A DNA stretch of 64,000 nt from Flavivirga algicola (GTDB lineage: Bacteria; Bacteroidota; Bacteroidia; Flavobacteriales; Flavobacteriaceae), in contig NZ_JABBHF010000018.1 in assembly GCF_012910715.1 (NCBI RefSeq), forward strand, positions 1 to 64,000. The letters run 5' to 3'. Every line of letters begins with the position of its first letter. Position 1 is the first letter of the stretch. The position numbers were made by a program, and so were the translations under genes. The notes beneath the pieces were generated by a model, which worked only from the letters and a program-made list of their open reading frames with translations, searched no databases and had not been told where the DNA came from. Of this stretch, positions 1 to 64,000 are shown in pieces.

Positions 1-2106
1 ACAGATGCCTGCAACAATACGGCAACTGCCACTCAAATAATCAATGTCAGCGACACCACATTGCCGACAGCTTCGAACCCTGCCAATATTACTGTAGAGT
101 GCTTGGCTGATGTTCCAACGCCAGATATAACTGTTGTTACCGATGAGGCGGATAATTGTACCTCCAGCCCTGTTGTGGCTTTTGTCTCGGATGTTTCTGA
201 CAATAATACTTGTGCTGAAACGATTATTAGAACGTATAGTATTACGGATGATTGTGGGAATACGATCAATGTAATCCAAACAATTATAATTGATGATACA
301 ATACCTCCGGTCCTTACACTACCAGCTAACCAAACAGCAGAATGTAGTGATAATCTAACACCAATAGCTTTTGGTACAGCAACTGCAACAGATAATTGCG
401 ATGCAAATCCTATCATTACTTTTGTAGATGTTAGAACAGATGGTGCATGCCCTGGAACGTTTACAATTACACGTACTTGGACAGCTACGGATGCCTGTGG
501 AAATGAAGCAAATGCCGACCAAATAATTTCAACATCAGATACAACTGCTCCAGAATTTGAGCAAACAACACTTCCTGGAAATATAACTGTTGAATGTAGT
601 GGAGTTCCAGATGCTGAAACTTTAACAGCTACAGATAATTGTGGTTCTGCAACTGTAACGGTTGATGATGTTAGAACTGATGGAAATTGTGCTAATAACT
701 ATACTATTACACGTACTTACACCGCTACTGACGAATGTGGGTTAACCAACACACATATTCAAACAATAACAGTTCAAGACACAACACCTCCTGCTTTTGA
801 AGGGATACTTCCTGATCTTGTCAAAGTTGTTGAATGTGATGCTGTTCCAGATGCTGAAACTTTAACAGCTACAGATACCTGTGGTTCTGCAACTGTAACA
901 GTTGATGATGTTAGAACAGACGGAAATTGTCCTAACAATTATACCATAGCACGTACTTGGACGGCTACGGATGAATGCGGTTTAACAACAACGCATACAC
1001 AAATTATTACAGTACAAGATACAACACCTCCAACTTTTGAAGGAACACTTCCAGCAACTACTGCAACTGTTGAATGTGATGCTATACCAGATGCAGAAAC
1101 ATTAACCGCAACAGACAATTGTGGCGATGCTACCGTAACTGTTGAAGATGTTAAAACAAATGGTAATTGTCCTAACAATTATATAATAATGCGTACCTGG
1201 ACAGCTACCGATGAATGTGGTTTAACAGCAACGCATACACAAGTTATAACAGTTGAAGATACAACAGCTCCTGTGCCAACAACAACTTTTGAAGCAACCT
1301 TAAATGTGAGTTGTACCGATATACCTGACGCACCAGAGTTAACCTTTAGCGATAACTGTTCAACCAATATTATTGTTGTATTTAACGAAACAAACTCATT
1401 TGATGAAAACGTATTTGCAGATTATGAGATTGTTAGAACTTGGACAGTTAGAGACGAATGCGACAATGAAGAAGTTTATACACAAACACTTTTTGTCTCG
1501 CTAGACGAAGTTGTTACCGAAGTCGTTGCACCAGACTGGTGTTATGATGAAGGCGCTATTAATATGAATAATTTATTAGCCGATGGTCTTAATACTAATG
1601 GTACTTGGGAACTTTTAGAGGGTGATACGACCGCTACATTGACTGGTAGTGTATTCGATCCTTCTAATCTAGAACTTAGCTTAGATTTCTTGCCAGAAAG
1701 TGGTGGAATTGATTATAAGTTCAGATATACAACTACCGATGAAGGTTGTATAAGTATTACCGAAGTTACTATGAATGTACATGCAGATTGTGTGGTACTG
1801 CCTTGTGGAGAAAACGATATTACAATATCTAAAGCCGTAACTCCTAATGGTGATGCTTATAATGAATATTTTGAGATTTCAGGTATTGAATTATGTGGAT
1901 TTATTTATGACGTAAAAATATTTAACAGATGGGGAGCTTTAGTGTACGAATCTGACAATTACCAAAATGATTGGAATGGTACGACTAGTAGCGCATCAAT
2001 TGGAGCTGCTGGAAAAGTCCCTAACGGAACATATTACTATATAATAAAATTACAAAATAGTGGATTGAATCCTATTACAGGACCTGTTTACTTAGGAACC
2101 AAATAA
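1..2106 (+). CDS. Gliding/T9SS surface adhesin, HYR-like repeats, 3' part
   Basis: The reading frame is open from the first base, so the gene begins before the window; at least 701 residues are present. It is a chain of roughly 80-residue Ig-like (HYR-type) units, each with paired cysteines and the recurring words TATDNCG, RTWTATDECG and DTTPP. The last 100 residues form a gliding motility-associated C-terminal domain (VTPNGDAYNEYF, KIFNRWGALVYES, NGTYYYIIKL), the type B signal that sends proteins through the type IX secretion system to the cell surface. PorP/SprF follows after 11 nt, as is usual for SprB-like adhesins. Inferred role: a cell-surface adhesin for gliding or attachment. The missing N-terminus means total length and repeat number are unknown. 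Confidence 0.9.
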   Translation, partial: TDACNNTATATQIINVSDTTLPTASNPANITVECLADVPTPDITVVTDEADNCTSSPVVAFVSDVSDNNTCAETIIRTYSITDDCGNTINVIQTIIIDDTIPPVLTLPANQTAECSDNLTPIAFGTATATDNCDANPIITFVDVRTDGACPGTFTITRTWTATDACGNEANADQIISTSDTTAPEFEQTTLPGNITVECSGVPDAETLTATDNCGSATVTVDDVRTDGNCANNYTITRTYTATDECGLTNTHIQTITVQDTTPPAFEGILPDLVKVVECDAVPDAETLTATDTCGSATVTVDDVRTDGNCPNNYTIARTWTATDECGLTTTHTQIITVQDTTPPTFEGTLPATTATVECDAIPDAETLTATDNCGDATVTVEDVKTNGNCPNNYIIMRTWTATDECGLTATHTQVITVEDTTAPVPTTTFEATLNVSCTDIPDAPELTFSDNCSTNIIVVFNETNSFDENVFADYEIVRTWTVRDECDNEEVYTQTLFVSLDEVVTEVVAPDWCYDEGAINMNNLLADGLNTNGTWELLEGDTTATLTGSVFDPSNLELSLDFLPESGGIDYKFRYTTTDEGCISITEVTMNVHADCVVLPCGENDITISKAVTPNGDAYNEYFEISGIELCGFIYDVKIFNRWGALVYESDNYQNDWNGTTSSASIGAAGKVPNGTYYYIIKLQNSGLNPITGPVYLGTK
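541..1260 (+). repeat. Three 240-nt tandem repeats inside the adhesin gene
   Basis: The block beginning near 541 recurs at 781 and 1021 with a period of exactly 240 nt (80 codons). For example, a CCAGATGC-AGAAAC word lies at 607, 847 and 1087. Similarity is high at DNA level, so unit gain or loss by recombination is likely. More diverged units lie on both sides. Confidence 0.85.
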
Positions 2107-2117
2107 AAACATAACCT

Positions 2118-3044
2118 ATGAGACTTATTAAATTTAATATAATCGCTATTGCATTGTTAAGCTGTACGGTTGGAGTTGCACAACAATTACCGCAATTCAC
2201 GCAGTATATGTACAATACAATCTCAATAAATCCAGCCTATGCAGGAAGTCGAGAAGCTTTAAGCATCGTTGGGTTACATAGAAGCCAATGGGTTGGTTTT
2301 AAAGGAGGCCCTATAACACAAACACTTTCTATACACACGCCGTTAAGGAATGATAGAATTGGATTAGGTCTTACATTTATCGAGGATGATTTAGGCCCAC
2401 AAAACTATTCATATCTATATGGTGATTTCTCATATACAATCCCTACTGGAAGGACTGGTAAATTAGCTTTTGGTGTAAAAGGTGGTTTTACAGGCTATAG
2501 TTTTGATCAGGATTTTATAAACGACCCTACAATTTCTGAAGACCCTTTCTTTAGTGGAACAGAAAACCGTTGGGCTCCTAACATTGGTGCTGGGGTATAC
2601 TACCATACTAACAGGTTTTATGCAGGATTATCTGCTCCTAGAATATTAAATACAGATGAAAACAAACAAGGAGATTACAAAGCTTTAGAACGTATCAGCT
2701 ACTACTTTACACTTGGTGGTGTACTAGATATAAGCAAAAGTTTCAAATTTAAACCTGCTGGTTTAATAAAAGCAACTAATGGTGCTCCTTTATCATTCGA
2801 TCTTACCGCTAATTTCTTATATAATGAGAAATTTTGGATAGGAGGTTCTTATAGAATTAATGAGCAAACCGCTGCTATCGGTGGTATTGCAGATTTTCAA
2901 GTTTCTAGACAATTACGTGTAGGTTATGCTTACGAAAAACCAATTTCAGACATAGCCAGTTACACGACCGGAACCCATGAGATATTGCTTATATATGAAT
3001 TTAAATTCTTAAGTTCTAAATTAAAATCACCAAGATATTTCTAA
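2118..3044 (+). CDS. PorP/SprF family type IX secretion outer-membrane protein
   Basis: 308 residues with an N-terminal signal peptide (hydrophobic core about residues 6-20, then AQQLPQFTQYMYN). The signature NPAYAGSREAL near residue 40, followed by HRSQWVGFKGGP, is typical of PorP/SprF proteins, and the rest is a predicted 14-strand-type outer-membrane barrel. In gliding flavobacteria SprF is needed for SprB to reach the surface and PorP/SprF proteins pair with adhesins carrying a type B C-terminal domain. The gene starts 11 nt after the adhesin stop and ends 12 nt before the OmpA-family gene, so all three are very likely one transcript. The paralog is set by context; it need not be the SprF of the main gliding locus. 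Confidence 0.93.
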   Translation: MRLIKFNIIAIALLSCTVGVAQQLPQFTQYMYNTISINPAYAGSREALSIVGLHRSQWVGFKGGPITQTLSIHTPLRNDRIGLGLTFIEDDLGPQNYSYLYGDFSYTIPTGRTGKLAFGVKGGFTGYSFDQDFINDPTISEDPFFSGTENRWAPNIGAGVYYHTNRFYAGLSAPRILNTDENKQGDYKALERISYYFTLGGVLDISKSFKFKPAGLIKATNGAPLSFDLTANFLYNEKFWIGGSYRINEQTAAIGGIADFQVSRQLRVGYAYEKPISDIASYTTGTHEILLIYEFKFLSSKLKSPRYF

Positions 3045-3056
3045 TACGATTTTTAT

Positions 3057-4976
3057 ATGAAAAATAAAAACTACATATTAGTCTGTATCGCTTTAATGTT
3101 AAGCTTTTCTGTATTTTCTCAACAAGGAAAACAGAAAAGAGCCGATACATTATTCAATAAATTCTCTTTTGTAAAAGCTGCAAAAGTTTACAGAGAACTT
3201 ATTCAAAATAATTATAATAAGGATTATGCAACCCGTCAATTAGCAGATTGCTATGCTTATTTAAGAGACCCAAGAAATGCTTCAAGATATTATAAGAATG
3301 TCGTTAAGCAAGACAATGTGCCTATTGAGTATTACTACAAATATGCACAATCACTTAGGGGTATGAAAAAATATGACGACTCCCAAATTTGGTTAAAGCG
3401 TTTCAAAGATTCTGGAGGTGTCGTAAATGCCAATGATTTTTCTAAAGATATCAATTTTATCACCAGTGTTTTTGGAGCTAAACAACAGTATTTTTTAGAT
3501 AGGGTTCGTTTCAACTCAAAATATAGTGACTTTGGTGCCTTTGAGCATGATGGTAAAGTATATTTCGCGTCTTCCAGAGATGAAGGTGTTTCTGTAAAAC
3601 GGCTTTATGGTTGGAATGAGCAACCCTTTTTAGATGTCTACGTTACTGAGGTCGGATCTAGAAAAAATGTTGATCATACAGGAAAGTTAAAAGGAGACGT
3701 TAACTCCATTTATCATGATGGGCCAGTGACGATTACAAAGGATGGCCGTACCATGTACTTTTCTAGAAATAATTTTACAGAAGGTGTTGAAGCTAAAGAC
3801 AAAAAGGGTTTAACAAACATGAAGATTTATAGAGCGACTTTGATTGATGGTGAATGGACAAATATAGAAGATTTATCAATTAACAGTGATGATTTTTCCA
3901 CACAACACCCCGCTTTAAATATTGATGATTCCAAGTTGTATTTTACATCCGATAGACCTGGAACCAGAGGAGGTTCAGATATATGGTATGTCAACATACA
4001 ACCCGATGGTACTCTAACAGACATACAAAATGTTGGAGATATCGTAAATACCGAAAGCGCTGAAGGATTTCCATTTATAAATAACGAAGGTGTTTTATTC
4101 TTTTCTTCAGATGGACATACGGGTTTAGGCTTGTTAGATATTTTTGCAACGATTAAAGGAGAAGATGACGATAGCATAGCTGATGTTATAAATTTAGGTG
4201 TCCCTGTAAATTCCAATAAAGACGACTTTTCATTTTCAATGAATCCAAATGGCATTACAGGTTATTTTGCATCCAATAGAAAAGGTGGTCGTGGTAGTGA
4301 TGATATATATGCTTATCACAGAGAACCTGTTCTTCATGTTGAAGGAGTTGTAACAGATGCTATTAACATGAATCCTATTGCTAATTCTGTTATCACTTTG
4401 TTTGATGATAAAGGTAACAAGATAGCCAACATGATAACCGATGAAAATGGTTATTATCAAATAAACATAGACAGAAACAAAGACTATAAAATTGTTGCTA
4501 GTCAAGAAAAATATATTGACGACTACAGAACATTTACCTCTAAAAACATTCAGACAGAACTTGTCACTATTAATGCTAATTTATTATTAAATCCAGTTCC
4601 TAATGTTATAAAGCTTGCAGAGCTAAACACTATTTATTTTGATTTCAATAAATATAATATTAGAGAAGATGCTGCTTTAGAACTTGATAAAATAGTTAGT
4701 CTCATGCAAAACGATTATCCTGATATGGTGATTCGAATTGAATCTCATACAGACTCGAGAGGTAACCTTACATACAATGACAAATTATCTATAGATAGAG
4801 CAAATTCAACCTACGAATATTTAATTTCCAAAGGCATTGCTCCAGAAAGAATTACTGAACATCAAGGTTTTGGTGAACGTAGATTAACAAATGGTTGTGA
4901 AGATGGACAAGACTGCGAAGAAGAAGAGCATCAATTAAATAGACGTACGCAATTTATCGTTGTAAAAATGGAATAA
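3057..4976 (+). CDS. OmpA-family protein with PD40 propeller
   Basis: 639 residues with a signal peptide cut near FSQQGKQ. The order is a TPR-like helical region (about 25-115), PD40-type beta-propeller blades (about 160-420; FASSRDEG, YFSRNNF, YFTSDRPGTRGGSDIW, YFASNRKGGRGSDDIY), a carboxypeptidase-regulatory-like Ig domain (about 425-510), and an OmpA peptidoglycan-binding domain (about 525-636; YFDFNKYNIR, ESHTDSRG, NRRTQFIV). This architecture matches the periplasmic PorE-like/OmpA proteins found with PorP/SprF and T9SS adhesins. It should anchor the outer-membrane partner to peptidoglycan. The CEDGQDCEEEEHQ loop is typical of the family. Third gene of the adhesin operon. Confidence 0.9.
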   Translation: MKNKNYILVCIALMLSFSVFSQQGKQKRADTLFNKFSFVKAAKVYRELIQNNYNKDYATRQLADCYAYLRDPRNASRYYKNVVKQDNVPIEYYYKYAQSLRGMKKYDDSQIWLKRFKDSGGVVNANDFSKDINFITSVFGAKQQYFLDRVRFNSKYSDFGAFEHDGKVYFASSRDEGVSVKRLYGWNEQPFLDVYVTEVGSRKNVDHTGKLKGDVNSIYHDGPVTITKDGRTMYFSRNNFTEGVEAKDKKGLTNMKIYRATLIDGEWTNIEDLSINSDDFSTQHPALNIDDSKLYFTSDRPGTRGGSDIWYVNIQPDGTLTDIQNVGDIVNTESAEGFPFINNEGVLFFSSDGHTGLGLLDIFATIKGEDDDSIADVINLGVPVNSNKDDFSFSMNPNGITGYFASNRKGGRGSDDIYAYHREPVLHVEGVVTDAINMNPIANSVITLFDDKGNKIANMITDENGYYQINIDRNKDYKIVASQEKYIDDYRTFTSKNIQTELVTINANLLLNPVPNVIKLAELNTIYFDFNKYNIREDAALELDKIVSLMQNDYPDMVIRIESHTDSRGNLTYNDKLSIDRANSTYEYLISKGIAPERITEHQGFGERRLTNGCEDGQDCEEEEHQLNRRTQFIVVKME

Positions 4977-5020
4977 TAACAAAGCTTTAATCAACTATGT
5001 TTAAATAAACAAAAACGACA

Positions 5021-5038
5021 ACTAATTAACTAATTAGT
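5021..5038. repeat. Perfect 8-bp inverted repeat between the OmpA paralogs
   Basis: ACTAATTA, a 2-nt spacer AC, then TAATTAGT, located 30 nt before the start of the second OmpA-family gene. It is too AT-rich and has no T-tract, so it is not a convincing terminator. It could be an operator or a chance palindrome in AT-rich DNA. Confidence 0.35.
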
Positions 5039-5067
5039 GTAGGTTTATAATTAAAACTAATGACCCC

Positions 5068-6990
5068 ATGAGATTAAGAAATTATTTATTAACAAGCATC
5101 ATATTGCTAACAAGCCTACCCGTACTTGCTCAATATGGTTCTCAAAAAAAGGCGGATAACCTATTTAACAAATTTTCGTTTGTTAGTGCTGCCCAAGTGT
5201 ATCATAATCTTATAGAAAAAGACTTTAATGCCGATTATGCAACCAGACAATTAGCAGATAGCTATGCCTTTATGAGAAATCCAGATAGCGCTGTAGTATA
5301 CTATAAAAAAGTAGTGGAACAGCCCAATGTGCCTATAGCATACTATTACAACTATGCCCAAGCACTAAGAGGCGTAAAAGCTTATAAAGAATCTCGTGTT
5401 TGGTTAAAACGTTATAAAAAGGCTGGAGGAGAAATAAATGACGAAAAGTTTTTAAAAGATTCAGATTTTATTAACTCTATTTTTAATGCAAAGCAACAGT
5501 ATTTTTTAACTGATGTTAATTTCAATTCAAAATATAGCGATTTTGGAGCTTACGAACATGATGGTCATATTTACTTTGCTTCGTCGAGAAATACAGGGGT
5601 TTCAACAAAACATATTTACGGTTGGAACGAAGAACCTTTTTTAGACATCTATGTAACAGATAAAAGTGTTAATGATAGTATTATAGATCACAAATCTAAA
5701 CTTAAAGGTGATATAAATACTATTTATCATGAAGGTCCAATAACCATAACTAAGGATGGTAAAACCATATTTTTTTCCAGAAACAATTTCAGCAAAAATG
5801 TTTTAGGAAAGGATGAGGAAGGAATGACCAACCTTAAAATTTATAAAGCTTCCTTAATTGAAGATGAATGGACAAATATTGAAGAATTGCCTTTTAACAG
5901 TAACGACTTCTCTAATGGACATCCCGCACTAAATAACGATGGAACAAAATTGTATTTTGCTTCCAATATGCCTGATGGTTTTGGTGGGACAGATATTTAC
6001 TATGTAGATATAAACAATGACGGTTCTTTTGGTAAACCTCAAAACCTAGGAAATGTAGTCAATACAGATAAAAATGAAAGGTTTCCATTTATAAATAACG
6101 AAGGTGTTTTATTCTTTTCTTCAGATGGGCACCCAGGCTTAGGTTTATTGGATATTTTCGGAACCGTTTCAGACAAAGACAATAATATAATTAGTGTTCT
6201 TAACCTTGGGGTTCCTGTGAACTCAAGTAAAGATGATTTTTCATTCTTCATGAATGAAGATGGTTTGTCTGGTTATTTTGCATCGAACAGAAATGGAGGC
6301 ATTGGTAGCGATGATATTTATGCATATGACAGAATTCCACAATTAAAAATTGAAGGTACCATTACAGACATAACTACAAATACACCTGTGCCAAATGCAA
6401 TGGTTACACTACTTGATAGTAACAATAAAGAAATTGCACGTTTAGAAACAGATGACGATGGAAATTATGAAATAAATATAGATAGAGATACCGACTATAT
6501 TATAAATATTAAAAAAGATAACTATATAGAAGACACCAGACAGGTCTCCTCTAAAGGCCTAGAAAATAAAGTTAGAAGTATTACTGCCGATTTTAATTTA
6601 AACCGTATAGTAAAAAAGGTAACCCCAATAACAGAACTCTACCCTATTTATTTTGACTTTAACAAGTTTGATATTAGACGTGACGGTACTGTTGAATTAG
6701 ATCGAATCGTTAATTTAATGATGAATACGTATCCAAGTATGATCATTAAAATAGAATCACATACAGATTCTAGAGGTTCTTCGAAATACAATGACAAACT
6801 ATCTTTAGACAGAGCAAATGCTACTTACAAGTATTTAGTAGATAAAGGAGTGGACCCCAATAGAATTACTGAATATAAAGGTTATGGTGAGCAAAAATTA
6901 ACTAATGATTGTGATGATACCATGGATTGTACAGAAGAACAGCATCAAGCCAACAGGCGTACACAATTTATTGTGATTAAAATGGAATAG
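5068..6990 (+). CDS. OmpA-family protein with PD40 propeller, second copy
   Basis: 640 residues, a full-length tandem paralog of the upstream gene with the same order: signal peptide (LPVLAQYGSQKK), TPR-like region, PD40 propeller (YFASSRNTG, FFSRNNF, YFASNMPDGFGGTDIYYV, YFASNRNGGIGSDDIYAY), regulatory-like Ig domain, and C-terminal OmpA domain (YFDFNKFDIR, ESHTDSRG, NRRTQFIVIK). A 91-nt gap with a palindrome separates it from the first copy, so it may have its own promoter or be the last gene of the adhesin operon. One 47-nt segment is identical to the first copy. It presumably also anchors PorP/SprF-type proteins to the cell wall. Confidence 0.88.
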   Translation: MRLRNYLLTSIILLTSLPVLAQYGSQKKADNLFNKFSFVSAAQVYHNLIEKDFNADYATRQLADSYAFMRNPDSAVVYYKKVVEQPNVPIAYYYNYAQALRGVKAYKESRVWLKRYKKAGGEINDEKFLKDSDFINSIFNAKQQYFLTDVNFNSKYSDFGAYEHDGHIYFASSRNTGVSTKHIYGWNEEPFLDIYVTDKSVNDSIIDHKSKLKGDINTIYHEGPITITKDGKTIFFSRNNFSKNVLGKDEEGMTNLKIYKASLIEDEWTNIEELPFNSNDFSNGHPALNNDGTKLYFASNMPDGFGGTDIYYVDINNDGSFGKPQNLGNVVNTDKNERFPFINNEGVLFFSSDGHPGLGLLDIFGTVSDKDNNIISVLNLGVPVNSSKDDFSFFMNEDGLSGYFASNRNGGIGSDDIYAYDRIPQLKIEGTITDITTNTPVPNAMVTLLDSNNKEIARLETDDDGNYEINIDRDTDYIINIKKDNYIEDTRQVSSKGLENKVRSITADFNLNRIVKKVTPITELYPIYFDFNKFDIRRDGTVELDRIVNLMMNTYPSMIIKIESHTDSRGSSKYNDKLSLDRANATYKYLVDKGVDPNRITEYKGYGEQKLTNDCDDTMDCTEEQHQANRRTQFIVIKME

Positions 6991-7018
6991 TATAAGCTTA
7001 GTTCAATAATAATTATGT

Positions 7019-7058
7019 AAAAGCCATCAGAAGATTTCATCTTATGACGGCTTTTTTA
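7019..7058 (+). terminator. Rho-independent terminator of the adhesin/OmpA operon
   Basis: Long interrupted stem: AAGCC, TCA and AAGAT on the left arm pair with ATCTT, TGA and GGCTT on the right arm around a TTC loop, then a run of T residues. It lies about 30 nt after the stop codon of the second OmpA gene. Confidence 0.85.
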
Positions 7059-7088
7059 ATTATAATAGGGCGCCATATTAAGGTATAA

Positions 7089-7119
7089 ATAAAAAATCCT
7101 CCCATTTTATTGGGAGGAC
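7089..7119 (-). terminator. Terminator of the CAP-domain lipoprotein gene
   Basis: Perfect 8-bp stem TCCTCCCA/TGGGAGGA with a 6-nt loop at 7097-7118. The six A residues on its left read as a T-tract on the minus strand, so it terminates leftward transcription about 135 nt after the stop codon at 7253. Confidence 0.75.
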
Positions 7120-7252
7120 CTTTACCTAAAGCTAAATTCAATAACGATTAAGTTATCAATACATAACCTATTTTAATTTCACAATACACAATGCCATCAT
7201 GTAAGTTTTACTAAAATTAGGCTATACTTTCAATTGCTTAAATAAAAGCAAT

Positions 7253-7750
7253 TTATTTTTTTATAAAGATGTTAGTAAAATACCATCTTCCGTTATCATT
7301 TTTTTCAGCCGAAATATCAAAATTTGTAAAATCGCCTTCGATAGTACCCCTATGGCCCTCACTCTTAATCCAAGCCTTAACAACAGTTTCAGCAGAACTA
7401 TATCCGTATGCTACATTCTCAGACACTTTTTTAGCACCAGCATTCGCTTTTAAGTAGTTACTACGGGTATAAAAATTATCATGTGATACCTGATCATTAT
7501 CAATCATATAATCTGTATGGCTAAATGCCACAGATTTTACTACAGACATATCATTTAAAGGATTCAACCCCAATGATAATCTATAATCATTTATAAGCTC
7601 TAGAATATCTATTTCTATGTCTTTGGCTTCTTGAGCAACAAGATTTAACTCAACAGCATCTGTTTTATCATCTATGCTGTCTGTTGTACATGAAGTAAGT
7701 ACAAATACAGCCAACAATGCCAAAAAAGGCAGTTTGATTACTGATTTCAT
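7253..7750 (-). CDS. CAP-domain (SCP-like) lipoprotein
   Basis: 165 residues. The N-terminus has a lipoprotein signal with the cysteine in VLTSCTTD at residue 21. The remainder is a CAP/SCP (YkwD-type) domain: INDYRLSLGLNPL, the FSHTDYMIDND segment with the conserved His, the SENVAYGYSSAE motif, and a WIKSEGHRGTIEG segment with the second conserved His, then NGRWYFTNIF. Family members are secreted proteins of mostly unknown activity, some binding lipids or acting as peptidases. It stands alone between terminators. Inferred to sit in the outer or inner membrane facing the periplasm or surface. Confidence 0.88.
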   Translation of the reverse strand: MKSVIKLPFLALLAVFVLTSCTTDSIDDKTDAVELNLVAQEAKDIEIDILELINDYRLSLGLNPLNDMSVVKSVAFSHTDYMIDNDQVSHDNFYTRSNYLKANAGAKKVSENVAYGYSSAETVVKAWIKSEGHRGTIEGDFTNFDISAEKNDNGRWYFTNIFIKK

Positions 7751-7913
7751 AAGTAGGTAATTTAGATTAGGTTTCGTAAAATTAGCAGCCTACTCTGAAG
7801 TAAATGTTAAATAAATGTTAAAATCGATTAAAAACGTGCTTTTTGTCGTATTATTTTGTTTTTTATCGACGAAGTGTTATTTCAACCGACAATACACACA
7901 CTTAAACGATGAT

Positions 7914-8561
7914 TTAAGGGGACAGTCGGTCTATTTTCCAATTATAATCAGGTTGAAGTATAAACCTAATTCTATCATGCAATCTATTGGGGCGCCCTTG
8001 CCAAAACTCTATTTCTGAAGGTCTTACTATGTAACCACCCCAGTGAGTTGGTCTAGGTATTTCTTTTCCTTCAAATTCTTTTTCCAATTCTAAAAGTCTT
8101 TTTTCAATAGCATCTCTGCTTTCAATCACTTCACTTTGTTTTGAAACTAATGCGCCTAATTGACTCCCTCTTGGTCTGGACTCAAAATAGCCATCACTTA
8201 AATTTTCAGCAATCTTTTCTGTTTTTCCTTTTATAATAACTTGGCGTTCTGCGCCATGCCAAAAAAAAGACAAACAAACATTTGGGTTTTGGGCTATAGC
8301 CTTGCCTTTTTCACTGTTGTAATTCGTATAAAAAATAAAACCTTCATAGGTAAAACGCTTCAGAAGTACAACTCTATTTTTGGGGAATCCATCTAATCCA
8401 ATAGTAGATATTGTCATTGCGTTCGTTTCATCTTTAGTAAAGAATTTATCAACTTCGTAAAACCATTTCTGGAATAATTCTATTGGGTTTTCTGGCACAT
8501 CCTTTAGTAGTAATTCGTGCCTTTCGTAAGACTTTCTATAATTGCTTAAATCCTTTTCCAT
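7914..8561 (-). CDS. pdxH: Pyridoxamine 5'-phosphate oxidase
   Basis: 215 residues, the normal length for this FMN enzyme, which oxidises pyridoxamine or pyridoxine 5'-phosphate to pyridoxal 5'-phosphate in cytoplasmic vitamin B6 synthesis and salvage. Visible motifs include the N-terminal YERHELLL substrate-lid region, AMTISTIGLDGFPKNRVVLLK, FIFYTNYNSEKGKA (FMN binding), SRPRGSQLGALVSKQS, PRPTHWGGYIVRPSEIEFWQ and the terminal RLHDRIRF segment ending in WKIDRLSP. It is apparently monocistronic. A CAAAAATA box (TATTTTTG on the minus strand) lies at 8576-8583 just before the start and may be its -7 element, without a clear -33 partner. Confidence 0.96.
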   Translation of the reverse strand: MEKDLSNYRKSYERHELLLKDVPENPIELFQKWFYEVDKFFTKDETNAMTISTIGLDGFPKNRVVLLKRFTYEGFIFYTNYNSEKGKAIAQNPNVCLSFFWHGAERQVIIKGKTEKIAENLSDGYFESRPRGSQLGALVSKQSEVIESRDAIEKRLLELEKEFEGKEIPRPTHWGGYIVRPSEIEFWQGRPNRLHDRIRFILQPDYNWKIDRLSP

Positions 8562-8600
8562 AGACTACAAAATAACAAAAATATTTCTTGAGTATTGAAA

Positions 8601-8621
8601 TTTTGTAAAACATCGTAAATT
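8601..8621 (+). promoter_or_regulatory. Upstream element shared by the tandem small-protein genes, copy 1
   Basis: A 21-nt element (TTTTGTAAAACATCGTAAATT) about 30 nt before the first 139-residue gene matches 17 of 21 positions in the element before its paralog at 9239-9259. The TAAATT part resembles a degenerate TAnnTTTG -7 box, so this could be the promoter, an activator site, or both. Confidence 0.4.
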
Positions 8622-8650
8622 AGCATTATTACTATCAATCAAAATTTTTT

Positions 8651-9070
8651 ATGAAATTTGAAAACTCTCCGTTCAGCAAAACGATTAATTATTACAAGTT
8701 AGAAATGTCTTTTGGTTATTTCTACCTCTGTAAAAAATTCATAATATCAGAATTACATGCTGGTATTCATTTAGATTGGCCTAAAATCCAAGAAGTTGCC
8801 AAAGATGTTTTAAATTTTTACGGTAAAGATGATAAAGTGGGCTACATATCCAACAGAATTAATTCTTATTCGGTGGACCCACAAGTTTGGACTAAAGCTG
8901 AAAAATATAATAGAAATAACATGGTGATAGGTGGTGCTATTATATATTACAATGATATGATGTATAGGAATGCATCTTTAGAAAAAAGATTTTCAAAAAT
9001 TCAGGTTCTTCCGTGCCTATCTTTAGATGAGGCTATAGATTGGGTACTCAACTTAGAGGCTATAAATTAA
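8651..9070 (+). CDS. Conserved small protein, tandem copy 1
   Basis: 139 residues, no signal peptide or membrane segment. Unknown function. The pattern of short strands and amphipathic helices, with a segment ISELHAGIHLDW followed by YISNRINSYSVDPQVW and a C-terminal LSLDEAIDWVLNLE, resembles the SpoIIAA-like/STAS-SEC14 fold seen in many flavobacterial single-domain proteins; that assignment is tentative. It is about 60% identical to the neighbour at 9274, with near-perfect conservation of the words SELHAG, SNR-NSYS and ASLEKRFSKI. Same strand and similar upstream element suggest a duplication that included the regulatory region. Confidence 0.7.
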   Translation: MKFENSPFSKTINYYKLEMSFGYFYLCKKFIISELHAGIHLDWPKIQEVAKDVLNFYGKDDKVGYISNRINSYSVDPQVWTKAEKYNRNNMVIGGAIIYYNDMMYRNASLEKRFSKIQVLPCLSLDEAIDWVLNLEAIN

Positions 9071-9238
9071 GCCAAAAATTTTCCAATCTTTATTTGTAAA
9101 TAGAGATTGTTATTGTGACACAAAATTTAGATTTTCAATTTAAAAACCCCCTTCTTTTCTCATAAGATTACACTTACTCGATTTATTATACATCGATTAC
9201 AATAAAATAAGAAAATAATGTTTTTGAAAGTATAAAAA

Positions 9239-9259
9239 TTTTACAAAACGTTGTAAATT
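9239..9259 (+). promoter_or_regulatory. Upstream element shared by the tandem small-protein genes, copy 2
   Basis: TTTTACAAAACGTTGTAAATT, 17 of 21 positions equal to the element before the first copy. It ends 14 nt before the ATG, so if TAAATT is the -7 box the leader is extremely short. Confidence 0.4.
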
Positions 9260-9273
9260 CGTACCGCCCTAAA

Positions 9274-9693
9274 TTGCCCTATATGAAATTTGAAAATTCT
9301 ACCTATAGTAGTACCTTAAAATATTACAAATTAGAAATGCCATTTGGAAACTTCTACTTCTGCGAAGAACTCATAATATCAGAATTACATGCTGGTTTAC
9401 ACGTAGATTGGTCCAAGATTGAGATACTAGTTAAAGAAATCATAGATTTTTATGGTAAAGATGCTAAATTAGGATTTATATCCAACAGAGTAAACTCATA
9501 TTCTATAGATCCTCATAATTGGATCAAGGTCGAACAGTACAATTTAATTAAGAGTTGTGCCATTGTATATTACAATCATATGATGTATATGAATGCTACT
9601 TTAGAAAAAAGGTTCTCTAAAATTAAAATTCACCCTTGTCTATCTTTAGATGAAGCTATGGACTGGATTTTAGACTTGGAAGAAGTGAATTAA
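9274..9693 (+). CDS. Conserved small protein, tandem copy 2
   Basis: 139 residues after choosing the first Met (MPYMKFENS); the Met at codon 4 (9283) aligns exactly with the start of the first copy and may be the true start. No export signal. It is a diverged paralog of the preceding gene (SELHAGLHVDW, FISNRVNSYSIDPHNW, ATLEKRFSKIKIHPC, LSLDEAMDWILDLE). Possible STAS/SEC14-like fold, function unknown. Its last 4 nt overlap the end of the convergent rnz gene, leaving no room for a terminator between them. Confidence 0.7.
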   Translation: MPYMKFENSTYSSTLKYYKLEMPFGNFYFCEELIISELHAGLHVDWSKIEILVKEIIDFYGKDAKLGFISNRVNSYSIDPHNWIKVEQYNLIKSCAIVYYNHMMYMNATLEKRFSKIKIHPCLSLDEAMDWILDLEEVN

Positions 9694-10595
9694 AACTCAA
9701 AAGTTTTGCCATCTTCACATAACTCAACGTTATCAAAAACTTCTTGTGCTTCTTCTTTAAAAGCATTCAGGCTATCGTAACGTGTTGAATAATGGCCTAG
9801 TAACAGCGTACTTGCTTGAGCTAACTTTGCTATAGTAGCTGCTTCTTTTGCAGTAGAATGCTTTGTTTTCGGACCTAAATGTGCGTGTTTTTCTAAAAAA
9901 GTAGATTCATGATATAACACATCTACATTTTTTATAATAGGTACAATGTCCTCCTTATACATGGTATCACTACAAAAGGCATAACTCTTTGGTTTTAAAC
10001 CAGCTTTAGTTACCGATTCATTTTTAATAGTTTTACCATCTTCATTTACAACATCAAAACCTTGTGTTAGCTTTCGGTAATAAGCAACATGGATATTCGC
10101 CGCTTCAACAGCATCAATATCCAATTTACGATTGCCTTCTTTTTCTTTAAATAAAAATCCATTGGTATAAACCCTATGATTTAATGGCACAGTGTGTACT
10201 TCTACCCTGTCGTCTTCAAAAATTAGTTCTGATTCATTCGAAGTTAACTCATGGAAAATAAGATTATAATTAGTCCAGGAATCAGCCAACTTCATTTGTA
10301 AGGTTACCACTTCTTTAATACCTTTTGGGCCATAAATATGCAGATCTGTTTCTCGGGTAAGCAACCTAAACGTTGATATTAAACCAACCAATCCAAAAAA
10401 ATGATCCCCATGTAGATGCGATATAAATATGTGTTTAATACGATTAAACTTTATTTTATGCTTACGGAGCTGTACTTGAGTGCCTTCCCCACAATCAATT
10501 AAAAACATATGGTTATTAATTTCTAATACTTGGGATGTCGTATTGTTTAGTGTTCTTGGAGTTGCACTATAACAGCCTAAAATTGTGAGCCTCAT
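9690..10595 (-). CDS. rnz: Ribonuclease Z (tRNA 3' endonuclease)
   Basis: 301 residues, typical for bacterial RNase Z. It is a metallo-beta-lactamase-fold endonuclease that trims the 3' ends of tRNA precursors. Visible zinc ligands are SHLHGDHFFG near residues 59-68, the Asp in CSDTMYK, the HEST motif and the terminal LLGHYSTRY. The N-terminal LTILGCYSATPR and FLIDCGEGTQVQLRK segments are characteristic. It is the promoter-distal gene of a run pyrB, small protein, DUF3291 protein, rnz with spacings of 1-3 nt, so it is probably cotranscribed with pyrB. The convergent small gene overlaps its stop by 4 nt. Confidence 0.95.
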   Translation of the reverse strand: MRLTILGCYSATPRTLNNTTSQVLEINNHMFLIDCGEGTQVQLRKHKIKFNRIKHIFISHLHGDHFFGLVGLISTFRLLTRETDLHIYGPKGIKEVVTLQMKLADSWTNYNLIFHELTSNESELIFEDDRVEVHTVPLNHRVYTNGFLFKEKEGNRKLDIDAVEAANIHVAYYRKLTQGFDVVNEDGKTIKNESVTKAGLKPKSYAFCSDTMYKEDIVPIIKNVDVLYHESTFLEKHAHLGPKTKHSTAKEAATIAKLAQASTLLLGHYSTRYDSLNAFKEEAQEVFDNVELCEDGKTFEF

Positions 10596-10596
10596 A

Positions 10597-11073
10597 TTAC
10601 AAGACAGGTTTGTAATTTAATGAATCTGTGACTGTAAATTTGCTTTTAAAGCTAAAAGCATAAGGCGTTTCGCCATGCTTATTTAAATAATCCAGTCTGT
10701 TTTTAGCTTCGAGAAATGTTGGTTCATGTCCTTTAGGTATAAACCAAAATGCCATATGCATCATTTTCATTTTGTCAAACCATTCTTTTTTACGTTTAAA
10801 AACTTCGATATGTCCCGATTTATAAGTGTAATTAAATAAAGCTTCGATATTTTCCCAGACCGACATATTAATAAGCAAAGCTTCGTCTTGGAAAACCTGA
10901 GCTGCCAATTCCTTATTCTCATCCTTTAAACGCCATACAAAACCTTCACTTTTATCTGCTAAAGCATTAATTCTATCCAAATTGTTAACAAAATCCAACA
11001 TGATAGGATCATCAAGTGGAGCTAGTCTTTTTGCAATATTTATCTGCGCTAGATGTGATTCAGTCATATTCAA
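10597..11073 (-). CDS. DUF3291 domain protein
   Basis: 158 residues, soluble. The start segment HLAQINIAKRLAPLDDP, followed by FVNNLDRINALADKSEGFVW and later a FWFIPKGHEPTFLEAKNRL segment, fits DUF3291, a small dimeric alpha-beta-barrel-like family related to heme-degrading monooxygenase folds, function unknown. The gene starts 2 nt after the previous gene and ends 1 nt before rnz, so it is part of the pyrB-rnz run. Met3 (MTESHLAQ) is an equally possible start. Confidence 0.82.
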   Translation of the reverse strand: MNMTESHLAQINIAKRLAPLDDPIMLDFVNNLDRINALADKSEGFVWRLKDENKELAAQVFQDEALLINMSVWENIEALFNYTYKSGHIEVFKRKKEWFDKMKMMHMAFWFIPKGHEPTFLEAKNRLDYLNKHGETPYAFSFKSKFTVTDSLNYKPVL

Positions 11074-11075
11074 AT

Positions 11076-11408
11076 TTAAAGTCCTAAATCGCGCTCCATT
11101 TCCTCCATTTCAATAATATCATAAGCCTCCTGAATAGTTGGTACAACTATAATTTCGTCTGGAATATCATCCAGGTTAATACTATTTGAAACAATTACAA
11201 AAGATTGTTTAGCTGCACGATGCCTATTTGAAACATCAAGAAATTCAACAATATCTTGTAAACTCAGCTTATCTAAAGTTGTTAAAACAACAATGATGTT
11301 ATTGTTTTTGAACTTAGGATATAAAGCCTGTAATTTTTTAACTAATTCTATAACCGTGGCCTTTTCCTGTGTGATTATAGAAGTATTTCCGTTTTGGTCT
11401 AAAATCAT
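11076..11408 (-). CDS. Conserved small protein between pyrB and DUF3291 gene
   Basis: 110 residues without export signal. It has alternating beta and helix segments (NNIIVVLTTLDKL, DIVEFLDVSNRHR, SFVIVSNSINLDDIP, EIIVVPTIQEAYDIIEMEEMERDLGL), reminiscent of a STAS or response-regulator-like single domain, but lacks a phosphoacceptor pattern I can recognise. It begins 3 nt after the pyrB stop and ends 2 nt before the DUF3291 gene. The conserved position next to rnz in flavobacteria suggests a house-keeping role; I cannot name it. Confidence 0.7.
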   Translation of the reverse strand: MILDQNGNTSIITQEKATVIELVKKLQALYPKFKNNNIIVVLTTLDKLSLQDIVEFLDVSNRHRAAKQSFVIVSNSINLDDIPDEIIVVPTIQEAYDIIEMEEMERDLGL

Positions 11409-11411
11409 AAT

Positions 11412-12341
11412 CTACTGTTTTATTTTAGATGCTAATAAATATATAGCTGCCATTCTTATAGCGACACCGTTTTGAACTTGGTCTAAAATAATTGATTGTT
11501 TTGAATCGGCAACATCACTGGTAATTTCCACCCCCCTGTTAATGGGGCCTGGATGCATGATCGTTATTTCTTTATCTAATGAATCTAGCAATTCTCTATT
11601 AACACCAAACTGCTGTGTATACTCTCTAGTTGATGGAAAATAACTAATATCCATCCGCTCATTTTGAACACGCAACATATTTGCTACATCGCACCATTTT
11701 AATGCTTTACGTAAATTAGTCTCAACCTTTACTCCAAGTTTATCAATATACTTGGGCAACAATGTTTTTGGTCCACAAACCATGACTTGCGCACCCTGAA
11801 GCTGTAGTGCAAATATATTTGAAAGTGCTACACGACTATGAAGAATATCTCCAACAATAACAACTTTCTTTCCTTTTACATCTCCTAATTTTTCCCTTAT
11901 AGAATAAGAATCCAAAAGCGCTTGCGTTGGATGCTCATGAGCACCATCACCCGCATTTATAATGCTAGCATTAATATGTTTTGATAAAAATACACCAGCT
12001 CCAGGATTTGGATGCCTCATGACAACCATATCAACTTTCATAGATAAAATGTTATTAACCGTATCTATTAAGGTTTCGCCTTTTTTAACCGAAGACTGGC
12101 CTGACGAAAAATTGATAACATCAGCTGAAAGTCTTTTTTCGGCTAATTCGAATGATAGTTTTGTTCTTGTTGAATTTTCAAAGAAAAGGTTAGCTATGGT
12201 AATATCTCTAAGCGAAGGGACTTTTTTAATAGGTCTATTAATAACTTCTTTAAAATGATCGGCAGTTTCAAAAATAAGTTGGATATCTTGTTTATTAAGA
12301 TACTTTATTCCCAATAAGTGATTGACACTTAATTCACTCAT
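11412..12341 (-). CDS. pyrB: Aspartate carbamoyltransferase, catalytic chain
   Basis: 309 residues. It joins carbamoyl phosphate and aspartate in the first committed step of UMP synthesis. Visible motifs: the carbamoyl-phosphate loop FFENSTRTKLSFE near residues 52-64, RHPNPGAG, the HEHPTQALLD segment, VGDILHSRVALSN, and the C-terminal MHPGPINRGVEI aspartate-binding loop. No regulatory chain (pyrI) gene is adjacent. Directly upstream lies pyrR, 130 nt away, so the pair probably belongs to one pyrimidine-controlled unit. Downstream genes (small protein, DUF3291, rnz) follow almost without gaps. Confidence 0.96.
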   Translation of the reverse strand: MSELSVNHLLGIKYLNKQDIQLIFETADHFKEVINRPIKKVPSLRDITIANLFFENSTRTKLSFELAEKRLSADVINFSSGQSSVKKGETLIDTVNNILSMKVDMVVMRHPNPGAGVFLSKHINASIINAGDGAHEHPTQALLDSYSIREKLGDVKGKKVVIVGDILHSRVALSNIFALQLQGAQVMVCGPKTLLPKYIDKLGVKVETNLRKALKWCDVANMLRVQNERMDISYFPSTREYTQQFGVNRELLDSLDKEITIMHPGPINRGVEITSDVADSKQSIILDQVQNGVAIRMAAIYLLASKIKQ

Positions 12342-12452
12342 ATTTTTTTAATATTCAGTGGCAATTATCAGTTGCCTGTTTTTTATTAGATTAGGTCTCG
12401 ACTTCACTTGTCTTAAGCAAAACCATAAAGCTCGATCTATCTCCCCCTTTAT

Positions 12453-12466
12453 TTCTAGCTCTAGAA
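12453..12466. repeat. Perfect palindrome in the pyrR-pyrB gap
   Basis: TTCTAG, spacer CT, CTAGAA, beginning 6 nt after the pyrR stop on the minus strand. It is a short perfect inverted repeat without a T-tract. It might be an RNA processing or protein site in the pyrR-pyrB leader, or chance. I saw no match to the Bacillus PyrR-binding loop. Confidence 0.3.
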
Positions 12467-12471
12467 GACTA

Positions 12472-13011
12472 TTATTTTTCAATTAAATAAACAGAATCCT
12501 CATAATCATGCTCTTCCCAGTTTACTTTTACTTTTTCGTTATTTATAACATCTACTTGCCTGCCCCGATAATCTGGTTGTATAGGTAAATGTCTACTAAA
12601 ACGTCTATCTATCAACGTTAATAATTCTATTTCGTTTGGCCTACCAAAAGACTGAATGGCAGTTAAAGCAGCACGAATACTACGACCTGTATATAAAACA
12701 TCATCAATAAACACAATGTTTTTATCTTCTACTAAAAAATTAAGTTTAGTCGTATTAGCTTCAAGCGTTTTCTCCCCTCTACGAAAATCATCCCTGTAAA
12801 ATGTAATATCTAGATGGCCTAATTGAATGTTTTTAACATGATAATCTTCTTTCAATATTTTCGCTAATCTATCAGCTAAGAAAATACCCCGTGGCTGTAA
12901 ACCAATTAAAACTGTATTAGAAAAGTCATTGTGTTTTTCAATAAGTTGACAAGCCAATCGATGAAGAATGATGTTTACCTCTTTTGCGTTAAGTAAAACT
13001 TTTTGACTCAT
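12472..13011 (-). CDS. pyrR: PyrR: pyrimidine operon regulator / uracil phosphoribosyltransferase
   Basis: 179 residues when started at MSQKVLLNAKEV. The longer frame adds MYSRYVWIVY, which has no family counterpart, and a TATCTTTG box at 13039-13046 would begin transcription inside it. The phosphoribosyltransferase fold is clear: LIGLQPRGIFLADRL, the PRPP loop VFIDDVLYTGRSIRAAL, LTLIDRRFSRHLPIQPDYRGR. Known PyrR proteins convert uracil and PRPP to UMP and, in many bacteria, bind nascent pyr mRNA to attenuate transcription. Position just upstream of pyrB agrees with either role. Whether the RNA-binding role persists in Bacteroidota is not shown by this sequence. Confidence 0.92.
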   Translation of the reverse strand: MSQKVLLNAKEVNIILHRLACQLIEKHNDFSNTVLIGLQPRGIFLADRLAKILKEDYHVKNIQLGHLDITFYRDDFRRGEKTLEANTTKLNFLVEDKNIVFIDDVLYTGRSIRAALTAIQSFGRPNEIELLTLIDRRFSRHLPIQPDYRGRQVDVINNEKVKVNWEEHDYEDSVYLIEK

Positions 13012-13021
13012 ATATACTATC

Positions 13022-13053
13022 CAAACGTATCTGGAATACAAAGATAATGCAAA
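13022..13053 (-). promoter_or_regulatory. Bacteroidota-type promoter(s) of pyrR
   Basis: On the minus strand TTTG (13050-13053), 20 nt, then TACGTTTG (13022-13029). A second box, TATCTTTG, overlaps at 13039-13046 without a good -33 partner. Both fit TTTG-N19/20-TAnnTTTG. The second gives a leader of about 20 nt to the ATG at 13011. Confidence 0.55.
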
Positions 13054-13444
13054 ATTTTAGAAGTATAAACATAAAGTTAGGACTTATACCATCAATATCA
13101 TGATGCCAATAAAAAATGTTTTAACTATTTAAATGCCATTTATTAGTAATTACATCTTTTGTACAATGCAATATTTTATATAACTAGAATTTTTAATCTT
13201 GGCATATTGACATAATCTATACATCATCAATACTTTACATATTTTTTGTCTTTATAATTTTAGCCTAAAATGATTATAAATAATAAAGAGTGTATGATTT
13301 TTCTTGTTATTGTAAAAAAATAAAACTAGATTAGTGACGAAATTTCTCTCATATAGATGGATTGATTTCTGTCTTAATTAAAATGTGTAATTAATTATTT
13401 AATAGCTCAAAAAAACTATTAAATGTAACCAATAAATTGAATAT
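13054..13444. other. Divergent intergenic region upstream of the accessory operon
   Basis: Very AT-rich 391-nt spacer between pyrR and the phospholipase-D-like gene. I find no coding frame, tRNA or clear terminator. The nearest promoter-like word on the plus strand is TATTTTTTG at 13240, one base longer than the consensus and about 200 nt before the gene, so the operon promoter remains uncertain. Confidence 0.5.
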
Positions 13445-15052
13445 ATGAGATTAAGAAATCAAGCAAATGGTGTTTCATTGCATGTCATAGCAGGAACCCA
13501 TGTTGTATTACTTTGTTTGGATGTAAACGAAACTGCAAGAAAAGAATTATTAGGTTTTTTGCTAAAACGAAAAGAAATTGCTTCAGGAAAATCAAAAACA
13601 CTTAAAGGGTTTAAAGAATTTGAAAAAAACGGCAATAAAAATGATGAAAGTTTAATTCAATCTTTTCTTTGGGGTGATTATACCGCAGTACCCAATACCA
13701 ATTACGAATATTCTGCAACGCCAGTTTACGGGACTCCTGAAAACAGAAAAAACGGTAGTGAAATTAAAGTAGAGATTATTACCGAAAATCCAAACTCAGG
13801 AGAACACGGTGTCTTCTTTAATCGTGGTACAGTAGGTCAAGCCTATGCTAGAAAATTTGACAATAAAAACCCCGAAGAAATCCCAAATCATGAAGCCTAT
13901 AAATGGTTATCCCGAGGTTTGGAGGAAGCCATGTTGGCTTTTATAGGGGAAGCAAAAGGAAAAGATTATGCCTTGCGTGTAGCTGCTTACGAATTTGATT
14001 ACGTACCAGTTATTCAAGCTTTATACGATGCTTCAAAAAGAGGCGCAGATGTAAAGATTGTTTACGACAGATCTAAAGCTGGCCCTTGGAAAAATACGGA
14101 TGAAGCTATAGCCAACGTCCCTGGTGTTGAAAAATTAATGATCCCCAGAACAGCAAACTCATCCATAAAACATAATAAATATATTGTATTATTATATAAA
14201 GGAAAGCCAATAGAAGTATGGATGGGTTCCACTAATTTTACAAAAGGTGGAATTTTTGGACAATCAAATGTCGGCCATATAGTAAGGGACGAAATCATCG
14301 CTGAGGCATATTTAGAATATTGGACACGACTTTCCAAAGATCCTCAGATGAAAGAAATTCGTCCTTTAAATGAAGACCACACCCCTACTCCAAAAAAAGG
14401 TGTACCAAAAGGAATTACTCCAATTTTTAGCCCCAGACCTGATTTAAGTGTTTTGGATTGGTACGGAAAACAAATTGAAGAAGCAAAACAATCTATTGGT
14501 TTTACAGCAGCTTTTGGAGTGAATAAGGATTTTGCAGATATCATGAGCAAAGAGGACGATTCACTTCGATACATTTTATTAGAACATGAAGGGAATACCT
14601 TTGATGAATTTAAAGATACCCCAAACAATAGAATTGCTCTAGGAGCTGTGATTAATGACCAAGAAATAAAAGAAGAAGGTCTAAAAAACTGGGAAGCCGA
14701 ACATCTAACTGGCTTAAACGATCATGTTAAATATTTGCATACCAAATATCTTTTTGTAGACCCATTGACAGATGATCCAATCCTTATTACTGGATCTGCT
14801 AATTTTTCAAAAGCATCAACACAAAATAACGATGAGAATATGATCATTATTCGTGGTAACACCAATGTAGTGGATGTGTATCTTACAGAGTTTACCCGTT
14901 TATTCAATCATTTTGAATTCCGCGATCAATTAGCAAACAATGGATTTGATGAAGTTTATTTTAGCGATTATTTGGCTACAGATAATTCATGGACCAATAT
15001 TTATTTCAAAAAAGGAACACAACACTATATGGAACGTGAACTCTTTAGCTAA
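13445..15052 (+). CDS. Phospholipase-D-like protein (first gene of accessory operon)
   Basis: 535 residues, no signal peptide, so probably cytoplasmic. Two PLD catalytic motifs are visible. The first, around H243, reads HNKYIVLL and then GSTNF: the His and Lys are present but the usual Asp is Leu. The second, around H432, reads HTKYLFVD followed by GSANF and is complete. The N-terminal ~200 residues (GTHVVLLCLDV, IQSFLWGDYTA, HGVFFNRGTVGQAYARKF, WLSRGLEEAM) are a distinct domain that accompanies this PLD subfamily. PLD-fold enzymes hydrolyse or transfer phosphodiesters (lipids, nucleic acids); the substrate here is unknown. The next gene starts 14 nt downstream and the set appears to be one operon. 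Confidence 0.85.
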   Translation: MRLRNQANGVSLHVIAGTHVVLLCLDVNETARKELLGFLLKRKEIASGKSKTLKGFKEFEKNGNKNDESLIQSFLWGDYTAVPNTNYEYSATPVYGTPENRKNGSEIKVEIITENPNSGEHGVFFNRGTVGQAYARKFDNKNPEEIPNHEAYKWLSRGLEEAMLAFIGEAKGKDYALRVAAYEFDYVPVIQALYDASKRGADVKIVYDRSKAGPWKNTDEAIANVPGVEKLMIPRTANSSIKHNKYIVLLYKGKPIEVWMGSTNFTKGGIFGQSNVGHIVRDEIIAEAYLEYWTRLSKDPQMKEIRPLNEDHTPTPKKGVPKGITPIFSPRPDLSVLDWYGKQIEEAKQSIGFTAAFGVNKDFADIMSKEDDSLRYILLEHEGNTFDEFKDTPNNRIALGAVINDQEIKEEGLKNWEAEHLTGLNDHVKYLHTKYLFVDPLTDDPILITGSANFSKASTQNNDENMIIIRGNTNVVDVYLTEFTRLFNHFEFRDQLANNGFDEVYFSDYLATDNSWTNIYFKKGTQHYMERELFS

Positions 15053-15066
15053 AAAGAGTTCAAAAC

Positions 15067-15657
15067 ATGTACACAATTAATCTTTTAAACACACAATTTA
15101 TGAATACAGAACTTACTTCTATTGGGGGGGCTGTCTGCAATGAAACACTTTCTGCTGGTTTAATTTTTGCCGAAGGACAAAGCCTTACACATCAAAATAA
15201 AGAAGCCTTATGGGAAATCTTTGAAGCCATAGGAGCCAGTTGGGCTAATACCATTTATAATTCCAATAACCAAAGGAGCTCATGGTATGAAATGCTAAAA
15301 GCAAAAACCGAAAATGCTCCTAATTATGCAGGAGAATATGTAAATGCTATTTATGTGATTAATGAATTAAAAGCCATGTATGGAACCGAAGATGCTTATA
15401 AAAAGTTATTCTTTGAAAGTGGCATAGACAATAATGCACCACCAACTACCCGATTAGCTCATTGTAAAATATATGTGGTTAATGAGTTTATCCGAATGCA
15501 AATTACTGCTGGCGGATTCAAGAGTTGGGGAACCAAATATGATGGGGAGCAAGCAAGGAATTATCATGGGTTCTTAGGAGGAACACGATACAATCGTACG
15601 CCCAGAGTACGTGCTTATAATCCAGATACTAATAATCATAAAAACGATCAGGAATGA
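15067..15657 (+). CDS. Putative small partner subunit of the GMC oxidoreductase
   Basis: 196 residues without a recognisable signal peptide; a second Met at codon 12 (MNTELTSIGG) may be the start. I do not recognise a family with certainty. The helical middle (EALWEIFEAIGASW, AIYVINELKAMYG) and the C-terminal pattern NEFIRMQITAGGF, then NYHGFLGGTRYN and VRAY, recall the small chain of FAD-dependent sugar dehydrogenases, which sits beside a GMC-type large chain. The stop overlaps the start of the GMC gene by 4 nt (ATGA), a sign of translational coupling and fixed stoichiometry. Assignment as accessory subunit is inference from position and weak similarity. Confidence 0.6.
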   Translation: MYTINLLNTQFMNTELTSIGGAVCNETLSAGLIFAEGQSLTHQNKEALWEIFEAIGASWANTIYNSNNQRSSWYEMLKAKTENAPNYAGEYVNAIYVINELKAMYGTEDAYKKLFFESGIDNNAPPTTRLAHCKIYVVNEFIRMQITAGGFKSWGTKYDGEQARNYHGFLGGTRYNRTPRVRAYNPDTNNHKNDQE

Positions 15658-17327
15658 AAAACCAGTTTGACTATATAATTGTTGGTGGTGGCGTTGCAGC
15701 GGCAACTACAGCCAAAGGTTTGTTGGAACACAGACACGATACCTCCATATTAATTTTGGAAGCAGGTCCCGAAATCATAGCCAAAGACAGGCGTTTTTGG
15801 TGGGATTATATTACCCGAGGAGAAAGACCATATACCTTTACTTACGATCAAAAATTTGAAGCCGATTCTACAGGCAACATCGATTATCAAACCGATGGAG
15901 TTCGTGTAAAAGCATACGGGGGATCCACTATGCACTGGGGAGCCTGGTGTTTACGTTTTAGACCAGAAGATTTTAACCTGTTCACTAATACAGGAGAAGG
16001 AGCAGATTGGCCTATTAATTATGAAGATCTAGAAACCTATTACAATGATGCTGAAGCGTTTTTATCTGTATGTGGTGACGATAATGCTAATTGGGTTCCA
16101 AGATCGAAACCGTACCCTGTTCCTCCTTTCGAATGGACTGCTGCCGATGGAGAAATGATTAAGGCTTGGGAACAATTGGATGTTGTATACCAAGATGGTG
16201 ATATAAACCCTGGAACAAAAAACAAGATAAAATCTGGAAAAATGCCTATTGCACGTTACCGAAAATGTATGACAACAGGAACTTGCAAATATTGCCCTAT
16301 TGGCGGTCGGTTTAATGCTCAATATGTATTAGATGATTTAAAAAACGATACACGGTTCATCAATTTTGAGGTTAGAATAAACGCACCCGTACACCAAGTG
16401 AATGCTTCCAGTAAATCGAAAATAGAATCTGTAACATACACAGATAATCTTAGCGGTAATGAGTATACGGTTAAAGGCAATACAATAATCTTAGCATCTG
16501 GCGCCTACAATGTTCCTAAACTATTAAGAGCTTCAAAAAATGAATTCTGGAAAAATGGTATTGGAAACGATCATGATTTAGTAGGGCGTTTTGTGGTATC
16601 ACATTCTATGCTAAATGTGGTTGGTAAAGCTCCATCAAACCCTAATGGTTGGTTTCAGGAATACGATTTCCCAACCCTAATGTCGCACAGTTATAATACC
16701 AAAGAGCATCAAAAAAAAGGAAAGATTTTTATGTTTAAAAATCGTACGACTCCAAATGTTGATATTGCTCAATTAATGATTGATGGAAAAACCAGAGAAG
16801 AGATAGATGAAATAGTCTATGGAGAAATGACTATTAATATTCAAGCTTTTTTAGAAGAAAAAGGTAAATACAGCAATAGATTAGAGGCTAAACCTGGTAA
16901 GGACCGTTTTGGTCTGCCGCAAACAACAGTCCATTTTAGCAGAACGGAAGAAGAAATGAAAAATGCCAATGATCGCTTAAAATTATTGGAACAGATCATT
17001 GAAAAAATGGGACTGGAAGTCATATCCTCTCGGGTGGATAAACCAGGAGGGCATCATACAACAGGAACTGCTCGTATGGGAACAAGTCCAGAAAATAGCG
17101 TAACCGATAAATTCATGAAGGTACACGATACTGATAATCTATACGTATGTTCCAATGCTGCTTTCCCTACAGGAAGTGCCGTAAATCCTACACTTACACT
17201 TACGGCAATGGCTTTTAGATTAGTAAATCATTTTATTGAAAAACAAACAAACCAAACTAATTCCAAGACAAATAATGTTAACAAAAGAAATACAATTCAA
17301 GAATGCCTTTCAGGAGAAAGCAACTAA
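15654..17327 (+). CDS. GMC-family FAD-dependent oxidoreductase
   Basis: 557 residues, cytoplasmic by sequence. The N-terminal dinucleotide motif is IIVGGGVAAATTAKGLLE with the third Gly replaced by Ala; the FAD loop GGSTMHWGAWCLRFRPEDF is present; the catalytic end has HH at 467-468 in GGHHTTGTARMG and SAVNPTLTLTAMA. A cysteine group C205-x5-C211-x2-C214 lies in the substrate domain, a pattern shared with gluconate/sugar dehydrogenase-type GMC proteins. Family members oxidise alcohols or sugars and pass electrons to oxygen, quinone or a partner protein. The substrate is unknown. It is coupled to the small protein upstream and overlaps the ferritin-like gene downstream; its last ~25 residues are an Asn/Thr/Lys-rich tail lying within that overlap. 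Confidence 0.88.
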   Translation: MKNQFDYIIVGGGVAAATTAKGLLEHRHDTSILILEAGPEIIAKDRRFWWDYITRGERPYTFTYDQKFEADSTGNIDYQTDGVRVKAYGGSTMHWGAWCLRFRPEDFNLFTNTGEGADWPINYEDLETYYNDAEAFLSVCGDDNANWVPRSKPYPVPPFEWTAADGEMIKAWEQLDVVYQDGDINPGTKNKIKSGKMPIARYRKCMTTGTCKYCPIGGRFNAQYVLDDLKNDTRFINFEVRINAPVHQVNASSKSKIESVTYTDNLSGNEYTVKGNTIILASGAYNVPKLLRASKNEFWKNGIGNDHDLVGRFVVSHSMLNVVGKAPSNPNGWFQEYDFPTLMSHSYNTKEHQKKGKIFMFKNRTTPNVDIAQLMIDGKTREEIDEIVYGEMTINIQAFLEEKGKYSNRLEAKPGKDRFGLPQTTVHFSRTEEEMKNANDRLKLLEQIIEKMGLEVISSRVDKPGGHHTTGTARMGTSPENSVTDKFMKVHDTDNLYVCSNAAFPTGSAVNPTLTLTAMAFRLVNHFIEKQTNQTNSKTNNVNKRNTIQECLSGESN

Positions 17328-18411
17328 ATTAAACAATGTAAAAGAATTAATTCTACACTCAAAATCTGTAGAAAATGTTGAAGAAGACAAATTACATGTT
17401 TTAAAAGAACTTTTAAATAGTGCTGTCGTATTAGAATTCGCAACCATTCCCATCTATTTACAGGCCATGTGGACCATTAAGGACAATGAAAATGAAGTTG
17501 CAAAATCAATTCGCAATATTTTTCAAGAAGAAATGCTTCATATGGCTATGGTCTGCAACATGATTGTAGGAATTGGGGGTGAGCCAAGAATATATAATAC
17601 CGAAAACAGGTTAAAGTTTCCTTCTGGCCTTCCTGGGGGTGTACACCCAGAGCTTTACCTATACCTAGAGGGTTTAAATGATTGTTCTCTTAGAAATTTC
17701 ATGGAAATCGAGTTACCAGAGGAAATTGCAGAAATATATGATTATGAAACAAAAGAACTGGTAAGCATCGGTGGACTTTGTGATCAAGATGGAAAAATTG
17801 GGACAACAAAACACATTCAAAGTCATGAACATAATACGACCATAGGTGAGCTGTACGACCGTATTAATGAATTATTTCAAGAATTGCAACCCAAAATGGA
17901 TGTCGAACGCCAATTAGCAGGTCCTTTATCCTGGTGGGTCATGGCAGATGCCGAAAGTGTTTCTAAAGCCATTGATATGATTAAAGAACAAGGTGAAGGA
18001 TCTGAAAATGTAACACCTGCTAGTACGGGCATGGATAATCTAGCTCACTTTTATCGCTTTTGGGAGGTTTATTACCAAAAGAAAATTGTTCAAGAGGGAG
18101 ACAAATATTACTTCAAAGATCCCGTGCCGAGACCAGAAACTCACAATATCGCTAGAATACCAGAAGGAGGTTATAAAAAGGAAGATGTTTCTCCAAAAGT
18201 TTGGTATTTATTGAACAGTTTCGATGAAGTTTATACAGATCTGGTAAAGTTTCTAGAAGATGCTTGGGCTATAAATGGAAGAGGTCAAGCTGCTTTAGTA
18301 AATGCCATTGAGGTCATGTTTAAACTAGAACAATATGCATTACCACTTATGCAAATACCAATTCCAGGTAAAGAGGGGCTACATTACGGGCCATGTTTTA
18401 GAATGCTATAA
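17275..18411 (+). CDS. Stand-alone VioB/RebD-type ferritin-like protein
   Basis: 378 residues from MLTKEIQF; a longer frame from 17236 adds 13 residues of low-complexity sequence and is less likely. The start lies 53 nt inside the GMC gene. Putative metal ligands are E54 (VVLEFATIPIYLQ) and E85/E86/H89 (FQEEMLHMAMV), the diiron-like pair of the ferritin-like domain found at the C-terminus of VioB, StaD and RebD (iminophenylpyruvate dimer synthases). A second conserved helix carries LAHFYRFWEVYY and the end KEGLHYGPCFRML is typical. VioB/RebD couple two oxidised amino acids; here the domain is alone with a GMC oxidase, so the reaction is probably different. No export signal. Confidence 0.82.
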   Translation: MLTKEIQFKNAFQEKATKLNNVKELILHSKSVENVEEDKLHVLKELLNSAVVLEFATIPIYLQAMWTIKDNENEVAKSIRNIFQEEMLHMAMVCNMIVGIGGEPRIYNTENRLKFPSGLPGGVHPELYLYLEGLNDCSLRNFMEIELPEEIAEIYDYETKELVSIGGLCDQDGKIGTTKHIQSHEHNTTIGELYDRINELFQELQPKMDVERQLAGPLSWWVMADAESVSKAIDMIKEQGEGSENVTPASTGMDNLAHFYRFWEVYYQKKIVQEGDKYYFKDPVPRPETHNIARIPEGGYKKEDVSPKVWYLLNSFDEVYTDLVKFLEDAWAINGRGQAALVNAIEVMFKLEQYALPLMQIPIPGKEGLHYGPCFRML

Positions 18412-18525
18412 CTAAAATGAATTTCATTCTTCTAAACACAAGGTAACACTATTTCACAAAAATAGATTCAAAAAAATTGACAACATGTTTGGAAGAAAAT
18501 TAATTAATAATTTAAAAATATAAAA

Positions 18526-18927
18526 ATGGGAAGTTTTGTAGAAATTAATGACACATTACAACTAACAACAGAACAGGGGTTTCCTGTTCATGTTTTCGAT
18601 CTGGAAAAACACCAGAAAACGCCAATAACACTTAAAGATGTTGAAGGTATGGTATTTGAATTTAAAGACAAGCCAAGTGCCCGAATTTTTCAATTAGATC
18701 CTGTTAGGGTTTATTTTGTGCACAACATAGATGGTAAGTGGCTGTTTTGGGGACGTGTTTTAATTCAGTCTCAACATATTCAAAAAGTATTAAATAGTGA
18801 TGGCTCTTGGGATGGTGAATCTTGGAAAACCTCAGGCACTTATACGATATTGAATGTATACGATCCTGAATATCAACACACTTTTACCCTAAATGAAGCT
18901 CCTGATGACAGGAATTATTATAAATAA
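18526..18927 (+). CDS. Unknown small beta-rich protein, last gene of accessory operon
   Basis: 133 residues, no signal peptide. Predicted mainly beta-strand (VRVYFVHNIDGKWLFWGRVLIQSQ, GTYTILNVYDPEY). I do not recognise a family. It follows the ferritin-like gene by 114 nt on the same strand and precedes a hairpin. Codon use is like its neighbours. It may be a binding or regulatory partner of the operon; no function can be stated. Confidence 0.65.
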   Translation: MGSFVEINDTLQLTTEQGFPVHVFDLEKHQKTPITLKDVEGMVFEFKDKPSARIFQLDPVRVYFVHNIDGKWLFWGRVLIQSQHIQKVLNSDGSWDGESWKTSGTYTILNVYDPEYQHTFTLNEAPDDRNYYK

Positions 18928-19019
18928 AACAGTGAAATATTCTCATTAAAGAACATCCAGCAAAAATGGAAGGGTTCTTTATAAATTTCTACGCAGCGGT
19001 TTTAACAATGTAGAAAAAC

Positions 19020-19050
19020 AGAGGAAAGTGTCATCCATTTTCCTCTTTAA
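19020..19050 (+). terminator. Possible terminator after the accessory operon
   Basis: AGAGGAAA pairs with TTTCCTCT (8 bp, about 11-nt loop) and is followed by TTAAC, only a weak T-tract. A second 7-bp stem, AAAGAAC/GTTCTTT, lies at 18948-18980. Either could end the five-gene transcript. Confidence 0.4.
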
Positions 19051-19105
19051 CATAAATCTACAAAGAATTAAAAACCCTTTTATACAATGCTAATTTGAGC
19101 TTACA

Positions 19106-19705
19106 ATGAAAAATGAAATGACCTCTGAAAGACTAGAGGCCTTTAGCGATGGTGTACTAGCTATTATTATTACCATTATGGTTTTAGAACTAGAAGCACC
19201 AAAAGAATATACCTTAGAAGCTTTTTTTGAAATCGTACCAACATTTATTAGCTATTTGGTAAGTTTCTTATATGTTAGTGTCTATTGGGTGACTCATCAT
19301 CAATTATTTAAAATTGCAGAAAAAATAAATGGAAAAGTCTTATGGTCAAATTTATACTTATTATTTTGGCTATCAGTCATCCCATTTACAACTGGTTGGA
19401 TTGGACAAGGTAATCATCACACAGATGTTGTTCCTGTGGTACTATACGGTTTTGTACTTCTTATGAGTCAGTTGTCATTTCTATTACTAAGAAATTCTAT
19501 TATTAAAATTCACGAAAAAAAATCTCCAATAGCGGTTCATTTTAATAGGTTAACTATGGATTTTGCTTGTGTATCCATTTATGTTATTGGATTATCTTCA
19601 GCATTTTTAAATACGTATATCTCTATGGCTTTGTTTTTATTAGTAGGCTTACTTAAAGTTGTTGAACTAAATTCTATATCAAAAAGAATACAATCTATAT
19701 ATTAA
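19106..19705 (+). CDS. TMEM175-family (DUF1211) potassium channel-like protein
   Basis: 199 residues with about six hydrophobic segments. The first helix carries the diagnostic RLEAFSDGVLAI motif followed by ITIMVLELEAP. Bacterial TMEM175 proteins form potassium-permeable tetramers, in which this first helix lines the pore. Later segments include FISYLVSFLYVSVYWVTHH, typical of the family. The gene stands alone, convergent with rpsA. The substrate ion is inferred from family knowledge only. Confidence 0.88.
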   Translation: MKNEMTSERLEAFSDGVLAIIITIMVLELEAPKEYTLEAFFEIVPTFISYLVSFLYVSVYWVTHHQLFKIAEKINGKVLWSNLYLLFWLSVIPFTTGWIGQGNHHTDVVPVVLYGFVLLMSQLSFLLLRNSIIKIHEKKSPIAVHFNRLTMDFACVSIYVIGLSSAFLNTYISMALFLLVGLLKVVELNSISKRIQSIY

Positions 19706-19735
19706 GTTTTATCTTTTTATCTCAAAAAGAGCCAA

Positions 19736-19766
19736 ATAAAAAAAGCCTTCAAAAAATTGAAGGCTT
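19736..19766 (-). terminator. Terminator of rpsA
   Basis: AAGCCTTC (19743-19750) and GAAGGCTT (19759-19766), perfect 8-bp stem with an 8-nt loop. The A-run on the left is a long T-tract on the minus strand. It ends leftward rpsA transcription 25 nt after the stop codon and may also act weakly on the TMEM175 gene. Confidence 0.85.
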
Positions 19767-19791
19767 CTCTATTTTTATGGTTTGGAAAATA

Positions 19792-21624
19792 TTATGCTTT
19801 CCCGTCCATTTTATCTTTAAGAGCTTGTAAAGCATCATTGGCATCACCTAAAGTTGGTTTTGCTTCTGCCGCCGCATTAGCTGCTTTCTTAACAGCTGCT
19901 TTAACATTTGCAACTTCTTCAGCTTTAAATACAGCTGTATGAGATGCTACAACACGTTTAAACTCTTTATTAAATTCAATGATTTTGAATTCTGCAGCTT
20001 CACCTTTCTTAAGTTTGCTTCCATCTTCTTTTTCAAGATGACGAGAAGGTATAAAAGCAACGATATCGTCATTAAATTCTACAGTAGCTCCTTTATCAAC
20101 TATTTCAGCTATAGATGCATTATGAACTGTTTCTAGAGCAAATTCTGTTTCATATTTATCCCAAGGATTCTCTGTTGTTTGTTTATGACCTAAACTTAAT
20201 TTACGTCCTTCAACATCCAACTCTAATACAATAACATCTAACTTGTCTCCAACTGCACAGAACTCAGAAGGGTGTTTAATTTTCTTAGTCCAAGATAAAT
20301 CAGAGATGTAAATTAATCCATCGATACCTTCTTCTAATTCAACAAAAACCCCAAAGTTTGTAAAGTTACGTACAACACCTGTATGCTTAGAAGCTAATGG
20401 GTATTTTCCTGTAATATCTGTCCATGGATCTGGAGTTAATTGTTTGATACCAAGAGACATTTTACGATCTTCTCTATCTAAAGTTAAGATAACAGCTTCA
20501 ACTTCATCACCTACAGAAACGAAATCTTGTGCAGAACGTAAATGTGTAGACCATGACATTTCAGATACGTGAATTAATCCTTCAACACCATCGGCTACTT
20601 CAATAAATGCACCGTAATCTGCAATAACAACGACTTTACCTTTAACTTTATCACCTACTTTCACCTCTTCTGCAAGAGCTTCCCATGGGTGTTTGCTTAA
20701 TTGTTTTAATCCTAATTGAATTCTCGATTTGTTTTCATCGAAATCAAGGATTACAACATTAAGTTTTTGGTCTAATTCTACGATTTCGTTTGGATGATTA
20801 ATTCTAGACCAAGATAAATCCGTGATATGAACTAAACCATCAACGCCACCAAGATCAATAAACACACCGTAAGAAGTAATGTTTTTAACAACACCTTCTA
20901 GTACTTGACCTTTTTCTAATTGACCAATAATTTCTTTCTTCTGTATTTCAATATCTGCTTCAATTAAAGCTTTATGAGATACGACTACGTTTTTAAATTC
21001 GTGGTTGATTTTAACAACTTTGAATTCCATAGTTTTATTTACGTACTGATCGTAATCTCTAATTGGTTTTACATCAATTTGAGAACCTGGTAAGAATGCT
21101 TCAATTCCAAAAACATCTACAATCATACCACCTTTAGTTCTGCATTTAACAAAACCATTAACGATTTCACCGCTATCATGGGCCGCGTTAACACGATCCC
21201 AAGCTTTAATAACACGTGCTTTTCTGTGAGATAATACTAATTGTCCAGTTGCATCTTCACGAACATCAATTAATACTTCTACTTTATCTCCTACAGCTAA
21301 GTTAGGATTGTAGCGAAATTCGTTTAATGAAATTACACCTTCAGATTTTGCATTGATGTCAATAATTGCATCTCTGTCTGTAATATGAACCACAGTACCT
21401 TCAACAACCTCATCGTTAAGCGTATCAACGAAATTTTCTGCTACTAATTTTTCAAATTCTTTAAGTTGTTTACCATCAACCTCATCAATACCTTCTTGAT
21501 AATTATGCCAATTGAACTCTTTTAAGAATTTTTCTGGATTTGCCTGAGCTTCAGATACTACTGGAGCTTCTGCTTTTGGAGCATCTGTTGCTTCAACTTC
21601 AGCTTGTTTTGCTTTTTCAGCCAT
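19792..21624 (-). CDS. rpsA: 30S ribosomal protein S1
   Basis: 610 residues, the long Bacteroidota form. Six S1 (OB-fold) RNA-binding repeats can be followed; repeats 3 to 5 show the strongest motif (GVFIDLGGVDGLVHITDLSW, GAFIEVADGVEGLIHVSEMSW, GVFVELEEGIDGLIYISDLSW). An acidic alanine-rich N-terminus (AEATDAPKAEAPVV-like) and an alanine/lysine-rich C-terminus flank them. S1 helps recruit mRNA to the 30S subunit, which matters in Bacteroidota because Shine-Dalgarno sequences are rarely used. It is monocistronic, with a leader of about 110 nt and its own terminator. Confidence 0.97.
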   Translation of the reverse strand: MAEKAKQAEVEATDAPKAEAPVVSEAQANPEKFLKEFNWHNYQEGIDEVDGKQLKEFEKLVAENFVDTLNDEVVEGTVVHITDRDAIIDINAKSEGVISLNEFRYNPNLAVGDKVEVLIDVREDATGQLVLSHRKARVIKAWDRVNAAHDSGEIVNGFVKCRTKGGMIVDVFGIEAFLPGSQIDVKPIRDYDQYVNKTMEFKVVKINHEFKNVVVSHKALIEADIEIQKKEIIGQLEKGQVLEGVVKNITSYGVFIDLGGVDGLVHITDLSWSRINHPNEIVELDQKLNVVILDFDENKSRIQLGLKQLSKHPWEALAEEVKVGDKVKGKVVVIADYGAFIEVADGVEGLIHVSEMSWSTHLRSAQDFVSVGDEVEAVILTLDREDRKMSLGIKQLTPDPWTDITGKYPLASKHTGVVRNFTNFGVFVELEEGIDGLIYISDLSWTKKIKHPSEFCAVGDKLDVIVLELDVEGRKLSLGHKQTTENPWDKYETEFALETVHNASIAEIVDKGATVEFNDDIVAFIPSRHLEKEDGSKLKKGEAAEFKIIEFNKEFKRVVASHTAVFKAEEVANVKAAVKKAANAAAEAKPTLGDANDALQALKDKMDGKA

Positions 21625-21743
21625 GTGCTGATTAAAATTTGTATTCTGTATGTTTTGGGAAAGCCTTATGCGATTAACACACAGAAGAGTTATAAATATA
21701 TGTTTCGTCCTTTTATCTTTCCACTAATTCGCTAAAAGGAGTG

Positions 21744-21751
21744 CAAAAATA
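21744..21751 (-). promoter_or_regulatory. -7 box of the rpsA promoter
   Basis: TATTTTTG on the minus strand, exact match to TAnnTTTG; the -33 region has only a partial match (TTAG). The predicted start near 21737 gives an untranslated leader of about 110 nt, unusually long here. Confidence 0.5.
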
Positions 21752-21925
21752 CATATTTTCAATAAATTAGCCTAATTTGATAAAATAAACTTTTATAATG
21801 TGACTTTTATATCTATTTTGTGTCCAAAATATTAGAAATAAAAAGCTTAGCCTTTAATAAATTTTATATAAGAAATTTATTATATTGTAAAATGAAAAAC
21901 TGAATAATTTAACACTTATAAAACT

Positions 21926-22300
21926 ATGAAAGCAAAATACCAAGCAGTATTAGATTTAGGCGAATCTTTAAACATTCAAAACGGTGATGTACAAGAAGAA
22001 AATGGCGTTTTAAAGGTTTGGGGAACTGCCAATACACCTTATGAAAAAAATCTAATTTGGGATAAAATAAAAGAAATTGGTGGTGAAAACCCAACAGATA
22101 TTATGGCCGATATCAAAGTTGCAGATGAAAGTGTTTTTCACAGACATACCGTTAAAAGTGGAGAAACTTTAGGGAAAATTGCTATACAATATTATGGTAA
22201 TGCATCAAAATACCAGGATATTTTTAAAGCTAATTCTGATATTTTAAAGAATCCTGATTTAATACATCCAGATCAAGAATTAATTATCCCTAACATCTAA
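21926..22300 (+). CDS. LysM-domain protein (YgaU/Kbp-like)
   Basis: 124 residues without a signal peptide. The N-terminal ~70 residues resemble a BON domain (NGDVQEENGVLKVWGTANTP, KIKEIGG) and the C-terminus is a LysM repeat (HTVKSGETLGKIAIQYYGN, NPDLIHPDQELIIP). This order matches the cytoplasmic potassium-binding protein Kbp (YgaU) of E. coli, although shorter. LysM domains otherwise bind peptidoglycan, but no export signal is visible. Monocistronic, ending in a shared terminator with the convergent cmk gene. Confidence 0.85.
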   Translation: MKAKYQAVLDLGESLNIQNGDVQEENGVLKVWGTANTPYEKNLIWDKIKEIGGENPTDIMADIKVADESVFHRHTVKSGETLGKIAIQYYGNASKYQDIFKANSDILKNPDLIHPDQELIIPNI

Positions 22301-22319
22301 GTTAAGGAATTGATTTAAT

Positions 22320-22367
22320 AAAAAACGGCTGCACTTCGACTACGCTCAGTGACCAAGCCGTTTTTTT
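22320..22367. terminator. Bidirectional terminator containing a flavobacterial dispersed repeat
   Basis: AAAAACGGCT and AGCCGTTTTT form a 10-bp stem with T-tracts in both directions, serving the convergent LysM and cmk genes; the right T-tract overlaps the cmk stop. The 25-nt loop holds CACTTCGACTACGCTCAGTG, a word I recognise as recurring between genes in many Flavobacteriaceae. Confidence 0.8.
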
Positions 22368-23061
22368 ATTCGATGTCCTCAATAGTCATTTTGGCCAATT
22401 GTAAAATTTTATCAAACTGTTCTTCTAGGCTAAGACTTGAGTTATCAATTTCGATAGCATCTTTAGCTTTTTCTAATGGAGAATCTTTGCGAGTCGTATC
22501 TATATGATCGCGTTCTTGAACATTTTGTAAAACATCCTCATAAACAACTTTATCACCTCGACCTATAAGTTCTTCATAACGTCTTATTGCTCTTTTCTCG
22601 GCAGAAGCTGTCATAAATAGTTTAAGTTCAGCATCAGGAAAAACAACCGTACCAATATCCCTTCCATCCATTACCACGCCTTTGTCTTTTCCCATTTTTT
22701 GTTGTTGCTCGACCAATTTATGCCGAACTTGAGAAACTGCTGCCACTTGACTAACAAAACCAGAAACCTTTAAGGTTCTAATCTCTTTTTCTACATTAAT
22801 GCCATTTAAATATACTTCTGCAAAACCAAGGATTTCATTAAACTTAAAGCTTATTTCAATATTTGGTAATTGATAAACTAATGCTTCAATATTGAAATCA
22901 TCATCGCTAATGAGTCCTTTTTCCATAGCATATAGTGTAACGGCTCTGTACATAGCTCCAGTATCCACATAGATATAACCTAAATATTTAGCTAGTTGTT
23001 TGGCCACAGTACTTTTTCCCGTTGAAGAAAACCCATCTATGGCTATTGTGATTTTGTTCAT
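22366..23061 (-). CDS. cmk: Cytidylate kinase
   Basis: 231 residues from MNKITIAIDGF. The frame stays open 28 codons further upstream, but that extension is unlike the family and a TATTTTTG box at 23078-23085 would start transcription inside it. The P-loop is DGFSSTGKSTVA (Ser-Ser in place of the more usual Pro-Ala), followed by YVDTGAMYRAVTLYA, VMDGRDIGTVVFPDAELKLF, RAIRRYEEL and ERDHIDTTRKDSPL. It phosphorylates CMP and dCMP. The order cmk, porQ, lon on one strand is common in flavobacteria. Confidence 0.95.
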   Translation of the reverse strand: MNKITIAIDGFSSTGKSTVAKQLAKYLGYIYVDTGAMYRAVTLYAMEKGLISDDDFNIEALVYQLPNIEISFKFNEILGFAEVYLNGINVEKEIRTLKVSGFVSQVAAVSQVRHKLVEQQQKMGKDKGVVMDGRDIGTVVFPDAELKLFMTASAEKRAIRRYEELIGRGDKVVYEDVLQNVQERDHIDTTRKDSPLEKAKDAIEIDNSSLSLEEQFDKILQLAKMTIEDIE

Positions 23062-23077
23062 AAAGTATAATAAGAAA

Positions 23078-23085
23078 CAAAAATA
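23078..23085 (-). promoter_or_regulatory. -7 box near cmk start
   Basis: TATTTTTG on the minus strand, exact match to TAnnTTTG, 16 nt before the ATG at 23061. No convincing -33 TTTG. It supports the shorter cmk start. Confidence 0.4.
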
Positions 23086-23193
23086 GTCTTTAGCTACTAA
23101 AGAAAAAAACCAGAGGTTCGAATTCAAATTAAAACAGATTCCCATTTAAAATTAAAAGGGTTGACATATATTAAGTCAGGTTTAGAATAAAAC

Positions 23194-24213
23194 CTACCGC
23201 AAATCTATTTGTAAGCCAAAAAAGTTTGAATTTGCTGCACTAGTATACTTCGCATGCGTATAACTAAAACGCATTTTATTCATTTTAATCGATATCCCAG
23301 CGGAGAGCCCCGAAAAGTTTCGCTGATCTACAATTCGAAGCTCCTCTCCTCTACGAAAATTATAACCGAGCCTTATATTAAAACCGCCTTCAGGAAATAT
23401 TTCTGCTCCAAGAATCGTATGCCTTATCAATTGCCCTAAAAAACCAACTTTTTCATTGGTTTGATTGCCTCCCAAGTCGCTAACAGATCGTGCAGGATTG
23501 GGGCGTGCTATTGGCCATTTTTGAAGGTTCTCAAAAGTGACATGCCAACGAATGGGTACATTTTCTAATCGTTGGGACATCCCAAAAGCTATTTCAAAAG
23601 GAAGACGCTCATTAAGCCCTGCATAAGTAGTTATTTGAGTTCCTAAGTTTCTAACAACTATCGCAGCATTAAAATCTATATTGTCATTAATATATAACAA
23701 ACCTAAATCAGCGGCAATACCTAATGAATTATACTGTTCTAATTTTGATGTAATAAACTTTACATTGGTACCAAAATAAAAATCGGAATAACCTATTTGC
23801 AACGCATACCCCATAGAAAGTGCGGCTTCATTACCTGTAAATGTTCCTGTACTATTACCATTTTCATCATACCCATCAAACGAACCATAATTAATATAGG
23901 TAATCCCTGCGTGAAATGTTTGTGTACGTCTATCAACAGTATATGCATAAGAAGCCGTACCATAGCTAATACCTCCTAAATAGCTTGAGTAATTTACCGC
24001 TAATTGATTATCCATTTCAACATTAATGGTTGCTGGATTGAATAGTCCTTGCGTAACATCGTAATCGACATTAGTTAGTATCTTTCCTCCTAATGCAGCT
24101 TGACGGGGCGACGATATTAAATTAAGAAATTGATAGGTCGTCTCTCCACCCACTTGCGATATAGATAGCGTACTAAAAGACAAGCAAAAAAATGTTACAA
24201 TTTTCTTTAGCAT
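23194..24213 (-). CDS. porQ: Type IX secretion system protein PorQ
   Basis: 339 residues, signal peptide with cleavage near SISQVGG. The N-terminal GGETTYQFLNLISSPRQAALGGK and the beta-barrel pattern with alternating aromatic residues identify PorQ, an outer-membrane beta-barrel protein of the PorV/PorQ group. In T9SS, PorQ is part of the attachment complex with PorU, PorV and PorZ that cleaves the C-terminal signal of secreted proteins and joins them to the surface. It lies between lon and cmk. It fits functionally with the T9SS-exported adhesin at the left end of the window. Confidence 0.9.
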   Translation of the reverse strand: MLKKIVTFFCLSFSTLSISQVGGETTYQFLNLISSPRQAALGGKILTNVDYDVTQGLFNPATINVEMDNQLAVNYSSYLGGISYGTASYAYTVDRRTQTFHAGITYINYGSFDGYDENGNSTGTFTGNEAALSMGYALQIGYSDFYFGTNVKFITSKLEQYNSLGIAADLGLLYINDNIDFNAAIVVRNLGTQITTYAGLNERLPFEIAFGMSQRLENVPIRWHVTFENLQKWPIARPNPARSVSDLGGNQTNEKVGFLGQLIRHTILGAEIFPEGGFNIRLGYNFRRGEELRIVDQRNFSGLSAGISIKMNKMRFSYTHAKYTSAANSNFFGLQIDLR

Positions 24214-24279
24214 ATTTACAATACAAAGTAAGTAAATCTATCTTAAAACGATGGCAAGTATCTTTTATTTTAAATAATA

Positions 24280-24304
24280 AAAAACCTCGAAGTAAATCGA
24301 GGTC
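24280..24304 (-). terminator. Terminator of lon
   Basis: ACCTCGA (24284-24290) and TCGAGGT (24297-24303), 7-bp perfect stem with a 6-nt loop; the A-rich left flank reads as TTTTTTATTATTT on the minus strand. It is 6 nt past the lon stop. Confidence 0.8.
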
Positions 24305-24309
24305 TTATT

Positions 24310-26760
24310 TTAAAGCTTTTTAGCGTTTTTGACTTTTTGATTAGTAAGTGCTATTTTAATAACATCACTCATATCTGTCACATAGTGGAATGTAAGCCCT
24401 TTTAAGTACTCTGCTTTTATCTCCTCTATATCACGCCTATTTTCCTCACATAATAAAATCTCTTTTATACGTGCTCGTTTTGCTGCTAGGATTTTTTCCT
24501 TGATCCCACCAACAGGAAGGACTTTACCACGCAACGTAATCTCACCTGTCATCGCTATACTTTTCTTTACTTTCTTTTGAGTAAATAAAGAAACCAAAGA
24601 AGTTAGCATCGTGACTCCTGCACTTGGACCATCTTTTGGGGTTGCTCCTTCTGGTACGTGAATATGCACATTATATTTATCAAAGATTGTAGCGTCAATT
24701 CCAAAATTATCTGCATTGGATTTAATGTACTCCATAGCTATGGTAGCAGATTCTTTCATCACCTTACCTAAATTTCCAGTAATAGTAAGTGTTCCTTTTC
24801 CTTTTGATAAAATAGATTCTATAAATAAAATATCACCACCAACACGTGTCCATGCCAGCCCTGTTACAACACCAGCTACGTTATTGTTTTCATATTTATC
24901 ACGCTCCAACTTAGCCCCTCCTAAAACTTCAACAACGTCTTCATTAGACACCTTCACATTATAATCTTCTTCCATGGCTATGTTTTTGGCAGCATAGCGT
25001 ACCATTTTTGCAATTTGTTTTTCTAAACCACGAACACCAGATTCACGGGTATATCCTTCAACAATCTTTTCCAATTGTGGTTTACCAATCTTTAAATGAT
25101 CTGCAGACAAACCATGCTCTTTTAATTGTTTAGGTAATAGATGACGTTTGGCTATTTCTACTTTTTCCTCAATGGTATACCCTGTGACGTTAATAATCTC
25201 CATACGATCGCGCAATGCTGGCTGGATGGTAGACAAACTATTGGACGTAGCTATAAACATCACTTTAGATAGATCGTAACCCATTTCTAAGAAATTATCG
25301 TAGAACTCACTATTTTGCTCTGGGTCTAAAACTTCTAACATGGCAGATGACGGATCTCCTTGGTGCGAGTTAGATAGTTTATCGATTTCATCTAAAACAA
25401 AAACTGGGTTTGAAGTACCCGCTTTCTTTAAGCTTTGAATAATACGACCAGGCATAGCACCAATATAAGTTTTACGATGCCCTCTAATTTCTGCTTCATC
25501 ACGCAAACCTCCCAATGAAATTCGTACATACTCCCTGCCCAGTGCTTCTGCTATAGATTTACCAAGCGATGTTTTACCAACACCTGGAGGTCCGTATAGA
25601 CATAAAATAGGCGATTTCATATCGTTACGCAACTTTAGTACAGCAAGATATTCAATAATTCTTCGCTTTACGTCTTCTAATCCAAAATGATCTCTATCCA
25701 GAACTTTCTTGGCATACTTCAAATCGAATTTATCTGTACTAAATTCGTTCCAAGGTAAATCGAGAAACAATTCTAGATAATTACGTTGAATAGAGTATTC
25801 TGCAACTTGGGGATTCATACGTTGCATTTTAGCTATTTCCTTATCGAAATGCTTAGCGACTTTCTCATCCCATTGCTTTTCACTAGCACGTTGCTTCATT
25901 TCTTCAAGCTCTTCATCATGACTTACACCTCCCAATTCTTCTTGAATGGTTTTCATTTGCTGATGCAAGAAATACTCACGTTGCTGCTGACTCATATCCA
26001 TTTGAACTTTAGACTGTATATCGTTCTTAAGTTCTAACTTTTGAAATTCAACATTCATATACTTGAGCGTAGCCAAAGCGCGCTTTTTAAGATCATCCAT
26101 TTCTAAAAGAGTCTGCTTCTCTGCCACCGAAAGATTCATATTAGATGACACGAAGTTTATTAAAAATGAATTACTTTCTATATTTTTAATAGCAAAAGAC
26201 GCTTCGCTAGGAATATTAGGACTCTCTTTAATAATTTCCAGTGCCAAGTCCTTTATAGAATCTATAATGGCAGTAAACTCTTTATTATTAACCGCTGGTT
26301 TGGCTTCTGCTATGTCCCTGATAGTAGCATTCATGTATGGATCTTCAGTGAGAACCTCTGCCACTTTAAAACGTTTTTTTCCTTGAATAATAACCGTTAC
26401 ATTACCATCGGGCATTTTTAAAACACGTAGTATTCTTGCTACGGTACCCGTTTCATTGATGTCTTTTGCTGTTGGATTTTCTACAGACTCATCCTTTTGA
26501 GATACTACCCCTATAACTTTTCCGCCTTTATTGGCATCATTTATTAGTTTAATAGATTTATCTCTACCTGCCGTAATTGGAATTACAACACCTGGAAATA
26601 ATACCGTATTTCTCAATGATAAAATAGGTAATGTTTCTGGTAATTCTTCATTATTGATGGCTTCTTCATCTTCTGGTGTCATTAATGGAATTAATTCTGA
26701 GTTCTCATCAAATTCCTGTAATGACAAACTGTCAAGGGCTATAAAATTAGATTTCTTCAT
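24310..26760 (-). CDS. lon: ATP-dependent protease Lon
   Basis: 816 residues. LON substrate-binding domain at the N-terminus ([19 protein letters not shown] near residue 43), coiled middle, AAA+ module (Walker [14 protein letters not shown] near 390; Walker [12 protein letters not shown]), and the Ser-Lys protease domain with S713 in [11 protein letters not shown] and K756 in GGIKEKIL. It degrades misfolded and short-lived regulatory proteins in the cytoplasm. Its acidic N-terminal extension (about 40 residues before the LON domain) is common in Bacteroidota. Terminator at 24280-24304 separates it from porQ. Confidence 0.97.
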
Positions 26761-26961
26761 ATATATATTTAGGTCAATCTGTCATTAAAACACGATCGAT
26801 CATTTATTATATTAATTCTTCAAAACATTAAAATCATGAATATCAAACACTTAAACACTAATAAAGATATTCATTATAACTATATAATTCAATAGCTATG
26901 CCACAGTATAAAATGCTTCCAAATATTTTTAAATTGTCATTACCATATATTACCTAACAAA

Positions 26962-26986
26962 CAACCCCTACTAAAAGCAGGGGTTG
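26962..26986 (-). terminator. Probable terminator of the Kelch-like gene
   Basis: CAACCCCT and AGGGGTTG, perfect 8-bp stem with a 9-nt loop. On the minus strand it is followed by TTTGTTAGG, only a modest T-tract. It lies 40 nt beyond the stop at 27026. Confidence 0.6.
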
Positions 26987-27025
26987 CTATTCTATTAATT
27001 TAAAACTATCTATATTCAGGTTAAC

Positions 27026-28819
27026 TTAATCGAAAGCCCATACATCATTTTTTAAATCGCGAATTTGAACCCCTCCTATAACCCATACTTGACCATTATA
27101 AACGACCGTAGTATGGAGGTTTCTTTGTGAAAATTCTGCATCATCTGTAACATTAGTCCATGTGATTCCATCAAGGGAGTACCAAACATCATTTCTAGGA
27201 TTTGCATTACTTCCTCCCATAACCCATAATTTACCATCATAGGCTACCGCAGAATGATAATATCTTTCTGCAAAAGGAGCATTGGAAGTAACTTCGGTCC
27301 AGTTAACACCATCGGATGAAGACCACACATCATTTTTATAACTTCCATCTCTTCCCCCTATAACCCATAACTTATCATTATAAACTATCGTTGTATGCCC
27401 AAATCTTCCTGTAAAAGGAGCATTGGAAGTAACTTCAGTCCAAGTAATACCATCAGACGAGGACCAAACATCATTTTTTTTACTTGTATCATCCCCTCCT
27501 ATAACCCATAATTTATCCTTATAAACGACTGTTGTATGCCCATACCTTCCTGTAAAGGGAGCATTGGAAGTGGCTTCGGTCCAGGTAATGCCATCAGACG
27601 AGGACCAAACATCATTTTTTCTCGTTCCATCATACCCTCCTATAACCCATAATTTATTATTAAAGACTACAGAAGTATGTCTCCACCTTCCTGAAAAAGC
27701 AGCATTAGACGCTACTTCATCCCAGGAAATACCATTGGAGGAAGACCAGACATCATTTTTTCCATCTCCATCATCCCCTCCTATAACCCATAACTTATCA
27801 TTATAGACTACTGTAGTGTGCCCCCATCTTTTTGAAAATTCTGCATTATCAGTGATCGCCAAAGCAGAAAAATCCACTTCTCTGGTATTAAATGCATGAA
27901 TGGCACTACTTGTACTTACTCCTTCTTCATCTACAGCCTCTACTCTCCAATAATAAATTTGTTTTGCCCTTAGGCGTTCTGTTAAAGTAAAGCTGGTAAT
28001 ACTTAAGTTCTCTGCAAATAATGTTGTTGAAGTCTCTTCGGTTCCTAAATAAAAATTGTAGCTTACGGTTCCGCCTTCTGGATCGGTGGATGCTTCCCAA
28101 CCAAAGCTGAGCAATCTATCAACCTCCGTTGCTCCTGTTACAGGGGCTACCAAACTAAAGGCTTCTGGAGCTCTATTTACTAAAGCAGTACATATATACT
28201 CCTGGGTACTTCCGTCTTCTGCAGTTACCGTATAGGTAATAGGAGACGAAAAATCCTGAGTTCCCGATGGACTTACTGTAGCTAATTCAGACAAGGCTAT
28301 ACTTGGTGTTAAAGCCGTTACATCTGTGCCGTGCGCAAATCTTGTCATTATGGTATGGTCTGATGTACTAATAGTTCCAGTAATATCTTCTTCAAGATTT
28401 AAATTATCTGCTTTAGTAAACGCAAATGTTAGTAATTCTTTTGCATTGTTCTTATCTACCAAAACACTACATACATATTCCTGAGTACTTCCATCTTCTG
28501 CAGTTAAAGTATAGGAAACAGGAGACGAAAAATCCTGGGCTCCCTTTGGGCTTACCGTAGCTAATTCAGACAAGGTTATACTTGGTGTTAAAGCCGTTAC
28601 ATCTGTGCCGTGCGCAAATCTTGCCATTATGGTATGGTCTGATGTGCTAATAGTTCCAGTAACATCCTCTTCAAGATTTAAATTATCTGCTTTAGTAAAG
28701 ATAAATGTTTGTAATTCTTTTGCATCGCTTTTAACGATAGTTCCATTATCATCTTTGGAGCAACTCCCTGCTATTATAAATATTAATAGCAATAGTAGGT
28801 TTTTAAAATTCGAGTTCAT
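27026..28819 (-). CDS. Kelch-like repeat lipoprotein with Ig-like repeats
   Basis: 597 residues. Lipoprotein signal (FIIAGSCSKDD, acylated Cys about residue 20). Two nearly identical Ig-like repeats follow (about 34-120 and 127-213; each with FTKADNLNLEED, DHTIMARFAHGTDVTALTP and TAEDGSTQEY), similar to DUF5018-type modules; then a fibronectin III-like domain (about 217-310); then at least six 47-residue Kelch-type blades (NDKLWVIGGDDG, KNDVWSSSDGITWTE). The blades likely form a beta-propeller. There is no T9SS C-terminal domain; the end is KNDVWAFD. Probably an outer-surface binding protein. Monocistronic with terminator and promoter of its own. Confidence 0.85.
   Translation of the reverse strand: MNSNFKNLLLLLIFIIAGSCSKDDNGTIVKSDAKELQTFIFTKADNLNLEEDVTGTISTSDHTIMARFAHGTDVTALTPSITLSELATVSPKGAQDFSSPVSYTLTAEDGSTQEYVCSVLVDKNNAKELLTFAFTKADNLNLEEDITGTISTSDHTIMTRFAHGTDVTALTPSIALSELATVSPSGTQDFSSPITYTVTAEDGSTQEYICTALVNRAPEAFSLVAPVTGATEVDRLLSFGWEASTDPEGGTVSYNFYLGTEETSTTLFAENLSITSFTLTERLRAKQIYYWRVEAVDEEGVSTSSAIHAFNTREVDFSALAITDNAEFSKRWGHTTVVYNDKLWVIGGDDGDGKNDVWSSSNGISWDEVASNAAFSGRWRHTSVVFNNKLWVIGGYDGTRKNDVWSSSDGITWTEATSNAPFTGRYGHTTVVYKDKLWVIGGDDTSKKNDVWSSSDGITWTEVTSNAPFTGRFGHTTIVYNDKLWVIGGRDGSYKNDVWSSSDGVNWTEVTSNAPFAERYYHSAVAYDGKLWVMGGSNANPRNDVWYSLDGITWTNVTDDAEFSQRNLHTTVVYNGQVWVIGGVQIRDLKNDVWAFD
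27060..27870. repeat. 141-nt tandem repeats encoding the Kelch blades
   Basis: A CCATC-GA-GA-ACC word recurs at 27168, 27309, 27450, 27591 and 27732, exactly 141 nt apart (47 codons). Units 27309 to 27591 are the most alike, suggesting recent unit duplication. Confidence 0.85.
28160..28740. repeat. 279-nt tandem repeat encoding two Ig-like modules
   Basis: The CATCTGTGCCGTGCGCAAATCTTG-type word occurs at 28321 and 28600, a period of 279 nt (93 codons). The two copies are nearly identical across most of their length, so this duplication is younger than the propeller blades' divergence. Confidence 0.8.
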
Positions 28820-28843
28820 TTTGTTTTTTTATTGATTAGTTTG

Positions 28844-28851
28844 CAAAAATA
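28844..28851 (-). promoter_or_regulatory. -7 box of the Kelch-like gene
   Basis: TATTTTTG on the minus strand, exact TAnnTTTG match, 25 nt before the start codon. No clear -33 element at 19-20 nt. Confidence 0.45.
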
Positions 28852-28976
28852 TCAAGGTTGAACATCACTATTTGGTCAACCTACGTCACAAAACAATCAA
28901 TCCTAAAATTAACAAGTCATAAATCGTAATAAAAGACAAATTCATTAAAAAAATAACACAGAAACTATAACAGTAA

Positions 28977-29242
28977 ACTAGTTCCAATAATGTTCTAAAT
29001 GATTCTTATAAAAATGTATATTCCATTGAGATATTAAATCTTTTAAGCGAAAATAAATTTGAAGCAATAATTTATAATAACTCAAATAATATTACAAAAA
29101 CCATAGAAGAAGGAATTAGTATAAATACTAAAAAAATAAAGAAACATTCGAATACACTTACAACAGTAATAATTATCCTGCTATGGCCAAATCTTATTTT
29201 GATGGAGAACTAGATTTAACCATAGAATACTTTTACGAATAA
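28977..29242 (+). pseudogene. Decayed small lipoprotein gene, frameshifted remnant
   Basis: One frame from 28977 reads SYKNVYSIEILNLLSENK, EAIIYNNSNNITKTIEEG; at a run of seven A (29130-29136) the sense moves to another frame, KETFEYTYNSNNYPAMAK then SYFDGELDLTIEYFYE and a stop at 29240. The second half has the NNYP-K--YFDG---TIEYFYE ending common in flavobacterial secreted lipoproteins. No start codon or signal peptide remains, so 5' sequence is lost as well. A terminator-like hairpin follows directly, as expected for a former gene. Confidence 0.6.
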
Positions 29243-29260
29243 CAACTAAAACTCTAACCT

Positions 29261-29298
29261 AAAAGCGCTGTTTCTTTAATTAGAATCAGCGTTTTTTT
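29261..29298 (+). terminator. Terminator following the lipoprotein remnant
   Basis: CGCTG and CAGCG with flanking A/T pairs, then seven T. It serves plus-strand transcription, although no intact plus-strand gene lies upstream, which supports the pseudogene call. Confidence 0.6.
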
Positions 29299-29309
29299 AT
29301 AATCATACA

Positions 29310-29960
29310 CTACATCTTCCCTGTTTTCTTCAAGGCAAACAACAAAACAATGGGGATTGCCAACAAACCAATCATAAGTAAATTGGTTTTAAACAAACCT
29401 GGTGACAAAATTAAAGTAATAAGATAGCCTCCTATCGCTCCGCCAAAATGTGCATCATGCCCTATATTACCTATTCTATTTTTCATTCCATATATGGAGT
29501 ATAGCAAATAACCTATTCCAAAAATATATGCTGGTATGGGGATTGGAATGAAAAACATATATAACTCCATCCCTGGACGCAATAAAATAGCTGAATATAA
29601 AATGCCCGTGACGGCTCCACTTGCTCCCACTGCACTGTAGTGGTATTCATTTTTATGAAAGTAGAGTGATAATAAACTGCCAAATAATAGGCTACCCAAA
29701 TAGATTAAGATAAAATAAAAAGGACTTAACAGTTTAACGACTACTGGTGCAAAAAAATACAAGGTAAGCATATTAAACAATAGATGTTGTGTATCTACAT
29801 GTAAAAACCCAGAGCTAAACATCCTTATTTGCTCCCCCCTTTGCACACCACCTACCTGAAATTTATATCTTTCAAAAAAACTATAATCACCAAATCCCTT
29901 ATAAGATATGATAACATTAGCTGCAATTATAATTATAGTCATTAAGTCTAATTTGCCCAT
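29310..29960 (-). CDS. Rhomboid-family intramembrane serine protease
   Basis: 216 residues with about six transmembrane helices. The catalytic Ser is S114 in VGASGAVTG and the His is H171 in HDAHFGGAIGGYL; the L1-type segment SSGFLHVDTQHLLFNM with its His and Asn is also present. Rhomboids cut single-pass membrane proteins within the bilayer. Substrates are unknown here. It is divergent from the acyltransferase gene, with 62 nt between the starts. Confidence 0.93.
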   Translation of the reverse strand: MGKLDLMTIIIIAANVIISYKGFGDYSFFERYKFQVGGVQRGEQIRMFSSGFLHVDTQHLLFNMLTLYFFAPVVVKLLSPFYFILIYLGSLLFGSLLSLYFHKNEYHYSAVGASGAVTGILYSAILLRPGMELYMFFIPIPIPAYIFGIGYLLYSIYGMKNRIGNIGHDAHFGGAIGGYLITLILSPGLFKTNLLMIGLLAIPIVLLFALKKTGKM

Positions 29961-29990
29961 GCCCTGTAAACGTTTAAAATCTATTTAACA

Positions 29991-29998
29991 TATATTTG
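29991..29998 (+). promoter_or_regulatory. -7 box of the acyltransferase gene
   Basis: TATATTTG, exact TAnnTTTG match, 24 nt before the ATG at 30023. The -33 region has no clear TTTG. Confidence 0.45.
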
Positions 29999-30022
29999 CT
30001 GCTACAAATCTAAAACTAATTA

Positions 30023-30895
30023 ATGCAATTTCTAATTTATCTTATTGTTTATCCTTTTTTATGGTCTATATCCAAACTTCCTTTTGGACTATTATATATT
30101 ATATCAGATGGTTTTTACATATTGATTTATCATATCATAGGCTACAGAAAGAAGGTAGTTAACAACAATTTAAGGCTTGTTTTTCCTGATAAAACCGACC
30201 AGGAAATTGCTTTGATTAGAAAAAAGTTCTACAAGCATTTATGTGACATGTTTCTGGAAATGGCAAAAACCATGTCTATTTCTAAAAAAGAAATGGAAAA
30301 ACGTTTTAAAATTATCAATCCAGAGGAGTTTAAACGCTTAGAGGGCTTAAACAAAAGCATTATATTGATATTTGGTCATTATGCCAGTTGGGAATGGTCC
30401 ATCGTACTTCAAAACCACATAAACTTTAAAGGTCTGGCCGTTTATAAGAAACTGGCAAACCCTCATTTTGATAAATTGGTTAGGGATATTCGTTCCAAAT
30501 TCAATACAACTCTTATAAGCACTAAAGAAACGACAAGCATTATAAACCATAATGAATCTGAAGGCATCAAAAGTATTACAGGTTTTTTAAGCGACCAATC
30601 CCCCAGACTCAGTAAAGATGTTTATTGGGGAAATTTTATGGGAATTGATGTTCCCTGCTTCACGGGCGCAGAGCGTTTAGCGAAAAAATTAGATCTGTCT
30701 ACCGCCTATTTAAAAGTCACTAAAGTAAAACGCGGGTTTTATGAAGCAGAAATTATAACACTTGCTGAAGACTCCAAAACATATAAAAACTACGAGTTAA
30801 CAGATCTATTTCTTAAAGAGGTAGAAAAGCAAATTTATAAAGCTCCCGAGTACTATTTCTGGACACATAAACGCTGGAAACACAAAAAAGATTAA
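30023..30895 (+). CDS. Lipid A-type (LpxL/HtrB-like) acyltransferase
   Basis: 290 residues with an N-terminal membrane anchor (about residues 3-38). The catalytic H-x4-E motif is H119/E124 in FGHYASWEW. Other family segments are NNNLRLVFPD near 48, FLSDQSPR near 190 and a terminal PEYYFWTHKRWKHKK. LpxL/LpxM-type enzymes add secondary acyl chains to lipid A at the inner membrane. In flavobacteria this family may alternatively acylate other lipids such as aminolipids, so the exact acceptor is not certain. Its stop is directly followed by a two-way terminator shared with the sulfatase gene. Confidence 0.88.
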   Translation: MQFLIYLIVYPFLWSISKLPFGLLYIISDGFYILIYHIIGYRKKVVNNNLRLVFPDKTDQEIALIRKKFYKHLCDMFLEMAKTMSISKKEMEKRFKIINPEEFKRLEGLNKSIILIFGHYASWEWSIVLQNHINFKGLAVYKKLANPHFDKLVRDIRSKFNTTLISTKETTSIINHNESEGIKSITGFLSDQSPRLSKDVYWGNFMGIDVPCFTGAERLAKKLDLSTAYLKVTKVKRGFYEAEIITLAEDSKTYKNYELTDLFLKEVEKQIYKAPEYYFWTHKRWKHKKD

Positions 30896-30920
30896 GGACT
30901 AATACCATGTATTAGCCCTT
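30894..30920. terminator. Shared terminator of acyltransferase and sulfatase genes
   Basis: AAGG plus CTAATAC pairs with GTATTAG plus CCTT (one mismatch, CAT loop). The minus-strand tail contains TCTTTTTTG; the plus tail is CCTTATTTC. Located between two converging genes only 28 nt apart. Confidence 0.65.
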
Positions 30921-30923
30921 ATT

Positions 30924-32474
30924 TCACCCATTGAAGTCTGGATTAATTAACACTTTACCTTCTTTACGGGCTCTCATATAAACAGCCTTTGATGGCCTAG
31001 GTCTCATGCGATATTTGGTTGGCAATCCAGTCTCTCTAAAAAAATCATCTGGAGTTCGTTCCGTTGGCATATAGTCTTTTGTTTTTTCTCTAATAGTTTG
31101 TAGCCTGACGCGCATATCATTTAAAACATCTACATACGCTTTGTTTTGAGCAAGATTATTCAACTCGTAAGGATCAGCAACAATATCGAAAAGTTCCTCT
31201 TCGGGTCTCGGGATTTCAAAACAACGCTTTTGGGCTTCAGCCAGAGTGCCTTTATTGTTTTCTTTAACCATACTTTTCCAGGTTCTGTCCCTTAATACAT
31301 CTGCTGAAGGAGTATTAGGCAAATCTGGATAATAATTCTTTATATACTTGTACTTTTGGGTTCTAACAGCACGTGTATAATCTTCAAAATCATGAAAATG
31401 ATCCTCCGCATAAACTTCACTATGAATGTCTTTAGTGTCTCCCATTAACAAAGTACTGATGTCTTTACCATCAAATTCCTCTAATGGTTTGAGTCCAGCA
31501 AGACTCATAAAAGTAGAAGCGATATCCACAGAACTTACCAAATTGTTATTTATGCTTCCCGCCTTCACCTTAGCAGGCCATTTAACAATCCATGGCGTCT
31601 TAATGCCTCCGTCATACAATGTTGTTTTATCTCTCGGAAAGGCTCTTCCGTTATCTGACATAAATAAAACCAACGTATTATCTGCAATTCCTTGGGCTTC
31701 TAGTTCTGCAATGACCTTCCCTATGTAGTCATCCATTCTTGATATCTCATCATAATAAAGGGCAAAATCTTTTTTAACGGCTTCTGTTTTTGGCATATAA
31801 GGTGGAATTACAGCATCTTTAGGGTTGTATGGGGTATCAGATATACCTTCACAAAATGGCCTGTGGGCATCAAATGATGCCAGCCAAGTAAAAAAAGGTT
31901 TTCCTTTTGGTCTACTTTTTAATAGCTTAATCCACTCATCGCAGCCGCTTCCGTCCCCTACCAATCTCCTATCTAAACCTATAGGTGCATCTTTCCATTG
32001 CATCTCCAACAATTCGTCAAAATCGTCTCTAACAGGATCTCCCATATGGTATTTACCAGCTAAACCAGTCCAATATCCAGCATCCTTTAATTGTTGTACA
32101 AAAGTATTTTTACCTTCTGGTAATGGCCACGACAATTGCTCTGCATCTGTATTGTGCGGGTAAAGTCCTGAAACAATACTTGTTCTGCTTGGACTGCAAG
32201 AACTCGTTGTTAGAAATGCTTGATTAAAACGCATGCCATCTTTAGCCAGTTTGTCTAAATTTGGTGTTTTAATATTCGGGTGTCCATATACAGCAATATC
32301 ATTCCAACTTACATCGTCGGCTATAATTAAAACAATGTTAGGCCTTTCATCTATAAAATCTGCAATGTCTTTTTTAGTCTCTTTTTTTGATTGACAGGAT
32401 ACTGTAAAAATTAATAGAAGTAATCGTATGACTCTTGAATACCTTTTTAAGTGCATATGGTAGAAATATTTCAT
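30924..32474 (-). CDS. Sulfatase (formylglycine type) lipoprotein
   Basis: 516 residues. A lipoprotein signal ends at C27 (IFTVSCQSK); Met7 is an alternative start that keeps it. The sulfatase core is clear: NIVLIIADDVSWNDIAVYG (metal-binding Asp pair), C93 in SSCSPSRTS, which a formylglycine-generating enzyme would convert, GLAGKYHMGD, LFMSDNGRAFPRDK, and the C-terminal EELFDIVADPYELNNLA segment. It hydrolyses sulfate esters, probably on carbohydrates. No SusC/SusD pair is adjacent, but an alpha-L-fucosidase lipoprotein lies 5 kb away, suggesting use of sulfated fucans. The maturation enzyme gene is not in this window. Confidence 0.93.
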   Translation of the reverse strand: MKYFYHMHLKRYSRVIRLLLLIFTVSCQSKKETKKDIADFIDERPNIVLIIADDVSWNDIAVYGHPNIKTPNLDKLAKDGMRFNQAFLTTSSCSPSRTSIVSGLYPHNTDAEQLSWPLPEGKNTFVQQLKDAGYWTGLAGKYHMGDPVRDDFDELLEMQWKDAPIGLDRRLVGDGSGCDEWIKLLKSRPKGKPFFTWLASFDAHRPFCEGISDTPYNPKDAVIPPYMPKTEAVKKDFALYYDEISRMDDYIGKVIAELEAQGIADNTLVLFMSDNGRAFPRDKTTLYDGGIKTPWIVKWPAKVKAGSINNNLVSSVDIASTFMSLAGLKPLEEFDGKDISTLLMGDTKDIHSEVYAEDHFHDFEDYTRAVRTQKYKYIKNYYPDLPNTPSADVLRDRTWKSMVKENNKGTLAEAQKRCFEIPRPEEELFDIVADPYELNNLAQNKAYVDVLNDMRVRLQTIREKTKDYMPTERTPDDFFRETGLPTKYRMRPRPSKAVYMRARKEGKVLINPDFNG

Positions 32475-32654
32475 TTCTATAAATCTAATGGTTTCAATTA
32501 ATACTTCCGGCTACCATTACTTTAAATGACCATTAGTTCCATATATTTGACCGTTAATTACATACTGAACTTTACAGAACTATAAATTCCTTCAAATTTT
32601 AAGAATCGCAATTTATATTTTACTTAAACCATCATATCATTACAAGAAATATTA

Positions 32655-32686
32655 AACAAAAAAAGCGCAAATAAATTTGCGCTTTC
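32655..32686 (-). terminator. Terminator of glmM
   Basis: AAAGCGCAAAT and ATTTGCGCTTT, perfect 11-bp inverted repeat with a tight loop. The A-rich left side reads as TTTTTGTTTAA on the minus strand. It lies about 27 nt after the stop at 32713. Confidence 0.8.
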
Positions 32687-32712
32687 ATATACTATATCAT
32701 ATTGTGAATTAG

Positions 32713-34101
32713 CTACCCTTTGGCAATAATGCCAATCTCCCCGATAAATTTATCTGCTAAATTGTCAGCTTCTTCCTGAGATTTAGCTTCTGTATATATT
32801 CTAATAATTGGTTCTGTATTACTTTTGCGTAGGTGCACCCAACTTTCAGGAAAATCAATTTTAACCCCGTCTATGGTTGTTAATTGTTCATTTTTGTAAC
32901 GATCTTCCATCTCTTTTAAAATGCCATCAACATCTAAACCTGGTGTCAACTCAATTTTCTTCTTGCTCATAAAATAGTTTGGGTACGTTTTTCTAAGCTC
33001 ACTAACACTTATATTTTTATCTGCCAATAAACTTAAAAACAAAGCAATACCTACCAAAGCATCGCGACCATAATGAGACTCTGGATAAATAATACCACCA
33101 TTACCTTCTCCTCCAATGACAACCTTGTTCTTTTTCATGAGTTTTACAACATTCACCTCTCCCACTGCACTTGCCTCATATGTACCTCCATGCTTTTCTG
33201 TCACATCTCTTAATGCTCTGGTTGAACTCATGTTACTCACTGTGTTCCCTGGTGTTCTGCTCAAAACATAATCTGCACAAGCCACTAAAGTGTATTCTTC
33301 ACCGAACATCTCGCCATTTTCATCCATAAATGCCAAACGATCTACATCAGGATCTACTACAATACCAAAATCTGCTTTATGCTTTTTTACCGCAGCAGAC
33401 AAATCTGTTAAATGTTCTTTTAAGGGTTCAGGGTTATGCGGAAAATGTCCATTTGGCTCACAATATAGTTTTATAACATCTACGCCCAAACGCTCTAAAA
33501 GTAATGGAATAGCAATACCTCCTGTCGAATTTACCCCGTCTACTACAACTCTAAAACGAGCTTCCTCAATAGGCTTTACCGTTACCAATGGTAAATCCAA
33601 AACTTCTATAATGTGCAAATCTATATAAGCCTTGTTTTTTGTTATTTTTCCTAAACTATCTACATCGGCAAAATTCATGCGATTGCTTTCTGCTATGTCT
33701 AAGATTTTTGCGCCTTCAACAGCATCCAAAAACTCACCTTTTTCGTTTAACAGCTTTAAGGCATTCCATTGTTTCGGATTATGGCTTGCTGTCAAAATAA
33801 TTCCGCCATCGGCATGTTCCATAGGAACAGCAACTTCTACTGTTGGTGTAGTAGAAAGTCCAACATCAATAACATGAATTCCCATACCAACTAAGGTATT
33901 CATAACTAAATTTTGGATCATTTTTCCAGAAATACGAGCATCCCTACCAACTACCACACGATAATTTTCTTTTTCTCTATGCTGCTTTAACCAAGTGCCA
34001 TAAGCTGCCGCAAATTTCACAGCGTCAATAGGTGTAAGGTTTTCCCCCACCTGTCCGCCAATAGTCCCTCTAATTCCTGAGATTGATTTTATAAGTGTCA
34101 T
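32713..34101 (-). CDS. glmM: Phosphoglucosamine mutase
   Basis: 462 residues. Converts glucosamine 6-phosphate to glucosamine 1-phosphate for UDP-GlcNAc, peptidoglycan and lipopolysaccharide. The phospho-serine is S106 in ILTASHNPKQWN; the metal loop is VDPDVDRLAF; the sugar-binding loop GGEGNGGIIYPESHYGRD and the phosphate loop HLRKSNTEPIIRIYTEA follow. Bacteroidota proteins of this alpha-phosphohexomutase group are annotated as GlmM; with no other hexomutase in the window I keep that name. It is monocistronic. Confidence 0.92.
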   Translation of the reverse strand: MTLIKSISGIRGTIGGQVGENLTPIDAVKFAAAYGTWLKQHREKENYRVVVGRDARISGKMIQNLVMNTLVGMGIHVIDVGLSTTPTVEVAVPMEHADGGIILTASHNPKQWNALKLLNEKGEFLDAVEGAKILDIAESNRMNFADVDSLGKITKNKAYIDLHIIEVLDLPLVTVKPIEEARFRVVVDGVNSTGGIAIPLLLERLGVDVIKLYCEPNGHFPHNPEPLKEHLTDLSAAVKKHKADFGIVVDPDVDRLAFMDENGEMFGEEYTLVACADYVLSRTPGNTVSNMSSTRALRDVTEKHGGTYEASAVGEVNVVKLMKKNKVVIGGEGNGGIIYPESHYGRDALVGIALFLSLLADKNISVSELRKTYPNYFMSKKKIELTPGLDVDGILKEMEDRYKNEQLTTIDGVKIDFPESWVHLRKSNTEPIIRIYTEAKSQEEADNLADKFIGEIGIIAKG

Positions 34102-34124
34102 TTTGTAATTTTCAAATTAAAAGG

Positions 34125-34132
34125 CAAATATA
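34125..34132 (-). promoter_or_regulatory. -7 box of glmM
   Basis: TATATTTG on the minus strand, exact TAnnTTTG match, 24 nt before the start codon. No clear -33 element. Confidence 0.4.
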
Positions 34133-34179
34133 CAATTCCAAAATTGTAATTCTTAAATCGGAATTCGTAAATTTCACAA

Positions 34180-34773
34180 ATGAACTACTTAGCACATATC
34201 TATCTTTCTGGTAATAATGATTTAGTAACCATTGGTAATTTTATTGCAGATGGTATCAAGGGAAAAAGCTACAAGAAATATTCAAAAGATATTCAAACTG
34301 GAATCTTATTACATCGAAATATAGACTCTTATACAGATGCCCATAAAACGGTTAGACTAAGCACTAAAAGATTACATGAAAAATACGGACATTACTCTGG
34401 TATTATAGTAGATATTCTATATGATCATTTTCTTGCTAAAAATTGGAATAAATACTCCCCAATTCCCTTACACACCTATATAGATGCTTTTTATGATTCG
34501 TTAAAAGAACATTATCATATCCTCCCCACAAGGATACAAAAAATGATGCCATATATGATCGCCGATAACTGGCTTTTAAGCTATGCGTCTATTGATGGCA
34601 TCTCCAGAGTTCTGGACGGTATGAACAGAAGAACCCAAAACATATCCGGTATGCATGAAGCCATAGTAGAACTCGAAGAATTCTACAAAGAATTTGAAAA
34701 TGAATTTACAGTATTTTTTAGTGAATTAATAAGCTTTTCTAAACAAAAGCTTGAAGAATTAAACGAAGCATAA
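34180..34773 (+). CDS. acpH: Acyl carrier protein phosphodiesterase (AcpH-like)
   Basis: 197 residues. The N-terminal MNYLAHIYLSGNN, GNFIADGIKG, LHRNIDSYTDAH and the HYSGIIVDILYDHFLAKNW segment are the HD-like metal-binding pattern of AcpH (DUF479), which removes 4'-phosphopantetheine from acyl carrier protein. Length matches the family. The gammaglutamyltransferase gene begins 5 nt downstream, so the two are probably cotranscribed although they have no obvious functional link. Confidence 0.9.
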   Translation: MNYLAHIYLSGNNDLVTIGNFIADGIKGKSYKKYSKDIQTGILLHRNIDSYTDAHKTVRLSTKRLHEKYGHYSGIIVDILYDHFLAKNWNKYSPIPLHTYIDAFYDSLKEHYHILPTRIQKMMPYMIADNWLLSYASIDGISRVLDGMNRRTQNISGMHEAIVELEEFYKEFENEFTVFFSELISFSKQKLEELNEA

Positions 34774-34777
34774 AACC

Positions 34778-36466
34778 ATGAAAAAAATCCTATTCGTACT
34801 TTTATTATTTATCACTTATGTTTCTTGCAAAAATACCATAGAACCTAGAAAAACTGGATTAATAACGAAAAACGCTATGGTTGTTTCCGCTCGATCAGAA
34901 GCTTCAGAAATTGGCAGCAACATTCTTAAAAAAGATGGTAACGCATTTGATGCTATGGCAGCTATGCAATTGGCTTTAGCAGTCGCTTATCCCTATGCTG
35001 GTAACATAGGCGGAGGTGGTTTTATGGTTTACCGAAAATCTAATGGCGACATTGGAGCGTTAGATTATAGAGAAAAAGCACCATTAGCAGCTACAAAAGA
35101 CATGTATTTGGATGAAAACGGTGATGTAATACCAGAAAAAAGCACCTTAGGAGCCATGGCGATAGGCGTACCTGGATCTTTAGCTGGCATTTTTGCTGTT
35201 CATGAAAAATTTGGCAGTTTACCCATAGAAGATATCATAAAACCATCAATTGATTTGGCTTATAAGGGTGTTATAGTCACCCAAAAACAAGAAGCAAGAA
35301 TAAAAAAGTATCAACCTTATTTTTTGAAAGCCAATAAAGATTCCATTCTATTTGATAAAGCATGGAAAATGGGAGATACTATAAAGTATCCAGCTCTTGC
35401 AAATACCTTAGAACGTATTTTAGATCATGGCGTGAACGAATTTTACAAAGGCGGAACCGCAAAACGTCTAGTAAAGTTCATCCAAGAAAATGGCGGTGTA
35501 TTAACTGAAGAAGATTTAGCAAAGTATGAGGTTAAATGGCGTAAACCTGTTACATTTAAGTATGACGATTTAAAAATCATTTCTATGTCTCCACCATCTA
35601 GCGGAGGCATTTGTTTAGCACAAATAATGACAATGATTGAACCGTACGATTTAAATAAATTTGGGCATAATTCGGTAAAATCCATTCAAGTTATCACAGA
35701 AGCAGAACGCCGCGCCTATGCCGATAGAAGTTTTTATTTAGGAGACCCGGATTTCGTTAATATACCTGGTGATACATTAATAAGCAAATCCTATTTAAAA
35801 GATAGAATGATTGATTTTTCTTTCAAAAAAGCAACATTATCTAGCGATGTATCACATGGCGATGTCCAAGTCGTTGAAAGTGACGAAACAACCCACTACT
35901 CCATCGTTGATCAATTTGGCAATGCTGTGTCTGTAACCACAACCATAAATGGTGCTTACGGTTCAAAATTGTACTGTTCAGATTTAGGGTTCTTTTTAAA
36001 TAATGAAATGGATGATTTTAGCAGCAAACCTGGTGTACCTAATATGTTTGGACTTATAGGAGCTGTTGCCAATAGCATTGTTCCAGAAAAACGTATGTTA
36101 AGCACCATGACTCCAACTATTGTTGAAAAAAACGGCAAATTATTTATGGTTGTCGGAACACCTGGTGGTTCCACAATTATAACATCTGTATTACAAACTA
36201 TTCTTAACGTACATGAGTATAATATGACTATGCAAGAGGCTGTAAATGCTCCCCGTTTCCATCATCAATGGTTACCAGATGAAATTCGGATAGAACCAAA
36301 TTTATTTGATGATACTTTAATTTTTCAACTTGAAAAACTGGGGTATTCTATTAACGAAAAAGATTCTCCGGTGATTGGCAAGGTCGATGGAATACTCGTT
36401 TTAGATGATGAATTGTTAGAAGGGGGTGCAGATTATCGAGGTGACGATACGGCCGTCGGTTTTTAA
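34778..36466 (+). CDS. ggt: Gamma-glutamyltransferase, lipoprotein
   Basis: 562 residues. Lipoprotein signal with Cys at residue 17 (TYVSCKNT). The precursor should self-cleave before T371 (DETTHYSIVDQFGNAVS), which becomes the catalytic Thr of the small chain. Other motifs are VVSARSEASEIGSNILKK, GNIGGGGFMVYR, MSPPSSGGICLAQ and the C-terminal GTPGGSTIITSVLQ. It cleaves gamma-glutamyl bonds of glutathione and related compounds in the periplasm or at the surface. It starts 5 nt after acpH. Confidence 0.95.
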   Translation: MKKILFVLLLFITYVSCKNTIEPRKTGLITKNAMVVSARSEASEIGSNILKKDGNAFDAMAAMQLALAVAYPYAGNIGGGGFMVYRKSNGDIGALDYREKAPLAATKDMYLDENGDVIPEKSTLGAMAIGVPGSLAGIFAVHEKFGSLPIEDIIKPSIDLAYKGVIVTQKQEARIKKYQPYFLKANKDSILFDKAWKMGDTIKYPALANTLERILDHGVNEFYKGGTAKRLVKFIQENGGVLTEEDLAKYEVKWRKPVTFKYDDLKIISMSPPSSGGICLAQIMTMIEPYDLNKFGHNSVKSIQVITEAERRAYADRSFYLGDPDFVNIPGDTLISKSYLKDRMIDFSFKKATLSSDVSHGDVQVVESDETTHYSIVDQFGNAVSVTTTINGAYGSKLYCSDLGFFLNNEMDDFSSKPGVPNMFGLIGAVANSIVPEKRMLSTMTPTIVEKNGKLFMVVGTPGGSTIITSVLQTILNVHEYNMTMQEAVNAPRFHHQWLPDEIRIEPNLFDDTLIFQLEKLGYSINEKDSPVIGKVDGILVLDDELLEGGADYRGDDTAVGF

Positions 36467-36539
36467 AGCTTTATCTTCATTAAAACAATAGTATTTAATA
36501 ATTTAGTTCTCTGGTTTCCAAAAACTGCACACAGGTTTT

Positions 36540-37265
36540 ATGACAAAAAAATCAAAGAAAATATTTAAGATTATAACTGGCGTAATCATATTTTTTACTC
36601 TACCCAGCTTTTTGCTTTTTGGTTTTTTATTCTTTAAGTACAATGAAGACTTACCCGAGGGCATGCAAGGAAAAGAGGCCGATACTCTAGCTCTCAAAAT
36701 GCTTAAAGCTTTAGACTATGATGCTTTTAAAAATACCGACTATATTGAATGGACTTTCAAAAAAAGGCGCCATTATGAATGGGACAAGGCAAATCACAAT
36801 TGTGAAGTTTTCTGGAAAGAATTCAAAGTAAATTTAGATCTAAAGGACCATTCTAAAAGTAAAGCTTACGTGCACAGCTTTAAAGTTGAAAGTGATATGG
36901 CTGAAGAGTTAATAACAAAGGCCTTAAATTATTTTAATAACGATTCATTTTGGTTGGTAGCTCCTTATACTGTTTTTGATGAAGGTACAGAGCGGAGACT
37001 TGTAAAACTTAAAAATGGCAACAAAGCGCTTTTAGTGACATATACTTCGGGAGGCTCCACGCCAGGAGATTCTTATTTATGGTTACTCGACAGTACAGGC
37101 AAGCCAACGGGTTTTAAAATGTGGACATCGCTACTCCCCATTGATGGCCTAGAAGCTTCGTGGAGCGACTGGATGACTACCAAAAGTGGTGCACAATTAC
37201 CTACATTTCACAAACTACTTGTTTTAGGCCTAGAAATAACTCATATTAAAGGAACTAACGATTAG
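36540..37265 (+). CDS. Conserved membrane-anchored protein of unknown function
   Basis: 241 residues, one N-terminal hydrophobic helix (about 10-28, after a Lys-rich start), the rest extracytoplasmic. The soluble part is rich in Trp and Tyr (YIEWTFKKRRHYEWDK, DSFWLVAPYTVFDEGT, GGSTPGDSYLWLLD, GFKMWTSLLPIDGLEASW). These segments recur in a family of flavobacterial proteins I cannot name. It lies between ggt and the fucosidase on the same strand, with 73-nt and 143-nt gaps. Confidence 0.75.
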   Translation: MTKKSKKIFKIITGVIIFFTLPSFLLFGFLFFKYNEDLPEGMQGKEADTLALKMLKALDYDAFKNTDYIEWTFKKRRHYEWDKANHNCEVFWKEFKVNLDLKDHSKSKAYVHSFKVESDMAEELITKALNYFNNDSFWLVAPYTVFDEGTERRLVKLKNGNKALLVTYTSGGSTPGDSYLWLLDSTGKPTGFKMWTSLLPIDGLEASWSDWMTTKSGAQLPTFHKLLVLGLEITHIKGTND

Positions 37266-37381
37266 TATCATATTACTTAAGACCTCCCGTAATATCCCAA
37301 TTAAAAGCATATAGTAACTTTATTGAACTATTTATACACCATAAAGAACAAAATGGTAAATTTTAAACTAGGCATAAAATC

Positions 37382-37389
37382 TATTTTTG
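37382..37389 (+). promoter_or_regulatory. -7 box of the fucosidase gene
   Basis: TATTTTTG, exact TAnnTTTG match, 19 nt before the start codon. -33 element weak. Confidence 0.45.
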
Positions 37390-37408
37390 TGATAAAATGT
37401 AGTTTAAA

Positions 37409-38974
37409 ATGAATATCATTAAAAACACCTTTAAAATTGCTTTTCTCCTTATTGTTATATCCTGTCAATCAAAAAAGCAAGAAAACAACAAACCCGACAG
37501 CTTATCAAATAACAGCATATTATACAAGCCAAATTGGCAATCGGTGAAAGCATATCAAACACCAGAATGGTTTAACAATGCTAAATTAGGAATCTTTATC
37601 CACTGGGGCCCTTATGCCGTACCCGCTTACTGTAACGAATGGTATCCATGTAGAATGTACGATTCAACTTATGTTCGTAATCAAGGGGGCATGACCTGGA
37701 ATGTTTATCAACATCATAAAGAAACTTATGGTGATCATAAAAAATTTGGGTATAAAGACTTCATCCCTATGTTTAAAGCAGAAAAATTTGATGCAAAAGT
37801 ATGGCTCGATATTTTTGAGCAGGCAGGTGCAAAATACATTGTACCCGTTGGGGAACACCATGACGGATTTGCTATGTACGCATCAAAAATAACAAAATGG
37901 AATAGCTTGAATATGGGCCCCATGAGGGATATAGCAGGCGAATTAGCTAAGGAAACCCGATCAAGAGGACTAAAATTTGGTATGTCTTCGCATTATGCCG
38001 AAAACTGGTATTATTATAAATTCGATGAAAAATTTGACACTACAGATCCCGAAAATGTAGGCTTATATGGCCGCCCTCATGAAGAAGGTGTACCTGCAGA
38101 TGCAGCGTTTTTAAAGCTTTTTGAAAATCGTACAAAGGATATGATCGACCAATATCATCCTGATTTAATTTGGTTTGATGGTGCACTAAATGCACATGAA
38201 AATATGACCACTAAATTAGAACTACTATCATACTATTACAACCAAGCAAACGAATGGGGCAAAGAAGTCGTTTTCAATTACAAAAACAATACAAGACATA
38301 TTTGGCCTGATGGATGTGCCGTTTTAGATATTGAACGAGGTAAATTAAATGATATTAGAAAGGAACCTTGGCAAACAGATACAGCATTAGGCATTTATAA
38401 TTGGGGGTATACCAATGGCATGATTGTTAAATCTCCAGACCATGTTATTGACGATTTAATAGACATTGTGAGTAAGAACGGAAATTTGCTTTTAAATGTT
38501 TCGCCAAAAGCAGATGGCACGATTCCCGAAAAGCAAAAACTTGTGCTTGCGGAGCTTGGCAAATGGTTAAAAGTAAACGGAGAAGCTATTTATAACAGTA
38601 GACCTTGGAAAAAATTTGGTGAAGGAGAAACTGTAGAAAATTTAAAACACACACATATGGCAGAGCGCAAAAACCTTGAGCGTGTATTTAAAAGTTCTGA
38701 TATTCGATTTACATCTAAAGGCAAGGATATTTACGCCATAAGCATGGGTAAACCAGAAAAAGAGATTTTAATCAAATCACTTAAAAAGAAATCACCTCTT
38801 TATGATTATAAAATTAGTCATATAGAAATTTTGGGGTCGGATGTAATCCCTGAATATGAAATTCGTGAAGATGGTTTATTGATTAAAATACCTGAAGGGT
38901 TTCAAGTATCAAACTATGCTACTAGCTTTAAAATTGCAGGAGGAGATTTAATATATTCAGACTTATCGAAATAA
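37409..38974 (+). CDS. Alpha-L-fucosidase (GH29) lipoprotein
   Basis: 521 residues. Lipoprotein signal with Cys at residue 20 (IVISCQSKK). The GH29 catalytic barrel is evident: WFNNAKLGIFIHWGPYAVPA, VGEHHDGFAMY, KFGMSSHYAENW and DLIWFDGA with the nucleophile D257; NGNLLLNVSPKADGTIPE marks the end of the barrel. Such enzymes release alpha-L-fucose. Together with the sulfatase, this suggests degradation of sulfated fucose-containing glycans, inferred. A strong terminator follows. Confidence 0.95.
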   Translation: MNIIKNTFKIAFLLIVISCQSKKQENNKPDSLSNNSILYKPNWQSVKAYQTPEWFNNAKLGIFIHWGPYAVPAYCNEWYPCRMYDSTYVRNQGGMTWNVYQHHKETYGDHKKFGYKDFIPMFKAEKFDAKVWLDIFEQAGAKYIVPVGEHHDGFAMYASKITKWNSLNMGPMRDIAGELAKETRSRGLKFGMSSHYAENWYYYKFDEKFDTTDPENVGLYGRPHEEGVPADAAFLKLFENRTKDMIDQYHPDLIWFDGALNAHENMTTKLELLSYYYNQANEWGKEVVFNYKNNTRHIWPDGCAVLDIERGKLNDIRKEPWQTDTALGIYNWGYTNGMIVKSPDHVIDDLIDIVSKNGNLLLNVSPKADGTIPEKQKLVLAELGKWLKVNGEAIYNSRPWKKFGEGETVENLKHTHMAERKNLERVFKSSDIRFTSKGKDIYAISMGKPEKEILIKSLKKKSPLYDYKISHIEILGSDVIPEYEIREDGLLIKIPEGFQVSNYATSFKIAGGDLIYSDLSK

Positions 38975-39060
38975 CACTAAACATTTAGTTAAATATCCCA
39001 AAATCAATTCCATAAGACCTATGCTCTGTAGTATGTAATCTTAAAAACAACAAACTGAAA

Positions 39061-39096
39061 AAAACAAAACAGCAATCAATTTGATTGCTGTTTTTT
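39061..39096. terminator. Terminator shared by fucosidase and the 39170 gene
   Basis: AACAGCAATCAA and TTGATTGCTGTT, a perfect 12-bp inverted repeat, with A-rich left and TTTTTT right flanks, so it can act in both directions between two converging genes. Confidence 0.85.
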
Positions 39097-39169
39097 ACTA
39101 TTATAAACATAATTCAAATGAGTGTATTTTTTTCAAAAAAACAAATACACATACTAAAAACAAACTTTA

Positions 39170-39694
39170 CTACTTACTTTTTTGTCCTACAAAATTATGG
39201 CTTTTCGATTTAAATAATATATTAAAGCTAGTCAGACTACCGTAAATTCTGGTAATATATTGCTGTAAATCTATTTTACCTTGTTCATCAAGGCTGCTCG
39301 AGTTTATACGTTGTTCCATAACACGTAACCGATCTCTAACCATCGTTATTTTATGGAAAAAAGTATCTATTGGCAATTCGTAAGATTTTAAACCAGTATC
39401 CGCTGGCTCTAAAATAAGCTTGCCTCCTTTATATTTATCTGCAATTGGTACCACTTCACTGATGTCACTCCATTTTTTTAAAATATTTACCAGACTACTT
39501 TCAACATCAAAAAAGCTAACGGTATCTACATCGCCATCTGCTGCTTCAATAATATCAAAATCACTGTCTAAATCTATAGTTTCCAATCCCCCTTCAATAA
39601 AAGTTACCCAATAATGCTGAGTAGTTACATTAGTGACTACACCTTTACCGTATTCCGAATGATTAATTCTTGAGCCTATTCCTAATAATTTCAT
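39170..39694 (-). CDS. Conserved protein with a CarD/SH3-like N-terminus
   Basis: 174 residues, soluble. The first ~50 residues (IGSRINHSEYGKGVVTNV, YWVTFIEGGLETI) look like a small beta-barrel of the CarD/Tudor type that often binds RNA polymerase or nucleic acid. The rest is helical (IDTFFHKITMVRDRLRVMEQ, KIDLQQYITRIYGS). I do not recognise the full family; it is common in Bacteroidota. It is divergent from uvrA (211 nt), which may hint at a DNA-related role, but this is only position. Confidence 0.7.
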   Translation of the reverse strand: MKLLGIGSRINHSEYGKGVVTNVTTQHYWVTFIEGGLETIDLDSDFDIIEAADGDVDTVSFFDVESSLVNILKKWSDISEVVPIADKYKGGKLILEPADTGLKSYELPIDTFFHKITMVRDRLRVMEQRINSSSLDEQGKIDLQQYITRIYGSLTSFNILFKSKSHNFVGQKSK

Positions 39695-39905
39695 TAATTA
39701 ATTGTTTTTTTATATTTCTGCAGATGCAGAAATCTATTAATGGTTAAACAAAAATATCATCAAAAATAAATATATAAAATTGAAATACAATCTTTCCAGA
39801 TATTAGATTTAGTTTTAAAACTAAGATTACTACCTACTTAGAAATGCCATAAAACTTCACATGAATTTAACAACTAAAATCGTAACTTCGCAATTTTGCG
39901 ATTTT

Positions 39906-42737
39906 ATGAGCCAATTTGATGACTTTATTGAAGTAAAAGGTGCCCGCGCACATAATCTAAAAAACATAGATATATCTATTCCCAGAGAAAAACTTGTTGT
40001 AATAACAGGATTATCTGGAAGTGGAAAATCGTCCTTAGCCTTCGATACTATTTATGCCGAAGGGCAACGTCGATACATTGAAACATTTTCTGCCTATGCA
40101 AGGCAGTTTCTTGGAGGGCTTGAAAGACCTGATGTTGATAAGATTGATGGATTATCCCCTGTTATTGCCATTGAACAAAAAACAACAAGTAAATCGCCAC
40201 GATCTACGGTAGGAACCATCACCGAGATTTACGATTTTATGCGCTTATTATTTGCACGTGCCAGTGACGCTTACAGTTACAATACAGGAGACAAAATGGT
40301 GAGCTATAGCGACGAACAAATCAAGGAACTTATTATTAATGATTTTAGTGGAAAACGTATTAATATATTGGCTCCAGTAATACGTTCTCGTAAAGGCCAT
40401 TACCGCGAGCTATTCGAACAAATCGCAAAACAAGGTTTTGTTAAGGTAAGAACAGATGGTGAGATTAAAGACCTTACCAAAGGCATGAAACTAGACCGTT
40501 ATAAAACTCACGATATTGAAATTGTTATAGACAGACTGGTTATTGATACATCGGCAGACAACGATAAGCGTCTTACCGAAACCATCAATACGGCCATGTA
40601 TCATGGTGAAGACGTCCTCTTGGTCATTGATCAAGACACTAACGAAACCCGCTATTTTAGTAGAAATTTAATGTGCCCCTCTTCTGGAATTTCATACCCG
40701 AACCCAGAACCCAACAATTTCTCTTTCAACTCTCCCAAAGGCGCTTGTTCAAACTGTAATGGTATTGGGGAACTATATCAGGTAAACGAAAAAAAAATCA
40801 TTCCAAATGATAGCCTATCAATAAAAGCTGGAGCACTAGCACCTCATGGACCAGAAAAAAATAGTTGGATCTTTAAACAGCTTCAAACTATTGCGCAGCG
40901 TTTTAATTTTAAATTAACCGATCCATACAAAGACATTCCAAAAGAAGCCAAACAAATGATTCTGTATGGTGGAAATGAAAAATTCTCTGTAGAAAGCAAA
41001 ACACTAGGTGTTACCCGAGATTATAAAATAGATTTTGAAGGTGTTGCTAATTTTATTGAAAACCAATACAAAACAGCCGAATCTACTTCCTTAAAGCGAT
41101 GGGCAAAAGACTACATGGATAAAATTAAATGTCCAGAATGTCAAGGTTCAAGATTAAAAAAGGAATCACTTTATTTTAAAGTAAATAACAAAAACATAGC
41201 CGAACTAGCCAATACAGATGTTGTTGAGCTGGCTTCTTGGTTTAACAACTTGCATAAATATTTATCCGAAAAACAAATCAAAATTGCCGAAGAGATTTTA
41301 AAAGAAATAAAATCTAGATTACAATTTTTGTTGGATGTAGGGTTAAATTATTTATCGTTAAACAGAAGCTCAAAATCCTTATCTGGAGGAGAAGCACAAC
41401 GCATTCGTTTAGCAACTCAAATAGGTTCTCAACTGGTAGGGGTACTATATATTCTGGACGAACCCAGTATTGGCTTACATCAACGCGATAATGAAAAACT
41501 AATTAATTCCTTGGTATCACTCCGGGATATTGGAAATTCGGTCATCGTTGTAGAACATGACAAAGACATGATTGAGCGTGCCGATTACGTCATAGATATT
41601 GGCCCTAAAGCAGGTAAACATGGTGGAGAAATAATTAGTATTGGCAATCCAGATGAATTAAAAACGCATGAAACCTTAACTGCCGATTACCTAAACGGCA
41701 ACAAAGAAATTGAAGTCCCCAATAAACGCAGAAAAGGCAACGGAAAATTCCTTGAACTTAATGGATGTACTGGAAATAATTTAAAAAATGTTTCAGTAAA
41801 ATTCCCATTAGGCAAAATGATAGGAGTCACAGGCGTTTCAGGTAGTGGAAAATCCACATTAATCAACGAAACCCTATACCCTATTTTAAATGCGCACTAT
41901 TTTAATGGCGTAAAAAAACCTATGCCCTATAAGAGTATCAAAGGTTTAGAGCATATTGACAAAGTCATTGATATTAACCAATCTCCTATTGGTAGAACCC
42001 CACGAAGCAACCCAGTCACCTATACGGGTACCTTTAGTGAAATTAGAGCGTTATATGCTAAAATCCCTGAAGCCATGATTCGGGGTTATAAAGCAGGGCG
42101 CTTTAGCTTTAATGTTAAAGGCGGTCGTTGTGAAACTTGCCAAGGTGGCGGATTACGAGTTATTGAAATGAATTTTCTTCCAGATGTATATGTTGAGTGC
42201 GAAACCTGCCAAGGCAAGCGTTTTAATAGAGAAACCCTGGAGATTCGTTATAAAGGAAAATCAATTAGTGATGTGTTGAACATGACTATTAACGAAGCTG
42301 TCTCCTTTTTTGAACACATTCCAAAAATTTATAAAAAACTAAAGACTATTAAGGATGTTGGACTAGGCTACATTACTCTTGGTCAACAAAGTACAACGCT
42401 ATCTGGCGGAGAAGCACAGCGTATTAAACTGGCAACAGAATTAAGTAAACGTGATACGGGAAACACCTTTTACATACTTGATGAACCCACAACAGGACTG
42501 CACTTTGAAGACATTAGAGTACTTATGATCGTACTTAACAAACTAGCAGACAAAGGAAATACAGTCCTTATCATCGAACACAATTTAGACGTTATAAAAA
42601 CCGTTGACCATATTATCGATGTTGGCTACGAAGGTGGACAAGGTGGTGGACAAATCATTGTAGAGGGATCACCAGAAGAAGTTGTAAAACATAAAAAAAG
42701 CCATACTGCCAAATTCCTTAAAAAAGAATTGAACTAG
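39906..42737 (+). CDS. uvrA: Excinuclease ABC subunit A (UvrA)
   Basis: 943 residues from [12 protein letters not shown]; an upstream in-frame Met at 39861 would add 15 residues that lack family support. UvrA scans DNA for bulky lesions in nucleotide excision repair. Visible: first Walker [16 protein letters not shown] signatures [11 protein letters not shown] and [11 protein letters not shown], second Walker [12 protein letters not shown], Walker [11 protein letters not shown] and [10 protein letters not shown], second zinc module CETCQGGG and CETCQGKR. In the first zinc module, the usual second Cys is S260 (CPSSG), followed by C281 and C284; this looks like a lineage feature. A degenerate TAACTTCG box at 39884-39891 supports the shorter start. 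Confidence 0.97.
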
Positions 42738-42816
42738 TAAAAAGGTTTAATTTAGAAAAACTGATTTTAAAAAATATAAATACGAAAGAAACAGATAAAC
42801 GCATAAACTTATACAT

Positions 42817-43506
42817 ATGAGAAAAGAACAACACCATAAAGGATGGAATGAAATAAAAACAAACGATTCTTGGGCTATTTTTAAAATAATGGGTGAATTT
42901 GTTAATGGTTTTGAAAAAATGAGTAAAATAGGCCCATGTGTGTCTATTTTTGGATCTGCCAGAACAAAACCAGAAGACAGATATTATCAGCTAGCAGAAA
43001 AAGTAGCAAAAAAGATTGTAGAAGCTGGTTATGGTGTAATTACTGGTGGAGGCCCAGGAATTATGGAAGCCGGTAACAAAGGAGCCCATTTAGGTGGCGG
43101 TACCTCTGTAGGCCTGAATATCGACCTCCCTTTTGAGCAGCATGATAACCCTTATATTGATACAGATAAAAGCTTGGATTTCGATTATTTCTTCGTTCGC
43201 AAGGTAATGTTCGTTAAATACTCCCAAGGTTTTGTGGTTATGCCTGGTGGCTTTGGTACTTTAGATGAGTTATTTGAAGCTATGACACTCATACAAACAC
43301 ATAAAATTGGAAAATTCCCAATTATTCTCGTAGGCACCGATTTTTGGGAAGGTTTATTAGATTGGGTAAAAAAGACCTTGCTGGATTCTTTTTCCAATAT
43401 AAGCCCCAAAGATTTAGATTTAATTCATTTGGTCGATACAGAAGATGAAGTTATAGCCATTCTTGATTCGTTCTATAAAGAATCTGGTTTGAGTCCTAAC
43501 TTTTAA
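42817..43506 (+). CDS. LOG-family (TIGR00730) Rossmann-fold protein
   Basis: 229 residues. The two family motifs are GGGPGIMEAGNKGA and PGGFGTLDELFEAMT. LOG proteins hydrolyse nucleoside 5'-monophosphates to base and ribose 5-phosphate; some make cytokinins. Which nucleotide is used here cannot be told. It follows uvrA by 79 nt on the same strand. Confidence 0.88.
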   Translation: MRKEQHHKGWNEIKTNDSWAIFKIMGEFVNGFEKMSKIGPCVSIFGSARTKPEDRYYQLAEKVAKKIVEAGYGVITGGGPGIMEAGNKGAHLGGGTSVGLNIDLPFEQHDNPYIDTDKSLDFDYFFVRKVMFVKYSQGFVVMPGGFGTLDELFEAMTLIQTHKIGKFPIILVGTDFWEGLLDWVKKTLLDSFSNISPKDLDLIHLVDTEDEVIAILDSFYKESGLSPNF

Positions 43507-43617
43507 AGATAACACACCTTTTACGACTAAGTGTTTAGGCACTATATACATTGGTGAATTTTTAAACCACCATATTTTGCTATATTGCAAGGCCTTATTA
43601 TGAATTATAACCGTTAA

Positions 43618-46461
43618 ATGTTTTATAATATATTGAAATTACATCTTTTTTATTGTACGCTTTGTACCCTAATATGCTTTACTAGTTTTAGCCAAAATAA
43701 AATTGATGTGAAAGCGGTTTTTGATATTGAAAATAAGCAGATTAAAATATCACAAACCATTCAATACCAAAACACAACGCAAGATATATTACAGTCCATT
43801 TATTTAAACGACTGGAGTAATAGCTATTCAACAAAAAAAACACCGCTAGCCATACGAATTGCCGATGAATATAAAAATGACTTTCATTTAGCAAAAAACA
43901 GAGACCGCGGCTATTCTGCCATTACTTCCATTAAACAAAATAATGCCGATTTAGTATTCCAACAACTAAAGGGTCAAATAGATGTTGTTAAAGTTGAATT
44001 AAACACGCCATTAAAACCAAATGATTCTTATAAAATTGATTTAGAATATATTGTTCAAATTCCAAACGCCAAATTTACAAGTTATGGCATAACAAATGAG
44101 GGTAATTTAAGTTTGAGATATTGGTACATAACACCAGCTGTTTATAATGGTGAGTGGCAATACTATAGTAATAAAAATTTAGATGATTTATACATCCCCA
44201 GATCTGATGTTACACTAAAAATCGAACATCCAAACACATATACCCTAACTTCAGAATTAGATTTAATTAAAAAAACACAATTAATTGATAAACAAATAGT
44301 TGAACTAAGTGGAAAAAACAGAAACAACAATAAGTTGTTTTTGAGTAAAGGATCAGATTTTAGTACGATACAATCTGATGATTTTTCTATAGTTTCAAAC
44401 ATAAGTGACGAAGGATTAGATGTTATAGACAGAGTTTTAATTACAGAAAAAGTAACAAAGTTTATTTTAAAAAACTTTGGGGAATATCCACACAAGAGAC
44501 TTTTGCTAACAGAAATTGATAATGTAAAAGATCCTGTTTATGGGGTGAATTTTTTACCTAAATTCATAAAAACATATCCCAATCATTTTCAATACGAACT
44601 TAAATTATTAAAAATTGCACTACACAATTATTTAGAAAATACTTTGCTTGTAAATCCAAGAAAAGAACAATGGCTATTAGATGGTATTCAAATTTATTAT
44701 TTGATGAATTACGTTCAAGAATACTATCCAGACATGAAATTTCTTGGAGCCTTGGCTAATTTCTGGGGGATCAAGTCCTTTCATATTGCAGATATGAAAT
44801 TTAATGACAAATACACCTTAGCGGCCATGTCTGCTGCTAGAACAAATAGAGACCAGCCGCTTACCATGCAAAAGGACTCCTTACTTAAATTCAACACCAA
44901 CATAGCTAATAAATACAAGGCAGGTATAGGACTTAAATACTTAGATGATTTTATAAACGAGCAAGTACTAGAAAACAGTATAACATCATTTATATCTGAA
45001 CATAAGTTAAAACAAACCACAACTAAAGATTTTGAAGCCTATTTAAAATCTAAAACCGAGAAAAACATTGATTGGTTTTTTGAAGATTATTTAGCTACTC
45101 GAAAAAAAATAGATTTTAAAATCAAGAAGGTAACCAAAACCGAAGACTCCATTACACTTACTATAAAGAACAAACGAGATAACAAGATGCCTATCTCTTT
45201 GTACACTTTAAATAATGATAGTATTATCTCTAAAACATGGATAGAAAATATCATAAAAAGCAAGACACTCACTATTCCTAGGAATAATGCAAATAAACTT
45301 GTATTAAACTACGAAAAGTATGTTCCCGAAATCAACTTAAGAGATAATTGGAAATCTTTAAAAGGCTTCTTTTTTAATAATAAACCTTTGCAATTTAGAC
45401 TTTTCAAGGATATTGAAGACCCGCACTATAATCAAGTATTCCTATTACCTGTTGCCGAATTTAACAATATTTATGACGGGCTCACTTTAGGTATGCGTGC
45501 TTATAATACAACGATTCTAAGAAAACTTTTCAATTACAAAATTGAGCCATCCTATGGTTTTAAATCCAAATCGTTGACTGGCTCTGCTTCCTTATATAAA
45601 ATACATTATTTCGACAATGATCTATTTGCTATTAATTATGGTATCGTAGGTAGTTATACATCCTATGCCGAAGACTTGTTTGTTAGACAAATAAAGCCTT
45701 CCGTAACATTGTATTTCAGAAGAAATAGTGATTTACGTTCAAACAAAAGGCAAACATTAAGATTTAGATATTTAGATATACAGAGGGATGAAGATGTTAA
45801 CAATGTCTCCCCTACTTTTAGGCCCAACTACAAGCTTTTCAATATTCGTTATAGAAATTCAGACGATAACCTCATAAACTTTAATAAATGGTACACCGAC
45901 TTTCAAATCGGTGAAAAATTTAGCAAAATTGCTTTCAATTATGAATATAGGCGTCTGTTTCAAAGTAATAGACAATTAAATCTGCGTATGTTTGCGGGGG
46001 CTTTTTTAAAAAACAAAACAGATATCACTTCAGACTATTTCAGCTTTGCTTTAGACAGACCAACGGATTACCTATTCGATCTTCCTTATTTAGGGCGCTC
46101 TGAAGCCTCTGGCATTTTTAGTCAACAATACATTGATGCCGAAGGTGGGTTTAAATCTAAATTAGAAACACCTTTTGCCAACCAATGGATTGCTACATTT
46201 AATGCAAGTACCACACTATGGAAATATGTATTGGCATACGGAGATATTGGTCTCGTTAAAAACAAATTTAGTGATCCTTATTTTGCATATGACTCAGGAG
46301 TAAGAATTAACTTGGTTACCGATTATTTCGAAATTTATTTTCCCATATATTCTAATCTTGGTTGGGAAATAGGGCAACCTAATTATGATGAAAAAATCAG
46401 ATTTAAATTTACTGTAGACCCACAAATACTTTTAGGTTTATTTAGAAGGCGCTGGTACTAA
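43618..46461 (+). CDS. M1 peptidase-like protein with C-terminal outer-membrane barrel
   Basis: 947 residues, signal peptide (about 1-25, FTSFSQNK). The N-terminal half (to about residue 530) follows the M1/gluzincin aminopeptidase pattern, but the zinc site is eroded: expected HExxH is HNYLE at 336-340, and the usual WLNEG segment is WLLDG with Asp at 355, four residues closer. It probably cannot hold zinc. From about 590 to the end, alternating aromatic strands (RKLFNYKIEPSYGF, NLRMFAGAFL, KFTVDPQILLGLF) form a predicted 12- to 16-strand barrel ending in W-Y, so it should sit in the outer membrane. Function unknown; it stands alone before a strong promoter. Confidence 0.78.
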   Translation: MFYNILKLHLFYCTLCTLICFTSFSQNKIDVKAVFDIENKQIKISQTIQYQNTTQDILQSIYLNDWSNSYSTKKTPLAIRIADEYKNDFHLAKNRDRGYSAITSIKQNNADLVFQQLKGQIDVVKVELNTPLKPNDSYKIDLEYIVQIPNAKFTSYGITNEGNLSLRYWYITPAVYNGEWQYYSNKNLDDLYIPRSDVTLKIEHPNTYTLTSELDLIKKTQLIDKQIVELSGKNRNNNKLFLSKGSDFSTIQSDDFSIVSNISDEGLDVIDRVLITEKVTKFILKNFGEYPHKRLLLTEIDNVKDPVYGVNFLPKFIKTYPNHFQYELKLLKIALHNYLENTLLVNPRKEQWLLDGIQIYYLMNYVQEYYPDMKFLGALANFWGIKSFHIADMKFNDKYTLAAMSAARTNRDQPLTMQKDSLLKFNTNIANKYKAGIGLKYLDDFINEQVLENSITSFISEHKLKQTTTKDFEAYLKSKTEKNIDWFFEDYLATRKKIDFKIKKVTKTEDSITLTIKNKRDNKMPISLYTLNNDSIISKTWIENIIKSKTLTIPRNNANKLVLNYEKYVPEINLRDNWKSLKGFFFNNKPLQFRLFKDIEDPHYNQVFLLPVAEFNNIYDGLTLGMRAYNTTILRKLFNYKIEPSYGFKSKSLTGSASLYKIHYFDNDLFAINYGIVGSYTSYAEDLFVRQIKPSVTLYFRRNSDLRSNKRQTLRFRYLDIQRDEDVNNVSPTFRPNYKLFNIRYRNSDDNLINFNKWYTDFQIGEKFSKIAFNYEYRRLFQSNRQLNLRMFAGAFLKNKTDITSDYFSFALDRPTDYLFDLPYLGRSEASGIFSQQYIDAEGGFKSKLETPFANQWIATFNASTTLWKYVLAYGDIGLVKNKFSDPYFAYDSGVRINLVTDYFEIYFPIYSNLGWEIGQPNYDEKIRFKFTVDPQILLGLFRRRWY

Positions 46462-46570
46462 TATTTTAGTGAATTTTTACTTTTAATCGATTTTTGTTAA
46501 ATTATTATCATTTAAATTTATTTTTTTTAGATATTTTTAACAATACAACAAGTATTTATACTCCAAAATA

Positions 46571-46602
46571 ATTGCAAAAATGACATGTTTTAACTACTTT
46601 TG
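46571..46602 (+). promoter_or_regulatory. Strong Bacteroidota promoter of the E1 gene
   Basis: ATTG (46571-46574), 20 nt, then TACTTTTG (46595-46602), followed by a 22-nt leader to the ATG. It closely matches TTTG-N19/20-TAnnTTTG. Confidence 0.7.
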
Positions 46603-46624
46603 CACGAGCAAAAAGCACAGCTAA

Positions 46625-49036
46625 ATGCAAACCATTCCAAATTTGAAGACCGACATATCGTTTGATGATTTTAAAGCAGAAGTTCTAAACGACTACAGAA
46701 TCGCTATAAAAAGTCGTGAATGTAGTTTACTTGGCAGGCGTGAAGTTTTAACTGGAAAAGCCAAATTTGGAATTTTTGGAGACGGTAAAGAAGTACCGCA
46801 ATTAGCCATGGCTAAAGCTTTTTTAAAAGGTGATTGGAGATCTGGCTACTACAGAGATCAAACATTTATGATGGCTATTGGTGAACTAACTATTGAACAA
46901 TTTTTTGCTGGTCTATATGCTAACACCAATTTAGAATTAGAACCCATGTCGGCTGGTCGTCAAATGGGCGGGCATTTTGTAACGCATAGTTTAAACGAAG
47001 ATGGTAGCTGGAAAGACCTTACCAAGCAGTACAACTCAAGTGCAGACATTTCGCCTACTGCAGGACAGATGCCTCGCCTGTTAGGTTTAGCCCAAGCCTC
47101 AAAAATCTTTAGAAATGTTGATAACATTAACGCTAATAACTTCTCCATTAATGGAAATGAAGTTGCTTGGGGTACTATAGGAAATGCAAGTACTAGTGAA
47201 GGTTTGTTTTTTGAAACCATTAATGCTGCTGGTGTTTTACAAGTACCTATGGTTATAAGCATATGGGATGACGAATATGGCATTTCTGTACATGCAAAGC
47301 ACCAGACAACCAAAGAAGATATATCTGAGATTTTGAAAGGGTTTCAGAGAGATGACAAACATAAAGGTTATGAGATTTTACGTGTAAAAGGTTGGGATTA
47401 TGCAAATCTTATAGAAACATACCAAGAAGCTTCTAATATAGCCAGAGAAGAACACGTACCAGTACTAATTCATGTATTAGAACTAACACAACCACAAGGG
47501 CATTCGACTTCAGGCTCTCATGAAAGATACAAAACAGCAGAACGCTTAAAATGGGAAATCCAACACGATTGTAACTTAAAATTTCGTGAATGGATAATAG
47601 AAAGCGGTATAGCTACCAATGAAACGCTTACCGATATAGAAAGAACCATTAAAAGAGATGTTCGAGAAGCTAAAAAGAAAGCATGGAATACTTTTTTAAA
47701 ACCTATCATAAAAGATAAACAAGAGTTAATTTCCCTATTAACGCAGGTCGCTTCATCTAGCCCTAATAAGGCATTCATTTCTAAAATAAAAGATGAGCTT
47801 ACCCGCATCGATGAACCAACCAGAAAAGACATCCTATCGAACGCAAGAAAAGCCTTAAGGTATGTTATAGGAGAATCTTCTAAGGAAAAGCAGCAACTTA
47901 GCGATTGGATTAACAACATTTTTGAAAAGATCCAACCCGATTTCAGTTCTCATCTGTATTCTGAAACTGACAGATCGAACATTCTGGTAAAAGAAGTAAA
48001 GCCCACTTACGACAATGATGCAACTCAGGTTGATGCCCGTATCATTCTACGGGATAATTTTGATATTATTTTTAGTAATCACCCAGAAGCATTGGTTTTT
48101 GGAGAAGATACAGGTAATATTGGTGATGTAAATCAGGGATTGGAAGGCTTACAAGAAAAACATGGGGAATTGCGCATTGCTGATGCTGGTATACGAGAAG
48201 CAACCATTATTGGGCAAGGGATAGGCATGTCATTACGTGGCTTGAGACCTATTGCCGAGATTCAATATCTGGACTATATTTTATATGCACTTCAAATTAT
48301 TAGTGATGATTTAGCAACCTTACACTACAGAACAAAAGGCAAACAAAAAGCGCCTTTAATAATAAGAACCAGAGGGCATAGACTTGAAGGTATCTGGCAT
48401 TCTGGCTCTCAAATGGGTGGTATTTTAAACTTAGTAAGAGGCGTACATGTTTTAGTGCCACGAAATATGACCAAAGCTGCTGGTTTTTATAATACGCTTT
48501 TACAAGGTGACGACCCAGCTATTGTTATTGAATGCCTTAACGGATACAGACTAAAAGAAAAGATGCCTAACAACTTAAACGCTATTAAAACACCTATTGG
48601 TGTTGTTGAGACCGTTAAGGAAGGTACAGATATCACCTTAGTATCTTACGGGTCTACCTTACGCATAGTCGAACAAACAGCAAAAGATCTTTTAGCAATT
48701 GGTATCGATGTAGAAATTATAGATGTACAATCTTTGTTACCTTTTGATTTAAATCATGACATCGTAAAGAGCGTAGCAAAAACAAATCGTGTTATGATTA
48801 TCGATGAAGATGTCCCAGGTGGTGCTTCTGCATACATTTTAAACGAAATATTAAACATTCAAAATGCCTATCAATACCTAGATAGTCAACCAAAAACACT
48901 TACTGCAAAGGCGCATAGACCTGCTTATGGAAATGATGGTGACTATTTTTCAAAACCTTCGGCAGAAGACATTTTTGAAGCTGTTTATGATGTGATGCAT
49001 GAATTGAACCCTACAGATTTTCCAAAGCTTAGATAG
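46625..49036 (+). CDS. Fused E1 alpha-beta 2-oxoacid dehydrogenase
   Basis: 803 residues. Residues ~1-440 are the alpha part with the thiamine-diphosphate segment GNASTSEGLFFETINAA and SIWDDEYGISV; residues ~460-803 are the beta part (EDTGNIGDVNQGLEGL, IADAGIREATIIGQGIGMS, GHRLEGIWHSGSQ, EDVPGGASAYIL). The single-chain fusion is usual in Bacteroidota and is commonly the branched-chain 2-oxoacid dehydrogenase E1. It decarboxylates the oxoacid and passes the acyl group to the lipoyl E2. Neither E2 nor E3 lies nearby. Supported by its own promoter and terminator. Confidence 0.93.
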   Translation: MQTIPNLKTDISFDDFKAEVLNDYRIAIKSRECSLLGRREVLTGKAKFGIFGDGKEVPQLAMAKAFLKGDWRSGYYRDQTFMMAIGELTIEQFFAGLYANTNLELEPMSAGRQMGGHFVTHSLNEDGSWKDLTKQYNSSADISPTAGQMPRLLGLAQASKIFRNVDNINANNFSINGNEVAWGTIGNASTSEGLFFETINAAGVLQVPMVISIWDDEYGISVHAKHQTTKEDISEILKGFQRDDKHKGYEILRVKGWDYANLIETYQEASNIAREEHVPVLIHVLELTQPQGHSTSGSHERYKTAERLKWEIQHDCNLKFREWIIESGIATNETLTDIERTIKRDVREAKKKAWNTFLKPIIKDKQELISLLTQVASSSPNKAFISKIKDELTRIDEPTRKDILSNARKALRYVIGESSKEKQQLSDWINNIFEKIQPDFSSHLYSETDRSNILVKEVKPTYDNDATQVDARIILRDNFDIIFSNHPEALVFGEDTGNIGDVNQGLEGLQEKHGELRIADAGIREATIIGQGIGMSLRGLRPIAEIQYLDYILYALQIISDDLATLHYRTKGKQKAPLIIRTRGHRLEGIWHSGSQMGGILNLVRGVHVLVPRNMTKAAGFYNTLLQGDDPAIVIECLNGYRLKEKMPNNLNAIKTPIGVVETVKEGTDITLVSYGSTLRIVEQTAKDLLAIGIDVEIIDVQSLLPFDLNHDIVKSVAKTNRVMIIDEDVPGGASAYILNEILNIQNAYQYLDSQPKTLTAKAHRPAYGNDGDYFSKPSAEDIFEAVYDVMHELNPTDFPKLR

Positions 49037-49058
49037 CTCAAAAAACAAAATATTCTTA

Positions 49059-49097
49059 AAAGCCCTTCCTATTTAAATTGGTAGGGTTTTTCTTTTT
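49059..49097 (+). terminator. Terminator of the E1 gene
   Basis: AAAGCCCTTCC and GGTAGGGTTTTT stem with one internal mismatch around an AT-rich loop, then TTTTTCTTTTT. Confidence 0.75.
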
Positions 49098-49129
49098 ATA
49101 TTTATATTATAGACCAAATAACCTATCAT

Positions 49130-50734
49130 ATGCTAACAAAGCTAGACAAAGAGCAATTTAGAAGCACTATTTTTAGACATCTGGATGGCATAGCTACAGC
49201 AACTACTGCTTATTCGCTTCACAAAAAAGGAGTGCTCCAATATTTGTTGAGCCATAAAAAATCTAGTATAGAAAATCTGTCTAAAACATTTAATGCAAAC
49301 GAAGGCTACCTTAATGTAGGCTTGCGTGTACTATCCTCTCAAGGCTGGCTGAACATGCATATTAACACCTCCAACAACACAGTTCATTACGAAACCAATC
49401 CAAAAAGTGAAAGGGCTTTTAAGTTAACCCCTATTTATACTGATGCTGTTAGTTTATTAAACTACTCGGTTAAATTTCCAGAAGAAGGTATTGGCCCTGA
49501 TGCTTTCAATGTGTTAGAAAAAATATTTATAAAATATAAACAAAATTTCGGGCTTTCTACAGCCAAAACCAACGCTATTGAACACCAGGTACTAAAACAT
49601 ATAGAAGGTGTTATAGCAGCACCTATCATCGTGTTATTAGGCCTTAATGGTTTTTTCCATAAATACTTCATGGAAGCCTCTTTTAGGGCTGAAGAATATC
49701 ATAAAAACCCTGAAAGTTTCAAAAAAATACTTGATTTTTTATCGCACCTAGGTTGGTTTACCAAAAAGAAAGACACATATCGGTTTACCGACAAAGGGTT
49801 ATTTTTTGCAAAACGAGCCAGTGCATACGGCGTTACGGTTTCATACTTACCAACATTTATGAAATTAGATGAACTTATTTTTGGAAACCCATTAGTGCTA
49901 AAAACAAGTTCGCAAGATGAAAAAGAAAAACACGTAGATAGAGAAATGAATGTTTGGGGAAGCGGTGGTGCACATGCAACCTACTTTAAAATAATAGATG
50001 ATGTTATTATTGAGTTGTTCAATAAACCCATTGACGAACAGCCTAAGGGAATTTTAGATATGGGCTGTGGTAATGGGGCTTTTATCCAGCATATTTTTGA
50101 TGTTATCGAATTTAAAACATCAAGAGGTAAAGTGCTTGATGAATATCCACTATTACTAGTTGGTGCTGATTTTAATCAAGCCGCCTTAAAGGTAACCAGA
50201 GCAAATTTAATTAAAGCAGATATTTGGGCAAAGGTCATTTGGGGCAACATTGGCAGACCCGATTTACTGGCAAAAGATTTAAAAGAAGACTATAATATCG
50301 ATTTAAAAGATTTATTAAACGTTAGAACCTTTTTAGACCATAACCGCATATGGGAATCTCCAAAGCAAAATTCAGGCAGAATAAGCTACTCTACAGGAGC
50401 TTATAGCTTTGAAGGCAAGCGTATTGGCAATAATTTAGTAGAAAGTTCTTTACTGGAACATTTACAAAAATGGAAACCCTATGTAGAACGATTTGGTCTG
50501 TTAATTATAGAATTACACACTATAGGTCCGAAATTGACTGCCAATAATTTGGGAAAAACAGCTGCCACAGCTTATGATGCCACACATGGTTATAGCGATC
50601 AATATATTCTGGAAGTAGACATTTTTAATAAAGTGGCTACAGAAGCTGGCCTAAAACCAGACCTTAATTATTTTACAACATTTCCCAATAACGAATTAGC
50701 TACAGTAAGCATCAACTTATTAAAAGGACACTAA
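49130..50734 (+). CDS. Large class I SAM-dependent methyltransferase
   Basis: 534 residues, soluble. The Rossmann methyltransferase domain is at about 300-534, with motif I ILDMGCGNGAF at 308-318 and LVGADFNQAALKVTRANL following. About 300 N-terminal residues contain two winged-helix-like segments (LHKKGVLQYLLSHKKSSIEN; KILDFLSHLGWFTKKKDTY), similar to the dimerisation domains of O-methyltransferases and to loading methyltransferases of marine polyketide systems. Substrate unknown. The next gene starts 1 nt after its stop, so it has a closely coupled partner. Confidence 0.8.
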   Translation: MLTKLDKEQFRSTIFRHLDGIATATTAYSLHKKGVLQYLLSHKKSSIENLSKTFNANEGYLNVGLRVLSSQGWLNMHINTSNNTVHYETNPKSERAFKLTPIYTDAVSLLNYSVKFPEEGIGPDAFNVLEKIFIKYKQNFGLSTAKTNAIEHQVLKHIEGVIAAPIIVLLGLNGFFHKYFMEASFRAEEYHKNPESFKKILDFLSHLGWFTKKKDTYRFTDKGLFFAKRASAYGVTVSYLPTFMKLDELIFGNPLVLKTSSQDEKEKHVDREMNVWGSGGAHATYFKIIDDVIIELFNKPIDEQPKGILDMGCGNGAFIQHIFDVIEFKTSRGKVLDEYPLLLVGADFNQAALKVTRANLIKADIWAKVIWGNIGRPDLLAKDLKEDYNIDLKDLLNVRTFLDHNRIWESPKQNSGRISYSTGAYSFEGKRIGNNLVESSLLEHLQKWKPYVERFGLLIIELHTIGPKLTANNLGKTAATAYDATHGYSDQYILEVDIFNKVATEAGLKPDLNYFTTFPNNELATVSINLLKGH

Positions 50735-50735
50735 A

Positions 50736-51206
50736 ATGAAAGCGGTAACATTAAGAGAAATTAAGCAAGAATTAAATACGCTTTCAACACAAGAGATTCA
50801 AGAGCTTTGCCTACGCCTATCACGGTTTAAAAAGGAAAACAAAGAGCTTCTAACCTATTTACTCTTTGAGTCCCATAATGAATCTGGCTATATTGAAAGT
50901 ATAAAAAGCTATATAGACGAAGCATTTGAATCGATTAACAGAGATAGTTATTTTTATATTAGAAAAAGTGTTCGGAAAATTTTAAGAAACATTAAAAAAT
51001 ACATTCGCTATTCGCAAAACAAAGAAACAGAAGTGGAACTCCTTCTCTACTTCTGCCAGAAATTAAAAGATTTCACGCCTAGCATTAACAAAAGTGTCCA
51101 ACTACAAAACATGTATAACAGACAGTTGTTACTTTCTAAAAAAATCATCTCAAAATTGCATGAAGATTTGCAATATGATTATAATTTGATGATTAATAAT
51201 TTATAA
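50736..51206 (+). CDS. Helical partner of the methyltransferase, unknown
   Basis: 156 residues, no signal peptide; predicted entirely helical (REIKQELNTLSTQEIQELC, YIRKSVRKILRNIKKYIRY, KLKDFTPSINKSVQ), strongly basic in the middle. It begins 1 nt after the methyltransferase stop, so the two are translationally coupled. I do not recognise a family. It could bind nucleic acid or the methyltransferase. Confidence 0.72.
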   Translation: MKAVTLREIKQELNTLSTQEIQELCLRLSRFKKENKELLTYLLFESHNESGYIESIKSYIDEAFESINRDSYFYIRKSVRKILRNIKKYIRYSQNKETEVELLLYFCQKLKDFTPSINKSVQLQNMYNRQLLLSKKIISKLHEDLQYDYNLMINNL

Positions 51207-51452
51207 ACGGTCAAGATTTTTTTGTGGATATAATATATTTAAATTTTAAAGCTAAATTCTATTTAACATCATATTCAAATAGTTAATAAAAAAACATATC
51301 TATGCTCCCCCCCTTTTACTATTTTTAGTTATATGTACTTATAAAAAGCCACCTGCACAGATCTCGTGTTAGAATTAAATATAAATGGTTTTATATCGAA
51401 ATAACAAATGCAATTGAAAATAAATCATTCTAAGAAAGCTATACTATAAGCC

Positions 51453-53108
51453 TTACAAACTCTTAAAAGCGATAGGAATCCCGTAAGCTACCGTAACTGG
51501 CTGTCCTTGTTTTTCACCAGGGCGCATTTTAGGCAATAATTTAATAATACGCTCAGCTTCTTCTTGTAAACTTTTATCCGGCCCTCTTGATTGGATTTTG
51601 CTGACATTACCATTAGAATCTATATTAAATAAAACTAAAACACGTCCCTCTATATTATTTTGCTGCGCTTCTTCTGGATAATGAAAATTTTTGGCTATAT
51701 GAGATCGCATTTTCTTTTTAAAACATTCCTTTGATTCTTCTTTTGTTGCCCTTTCACACCCTGGTAATGTAGGCGCTTTTTCAACAAGGTCAAAAGGCAT
51801 AGCAACATTTTTATCTATTACAGCATTCTTTTTAGCTTTTTTATTCTCCAATTCTACTTTTTTAGCATCTGCAATAAGTATTTTTAACTGATTACCCTTA
51901 GAAAACATGTTTAAAAATTCTTTGCTAGAATACCAATTTTCCAAGGCCGCATTGTTACCACTGTCTTTTGATAACACATACCCTAAACAATTTTTGAAAT
52001 GTACATCAGTAATTTTAATTTTCTCTAAATTTTCTTGATTCGCCTGGATTTTTCCCTCAAATATAACTGCAGGTTTAAAACCAGAAATCATACTATTCTT
52101 TATGTTAAGTAAAGTATGATGTCCCACATAAACACCCTCCTTTATCAACCCAGCTTGAATATCAAATTCTAAATCTCTACTATAATTGATTAATTTCAGA
52201 TTTTCAGCAACTAAACTTGTTCCTTTTTTAGAAAAATCGACATCTTCTTTTTTATCATAAGATTTTAAGTTTATACATCTTGCCCCTCTACTGTTGGACG
52301 TGTAAGGAAATCTAATAGATAATGAATTATCCAACTTCGATTTAGCACCAAAATTAAGACTAAAATCATTTCCACTAGACTTATAAGAAACCATATTTTT
52401 TAAATTGACTTCTCCACCCCAAATTTTAAAAGAATCTCCAGCAGAATAACTTACCATTACGTTTTCTATAATAGTTTCACTACCTACACCTGCTAATAAT
52501 AAACCACTAAAACTACCACTAGATGAGTACTCCTTTTTACCTGCATATTCTATTCTTACAAATTTTAATATACCAGAGTTACTTACAACATTTTCGCCTC
52601 CATAATTGGTGTTCTTATAAAGTTTAGGGTCTAATTCCGAATAAAGGGAAGAAACAGAAGCTCTTCCAAACCTATTTGAAGGCCCATCTCCTAATAAAAC
52701 AATACCTCCCCAATCTCCAGCTTTTTTAACACTTCTATTTGATGTAAAAACGATAGGGTCTGTTTCTAAACCATCAGCAATGATAGTTCCCCCTTTAGCT
52801 ATCGTTAAAGATCCTTTTGTTTTATAATCTCCAATTATTACTGTACCAGGTTCTATAGTTAGTGTAACACCTTCTTTTACAAAAACATGGCCTAACAATA
52901 AATACGTTTCTCTTTTAGAAAGCGTTAGATCTTCAGCAATTTCACCTGCTAATATCTGAGAAGGCTCATTATTCTCGGTTAAATTTGGCTTAAAGTCCGT
53001 CCAATGCTTTAACCATTCATTCTTTGTTATTATTTCTTCTTCCTGCTGAGCATTTGCACTATAAATTAGCAAAAAAAAGACCCAAAATATTGTTAAATAA
53101 TTTTTCAT
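51453..53108 (-). CDS. Beta-helix protein fused to a TonB C-terminal domain
   Basis: 551 residues with a signal peptide (IYSANAQQ, cleavage about residue 20). Residues ~55-410 form repeats of a right-handed parallel beta-helix (GVTLTIEPGTVIIGD, GGTIIADGLETDPIVFTSNR, GDWGGIVLLGDGP). A Lys-rich linker follows, then a TonB C-terminal domain at about 455-551 (HIAKNFHYPEEAQQ, GRVLVLFNIDSNGNVSKIQS, MRPGEKQGQPVTVAYGIPI). TonB-C domains normally sit on inner-membrane energy transducers; here there is a cleavable signal instead of a membrane anchor, so it probably does not transduce energy. Role unknown. Confidence 0.8.
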   Translation of the reverse strand: MKNYLTIFWVFFLLIYSANAQQEEEIITKNEWLKHWTDFKPNLTENNEPSQILAGEIAEDLTLSKRETYLLLGHVFVKEGVTLTIEPGTVIIGDYKTKGSLTIAKGGTIIADGLETDPIVFTSNRSVKKAGDWGGIVLLGDGPSNRFGRASVSSLYSELDPKLYKNTNYGGENVVSNSGILKFVRIEYAGKKEYSSSGSFSGLLLAGVGSETIIENVMVSYSAGDSFKIWGGEVNLKNMVSYKSSGNDFSLNFGAKSKLDNSLSIRFPYTSNSRGARCINLKSYDKKEDVDFSKKGTSLVAENLKLINYSRDLEFDIQAGLIKEGVYVGHHTLLNIKNSMISGFKPAVIFEGKIQANQENLEKIKITDVHFKNCLGYVLSKDSGNNAALENWYSSKEFLNMFSKGNQLKILIADAKKVELENKKAKKNAVIDKNVAMPFDLVEKAPTLPGCERATKEESKECFKKKMRSHIAKNFHYPEEAQQNNIEGRVLVLFNIDSNGNVSKIQSRGPDKSLQEEAERIIKLLPKMRPGEKQGQPVTVAYGIPIAFKSL

Positions 53109-53137
53109 GTTAAATAATTGTTAATAATAGCACGCTC

Positions 53138-53169
53138 CAAACCTACAATTATAATCCATGAAATGCAAA
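53138..53169 (-). promoter_or_regulatory. Promoter of the beta-helix/TonB-C gene
   Basis: On the minus strand TTTG (53166-53169), 20 nt, TAGGTTTG (53138-53145); both elements match the Bacteroidota consensus, with a leader of about 23 nt. Confidence 0.65.
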
Positions 53170-53579
53170 TTTTATCGACAAAATACACTATAAATAAAAA
53201 TTTTAGCATATTTTATTCGAAATTAAGATGTTTTATTGGTTACATTTTGGTCGATTTTTTGAAGCCATTGCTCCTAAAAAACATATTATTTTTTAGTTTA
53301 TGAATACATTACAAATTCTTGTAAAAGAAACAACTATGGCAATAAAGATGTTAAAAAACACTACAATATAAAACCATAGACGTTGTAAATTGTATTAGTA
53401 AGGCTATACAAACAAAGGGGGAAAACAAAGCAATTTTCCACGTCTCTCAATGCGATCAAGCTACTAACTAAAAACACTTATTCGTTTTTTAACTTTTACA
53501 TAACTTTTTACGCTAAAAAAATAATAGGACTTCATAAAACTTAGAAAACAAATACAGCCAAGGTATTATGCCTTCTCAA
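53170..53579. other. Intergenic region with no clear gene
   Basis: 410 nt, AT-rich. The 12-nt word ACGTTGTAAATT at 53380-53391 repeats the element before the second tandem small-protein gene. A small stem GGAAAA/TTTTCC lies at 53420-53439. I find no coding frame, tRNA or terminator. A short RNA gene is possible but unsupported. Confidence 0.4.
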
Positions 53580-54791
53580 TTATTCGCTAAGCAACTCATT
53601 AACAAATGCCTCAAACTCCTTTTTAAAAACCTGGTATTTCTCTCCTGTAGCCGGACCATTAAAACCAGTATGAATCTTCCTAACTACATCTTTTTTATCA
53701 ATAAAAATAGTCGTTGGATAGGACAGCACATGATTCAGCATAGGTAGCTTTTCTTGCGCCTTAACTTTACTGGCAGAACCGTACTGCGCTAACAAAACTG
53801 GGTAAGTAATACCTGTTTTATCCTTTAAACGTTTGATGTTTTTAAAAGCTGTTTCTTCGGTTTTTACATACTCAAAAGCCAAAGCTACTATCTCTAGATC
53901 TTTATCTTGATTGTTTTTATAAAATTCTGAATAAAATTTACTCTCGTCCAAACAATTTGGACACCAAGTTCCCATAATCTGTACCAAAACAACTTTATCC
54001 TTAAAACGAGTATCATGTAAAGAAACCATTTCTCCATTTTCATCAGGGAATGAAAATTCTAATTTGTCATAACCTTCTTTTAAAAAAGTAAGACTATCTG
54101 CATCTGGCAATTCATAAATAGCATTACGTTTAGCAACAAAAGACTCTTGAAAATGATTTCCAGAGTAAAAAGTGCCAAGCATCGTACTATCAGTCACCGT
54201 AGCAGTGAATAAAAAAGCATGTGCTCCGTCAAAAGTTGACAGTTTAAGCTGGTTACCGTCCATAACCCCTTCTAAATAACGATAATCGCCCGTTGTTGTT
54301 CTAAAAGTTCCTGTAACTATATCTTGTTCCTGACTAAAAATACCCTTTGAAAAATATTTGTCTTCTTCTGAATCTGGACTAAAAACAGTTTCCCAACTAC
54401 CAGAAATATCATGCTTAGCACTTTCTTCTACGGTAAATCTTACCGCATTCTTTTCTGCAGAAAATAACATCTTTCTATTCAGTTCTGTTTTTACAAAACT
54501 TCCTAAAAGCTTATCCTTTTTTATTTTAGCTACTAAGTACCCTTCAAAAATAGGCATTTTTATATAGACCGAGTCCTTTTTATAAGTAATGGCATCAACT
54601 TCAATGACTTCATCAGCATTGAAAATATATAGCTTGTTTTCAGAAATCACTTCAAAATTAAACGGTAAATCTTCAACTTCATTTACTTTTAGTAAAGCAC
54701 GGTACCTTCCCTTCTCTAATTTATTTATTTTAACCTTTTGTGTGCAGGCAAAAACTAAAAAAGCTAATAACCCGATGGCCATATATCTCAT
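53580..54791 (-). CDS. TlpA-like thioredoxin-fold lipoprotein
   Basis: 403 residues, lipoprotein signal with Cys about residue 16 (LVFACTQKV). The N-terminal 230 residues are a beta-rich DUF4369-type domain of flavobacterial TlpA proteins. The C-terminal thioredoxin domain has the active site C277-P-N-C280 in GTWCPNCLDE, a HVLSYPTTIFIDK cis-Pro segment and a FNGPATGEKY end. It is expected to reduce or exchange disulfides in the periplasm, for example in cytochrome c or exported protein maturation. Monocistronic. Confidence 0.9.
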   Translation of the reverse strand: MRYMAIGLLAFLVFACTQKVKINKLEKGRYRALLKVNEVEDLPFNFEVISENKLYIFNADEVIEVDAITYKKDSVYIKMPIFEGYLVAKIKKDKLLGSFVKTELNRKMLFSAEKNAVRFTVEESAKHDISGSWETVFSPDSEEDKYFSKGIFSQEQDIVTGTFRTTTGDYRYLEGVMDGNQLKLSTFDGAHAFLFTATVTDSTMLGTFYSGNHFQESFVAKRNAIYELPDADSLTFLKEGYDKLEFSFPDENGEMVSLHDTRFKDKVVLVQIMGTWCPNCLDESKFYSEFYKNNQDKDLEIVALAFEYVKTEETAFKNIKRLKDKTGITYPVLLAQYGSASKVKAQEKLPMLNHVLSYPTTIFIDKKDVVRKIHTGFNGPATGEKYQVFKKEFEAFVNELLSE

Positions 54792-54890
54792 ATAAAGATC
54801 ATTTGAATTACATTATTCGAAATAACAACATATTACCAACAAATAAAAGATAATAATTCTGCTTTTTAAGCTTACAAATTACGAGCAATG

Positions 54891-54921
54891 TTTGAATGCT
54901 AGCTTCAATATTTTATCTTTG
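54891..54921 (+). promoter_or_regulatory. Promoter of pheT
   Basis: TTTG (54891-54894), exactly 19 nt, TATCTTTG (54914-54921). Full match to the Bacteroidota consensus, the best in this window, with a leader of about 18 nt. Confidence 0.75.
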
Positions 54922-54945
54922 CACTCTTAAAATAGCAATTTTTTT

Positions 54946-57372
54946 ATGAAAATTTCTTACAACTGGCTAAAGCAGTTTTTAAAAACGGAATGGACACCCG
55001 AACAAACTAGCGAATTACTTACAGATTTAGGACTTGAAGTTGAAGGTATTGAAAGCTATCAGTCTGTTAAAGGAGGGCTGGAAGGTGTTGTTGTTGGGGA
55101 GGTTTTAACTTGTATAAAGCACCCGAATGCAGATAAGCTAAAAATTACCACAGTAAATATAGGTGGTGATGCGCCTTTGCAAATAGTTTGTGGTGCTCCA
55201 AACGTGGCTGCTGGTCAAAAAGTACCTGTTGCTACCATTGGTACTACTTTGTATACAGAAGAAGGGGAATCCTGGACCATAAAAAAAGGAAAAATACGAG
55301 GTGAGGAAAGTCATGGAATGATTTGTGCCGAAGATGAGCTTGGCTTAGGAAAATCGCACGACGGTATTATGGTTCTAAAAAACACCGTTAAAGTTGGAAC
55401 GCTGGCTTCAGATATTTTTGAAATTGAAAACGATCAAGTGTTCGAAATTGGCCTAACCCCTAATAGAGCTGATGCCATGAGCCATTTAGGTACGGCTCGC
55501 GACTTAAAAGCTGGTTTATTACAAAAAGATATTAATTTAGAACTTATTACTCCTTCGGTAAGCGCATTTCGTATAGATAACCGCACCCTGAAAATTGATA
55601 TAGACGTAAAAAACAAAGATCTAGCACCCCGCTACTGTGGTGTTACCATATCTGGACTAAAAGTTAAAGAGTCCCCCAGCTGGTTACAACACCGATTAAA
55701 AGCTATTGGTTTAAGCCCCATAAACAATATCGTCGATGCTACAAATTATGTATTGCATGAGTTAGGACAACCCTTGCATGCCTTTGATGCCGTAAAAATT
55801 GCAGGTAATAAAGTTGAAGTAAAAACATTGGGAAAAGGCACCAAATTCACAACTTTAGATGGTATAGAGCGTGAATTGCACGAAGACGATTTAATGATCT
55901 GTGATGCCGAAAAACCAATGTGTATTGCTGGTGTTTTCGGCGGCATTGGTTCTGGAGTCACAGAAACCACAACTAGCATCTTTTTAGAAAGTGCTTATTT
56001 CAACCCTGTTAGTATTCGTAAATCTGCTAAAAGACACGGATTAAATACGGATGCTTCTTTTAGATTCGAGCGTGGCATAGACCCTAACATTACGGAATAT
56101 GCATTAAAACGTGCCGCATTATTAATTCAAGAAATAGCAGGTGGTGAAATTACTAGTGACTTGGTTGATCTTTATCCGAATAAAATTAAAGATTTTGAGG
56201 TTAGATTAAGTTTCGAGAATGCAAAAAAACTTATTGGAGAAGAGATCCCAAAAGAAATCATTAAACGTATATTATCGTCATTAGACATTAAAGTAAATAA
56301 TGTTACCGAAGCTGGTCTTGGTTTAACCGTTCCTGCTTATAGAAATGACGTACAAAGGGAAGCAGATATTATAGAAGAGGTATTGCGTGTATATGGTTAC
56401 AATAATATTAAAACGACCAAAAAGTTAAACGCTTCCATTTCTGGTGTATCAAAATTTGAAGATTATAAAATACAAAACGTTATAGGAAATCAATTGGTTT
56501 CGCAAGGGTTCTATGAAATTCTTTCTAATTCATTAACAACTCCTAATTATACATCCTTAAGTGAACAATTAAAGGAAGCGTACCATGTTAATATCCTAAA
56601 TGCTTTAAGTAATGATCTGTCTGTTTTAAGACAATCACTATTGTTTTCTGGTTTAGAAGCTATCTCTTTTAACATCAACAGAAAGCGAGCAGATTTAAAA
56701 TTGTTTGAATACGGCAAAACCTATCATGATTTTGGTGATCAAAGAGAAGAATTCAAGCATTTATCGCTTTTTGTAACTGGGAGCCAAAAATCAGAAAATT
56801 GGCATAGTCCAAACAAAAAAAGTGATTTCTTTTTAATTAAGGGCTATATTATCGCTGTGTTGCAACGATTAGGTATTTCAAGATTCAATGAAACACCTGT
56901 TGCAAATGATTTTTTTAGTGAAGGATTAGAACTTAATCAAGGAAAAACCAAATTGGTTGATTTTGGATTAATAAAAAAACCGATATTAAAGCATTTTGAT
57001 ATTTCTCAAGATGTACTTTTCGCAAATTTTAATTGGGATGCTATTCTAGATTTAGTGAAACATAACAAAATTAAGTTTAAGCCCATTCCAAAATATCCAG
57101 AAGTACGACGTGATTTTGCTTTATTATTAGATGATGAAGTTACTTTTGAATCTATTTATAAAATTGCAAGACAAAGTGAGAAAAAGCTATTAAAAGATAT
57201 TAATTTATTTGATGTTTATCAAGGCAAGAACTTGCCGAAAGGGAAAAAGAGTTACGCCGTTAGCTTTACATTTCAAGACGAAAACAAAACCCTTACCGAT
57301 AAGCAAATAGACAAAGTAATGGATAAGCTACAAGGTAACTTTAAGAAGCAACTTGGTGCGGAACTAAGATGA
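54946..57372 (+). CDS. pheT: Phenylalanyl-tRNA synthetase, beta chain
   Basis: 808 residues, normal length. In order: N-terminal tRNA-binding domain (EVLTCIKHPNADKLKITTVNIG, residues ~45-70), B1/B3-B4 region (GLTPNRADAMSHLG; NIVDATNYVLHELGQPLHAFD), B5 domain, catalytic-like core (VYGYNNIKTT) and the C-terminal ferredoxin-like anticodon-binding domain (KYPEVRRDFALLLDDEV). It pairs with PheS, not present here. It is part of a plus-strand run with PAP2. Confidence 0.97.
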   Translation: MKISYNWLKQFLKTEWTPEQTSELLTDLGLEVEGIESYQSVKGGLEGVVVGEVLTCIKHPNADKLKITTVNIGGDAPLQIVCGAPNVAAGQKVPVATIGTTLYTEEGESWTIKKGKIRGEESHGMICAEDELGLGKSHDGIMVLKNTVKVGTLASDIFEIENDQVFEIGLTPNRADAMSHLGTARDLKAGLLQKDINLELITPSVSAFRIDNRTLKIDIDVKNKDLAPRYCGVTISGLKVKESPSWLQHRLKAIGLSPINNIVDATNYVLHELGQPLHAFDAVKIAGNKVEVKTLGKGTKFTTLDGIERELHEDDLMICDAEKPMCIAGVFGGIGSGVTETTTSIFLESAYFNPVSIRKSAKRHGLNTDASFRFERGIDPNITEYALKRAALLIQEIAGGEITSDLVDLYPNKIKDFEVRLSFENAKKLIGEEIPKEIIKRILSSLDIKVNNVTEAGLGLTVPAYRNDVQREADIIEEVLRVYGYNNIKTTKKLNASISGVSKFEDYKIQNVIGNQLVSQGFYEILSNSLTTPNYTSLSEQLKEAYHVNILNALSNDLSVLRQSLLFSGLEAISFNINRKRADLKLFEYGKTYHDFGDQREEFKHLSLFVTGSQKSENWHSPNKKSDFFLIKGYIIAVLQRLGISRFNETPVANDFFSEGLELNQGKTKLVDFGLIKKPILKHFDISQDVLFANFNWDAILDLVKHNKIKFKPIPKYPEVRRDFALLLDDEVTFESIYKIARQSEKKLLKDINLFDVYQGKNLPKGKKSYAVSFTFQDENKTLTDKQIDKVMDKLQGNFKKQLGAELR

Positions 57373-57381
57373 TAATATGGT

Positions 57382-58239
57382 ATGTTACAAAAGGTTTTCT
57401 TTCTAATAGTTATATTTCTGGCCTCTCTCGAATTGAGTGCGCAAGAAACAACCTTAGAATTAGAAAAATCTAAAGATACGTCTTCCATAGGTCAATTAGC
57501 AGCCTACGATGCTAAACAAACTCTTTTAGGTATAAAGCATACTTTTACAAGACCTTTTCATTGGAAAAAGAAGGACTTTGCAACTATAGGCACTGTAGCT
57601 CTTGGAGCCTTTGCACTTTCTACTATAGATGATGAAGGTAGTACTTTCTTTATTCGCCAAGAACCAGATGTGCCAAACATATTTCAAGAAGCAGGCACTC
57701 GGTTTGGAAGCCCACAAGTTTATTTTATTGCGAATGCTGGGCTTTATGGCTTTGGACTATTTACAAAAAATGAAAAGATTAGGAAGACGAGTGTTTTAAT
57801 AATTTCATCTTCATTTACCACAGGTGTCATACAAAGCCTAAGTAAAACGGCTTTTGGTAGGGCTCGCCCAGGAAACGGTTATAAAAGCACAGAATTCAGG
57901 TTTTGGTCAAAAGAAGCGCAATTTCATTCATTTCCATCTGGACATACTGTTTTATCTATAACAATGGCCCATGCTATTGCTAAGCAATTTGATAATGTAT
58001 GGCACAAAGCTGGAATATATACATTAGGTTCAATAGCACCAGTTTCAAGACTATTTTCAGGCGTCCACTGGCTTACAGATGTTGCCATGGGAGCTGTTCT
58101 AAGTATTGCTGTTGTAGATGCTGTAGATAAGTTCTTATTCAACACAAAGGCATATCATGGCACTGCAAAAGAAAAGAATCGTATTTCCTGGAGATTTCGC
58201 TTTACTGGAAATAAAATTGGGATTGCAGGCACATTTTAG
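57382..58239 (+). CDS. PAP2-family phosphatase, exported
   Basis: 285 residues with a signal peptide (LASLELSAQETT). The three PAP2 motifs are K155-TAFGR-RP (KTAFGRARPGNG), FPSGHT with H188 and SRLFSGVHWLTD with H229. It dephosphorylates lipid or other phosphates in the periplasm. The start is 9 nt after pheT, so it can be cotranscribed. Substrate unknown. Confidence 0.92.
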   Translation: MLQKVFFLIVIFLASLELSAQETTLELEKSKDTSSIGQLAAYDAKQTLLGIKHTFTRPFHWKKKDFATIGTVALGAFALSTIDDEGSTFFIRQEPDVPNIFQEAGTRFGSPQVYFIANAGLYGFGLFTKNEKIRKTSVLIISSSFTTGVIQSLSKTAFGRARPGNGYKSTEFRFWSKEAQFHSFPSGHTVLSITMAHAIAKQFDNVWHKAGIYTLGSIAPVSRLFSGVHWLTDVAMGAVLSIAVVDAVDKFLFNTKAYHGTAKEKNRISWRFRFTGNKIGIAGTF

Positions 58240-58299
58240 TTACTTTCTTTTCTACATAAATATTCCTATTTGTACATGCAAAATCTATAGGTAAATTAA

Positions 58300-58336
58300 A
58301 AATTAAAACCCCATTATTTCTGGGATTTTAATTTAA
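58300..58336 (+). terminator. Possible terminator after the PAP2 gene
   Basis: AAATTAAAAC-CCC and GGG-ATTTTAATTT form a long AT-rich stem with one mismatch; the following T-tract is weak. Confidence 0.4.
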
Positions 58337-58376
58337 AATTTCGTAACTTTAAAATGCACCTATAAATCCATTCTTT

Positions 58377-58610
58377 ATGAAAGATTCTAATTATATAAAA
58401 ATATTTACAGGAAATTTTATGATTGTTCAACGCATTATTAGTGAGTTAAAAGCTATTAATATTAATGCTATTATTAAAGACCCAGCCGAATCTGCACGCT
58501 TAAGTGGTTATGCTGCTGGTATATTGCCAGGTTTCCAAGAAGTTTTTGTGAATAAAGATGAGCTTGACATGGCTGTTCCTATTGTTGAAAGCATAAACTC
58601 TGAGTTCTAA
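58377..58610 (+). CDS. DUF2007-type putative signal-transducing protein
   Basis: 77 residues, no export signal. The start YIKIFTGNFMIVQRIISEL, the ININAIIKDPAESARL and QEVFVNKDELDMAVPIVE segments fit DUF2007 (Pfam 'putative signal transducing protein'), a small ferredoxin-like fold. Function unknown. Short intergenic regions flank it on both sides and its upstream TAACTTTA is a near match to a -7 box. Confidence 0.8.
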   Translation: MKDSNYIKIFTGNFMIVQRIISELKAININAIIKDPAESARLSGYAAGILPGFQEVFVNKDELDMAVPIVESINSEF

Positions 58611-58661
58611 GGTATAACAGGATTACAAAATTTCTAATAAAGAATTTCTTAAAACGAACTA

Positions 58662-58684
58662 TCCTCGAGGCAGAGTCTCGGAGA
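58662..58684. repeat. Small hairpin, possible dispersed repeat
   Basis: TCCTCGAG and CTCGGAGA pair with one mismatch around GCAGAGT. GC-rich islands of this CCTCGAGGCAGAG-type occur between genes in related genomes by recollection; no second copy was seen here. Confidence 0.3.
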
Positions 58685-58738
58685 ATTCTTTTCTATTAAA
58701 TAACAATAATGCTAATCGAAGCGCATAAAGGCGAGTAA

Positions 58739-58945
58739 AATTTTGTGTCTAGCTTCCCAAAAGGCGTATGTTTTTATTTTTTTGAAAAAACCAATATATT
58801 TAAATTCACCAATAGCTCTTAGAATAAATACGATAGATATTATCCAGCTTCCGTATTTAAAGATCCTATCGGGCACATTAAAATTTACAACTTCAGTTTA
58901 ACAGATAAAATAGGGCAAAGCTTATAAGCCCAAATTCAACAATAG
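58739..58945 (+). pseudogene. Possible gene remnant with internal stops
   Basis: A single frame reads VSSFPKGVCFYFFEKTNIFK, a stop, then YYPASVFKDPIGHIKIYNFS and LTDKIGQSL, a stop, AQIQQ and a final stop. The composition of the second part looks protein-like, but no start or family is recognisable, so this remains tentative. Confidence 0.25.
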
Positions 58946-58996
58946 CACTATCTATTCTTTAGGATAATACTATCCATAAATTATAAATAGTATCCG

Positions 58997-60628
<1,632 letters not shown>

Positions 60629-60734
60629 TTATTTTTATTTACTCAGATATTTAATTTAATAAATCAGGGCTTTATAAACTTACTAAAATGATAAGATTTA
60701 CTCCTTGACATAAGCCTTAATCTGTAAGTTTTTG

Positions 60735-60742
60735 CAAAAGTA
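60735..60742 (-). promoter_or_regulatory. -7 box of the ABC-F gene
   Basis: TACTTTTG on the minus strand, exact TAnnTTTG; a TTTG lies 16 nt upstream (shorter than usual). Predicted leader about 105 nt, unusually long. Confidence 0.45.
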
Positions 60743-60860
60743 GAAAATTCAAAGGTTACAAAGAAACTTAGCTATGTTCTTTTTTAATAAAAAAGTTTCC
60801 TTTTATTCAGCTATAGTAATATTTAACAACGCATTAACAGCACTTTATAAATACAACACA

Positions 60861-60868
60861 TATTTTTG
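60861..60868 (+). promoter_or_regulatory. -7 box of the thioredoxin-like lipoprotein gene
   Basis: TATTTTTG, exact TAnnTTTG match, 40 nt before the start codon; -33 unclear. A purine stretch AGGGGGA precedes the ATG, an unusual feature here. Confidence 0.4.
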
Positions 60869-60908
60869 TACAATAATTTGTATTATTTAATACTATTAGG
60901 GGGATTTT

Positions 60909-62327
60909 ATGAAGTTATACTTTTCGATAATATTAACACTATTAACACTTTTAGGCTGTAAAAATAAAAGTGAAGCGGAATATAATTACGCATACATTGG
61001 TGGCGAAATTATTAATCCAACTGCTAATTATGTCGTATTATTAAAGCTTGAAGAGACTATAGATACTATAAAACTAGATAATAGAAACAGATTTTTATAC
61101 AAGATCCATGATCTTGAAGAAGGTTTATATTCATTTAGACATGGTTATGAGTATCAAATGATATTATTAGAGCCAAAAGATAGTGTTCTTTTTAGGCTAA
61201 ATACTTTAGATTTTGATGAATCACTTGTTTTTACAGGTAAAGGGGCTAAAAAAAATAACTATTTAATAAATGAGTTTTTAGAAAATGAAATTGAGGAAAA
61301 ACATATTTTTAAACTGTGTCAATTAACCCCTATGGTTTATCAAAACCATATAGATTCATTAAAAACCTTAAAGGTTAAAAAATTTGAAACCTTTAAAAAA
61401 AAGTATGAAACCTCCCCTCTATTCGAAAAAATTGCACGAGCCAATATAGATTATGATTATTATTCTAGTAAAGAAGTATATCCGTTTGTTCATTATGGTA
61501 AAAATAAAGGAGATATTCTAAAATCGCTCCCAGAAGATTTTTATAGTTACAGAAAAGATATCAATTACAATGATGACTTATCTATTCATTACTATAAATA
61601 CAATAAGTTTTTAAAATACACCTTCAGTAATATTTCTTTGAAAGAACACTACGTTCATTCTAAAAACAAACATTTTAACAGGTATTCGTTGTGCTATAAT
61701 CTAGATAAATTAAAACTTATTGATAGCTTAGTAACAAATACTTCTATAAAAGACGGTTTGCTTTATGATCTAACTATGAATTATGTATCAAAAAACAAGC
61801 ATGTAGAGAATAATAATATTGTTTTAAAATCTTATTTAAGTAAAGCCAAAGATGAAAAAAGAAAACAGAAGATGATAAGCTTTACAAACTCATTAAACGC
61901 GTTGAAAATTGGTTCTAACATTCCCAATATTGCACTCGTTAATCATGAAAATGCAGAAGTTGACATAGGTACAATTATAGATGCTCCCACGGTTATAAGC
62001 TTTTGGTCTCATACTTACCATGAACATTTTAAAGATAGTCATAAAGAGATAAAAAAACTAAAGGTAAAGTATCCTGAAGTTGTTTTTATTACTATCAATA
62101 TTGATGATTATGGGCTAGAGAAATCTAAAAAATCATTAAAAAGAAATAAATTTTCTTGCCATAATGAATATATATTTAAAAACCCCAAAGAAGCTACCAA
62201 AACTCTGGCCATTCACCCTATGACAAAGGCCATAATCGTTGATCAAGATAAAAAAATAGTGAATAACAATACGAATATTTTTTCTGTAAAATTCGAAAAA
62301 CAGCTCTTAGGCTTAATAAATCAATAA
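60909..62327 (+). CDS. Thioredoxin-fold lipoprotein lacking active-site cysteines
   Basis: 472 residues. Lipoprotein signal with Cys about residue 17 (LTLLGCKNK). The N-terminal ~100 residues are a beta-sandwich like the DUF4369 domain of TlpA proteins, followed by a helical linker rich in Lys and Tyr. The C-terminal ~140 residues follow the TlpA thioredoxin fold, but the usual FWASWC--C segment reads FWSHTYHEHF (365-374); the two Cys positions are Tyr370 and His373. The cis-Pro segment is AIHPMTKAIIVDQ. It therefore cannot act as a disulfide oxidoreductase and may be a binding or structural protein. Confidence 0.8.
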   Translation: MKLYFSIILTLLTLLGCKNKSEAEYNYAYIGGEIINPTANYVVLLKLEETIDTIKLDNRNRFLYKIHDLEEGLYSFRHGYEYQMILLEPKDSVLFRLNTLDFDESLVFTGKGAKKNNYLINEFLENEIEEKHIFKLCQLTPMVYQNHIDSLKTLKVKKFETFKKKYETSPLFEKIARANIDYDYYSSKEVYPFVHYGKNKGDILKSLPEDFYSYRKDINYNDDLSIHYYKYNKFLKYTFSNISLKEHYVHSKNKHFNRYSLCYNLDKLKLIDSLVTNTSIKDGLLYDLTMNYVSKNKHVENNNIVLKSYLSKAKDEKRKQKMISFTNSLNALKIGSNIPNIALVNHENAEVDIGTIIDAPTVISFWSHTYHEHFKDSHKEIKKLKVKYPEVVFITINIDDYGLEKSKKSLKRNKFSCHNEYIFKNPKEATKTLAIHPMTKAIIVDQDKKIVNNNTNIFSVKFEKQLLGLINQ

Positions 62328-62341
62328 TAAAAAAACTATTT

Positions 62342-62752
62342 TTATTTAATGGCTATCACATAGTCCCTAGAAGTGTCGTCGGAACATAGCGGTCCATTAC
62401 TTCTTCCAAACTCGTTATAATGAGGTATCACTTCTAAATAGACTTTAATATTAAATCGCCCCGATTCCTTAGGTACACCTTTAAAAACTACTTCTCTATG
62501 TCTATTGTAGAAAACGTCTATGCCTTCTGGCAACCTGCCCGAAACATCGAAATAATAATCGTAATCATTATCATTGGGCTCGTTTTTAATTTCTGCAGTA
62601 ATAATTTCTGAATAGTACTCATTAACAAATCCAACAGCCAAAGTTTTAGCATGCAATTCTGGCTTTACATTAATAATACAATCTAATAAATCATCACAGC
62701 CACTCAAAGAAAAAAGAGGAATTAAAAAAATTATAAGTAAATATCGTTTCAT
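62342..62752 (-). CDS. Small lipoprotein, tandem copy A
   Basis: 136 residues from MKRYLLIIF; the frame extends 10 codons upstream without family support. Lipoprotein Cys in SLSGCDDLL, about residue 18. Mature part: KPELHAKTLAVGFVNEYYSE, then GRLPEGIDVFYNRHREVVF and a GVPKESGRFNIKVYLEV segment, an Ig-like (putative Ig/He_PIG-type) domain that binds carbohydrate or protein in other contexts. Paralog of the gene at 62946 with the same architecture. Function unknown. Confidence 0.72.
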   Translation of the reverse strand: MKRYLLIIFLIPLFSLSGCDDLLDCIINVKPELHAKTLAVGFVNEYYSEIITAEIKNEPNDNDYDYYFDVSGRLPEGIDVFYNRHREVVFKGVPKESGRFNIKVYLEVIPHYNEFGRSNGPLCSDDTSRDYVIAIK

Positions 62753-62945
62753 AATTCTAGGTTTAAAAACAATAGATATCAAATAATATGCCGAAAAATA
62801 TTTTAAAGTTTATAATCATTAAAAGCTCTAAATTCTATACTAGCACTGTTAATACATAGAATATGATTATCCAGACTACTATATAGGAGTTATAACAGAC
62901 TAACGTATATGAGCTAATGCCTTTTAATCACACTATAAGCTCCCC

Positions 62946-63338
62946 TTATTTAATGGTTAGAGTATAAGATTTAGAAGCTCTATTTCTACATAATTTATCT
63001 TCCCCGTTTACTGACCTCACATTTACAAAAACTTCTATAATAAACTCACCTGATTCTCTAGGTACTCCTTTCAAAATAAGTTTTCTATGTCCCTCACTGG
63101 AAGATTTTAAACCTACTGGTAACCCAGAAACATCGAAAGAATAACTAAAATCATCATCATTAATTTTATTTTTAATTTTAGCAGTAATAACTTCGGTATA
63201 ATATTCAGCAATAAATCCATTGTCCAAAGTTTTGCTATGTAATATAGGTTTTACGCCAATAATACAATTAAATATAGGTTCACAAGCACTTAAAGAAAAA
63301 AGAAAAATTAAAAAAATTATAGGTAAATATCGTTTCAT
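62946..63338 (-). CDS. Small lipoprotein, tandem copy B
   Basis: 130 residues, lipoprotein signal with Cys in SLSACEPIF. Same architecture as the neighbour: KPILHSKTLDNGFIAEYYTE, GLPVGLKSSSEGHRKLILKG, VPRESGEFIIEVFV. The two share near-identical signal segments (MKRYL-IIFLI-LFSLS) and the RESG(R/E)F word, so they are a recent duplication. A 193-nt gap lies between them. Function unknown. Confidence 0.72.
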   Translation of the reverse strand: MKRYLPIIFLIFLFSLSACEPIFNCIIGVKPILHSKTLDNGFIAEYYTEVITAKIKNKINDDDFSYSFDVSGLPVGLKSSSEGHRKLILKGVPRESGEFIIEVFVNVRSVNGEDKLCRNRASKSYTLTIK

Positions 63339-63422
63339 TTTTGCAGGTTAAGCTTATAAGCAATGTATCACAAAAAATGTACCAAAAACGCTTTTCTTAC
63401 CTTTTTTAAGAATTAAAATTGG

Positions 63423-64000
63423 TTAAAGCTTATAATGATTCATTAATAACTTTTCATACAACTTATCTGGTAATATGCGTTTTAAAACAATTGAGAATTT
63501 TTGCATAAACTCTCCTACCTTATAATGTACTTTCGGGTTTCCTGTATTTATAATTTTATATACAGCATGTGCCATTAAATTTGGATTGCTTCCATTATCT
63601 ACATGAGTATCCATTAAACTTAAAGATTTACCATACGTTTCTTTATAAGGAGATGTATCAAGAAGTGGTGCATGGTAACGCCCTGCAGCAATATTTGTAG
63701 CAAAATCGCCAGGAGCAACATTGGTCATTTTAATATTAAATGCTTTTAGTTCCATTCTAAAGGCCTCTGTTAAAAGTTCTAAAGCACCTTTACTGGCACT
63801 ATATATACCCCGATAGGGCAACCCCATATAACCAGCTATAGAGGTTACATTTATAATTAGTCCAGATTGCTGCTCTCGCATTTGCGGTAATACCGCTTTA
63901 ATAACATTTATAGGACCGAAAAAATTAGTCTCAAAATTGTTCTTAATTTCTTCTTCTGGTATTTCTTCAATAGGCCCTGTGATACCAGCTCCCGCATTAT
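63423..64000 (-). CDS. Short-chain dehydrogenase (SDR), C-terminal part, truncated by window edge
   Basis: At least 192 residues; the frame is open to the window end, so the N-terminus and cofactor Gly motif are missing. The NNAGAG motif is visible near the edge (about 63995), followed by NFFGPINVIKAVLPQM, catalytic-type ITSIAGYMGLPYRGIYSASK (Ser-Tyr-Lys), and VAPGDFATNIAAGRYHAP. It is a classical NAD(P)-dependent short-chain dehydrogenase/reductase. Substrate unknown. An internal Met at 63881 is not the real start. Confidence 0.9.
   Translation of the reverse strand, partial: NAGAGITGPIEEIPEEEIKNNFETNFFGPINVIKAVLPQMREQQSGLIINVTSIAGYMGLPYRGIYSASKGALELLTEAFRMELKAFNIKMTNVAPGDFATNIAAGRYHAPLLDTSPYKETYGKSLSLMDTHVDNGSNPNLMAHAVYKIINTGNPKVHYKVGEFMQKFSIVLKRILPDKLYEKLLMNHYKL

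Follow-up and report, generated by a model that had tools for sequence, protein, structure and literature searches.

VioB and RebD carry the PF12902 ferritin-like domain, and each has a flavoenzyme as its partner (VioA/VioB and RebO/RebD). The FAD-GDH, FDH and SLDH complexes (BcGDH, PDB 6a2u; FDH, 7w2j) are built around a GMC oxidoreductase with an FAD-anchoring His, three 3Fe-4S cysteines and a His/Asn pair, encoded next to a small protein of the PF12318 or Gluconate_2-dh3 family. The cysteines of BcGDH are given in the accessible part of PMC6719666 as Cys212, Cys218 and Cys222. We analyzed a stretch of 64,000 nucleotides of the Flavivirga algicola genome (the window) in which a GMC oxidoreductase and a stand-alone PF12902 protein are encoded in one operon:

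13445..15052, + strand: PLD-superfamily protein (PLD), 535 aa; PF13091 (PLDc_2), 2.4e-22
15067..15657, + strand: P2, small partner; probable true start 15100 (185 aa); no significant family match
15654..17327, + strand: GMC oxidoreductase (GMC), FAD-GDH/FDH type by sequence; GMC_oxred_C, 1e-20
17275..18411, + strand: FER, stand-alone PF12902 ferritin-like protein, 378 aa; PF12902, 7.4e-46
18526..18927, + strand: P5, 133 aa; no significant match in Pfam, NCBIfam, PADLOC or PDB
19106..19705, + strand: TMEM175-family protein, the sixth gene in the conserved neighbourhood; PF06736, 1.7e-30
19743-19766, + strand: terminator-like hairpin of 10 pairs after the TMEM175-like gene

The five ORFs of the original prediction, from PLD to P5, were all found in place and intact, and two of the spacings between them were revised. 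In nine aligned flavobacterial relatives the P2 reading frame opens only at the position of residue 12 or 18 of the window's P2, so that P2 probably starts at 15100 and the gap after PLD is probably 47 nt instead of 14 nt. The start of FER is the ATG at 17275 (the ORF listing gives TTG at 17236 as the first start). The 53-nt overlap of GMC and FER is present in the window but is not kept in relatives, the two genes being 21 nt (L003) and 18 nt (L005) apart. Promoter-like sites numbered 26 versus 29.8 in shuffled sequences, and no Bacteroidota-type -33/-7 promoter pair was found outside coding sequence. Terminator-like sites numbered 10 versus 3.6 (sd 2.0) in shuffles, and the one with the most pairs was the + strand hairpin that follows the TMEM175-like gene.

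The five genes are inherited as a unit. PLD, P2, FER and P5, the four proteins covered by the genus-wide count and each searched separately, share an identical distribution, each being present in one and the same set of 6 among 12 genomes of the genus; the rare co-occurrence that had been named as the outcome speaking against a single system was not seen. Wherever a related locus is long enough to reveal the order of all five genes (12 of 12), that order is kept, with flanking genes that differ between genera, and the operon occupies two different chromosomal sites within the genus. The claim of a five-gene unit thus held as regards common inheritance, but the unit is larger: downstream of the five, all 13 of 13 loci carry a TMEM175-like gene in the same orientation (split over two frames in L003), and an SRPBCC gene is found in 13 of 14, in nine of these between FER and P5, a position at which the window has none. 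P5 was present in all 13 flavobacterial loci, which were collected by close similarity to FER only and are near relatives. All five genes are under purifying selection, with dN/dS of 0.02-0.11 in comparisons with L003, L004 and L012 at high dS (0.6-3.3), P5 (0.02-0.04) and GMC being the most constrained of the set.

The GMC protein gave its best PDB matches with FAD glucose dehydrogenase (7.5e-44) and fructose dehydrogenase (3.4e-40) and aligned over the full length with their large subunits; judged by sequence it is of the FAD glucose/fructose dehydrogenase kind. In the alignment C205, C211 and C214 correspond to the 3Fe-4S ligands (the last pair one residue closer than in BcGDH), H94 to the FAD anchor, and H468 and N511 to the His/Asn pair. 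All six residues are invariant in seven aligned sequences, the Cys motif is kept in 13 of 13 GMCs examined, and the Asn motif is present in L032 and G320 as well. The conservation of these residues suggests that the protein carries a 3Fe-4S cluster.

P2 had no significant match in Pfam, NCBIfam or PDB, and with shallow profiles no homology was detectable to the PF12318-type small subunits (hhalign probability 1.7) or to Gluconate_2-dh3 (0.1); the idea of P2 as a member of a recognised family was dropped. Its structure model was poor (pLDDT 48.8, mostly helical), Foldseek gave no fold match (best E 1.7), and no argument was built on the model. Nevertheless, P2 is most likely the small subunit of the GMC dehydrogenase, because all P2 loci read have a P2 homologue directly in front of GMC, and the distant homologue in L032, with no FER nearby, has a twin-arginine-like signal. 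The doubtful match in genome G530 was set aside (1.7e-4, inside a 780-aa frame, no adjoining GMC).

FER matched PF12902 with 157.2 bits against a cut-off of 22.3, which upheld the ferritin-like assignment of the original prediction. The candidate diiron ligands E54, E86, H89, E192, E241, H258 and E264 are invariant in eight aligned sequences; the position of E264 is Gln in Gloeothece and Pseudoalteromonas, and the candidate last-helix motif was not found by pattern in genomes G210, G320 and G391. Among 17 plasmid neighbourhoods with FER or P2, hand-picked from 167 and 166 plasmid records containing a FER match, ten have a GMC gene, or a fragment of one, next to FER (L018, L019, L020, L025, L073, L074, L079, L080, L082 and L084) and no GMC adjoins in seven (L021-L024, L078, L081 and L083). 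The long L021 and L022 proteins, considered as full-length VioB, turned out to consist of BNR/Ycf48-like repeats, an Ig-like part and PF12902.

The data support one co-inherited oxidative system, as foreseen for the locus. Our preferred reading, which we would put a little short of an even chance, is that the operon encodes a cytoplasmic FAD-dependent dehydrogenase complex in which a diiron-type FER replaces cytochrome c, with O2 or peroxide receiving the electrons. At its FAD the GMC would oxidise a substrate that is an alcohol or resembles a sugar, passing the electrons to its own 3Fe-4S cluster, and P2, as judged from its constant adjacency and its twin-arginine-like homologue, would stabilise the GMC as the small subunit. 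FER would then stand in for the missing cytochrome c and deliver the electrons to O2 or peroxide. More speculatively, PLD might prepare or release the substrate through phosphodiester cleavage, and a DyP-type peroxidase could consume any H2O2 formed. A DyP gene is part of the block in certain relatives and lies at another site in the window's own genome; speaking against the reading, only three of the six operon-bearing genomes of the genus have DyP. A heme peroxidase shares the block with GMC and FER in Gloeothece, in 5 of 14 flavobacterial loci and in G391 (animal-type).

Triads of a small subunit, GMC and a PF12902 FER occur in Bacteroidota, in Alpha- and Gammaproteobacteria and in one cyanobacterium. 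P2-GMC-FER recurs in Alphaproteobacteria, once together with a PLD (Methylorubrum, PLD 22-26% identical). Another family of small subunits is found in the triads of R. etli, Gloeothece, Pseudoalteromonas, S. meliloti (with a broken GMC frame) and genomes G210, G320 and G391; these seven proteins are mutually homologous and three match PF12318, two of them above the cut-off. In 395 Bacteroidota genomes PF12318 was found in three (one over the cut-off), each time beside a GMC and a PF12902 protein. In several cases the triads are accompanied by a peroxidase or by sugar/cyclitol genes, genes being called sugar-enzyme-like, TRAP-type or signal-like by eye. Four related triads are accompanied by GH15-type, iolE and sugar isomerase genes, and not by amino-acid oxidases.

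The small subunits of the triads, the window's included, had no twin-arginine signal (0 of 22, by a pattern test instead of a dedicated predictor, the subunits of L008, L009 and L020 lying outside the count); as regards this kind of signal, the original view that P2 has no signal peptide was supported. The signal was present in 20 of 20 Gluconate_2-dh3 proteins of relatives, a comparison confounded by family, as these belong to another one, the 22 triad subunits include 12 that are closely related, and a single P2 homologue has no FER nearby. No CxxCH motif was found in window ORFs of at least 60 aa, and it was absent in 18 of 21 triad loci scanned, including no CxxCH ORF in the GH15-type loci among those scanned (L025, L073 and L079). 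Against the preferred reading, two of the 21, both rhizobial, have a CxxCH protein, encoded directly upstream of the triad, with one CxxCH and a signal-like N-terminus.

These data led us to a wider proposal, possible though doubtful: the triads would form a new, wholly cytoplasmic class of dehydrogenases, with electrons running from FAD through 3Fe-4S to a ferritin-like diiron protein and on to O2 or peroxide. It would have arisen more than once from sugar dehydrogenases whose exported cytochrome c branch gave way to a PF12902 protein; in several lineages a heme peroxidase would use the peroxide. On the FER tree the P2-linked FERs are spread over more than one group, which fits repeated recruitment; in this tree 10 of 19 inner branches are open and one row (G391) is very long. 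The P2 counts depend on which rows were placed together but not on how the other groups were named, and counts for the 'Vio' group, where L021 and L022 carry a wrong label, are left aside.

The same genes may be read differently, with FER acting as in RebD/VioB, that is, processing the GMC's reactive product or H2O2 and taking no electrons from the GMC. The operon would then be a small pathway of biosynthesis in which SRPBCC, cupin and DyP proteins serve for tailoring or binding. Such a pathway would agree with the occurrence of PF12902 in VioB and RebD, with the SRPBCC, cupin and DyP genes in the loci of relatives, and with PF12902 genes that adjoin ebo genes and a family weakly resembling VioB. 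In fungi, according to the accessible part of PMC4417212, PF12902 genes lie beside lodA/lodB genes. We consider this reading unlikely, however: the window FER had no match at E up to 1 with the VioB model TIGR04492, which was in the NCBIfam library searched, and on the tree it falls among BNR-fused, Streptomyces and Acaryochloris PF12902 proteins, apart from the VioB/ebo-linked ones. Furthermore, the operon has no amino-acid oxidase, its GMC appears to be of the sugar dehydrogenase type, and four other triads lie in sugar or cyclitol operons. On these grounds the indole or alkaloid product once suggested for the operon was discarded.

PLD is the least bound part of the set. The predicted PLD fold was confirmed by the PF13091 match and by two HxK motifs (H243/K245 and H432/K434), invariant in 7 of 7 aligned sequences, the second with an Asp (D439) and the first without; the N-terminal region has no family match. 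A pattern search found only the second motif in Hymenobacter L040 and in PLD's own paralogue L076, and full-length PLD relatives stand without GMC-FER in seven plasmid neighbourhoods read. The similarity of PLD to DrmC of DISARM (6.4e-11, PADLOC) raises the possibility that the set serves in anti-phage defence or another conflict, with a redox module joined to a PLD-type nuclease on accessory islands. The patchy distribution in the genus at two chromosomal sites would suit such a role, as might the alphaproteobacterial triads near IetA/IetS (2.8e-70 and 2.4e-29, L019), ThsB-like (8.1e-78, L074) and SIR2 (2.1e-11, L018) genes. We hold it to be very unlikely, though: PADLOC hits on the six proteins are PLD-fold matches or weak (0.0031 or weaker for the others), PADLOC also matches 4 of 10 proteins of other plasmid loci (one a PLD relative), the nearest neighbours in the window are housekeeping genes (pyrR, pyrB, rpsA), and the genes added in relatives look metabolic.

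Least probable of all is that the genes are neighbours, each with a function of its own, which vertical descent in Flavobacteriaceae has kept side by side: the 13 loci are indeed near relatives found through FER, and the link of PLD, P5 and TMEM175 to GMC chemistry is unproven, but the order survives different flanks in several genera, the four proteins searched are present all or none in the genus, and P2-GMC-FER returns in Alphaproteobacteria, once with PLD. The idea of P5 as a PUA/EVE-like barrel was dropped, as its structure model was unusable (pLDDT 46.6).

Were the operon indeed to encode a cytoplasmic dehydrogenase complex with FER in place of cytochrome c, it would give stand-alone PF12902 ferritin-like proteins a function, explain a small-subunit family without a name and provide a route by which a sugar-type flavoenzyme reaches oxygen through an iron protein. 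Glucose sensors are one reason for interest in FAD/3Fe-4S dehydrogenases (accessible part of PMC6719666), so a natural variant that works without a cytochrome could prove useful in practice. A literature search, with subscription papers largely outside its coverage, yielded no description of a PF12902 protein with a GMC partner, and the accessible parts of PMC6515984 and PMC13001252 contain nothing on the GMC-FER pair.

Altogether, the locus resembles several described or related systems in part. Apart from PLD, PADLOC found among the six proteins no further genes of DISARM or the other listed defence systems. With VioB/RebD (TIGR04492, iminophenyl-pyruvate dimer synthase; chromopyrrolic acid synthase) the window has in common the PF12902 domain and a flavoenzyme partner, but FER is a stand-alone protein outside the VioB model and the flavoenzyme is a GMC, not an amino-acid oxidase. 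The FAD-GDH, FDH and SLDH complexes have the same type of GMC and likewise a small protein encoded beside it; the window differs in having no twin-arginine signal on the small subunit, a P2 that matches neither of their small-subunit families, no CxxCH gene for a multiheme cytochrome c and a PF12902 gene in the operon. The GH15-GMC-FER-small subunit-iolE-isomerase operons of rhizobia, Pseudoalteromonas and Gloeothece have a small subunit, likewise without a twin-arginine signal, a 3Fe-4S-type GMC and FER in common with the window, but combine them with a PF12318-like subunit and sugar/cyclitol genes, whereas the window has P2, PLD, P5 and TMEM175.

All five open reading frames of the operon were confirmed at the positions originally proposed, and a further gene was found behind them:

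13445-15052, PLD, phospholipase D-like protein
15067-15657, P2, small partner of GMC
15654-17327, GMC, oxidoreductase
17275-18411, FER, stand-alone ferritin-like protein
18526-18927, P5, last gene of the five, 133 aa
19106-19705, TMEM175-like protein gene

Pfam assigned PLDc_2 to the first gene, GMC_oxred to the third and PF12902 (Ferritin-like) to the fourth, and gave no significant match for P2 and P5. All five are under constraint, with dN/dS of 0.02-0.11 and dS up to 3.3 against three related loci (L003, L004 and L012). Because nine aligned flavobacterial relatives lack the first eleven residues of the P2 frame, its start probably lies at 15100. The operon is flanked by pyrR/pyrB upstream and by rpsA, on the opposite strand, downstream (genes named by reading the sequences). 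Elsewhere in the window, 3057-4976 and 5068-6990 encode neighbouring paralogues of 639 and 640 aa with 60% identity end to end.

The FER-based search of the genome collection, which reaches close relatives only, returned 13 loci, all labelled as Flavobacteriaceae. The order PLD-P2-GMC-FER-P5 was kept in all 12 loci of sufficient extent, and the TMEM175-like gene followed P5 in 13 of 13, even where the outer flanks differ; pyrRB and rpsA flanked few of them. Searched singly in the genus, FER, P5, the PLD orthologue and P2 each occurred in the same six of 12 genomes (own included) and in no other, in agreement with the original prediction of one system. There are C(12,6)=924 possible six-of-twelve choices, a figure that is no p-value since the genomes are related. 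The gene set is rare beyond the genus: of 395 Bacteroidota genomes, four (the own one among them) contained FER at E<=1e-10; P2 was detected in the own genome alone of the 395 and in 6 of 299 genomes of the family, one match being doubtful. In the genus member G628 the set sits between other genes than in the window, and it looks like an accessory island. The initial observation stands, with a gene set larger than first reported.

Full-length alignments of the GMC protein were obtained with FAD glucose dehydrogenase at 7.5e-44 and with fructose dehydrogenase at 3.4e-40; pyranose oxidases followed, aligned only in part. With a GMC of this kind, the indole-derived product suggested earlier was not supported. 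According to the description of the FAD glucose dehydrogenase BcGDH (PMC6719666), its 3Fe-4S cluster is held by Cys212, Cys218 and Cys222, FAD appears attached to His105, and the twin-arginine signal for the subunit pair sits on the small subunit. C205, C211, C214 and H94 of the window GMC occupy these places and are invariant in seven sequences, and the Cys motif was found in all 13 GMCs examined. P2 immediately precedes GMC in flavobacteria, on Methylorubrum and Rhizobium plasmids and in genome G598, where the P2 homologue carries a twin-arginine-like signal followed by a Cys. This gene order, the G598 signal and the role of the BcGDH small subunit as signal carrier make P2 most likely the small subunit of the GMC dehydrogenase. 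The G598 homologue scored under the cut-off of 22.7 against PF10518 (E 0.0099, 16.2 bits); FER was not found within the 19 kb fetched around it, and its neighbours resemble, by eye, a TRAP transporter and sugar enzymes. At the sequence level P2 did not fall into PF12318 or Gluconate_2-dh3, and the quality of the P2 structure model was too poor to decide the family.

Triads of small subunit, GMC and FER recurred on plasmids of R. etli, Gloeothece, Pseudoalteromonas and S. meliloti and in genomes G210, G320 and G391. The small subunits of these seven are mutually homologous and belong to a family other than P2. Those of G320 and G391 matched PF12318 over the cut-off and that of G210 just under it, and those of R. 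etli, Gloeothece and Pseudoalteromonas gave no match. In the 395-genome sample PF12318 occurred in three genomes, in one of them over the cut-off, and each time within such a triad. Partners on the four triad plasmids include genes for GH15 or glucan 1,4-alpha-glucosidase, iolE and sugar isomerase, with MBL and TPP-enzyme genes on three of the four; a DyP gene adjoins the Gloeothece triad. In G391 (L089, G391:C81, 420-5310) an animal-type heme peroxidase, the PF12318 small subunit, GMC and PF12902 form a single run.

Extra genes were surveyed in 14 related loci, L034 among them. An SRPBCC gene lay in or beside the block in 13, an Lcl_C-domain gene and a DUF6265-like gene were present in seven each, and a DyP peroxidase-SRPBCC-cupin module was placed within the PLD-GMC-FER block or immediately behind it in five; none of these was found in the window block. 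DyP occurred in three of the 12 genus genomes, all among the six with the operon, too small a number to carry weight. On another contig of the own genome, a DyP-SRPBCC-cupin module adjoins a divergent PLD paralogue (L076, G000:C5:90000-108000, 5020-9642).

Both HxK motifs are kept in PLD, and a second, distant triad with a PLD was found in Methylorubrum. PLD relatives were present in 81 plasmid records, with GMC-FER beside them in none of seven neighbourhoods read. On S. meliloti pSymA a GMC gene lies ~4.5 kb from a PLD relative and has only short stretches in common with triad GMCs; a DyP gene lies upstream of the Hymenobacter PLD relative. P5 had no match in the protein-family, defence-system and structure libraries or plasmids searched; among genomes, its search covered the genus and the 13 FER-based loci. 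A link of the gene set to conflict genes is raised by the alphaproteobacterial P2-GMC-FER triads on plasmids, which lie near SIR2, IetA/IetS and ThsB-like genes (L018, L019, L074); however, PADLOC also matched 4 of 10 proteins from other plasmid loci, so these defence neighbours are a lead, not a result.

Some PF12902 proteins without GMC have ebo genes and a large, weakly VioB-like protein as neighbours (L024 6209-15766, L039 3877-12261, L083 4875-14900; the ebo genes carry annotations in L024 and L083 and were called by eye in L039); the large protein matched TIGR04492 at 2.4e-7 in L024 and 5.2e-4 in L083. In L021 (6219-8966) and L022 (6264-8993) a single protein carries BNR/Ycf48-like repeats and an Ig-like part followed by PF12902; genes for radical SAM proteins and for an FAD monooxygenase or tryptophan halogenase lie nearby. 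Further PF12902 proteins had neither GMC, ebo/VioB-like neighbours nor such a fusion. In the FER tree the flavobacterial proteins stand apart from the alphaproteobacterial P2-linked FERs and group with BNR-fused proteins and those of Streptomyces and Acaryochloris (95/96); with many branches unresolved, the tree fits repeated recruitment or replacement. E54, E86, H89, E192, E241, H258 and E264 are kept in eight FER sequences. In two further ones Gln takes the place of E264, and a pattern search did not recover the last motif in G210, G320 and G391. By analogy with ferritin-like folds in general, the set of kept residues is compatible with a two-iron site.

The pattern test detected a twin-arginine signal in none of 22 triad small subunits (12 flavobacterial, three alphaproteobacterial and seven of the other family), and in all 20 Gluconate_2-dh3 proteins examined (of 30 matches, those with a locus) and the G598 P2 homologue. 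No CxxCH frame was present in the window or in 18 of 21 loci scanned; that of L018 overlies the GMC gene in a different frame. In two rhizobial loci (L019 8659-9972, L074 6633-7952) a protein with one CxxCH and a signal-like start lies directly before P2-GMC-FER, the L019 protein showing weak Cytochrome_P460 similarity (0.018). These two proteins count against a strict cytochrome-replacement rule. From the lack of twin-arginine signals, the CxxCH pattern and the kept FER residues, we infer a path in which electrons would pass from FAD to 3Fe-4S, then to a diiron FER standing in for cytochrome c, and on to O2 or peroxide; the cofactors and the complex are likewise deduced from the genes, residues and associations observed. 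We read the gene set as a novel version of the FAD/3Fe-4S dehydrogenase complexes.
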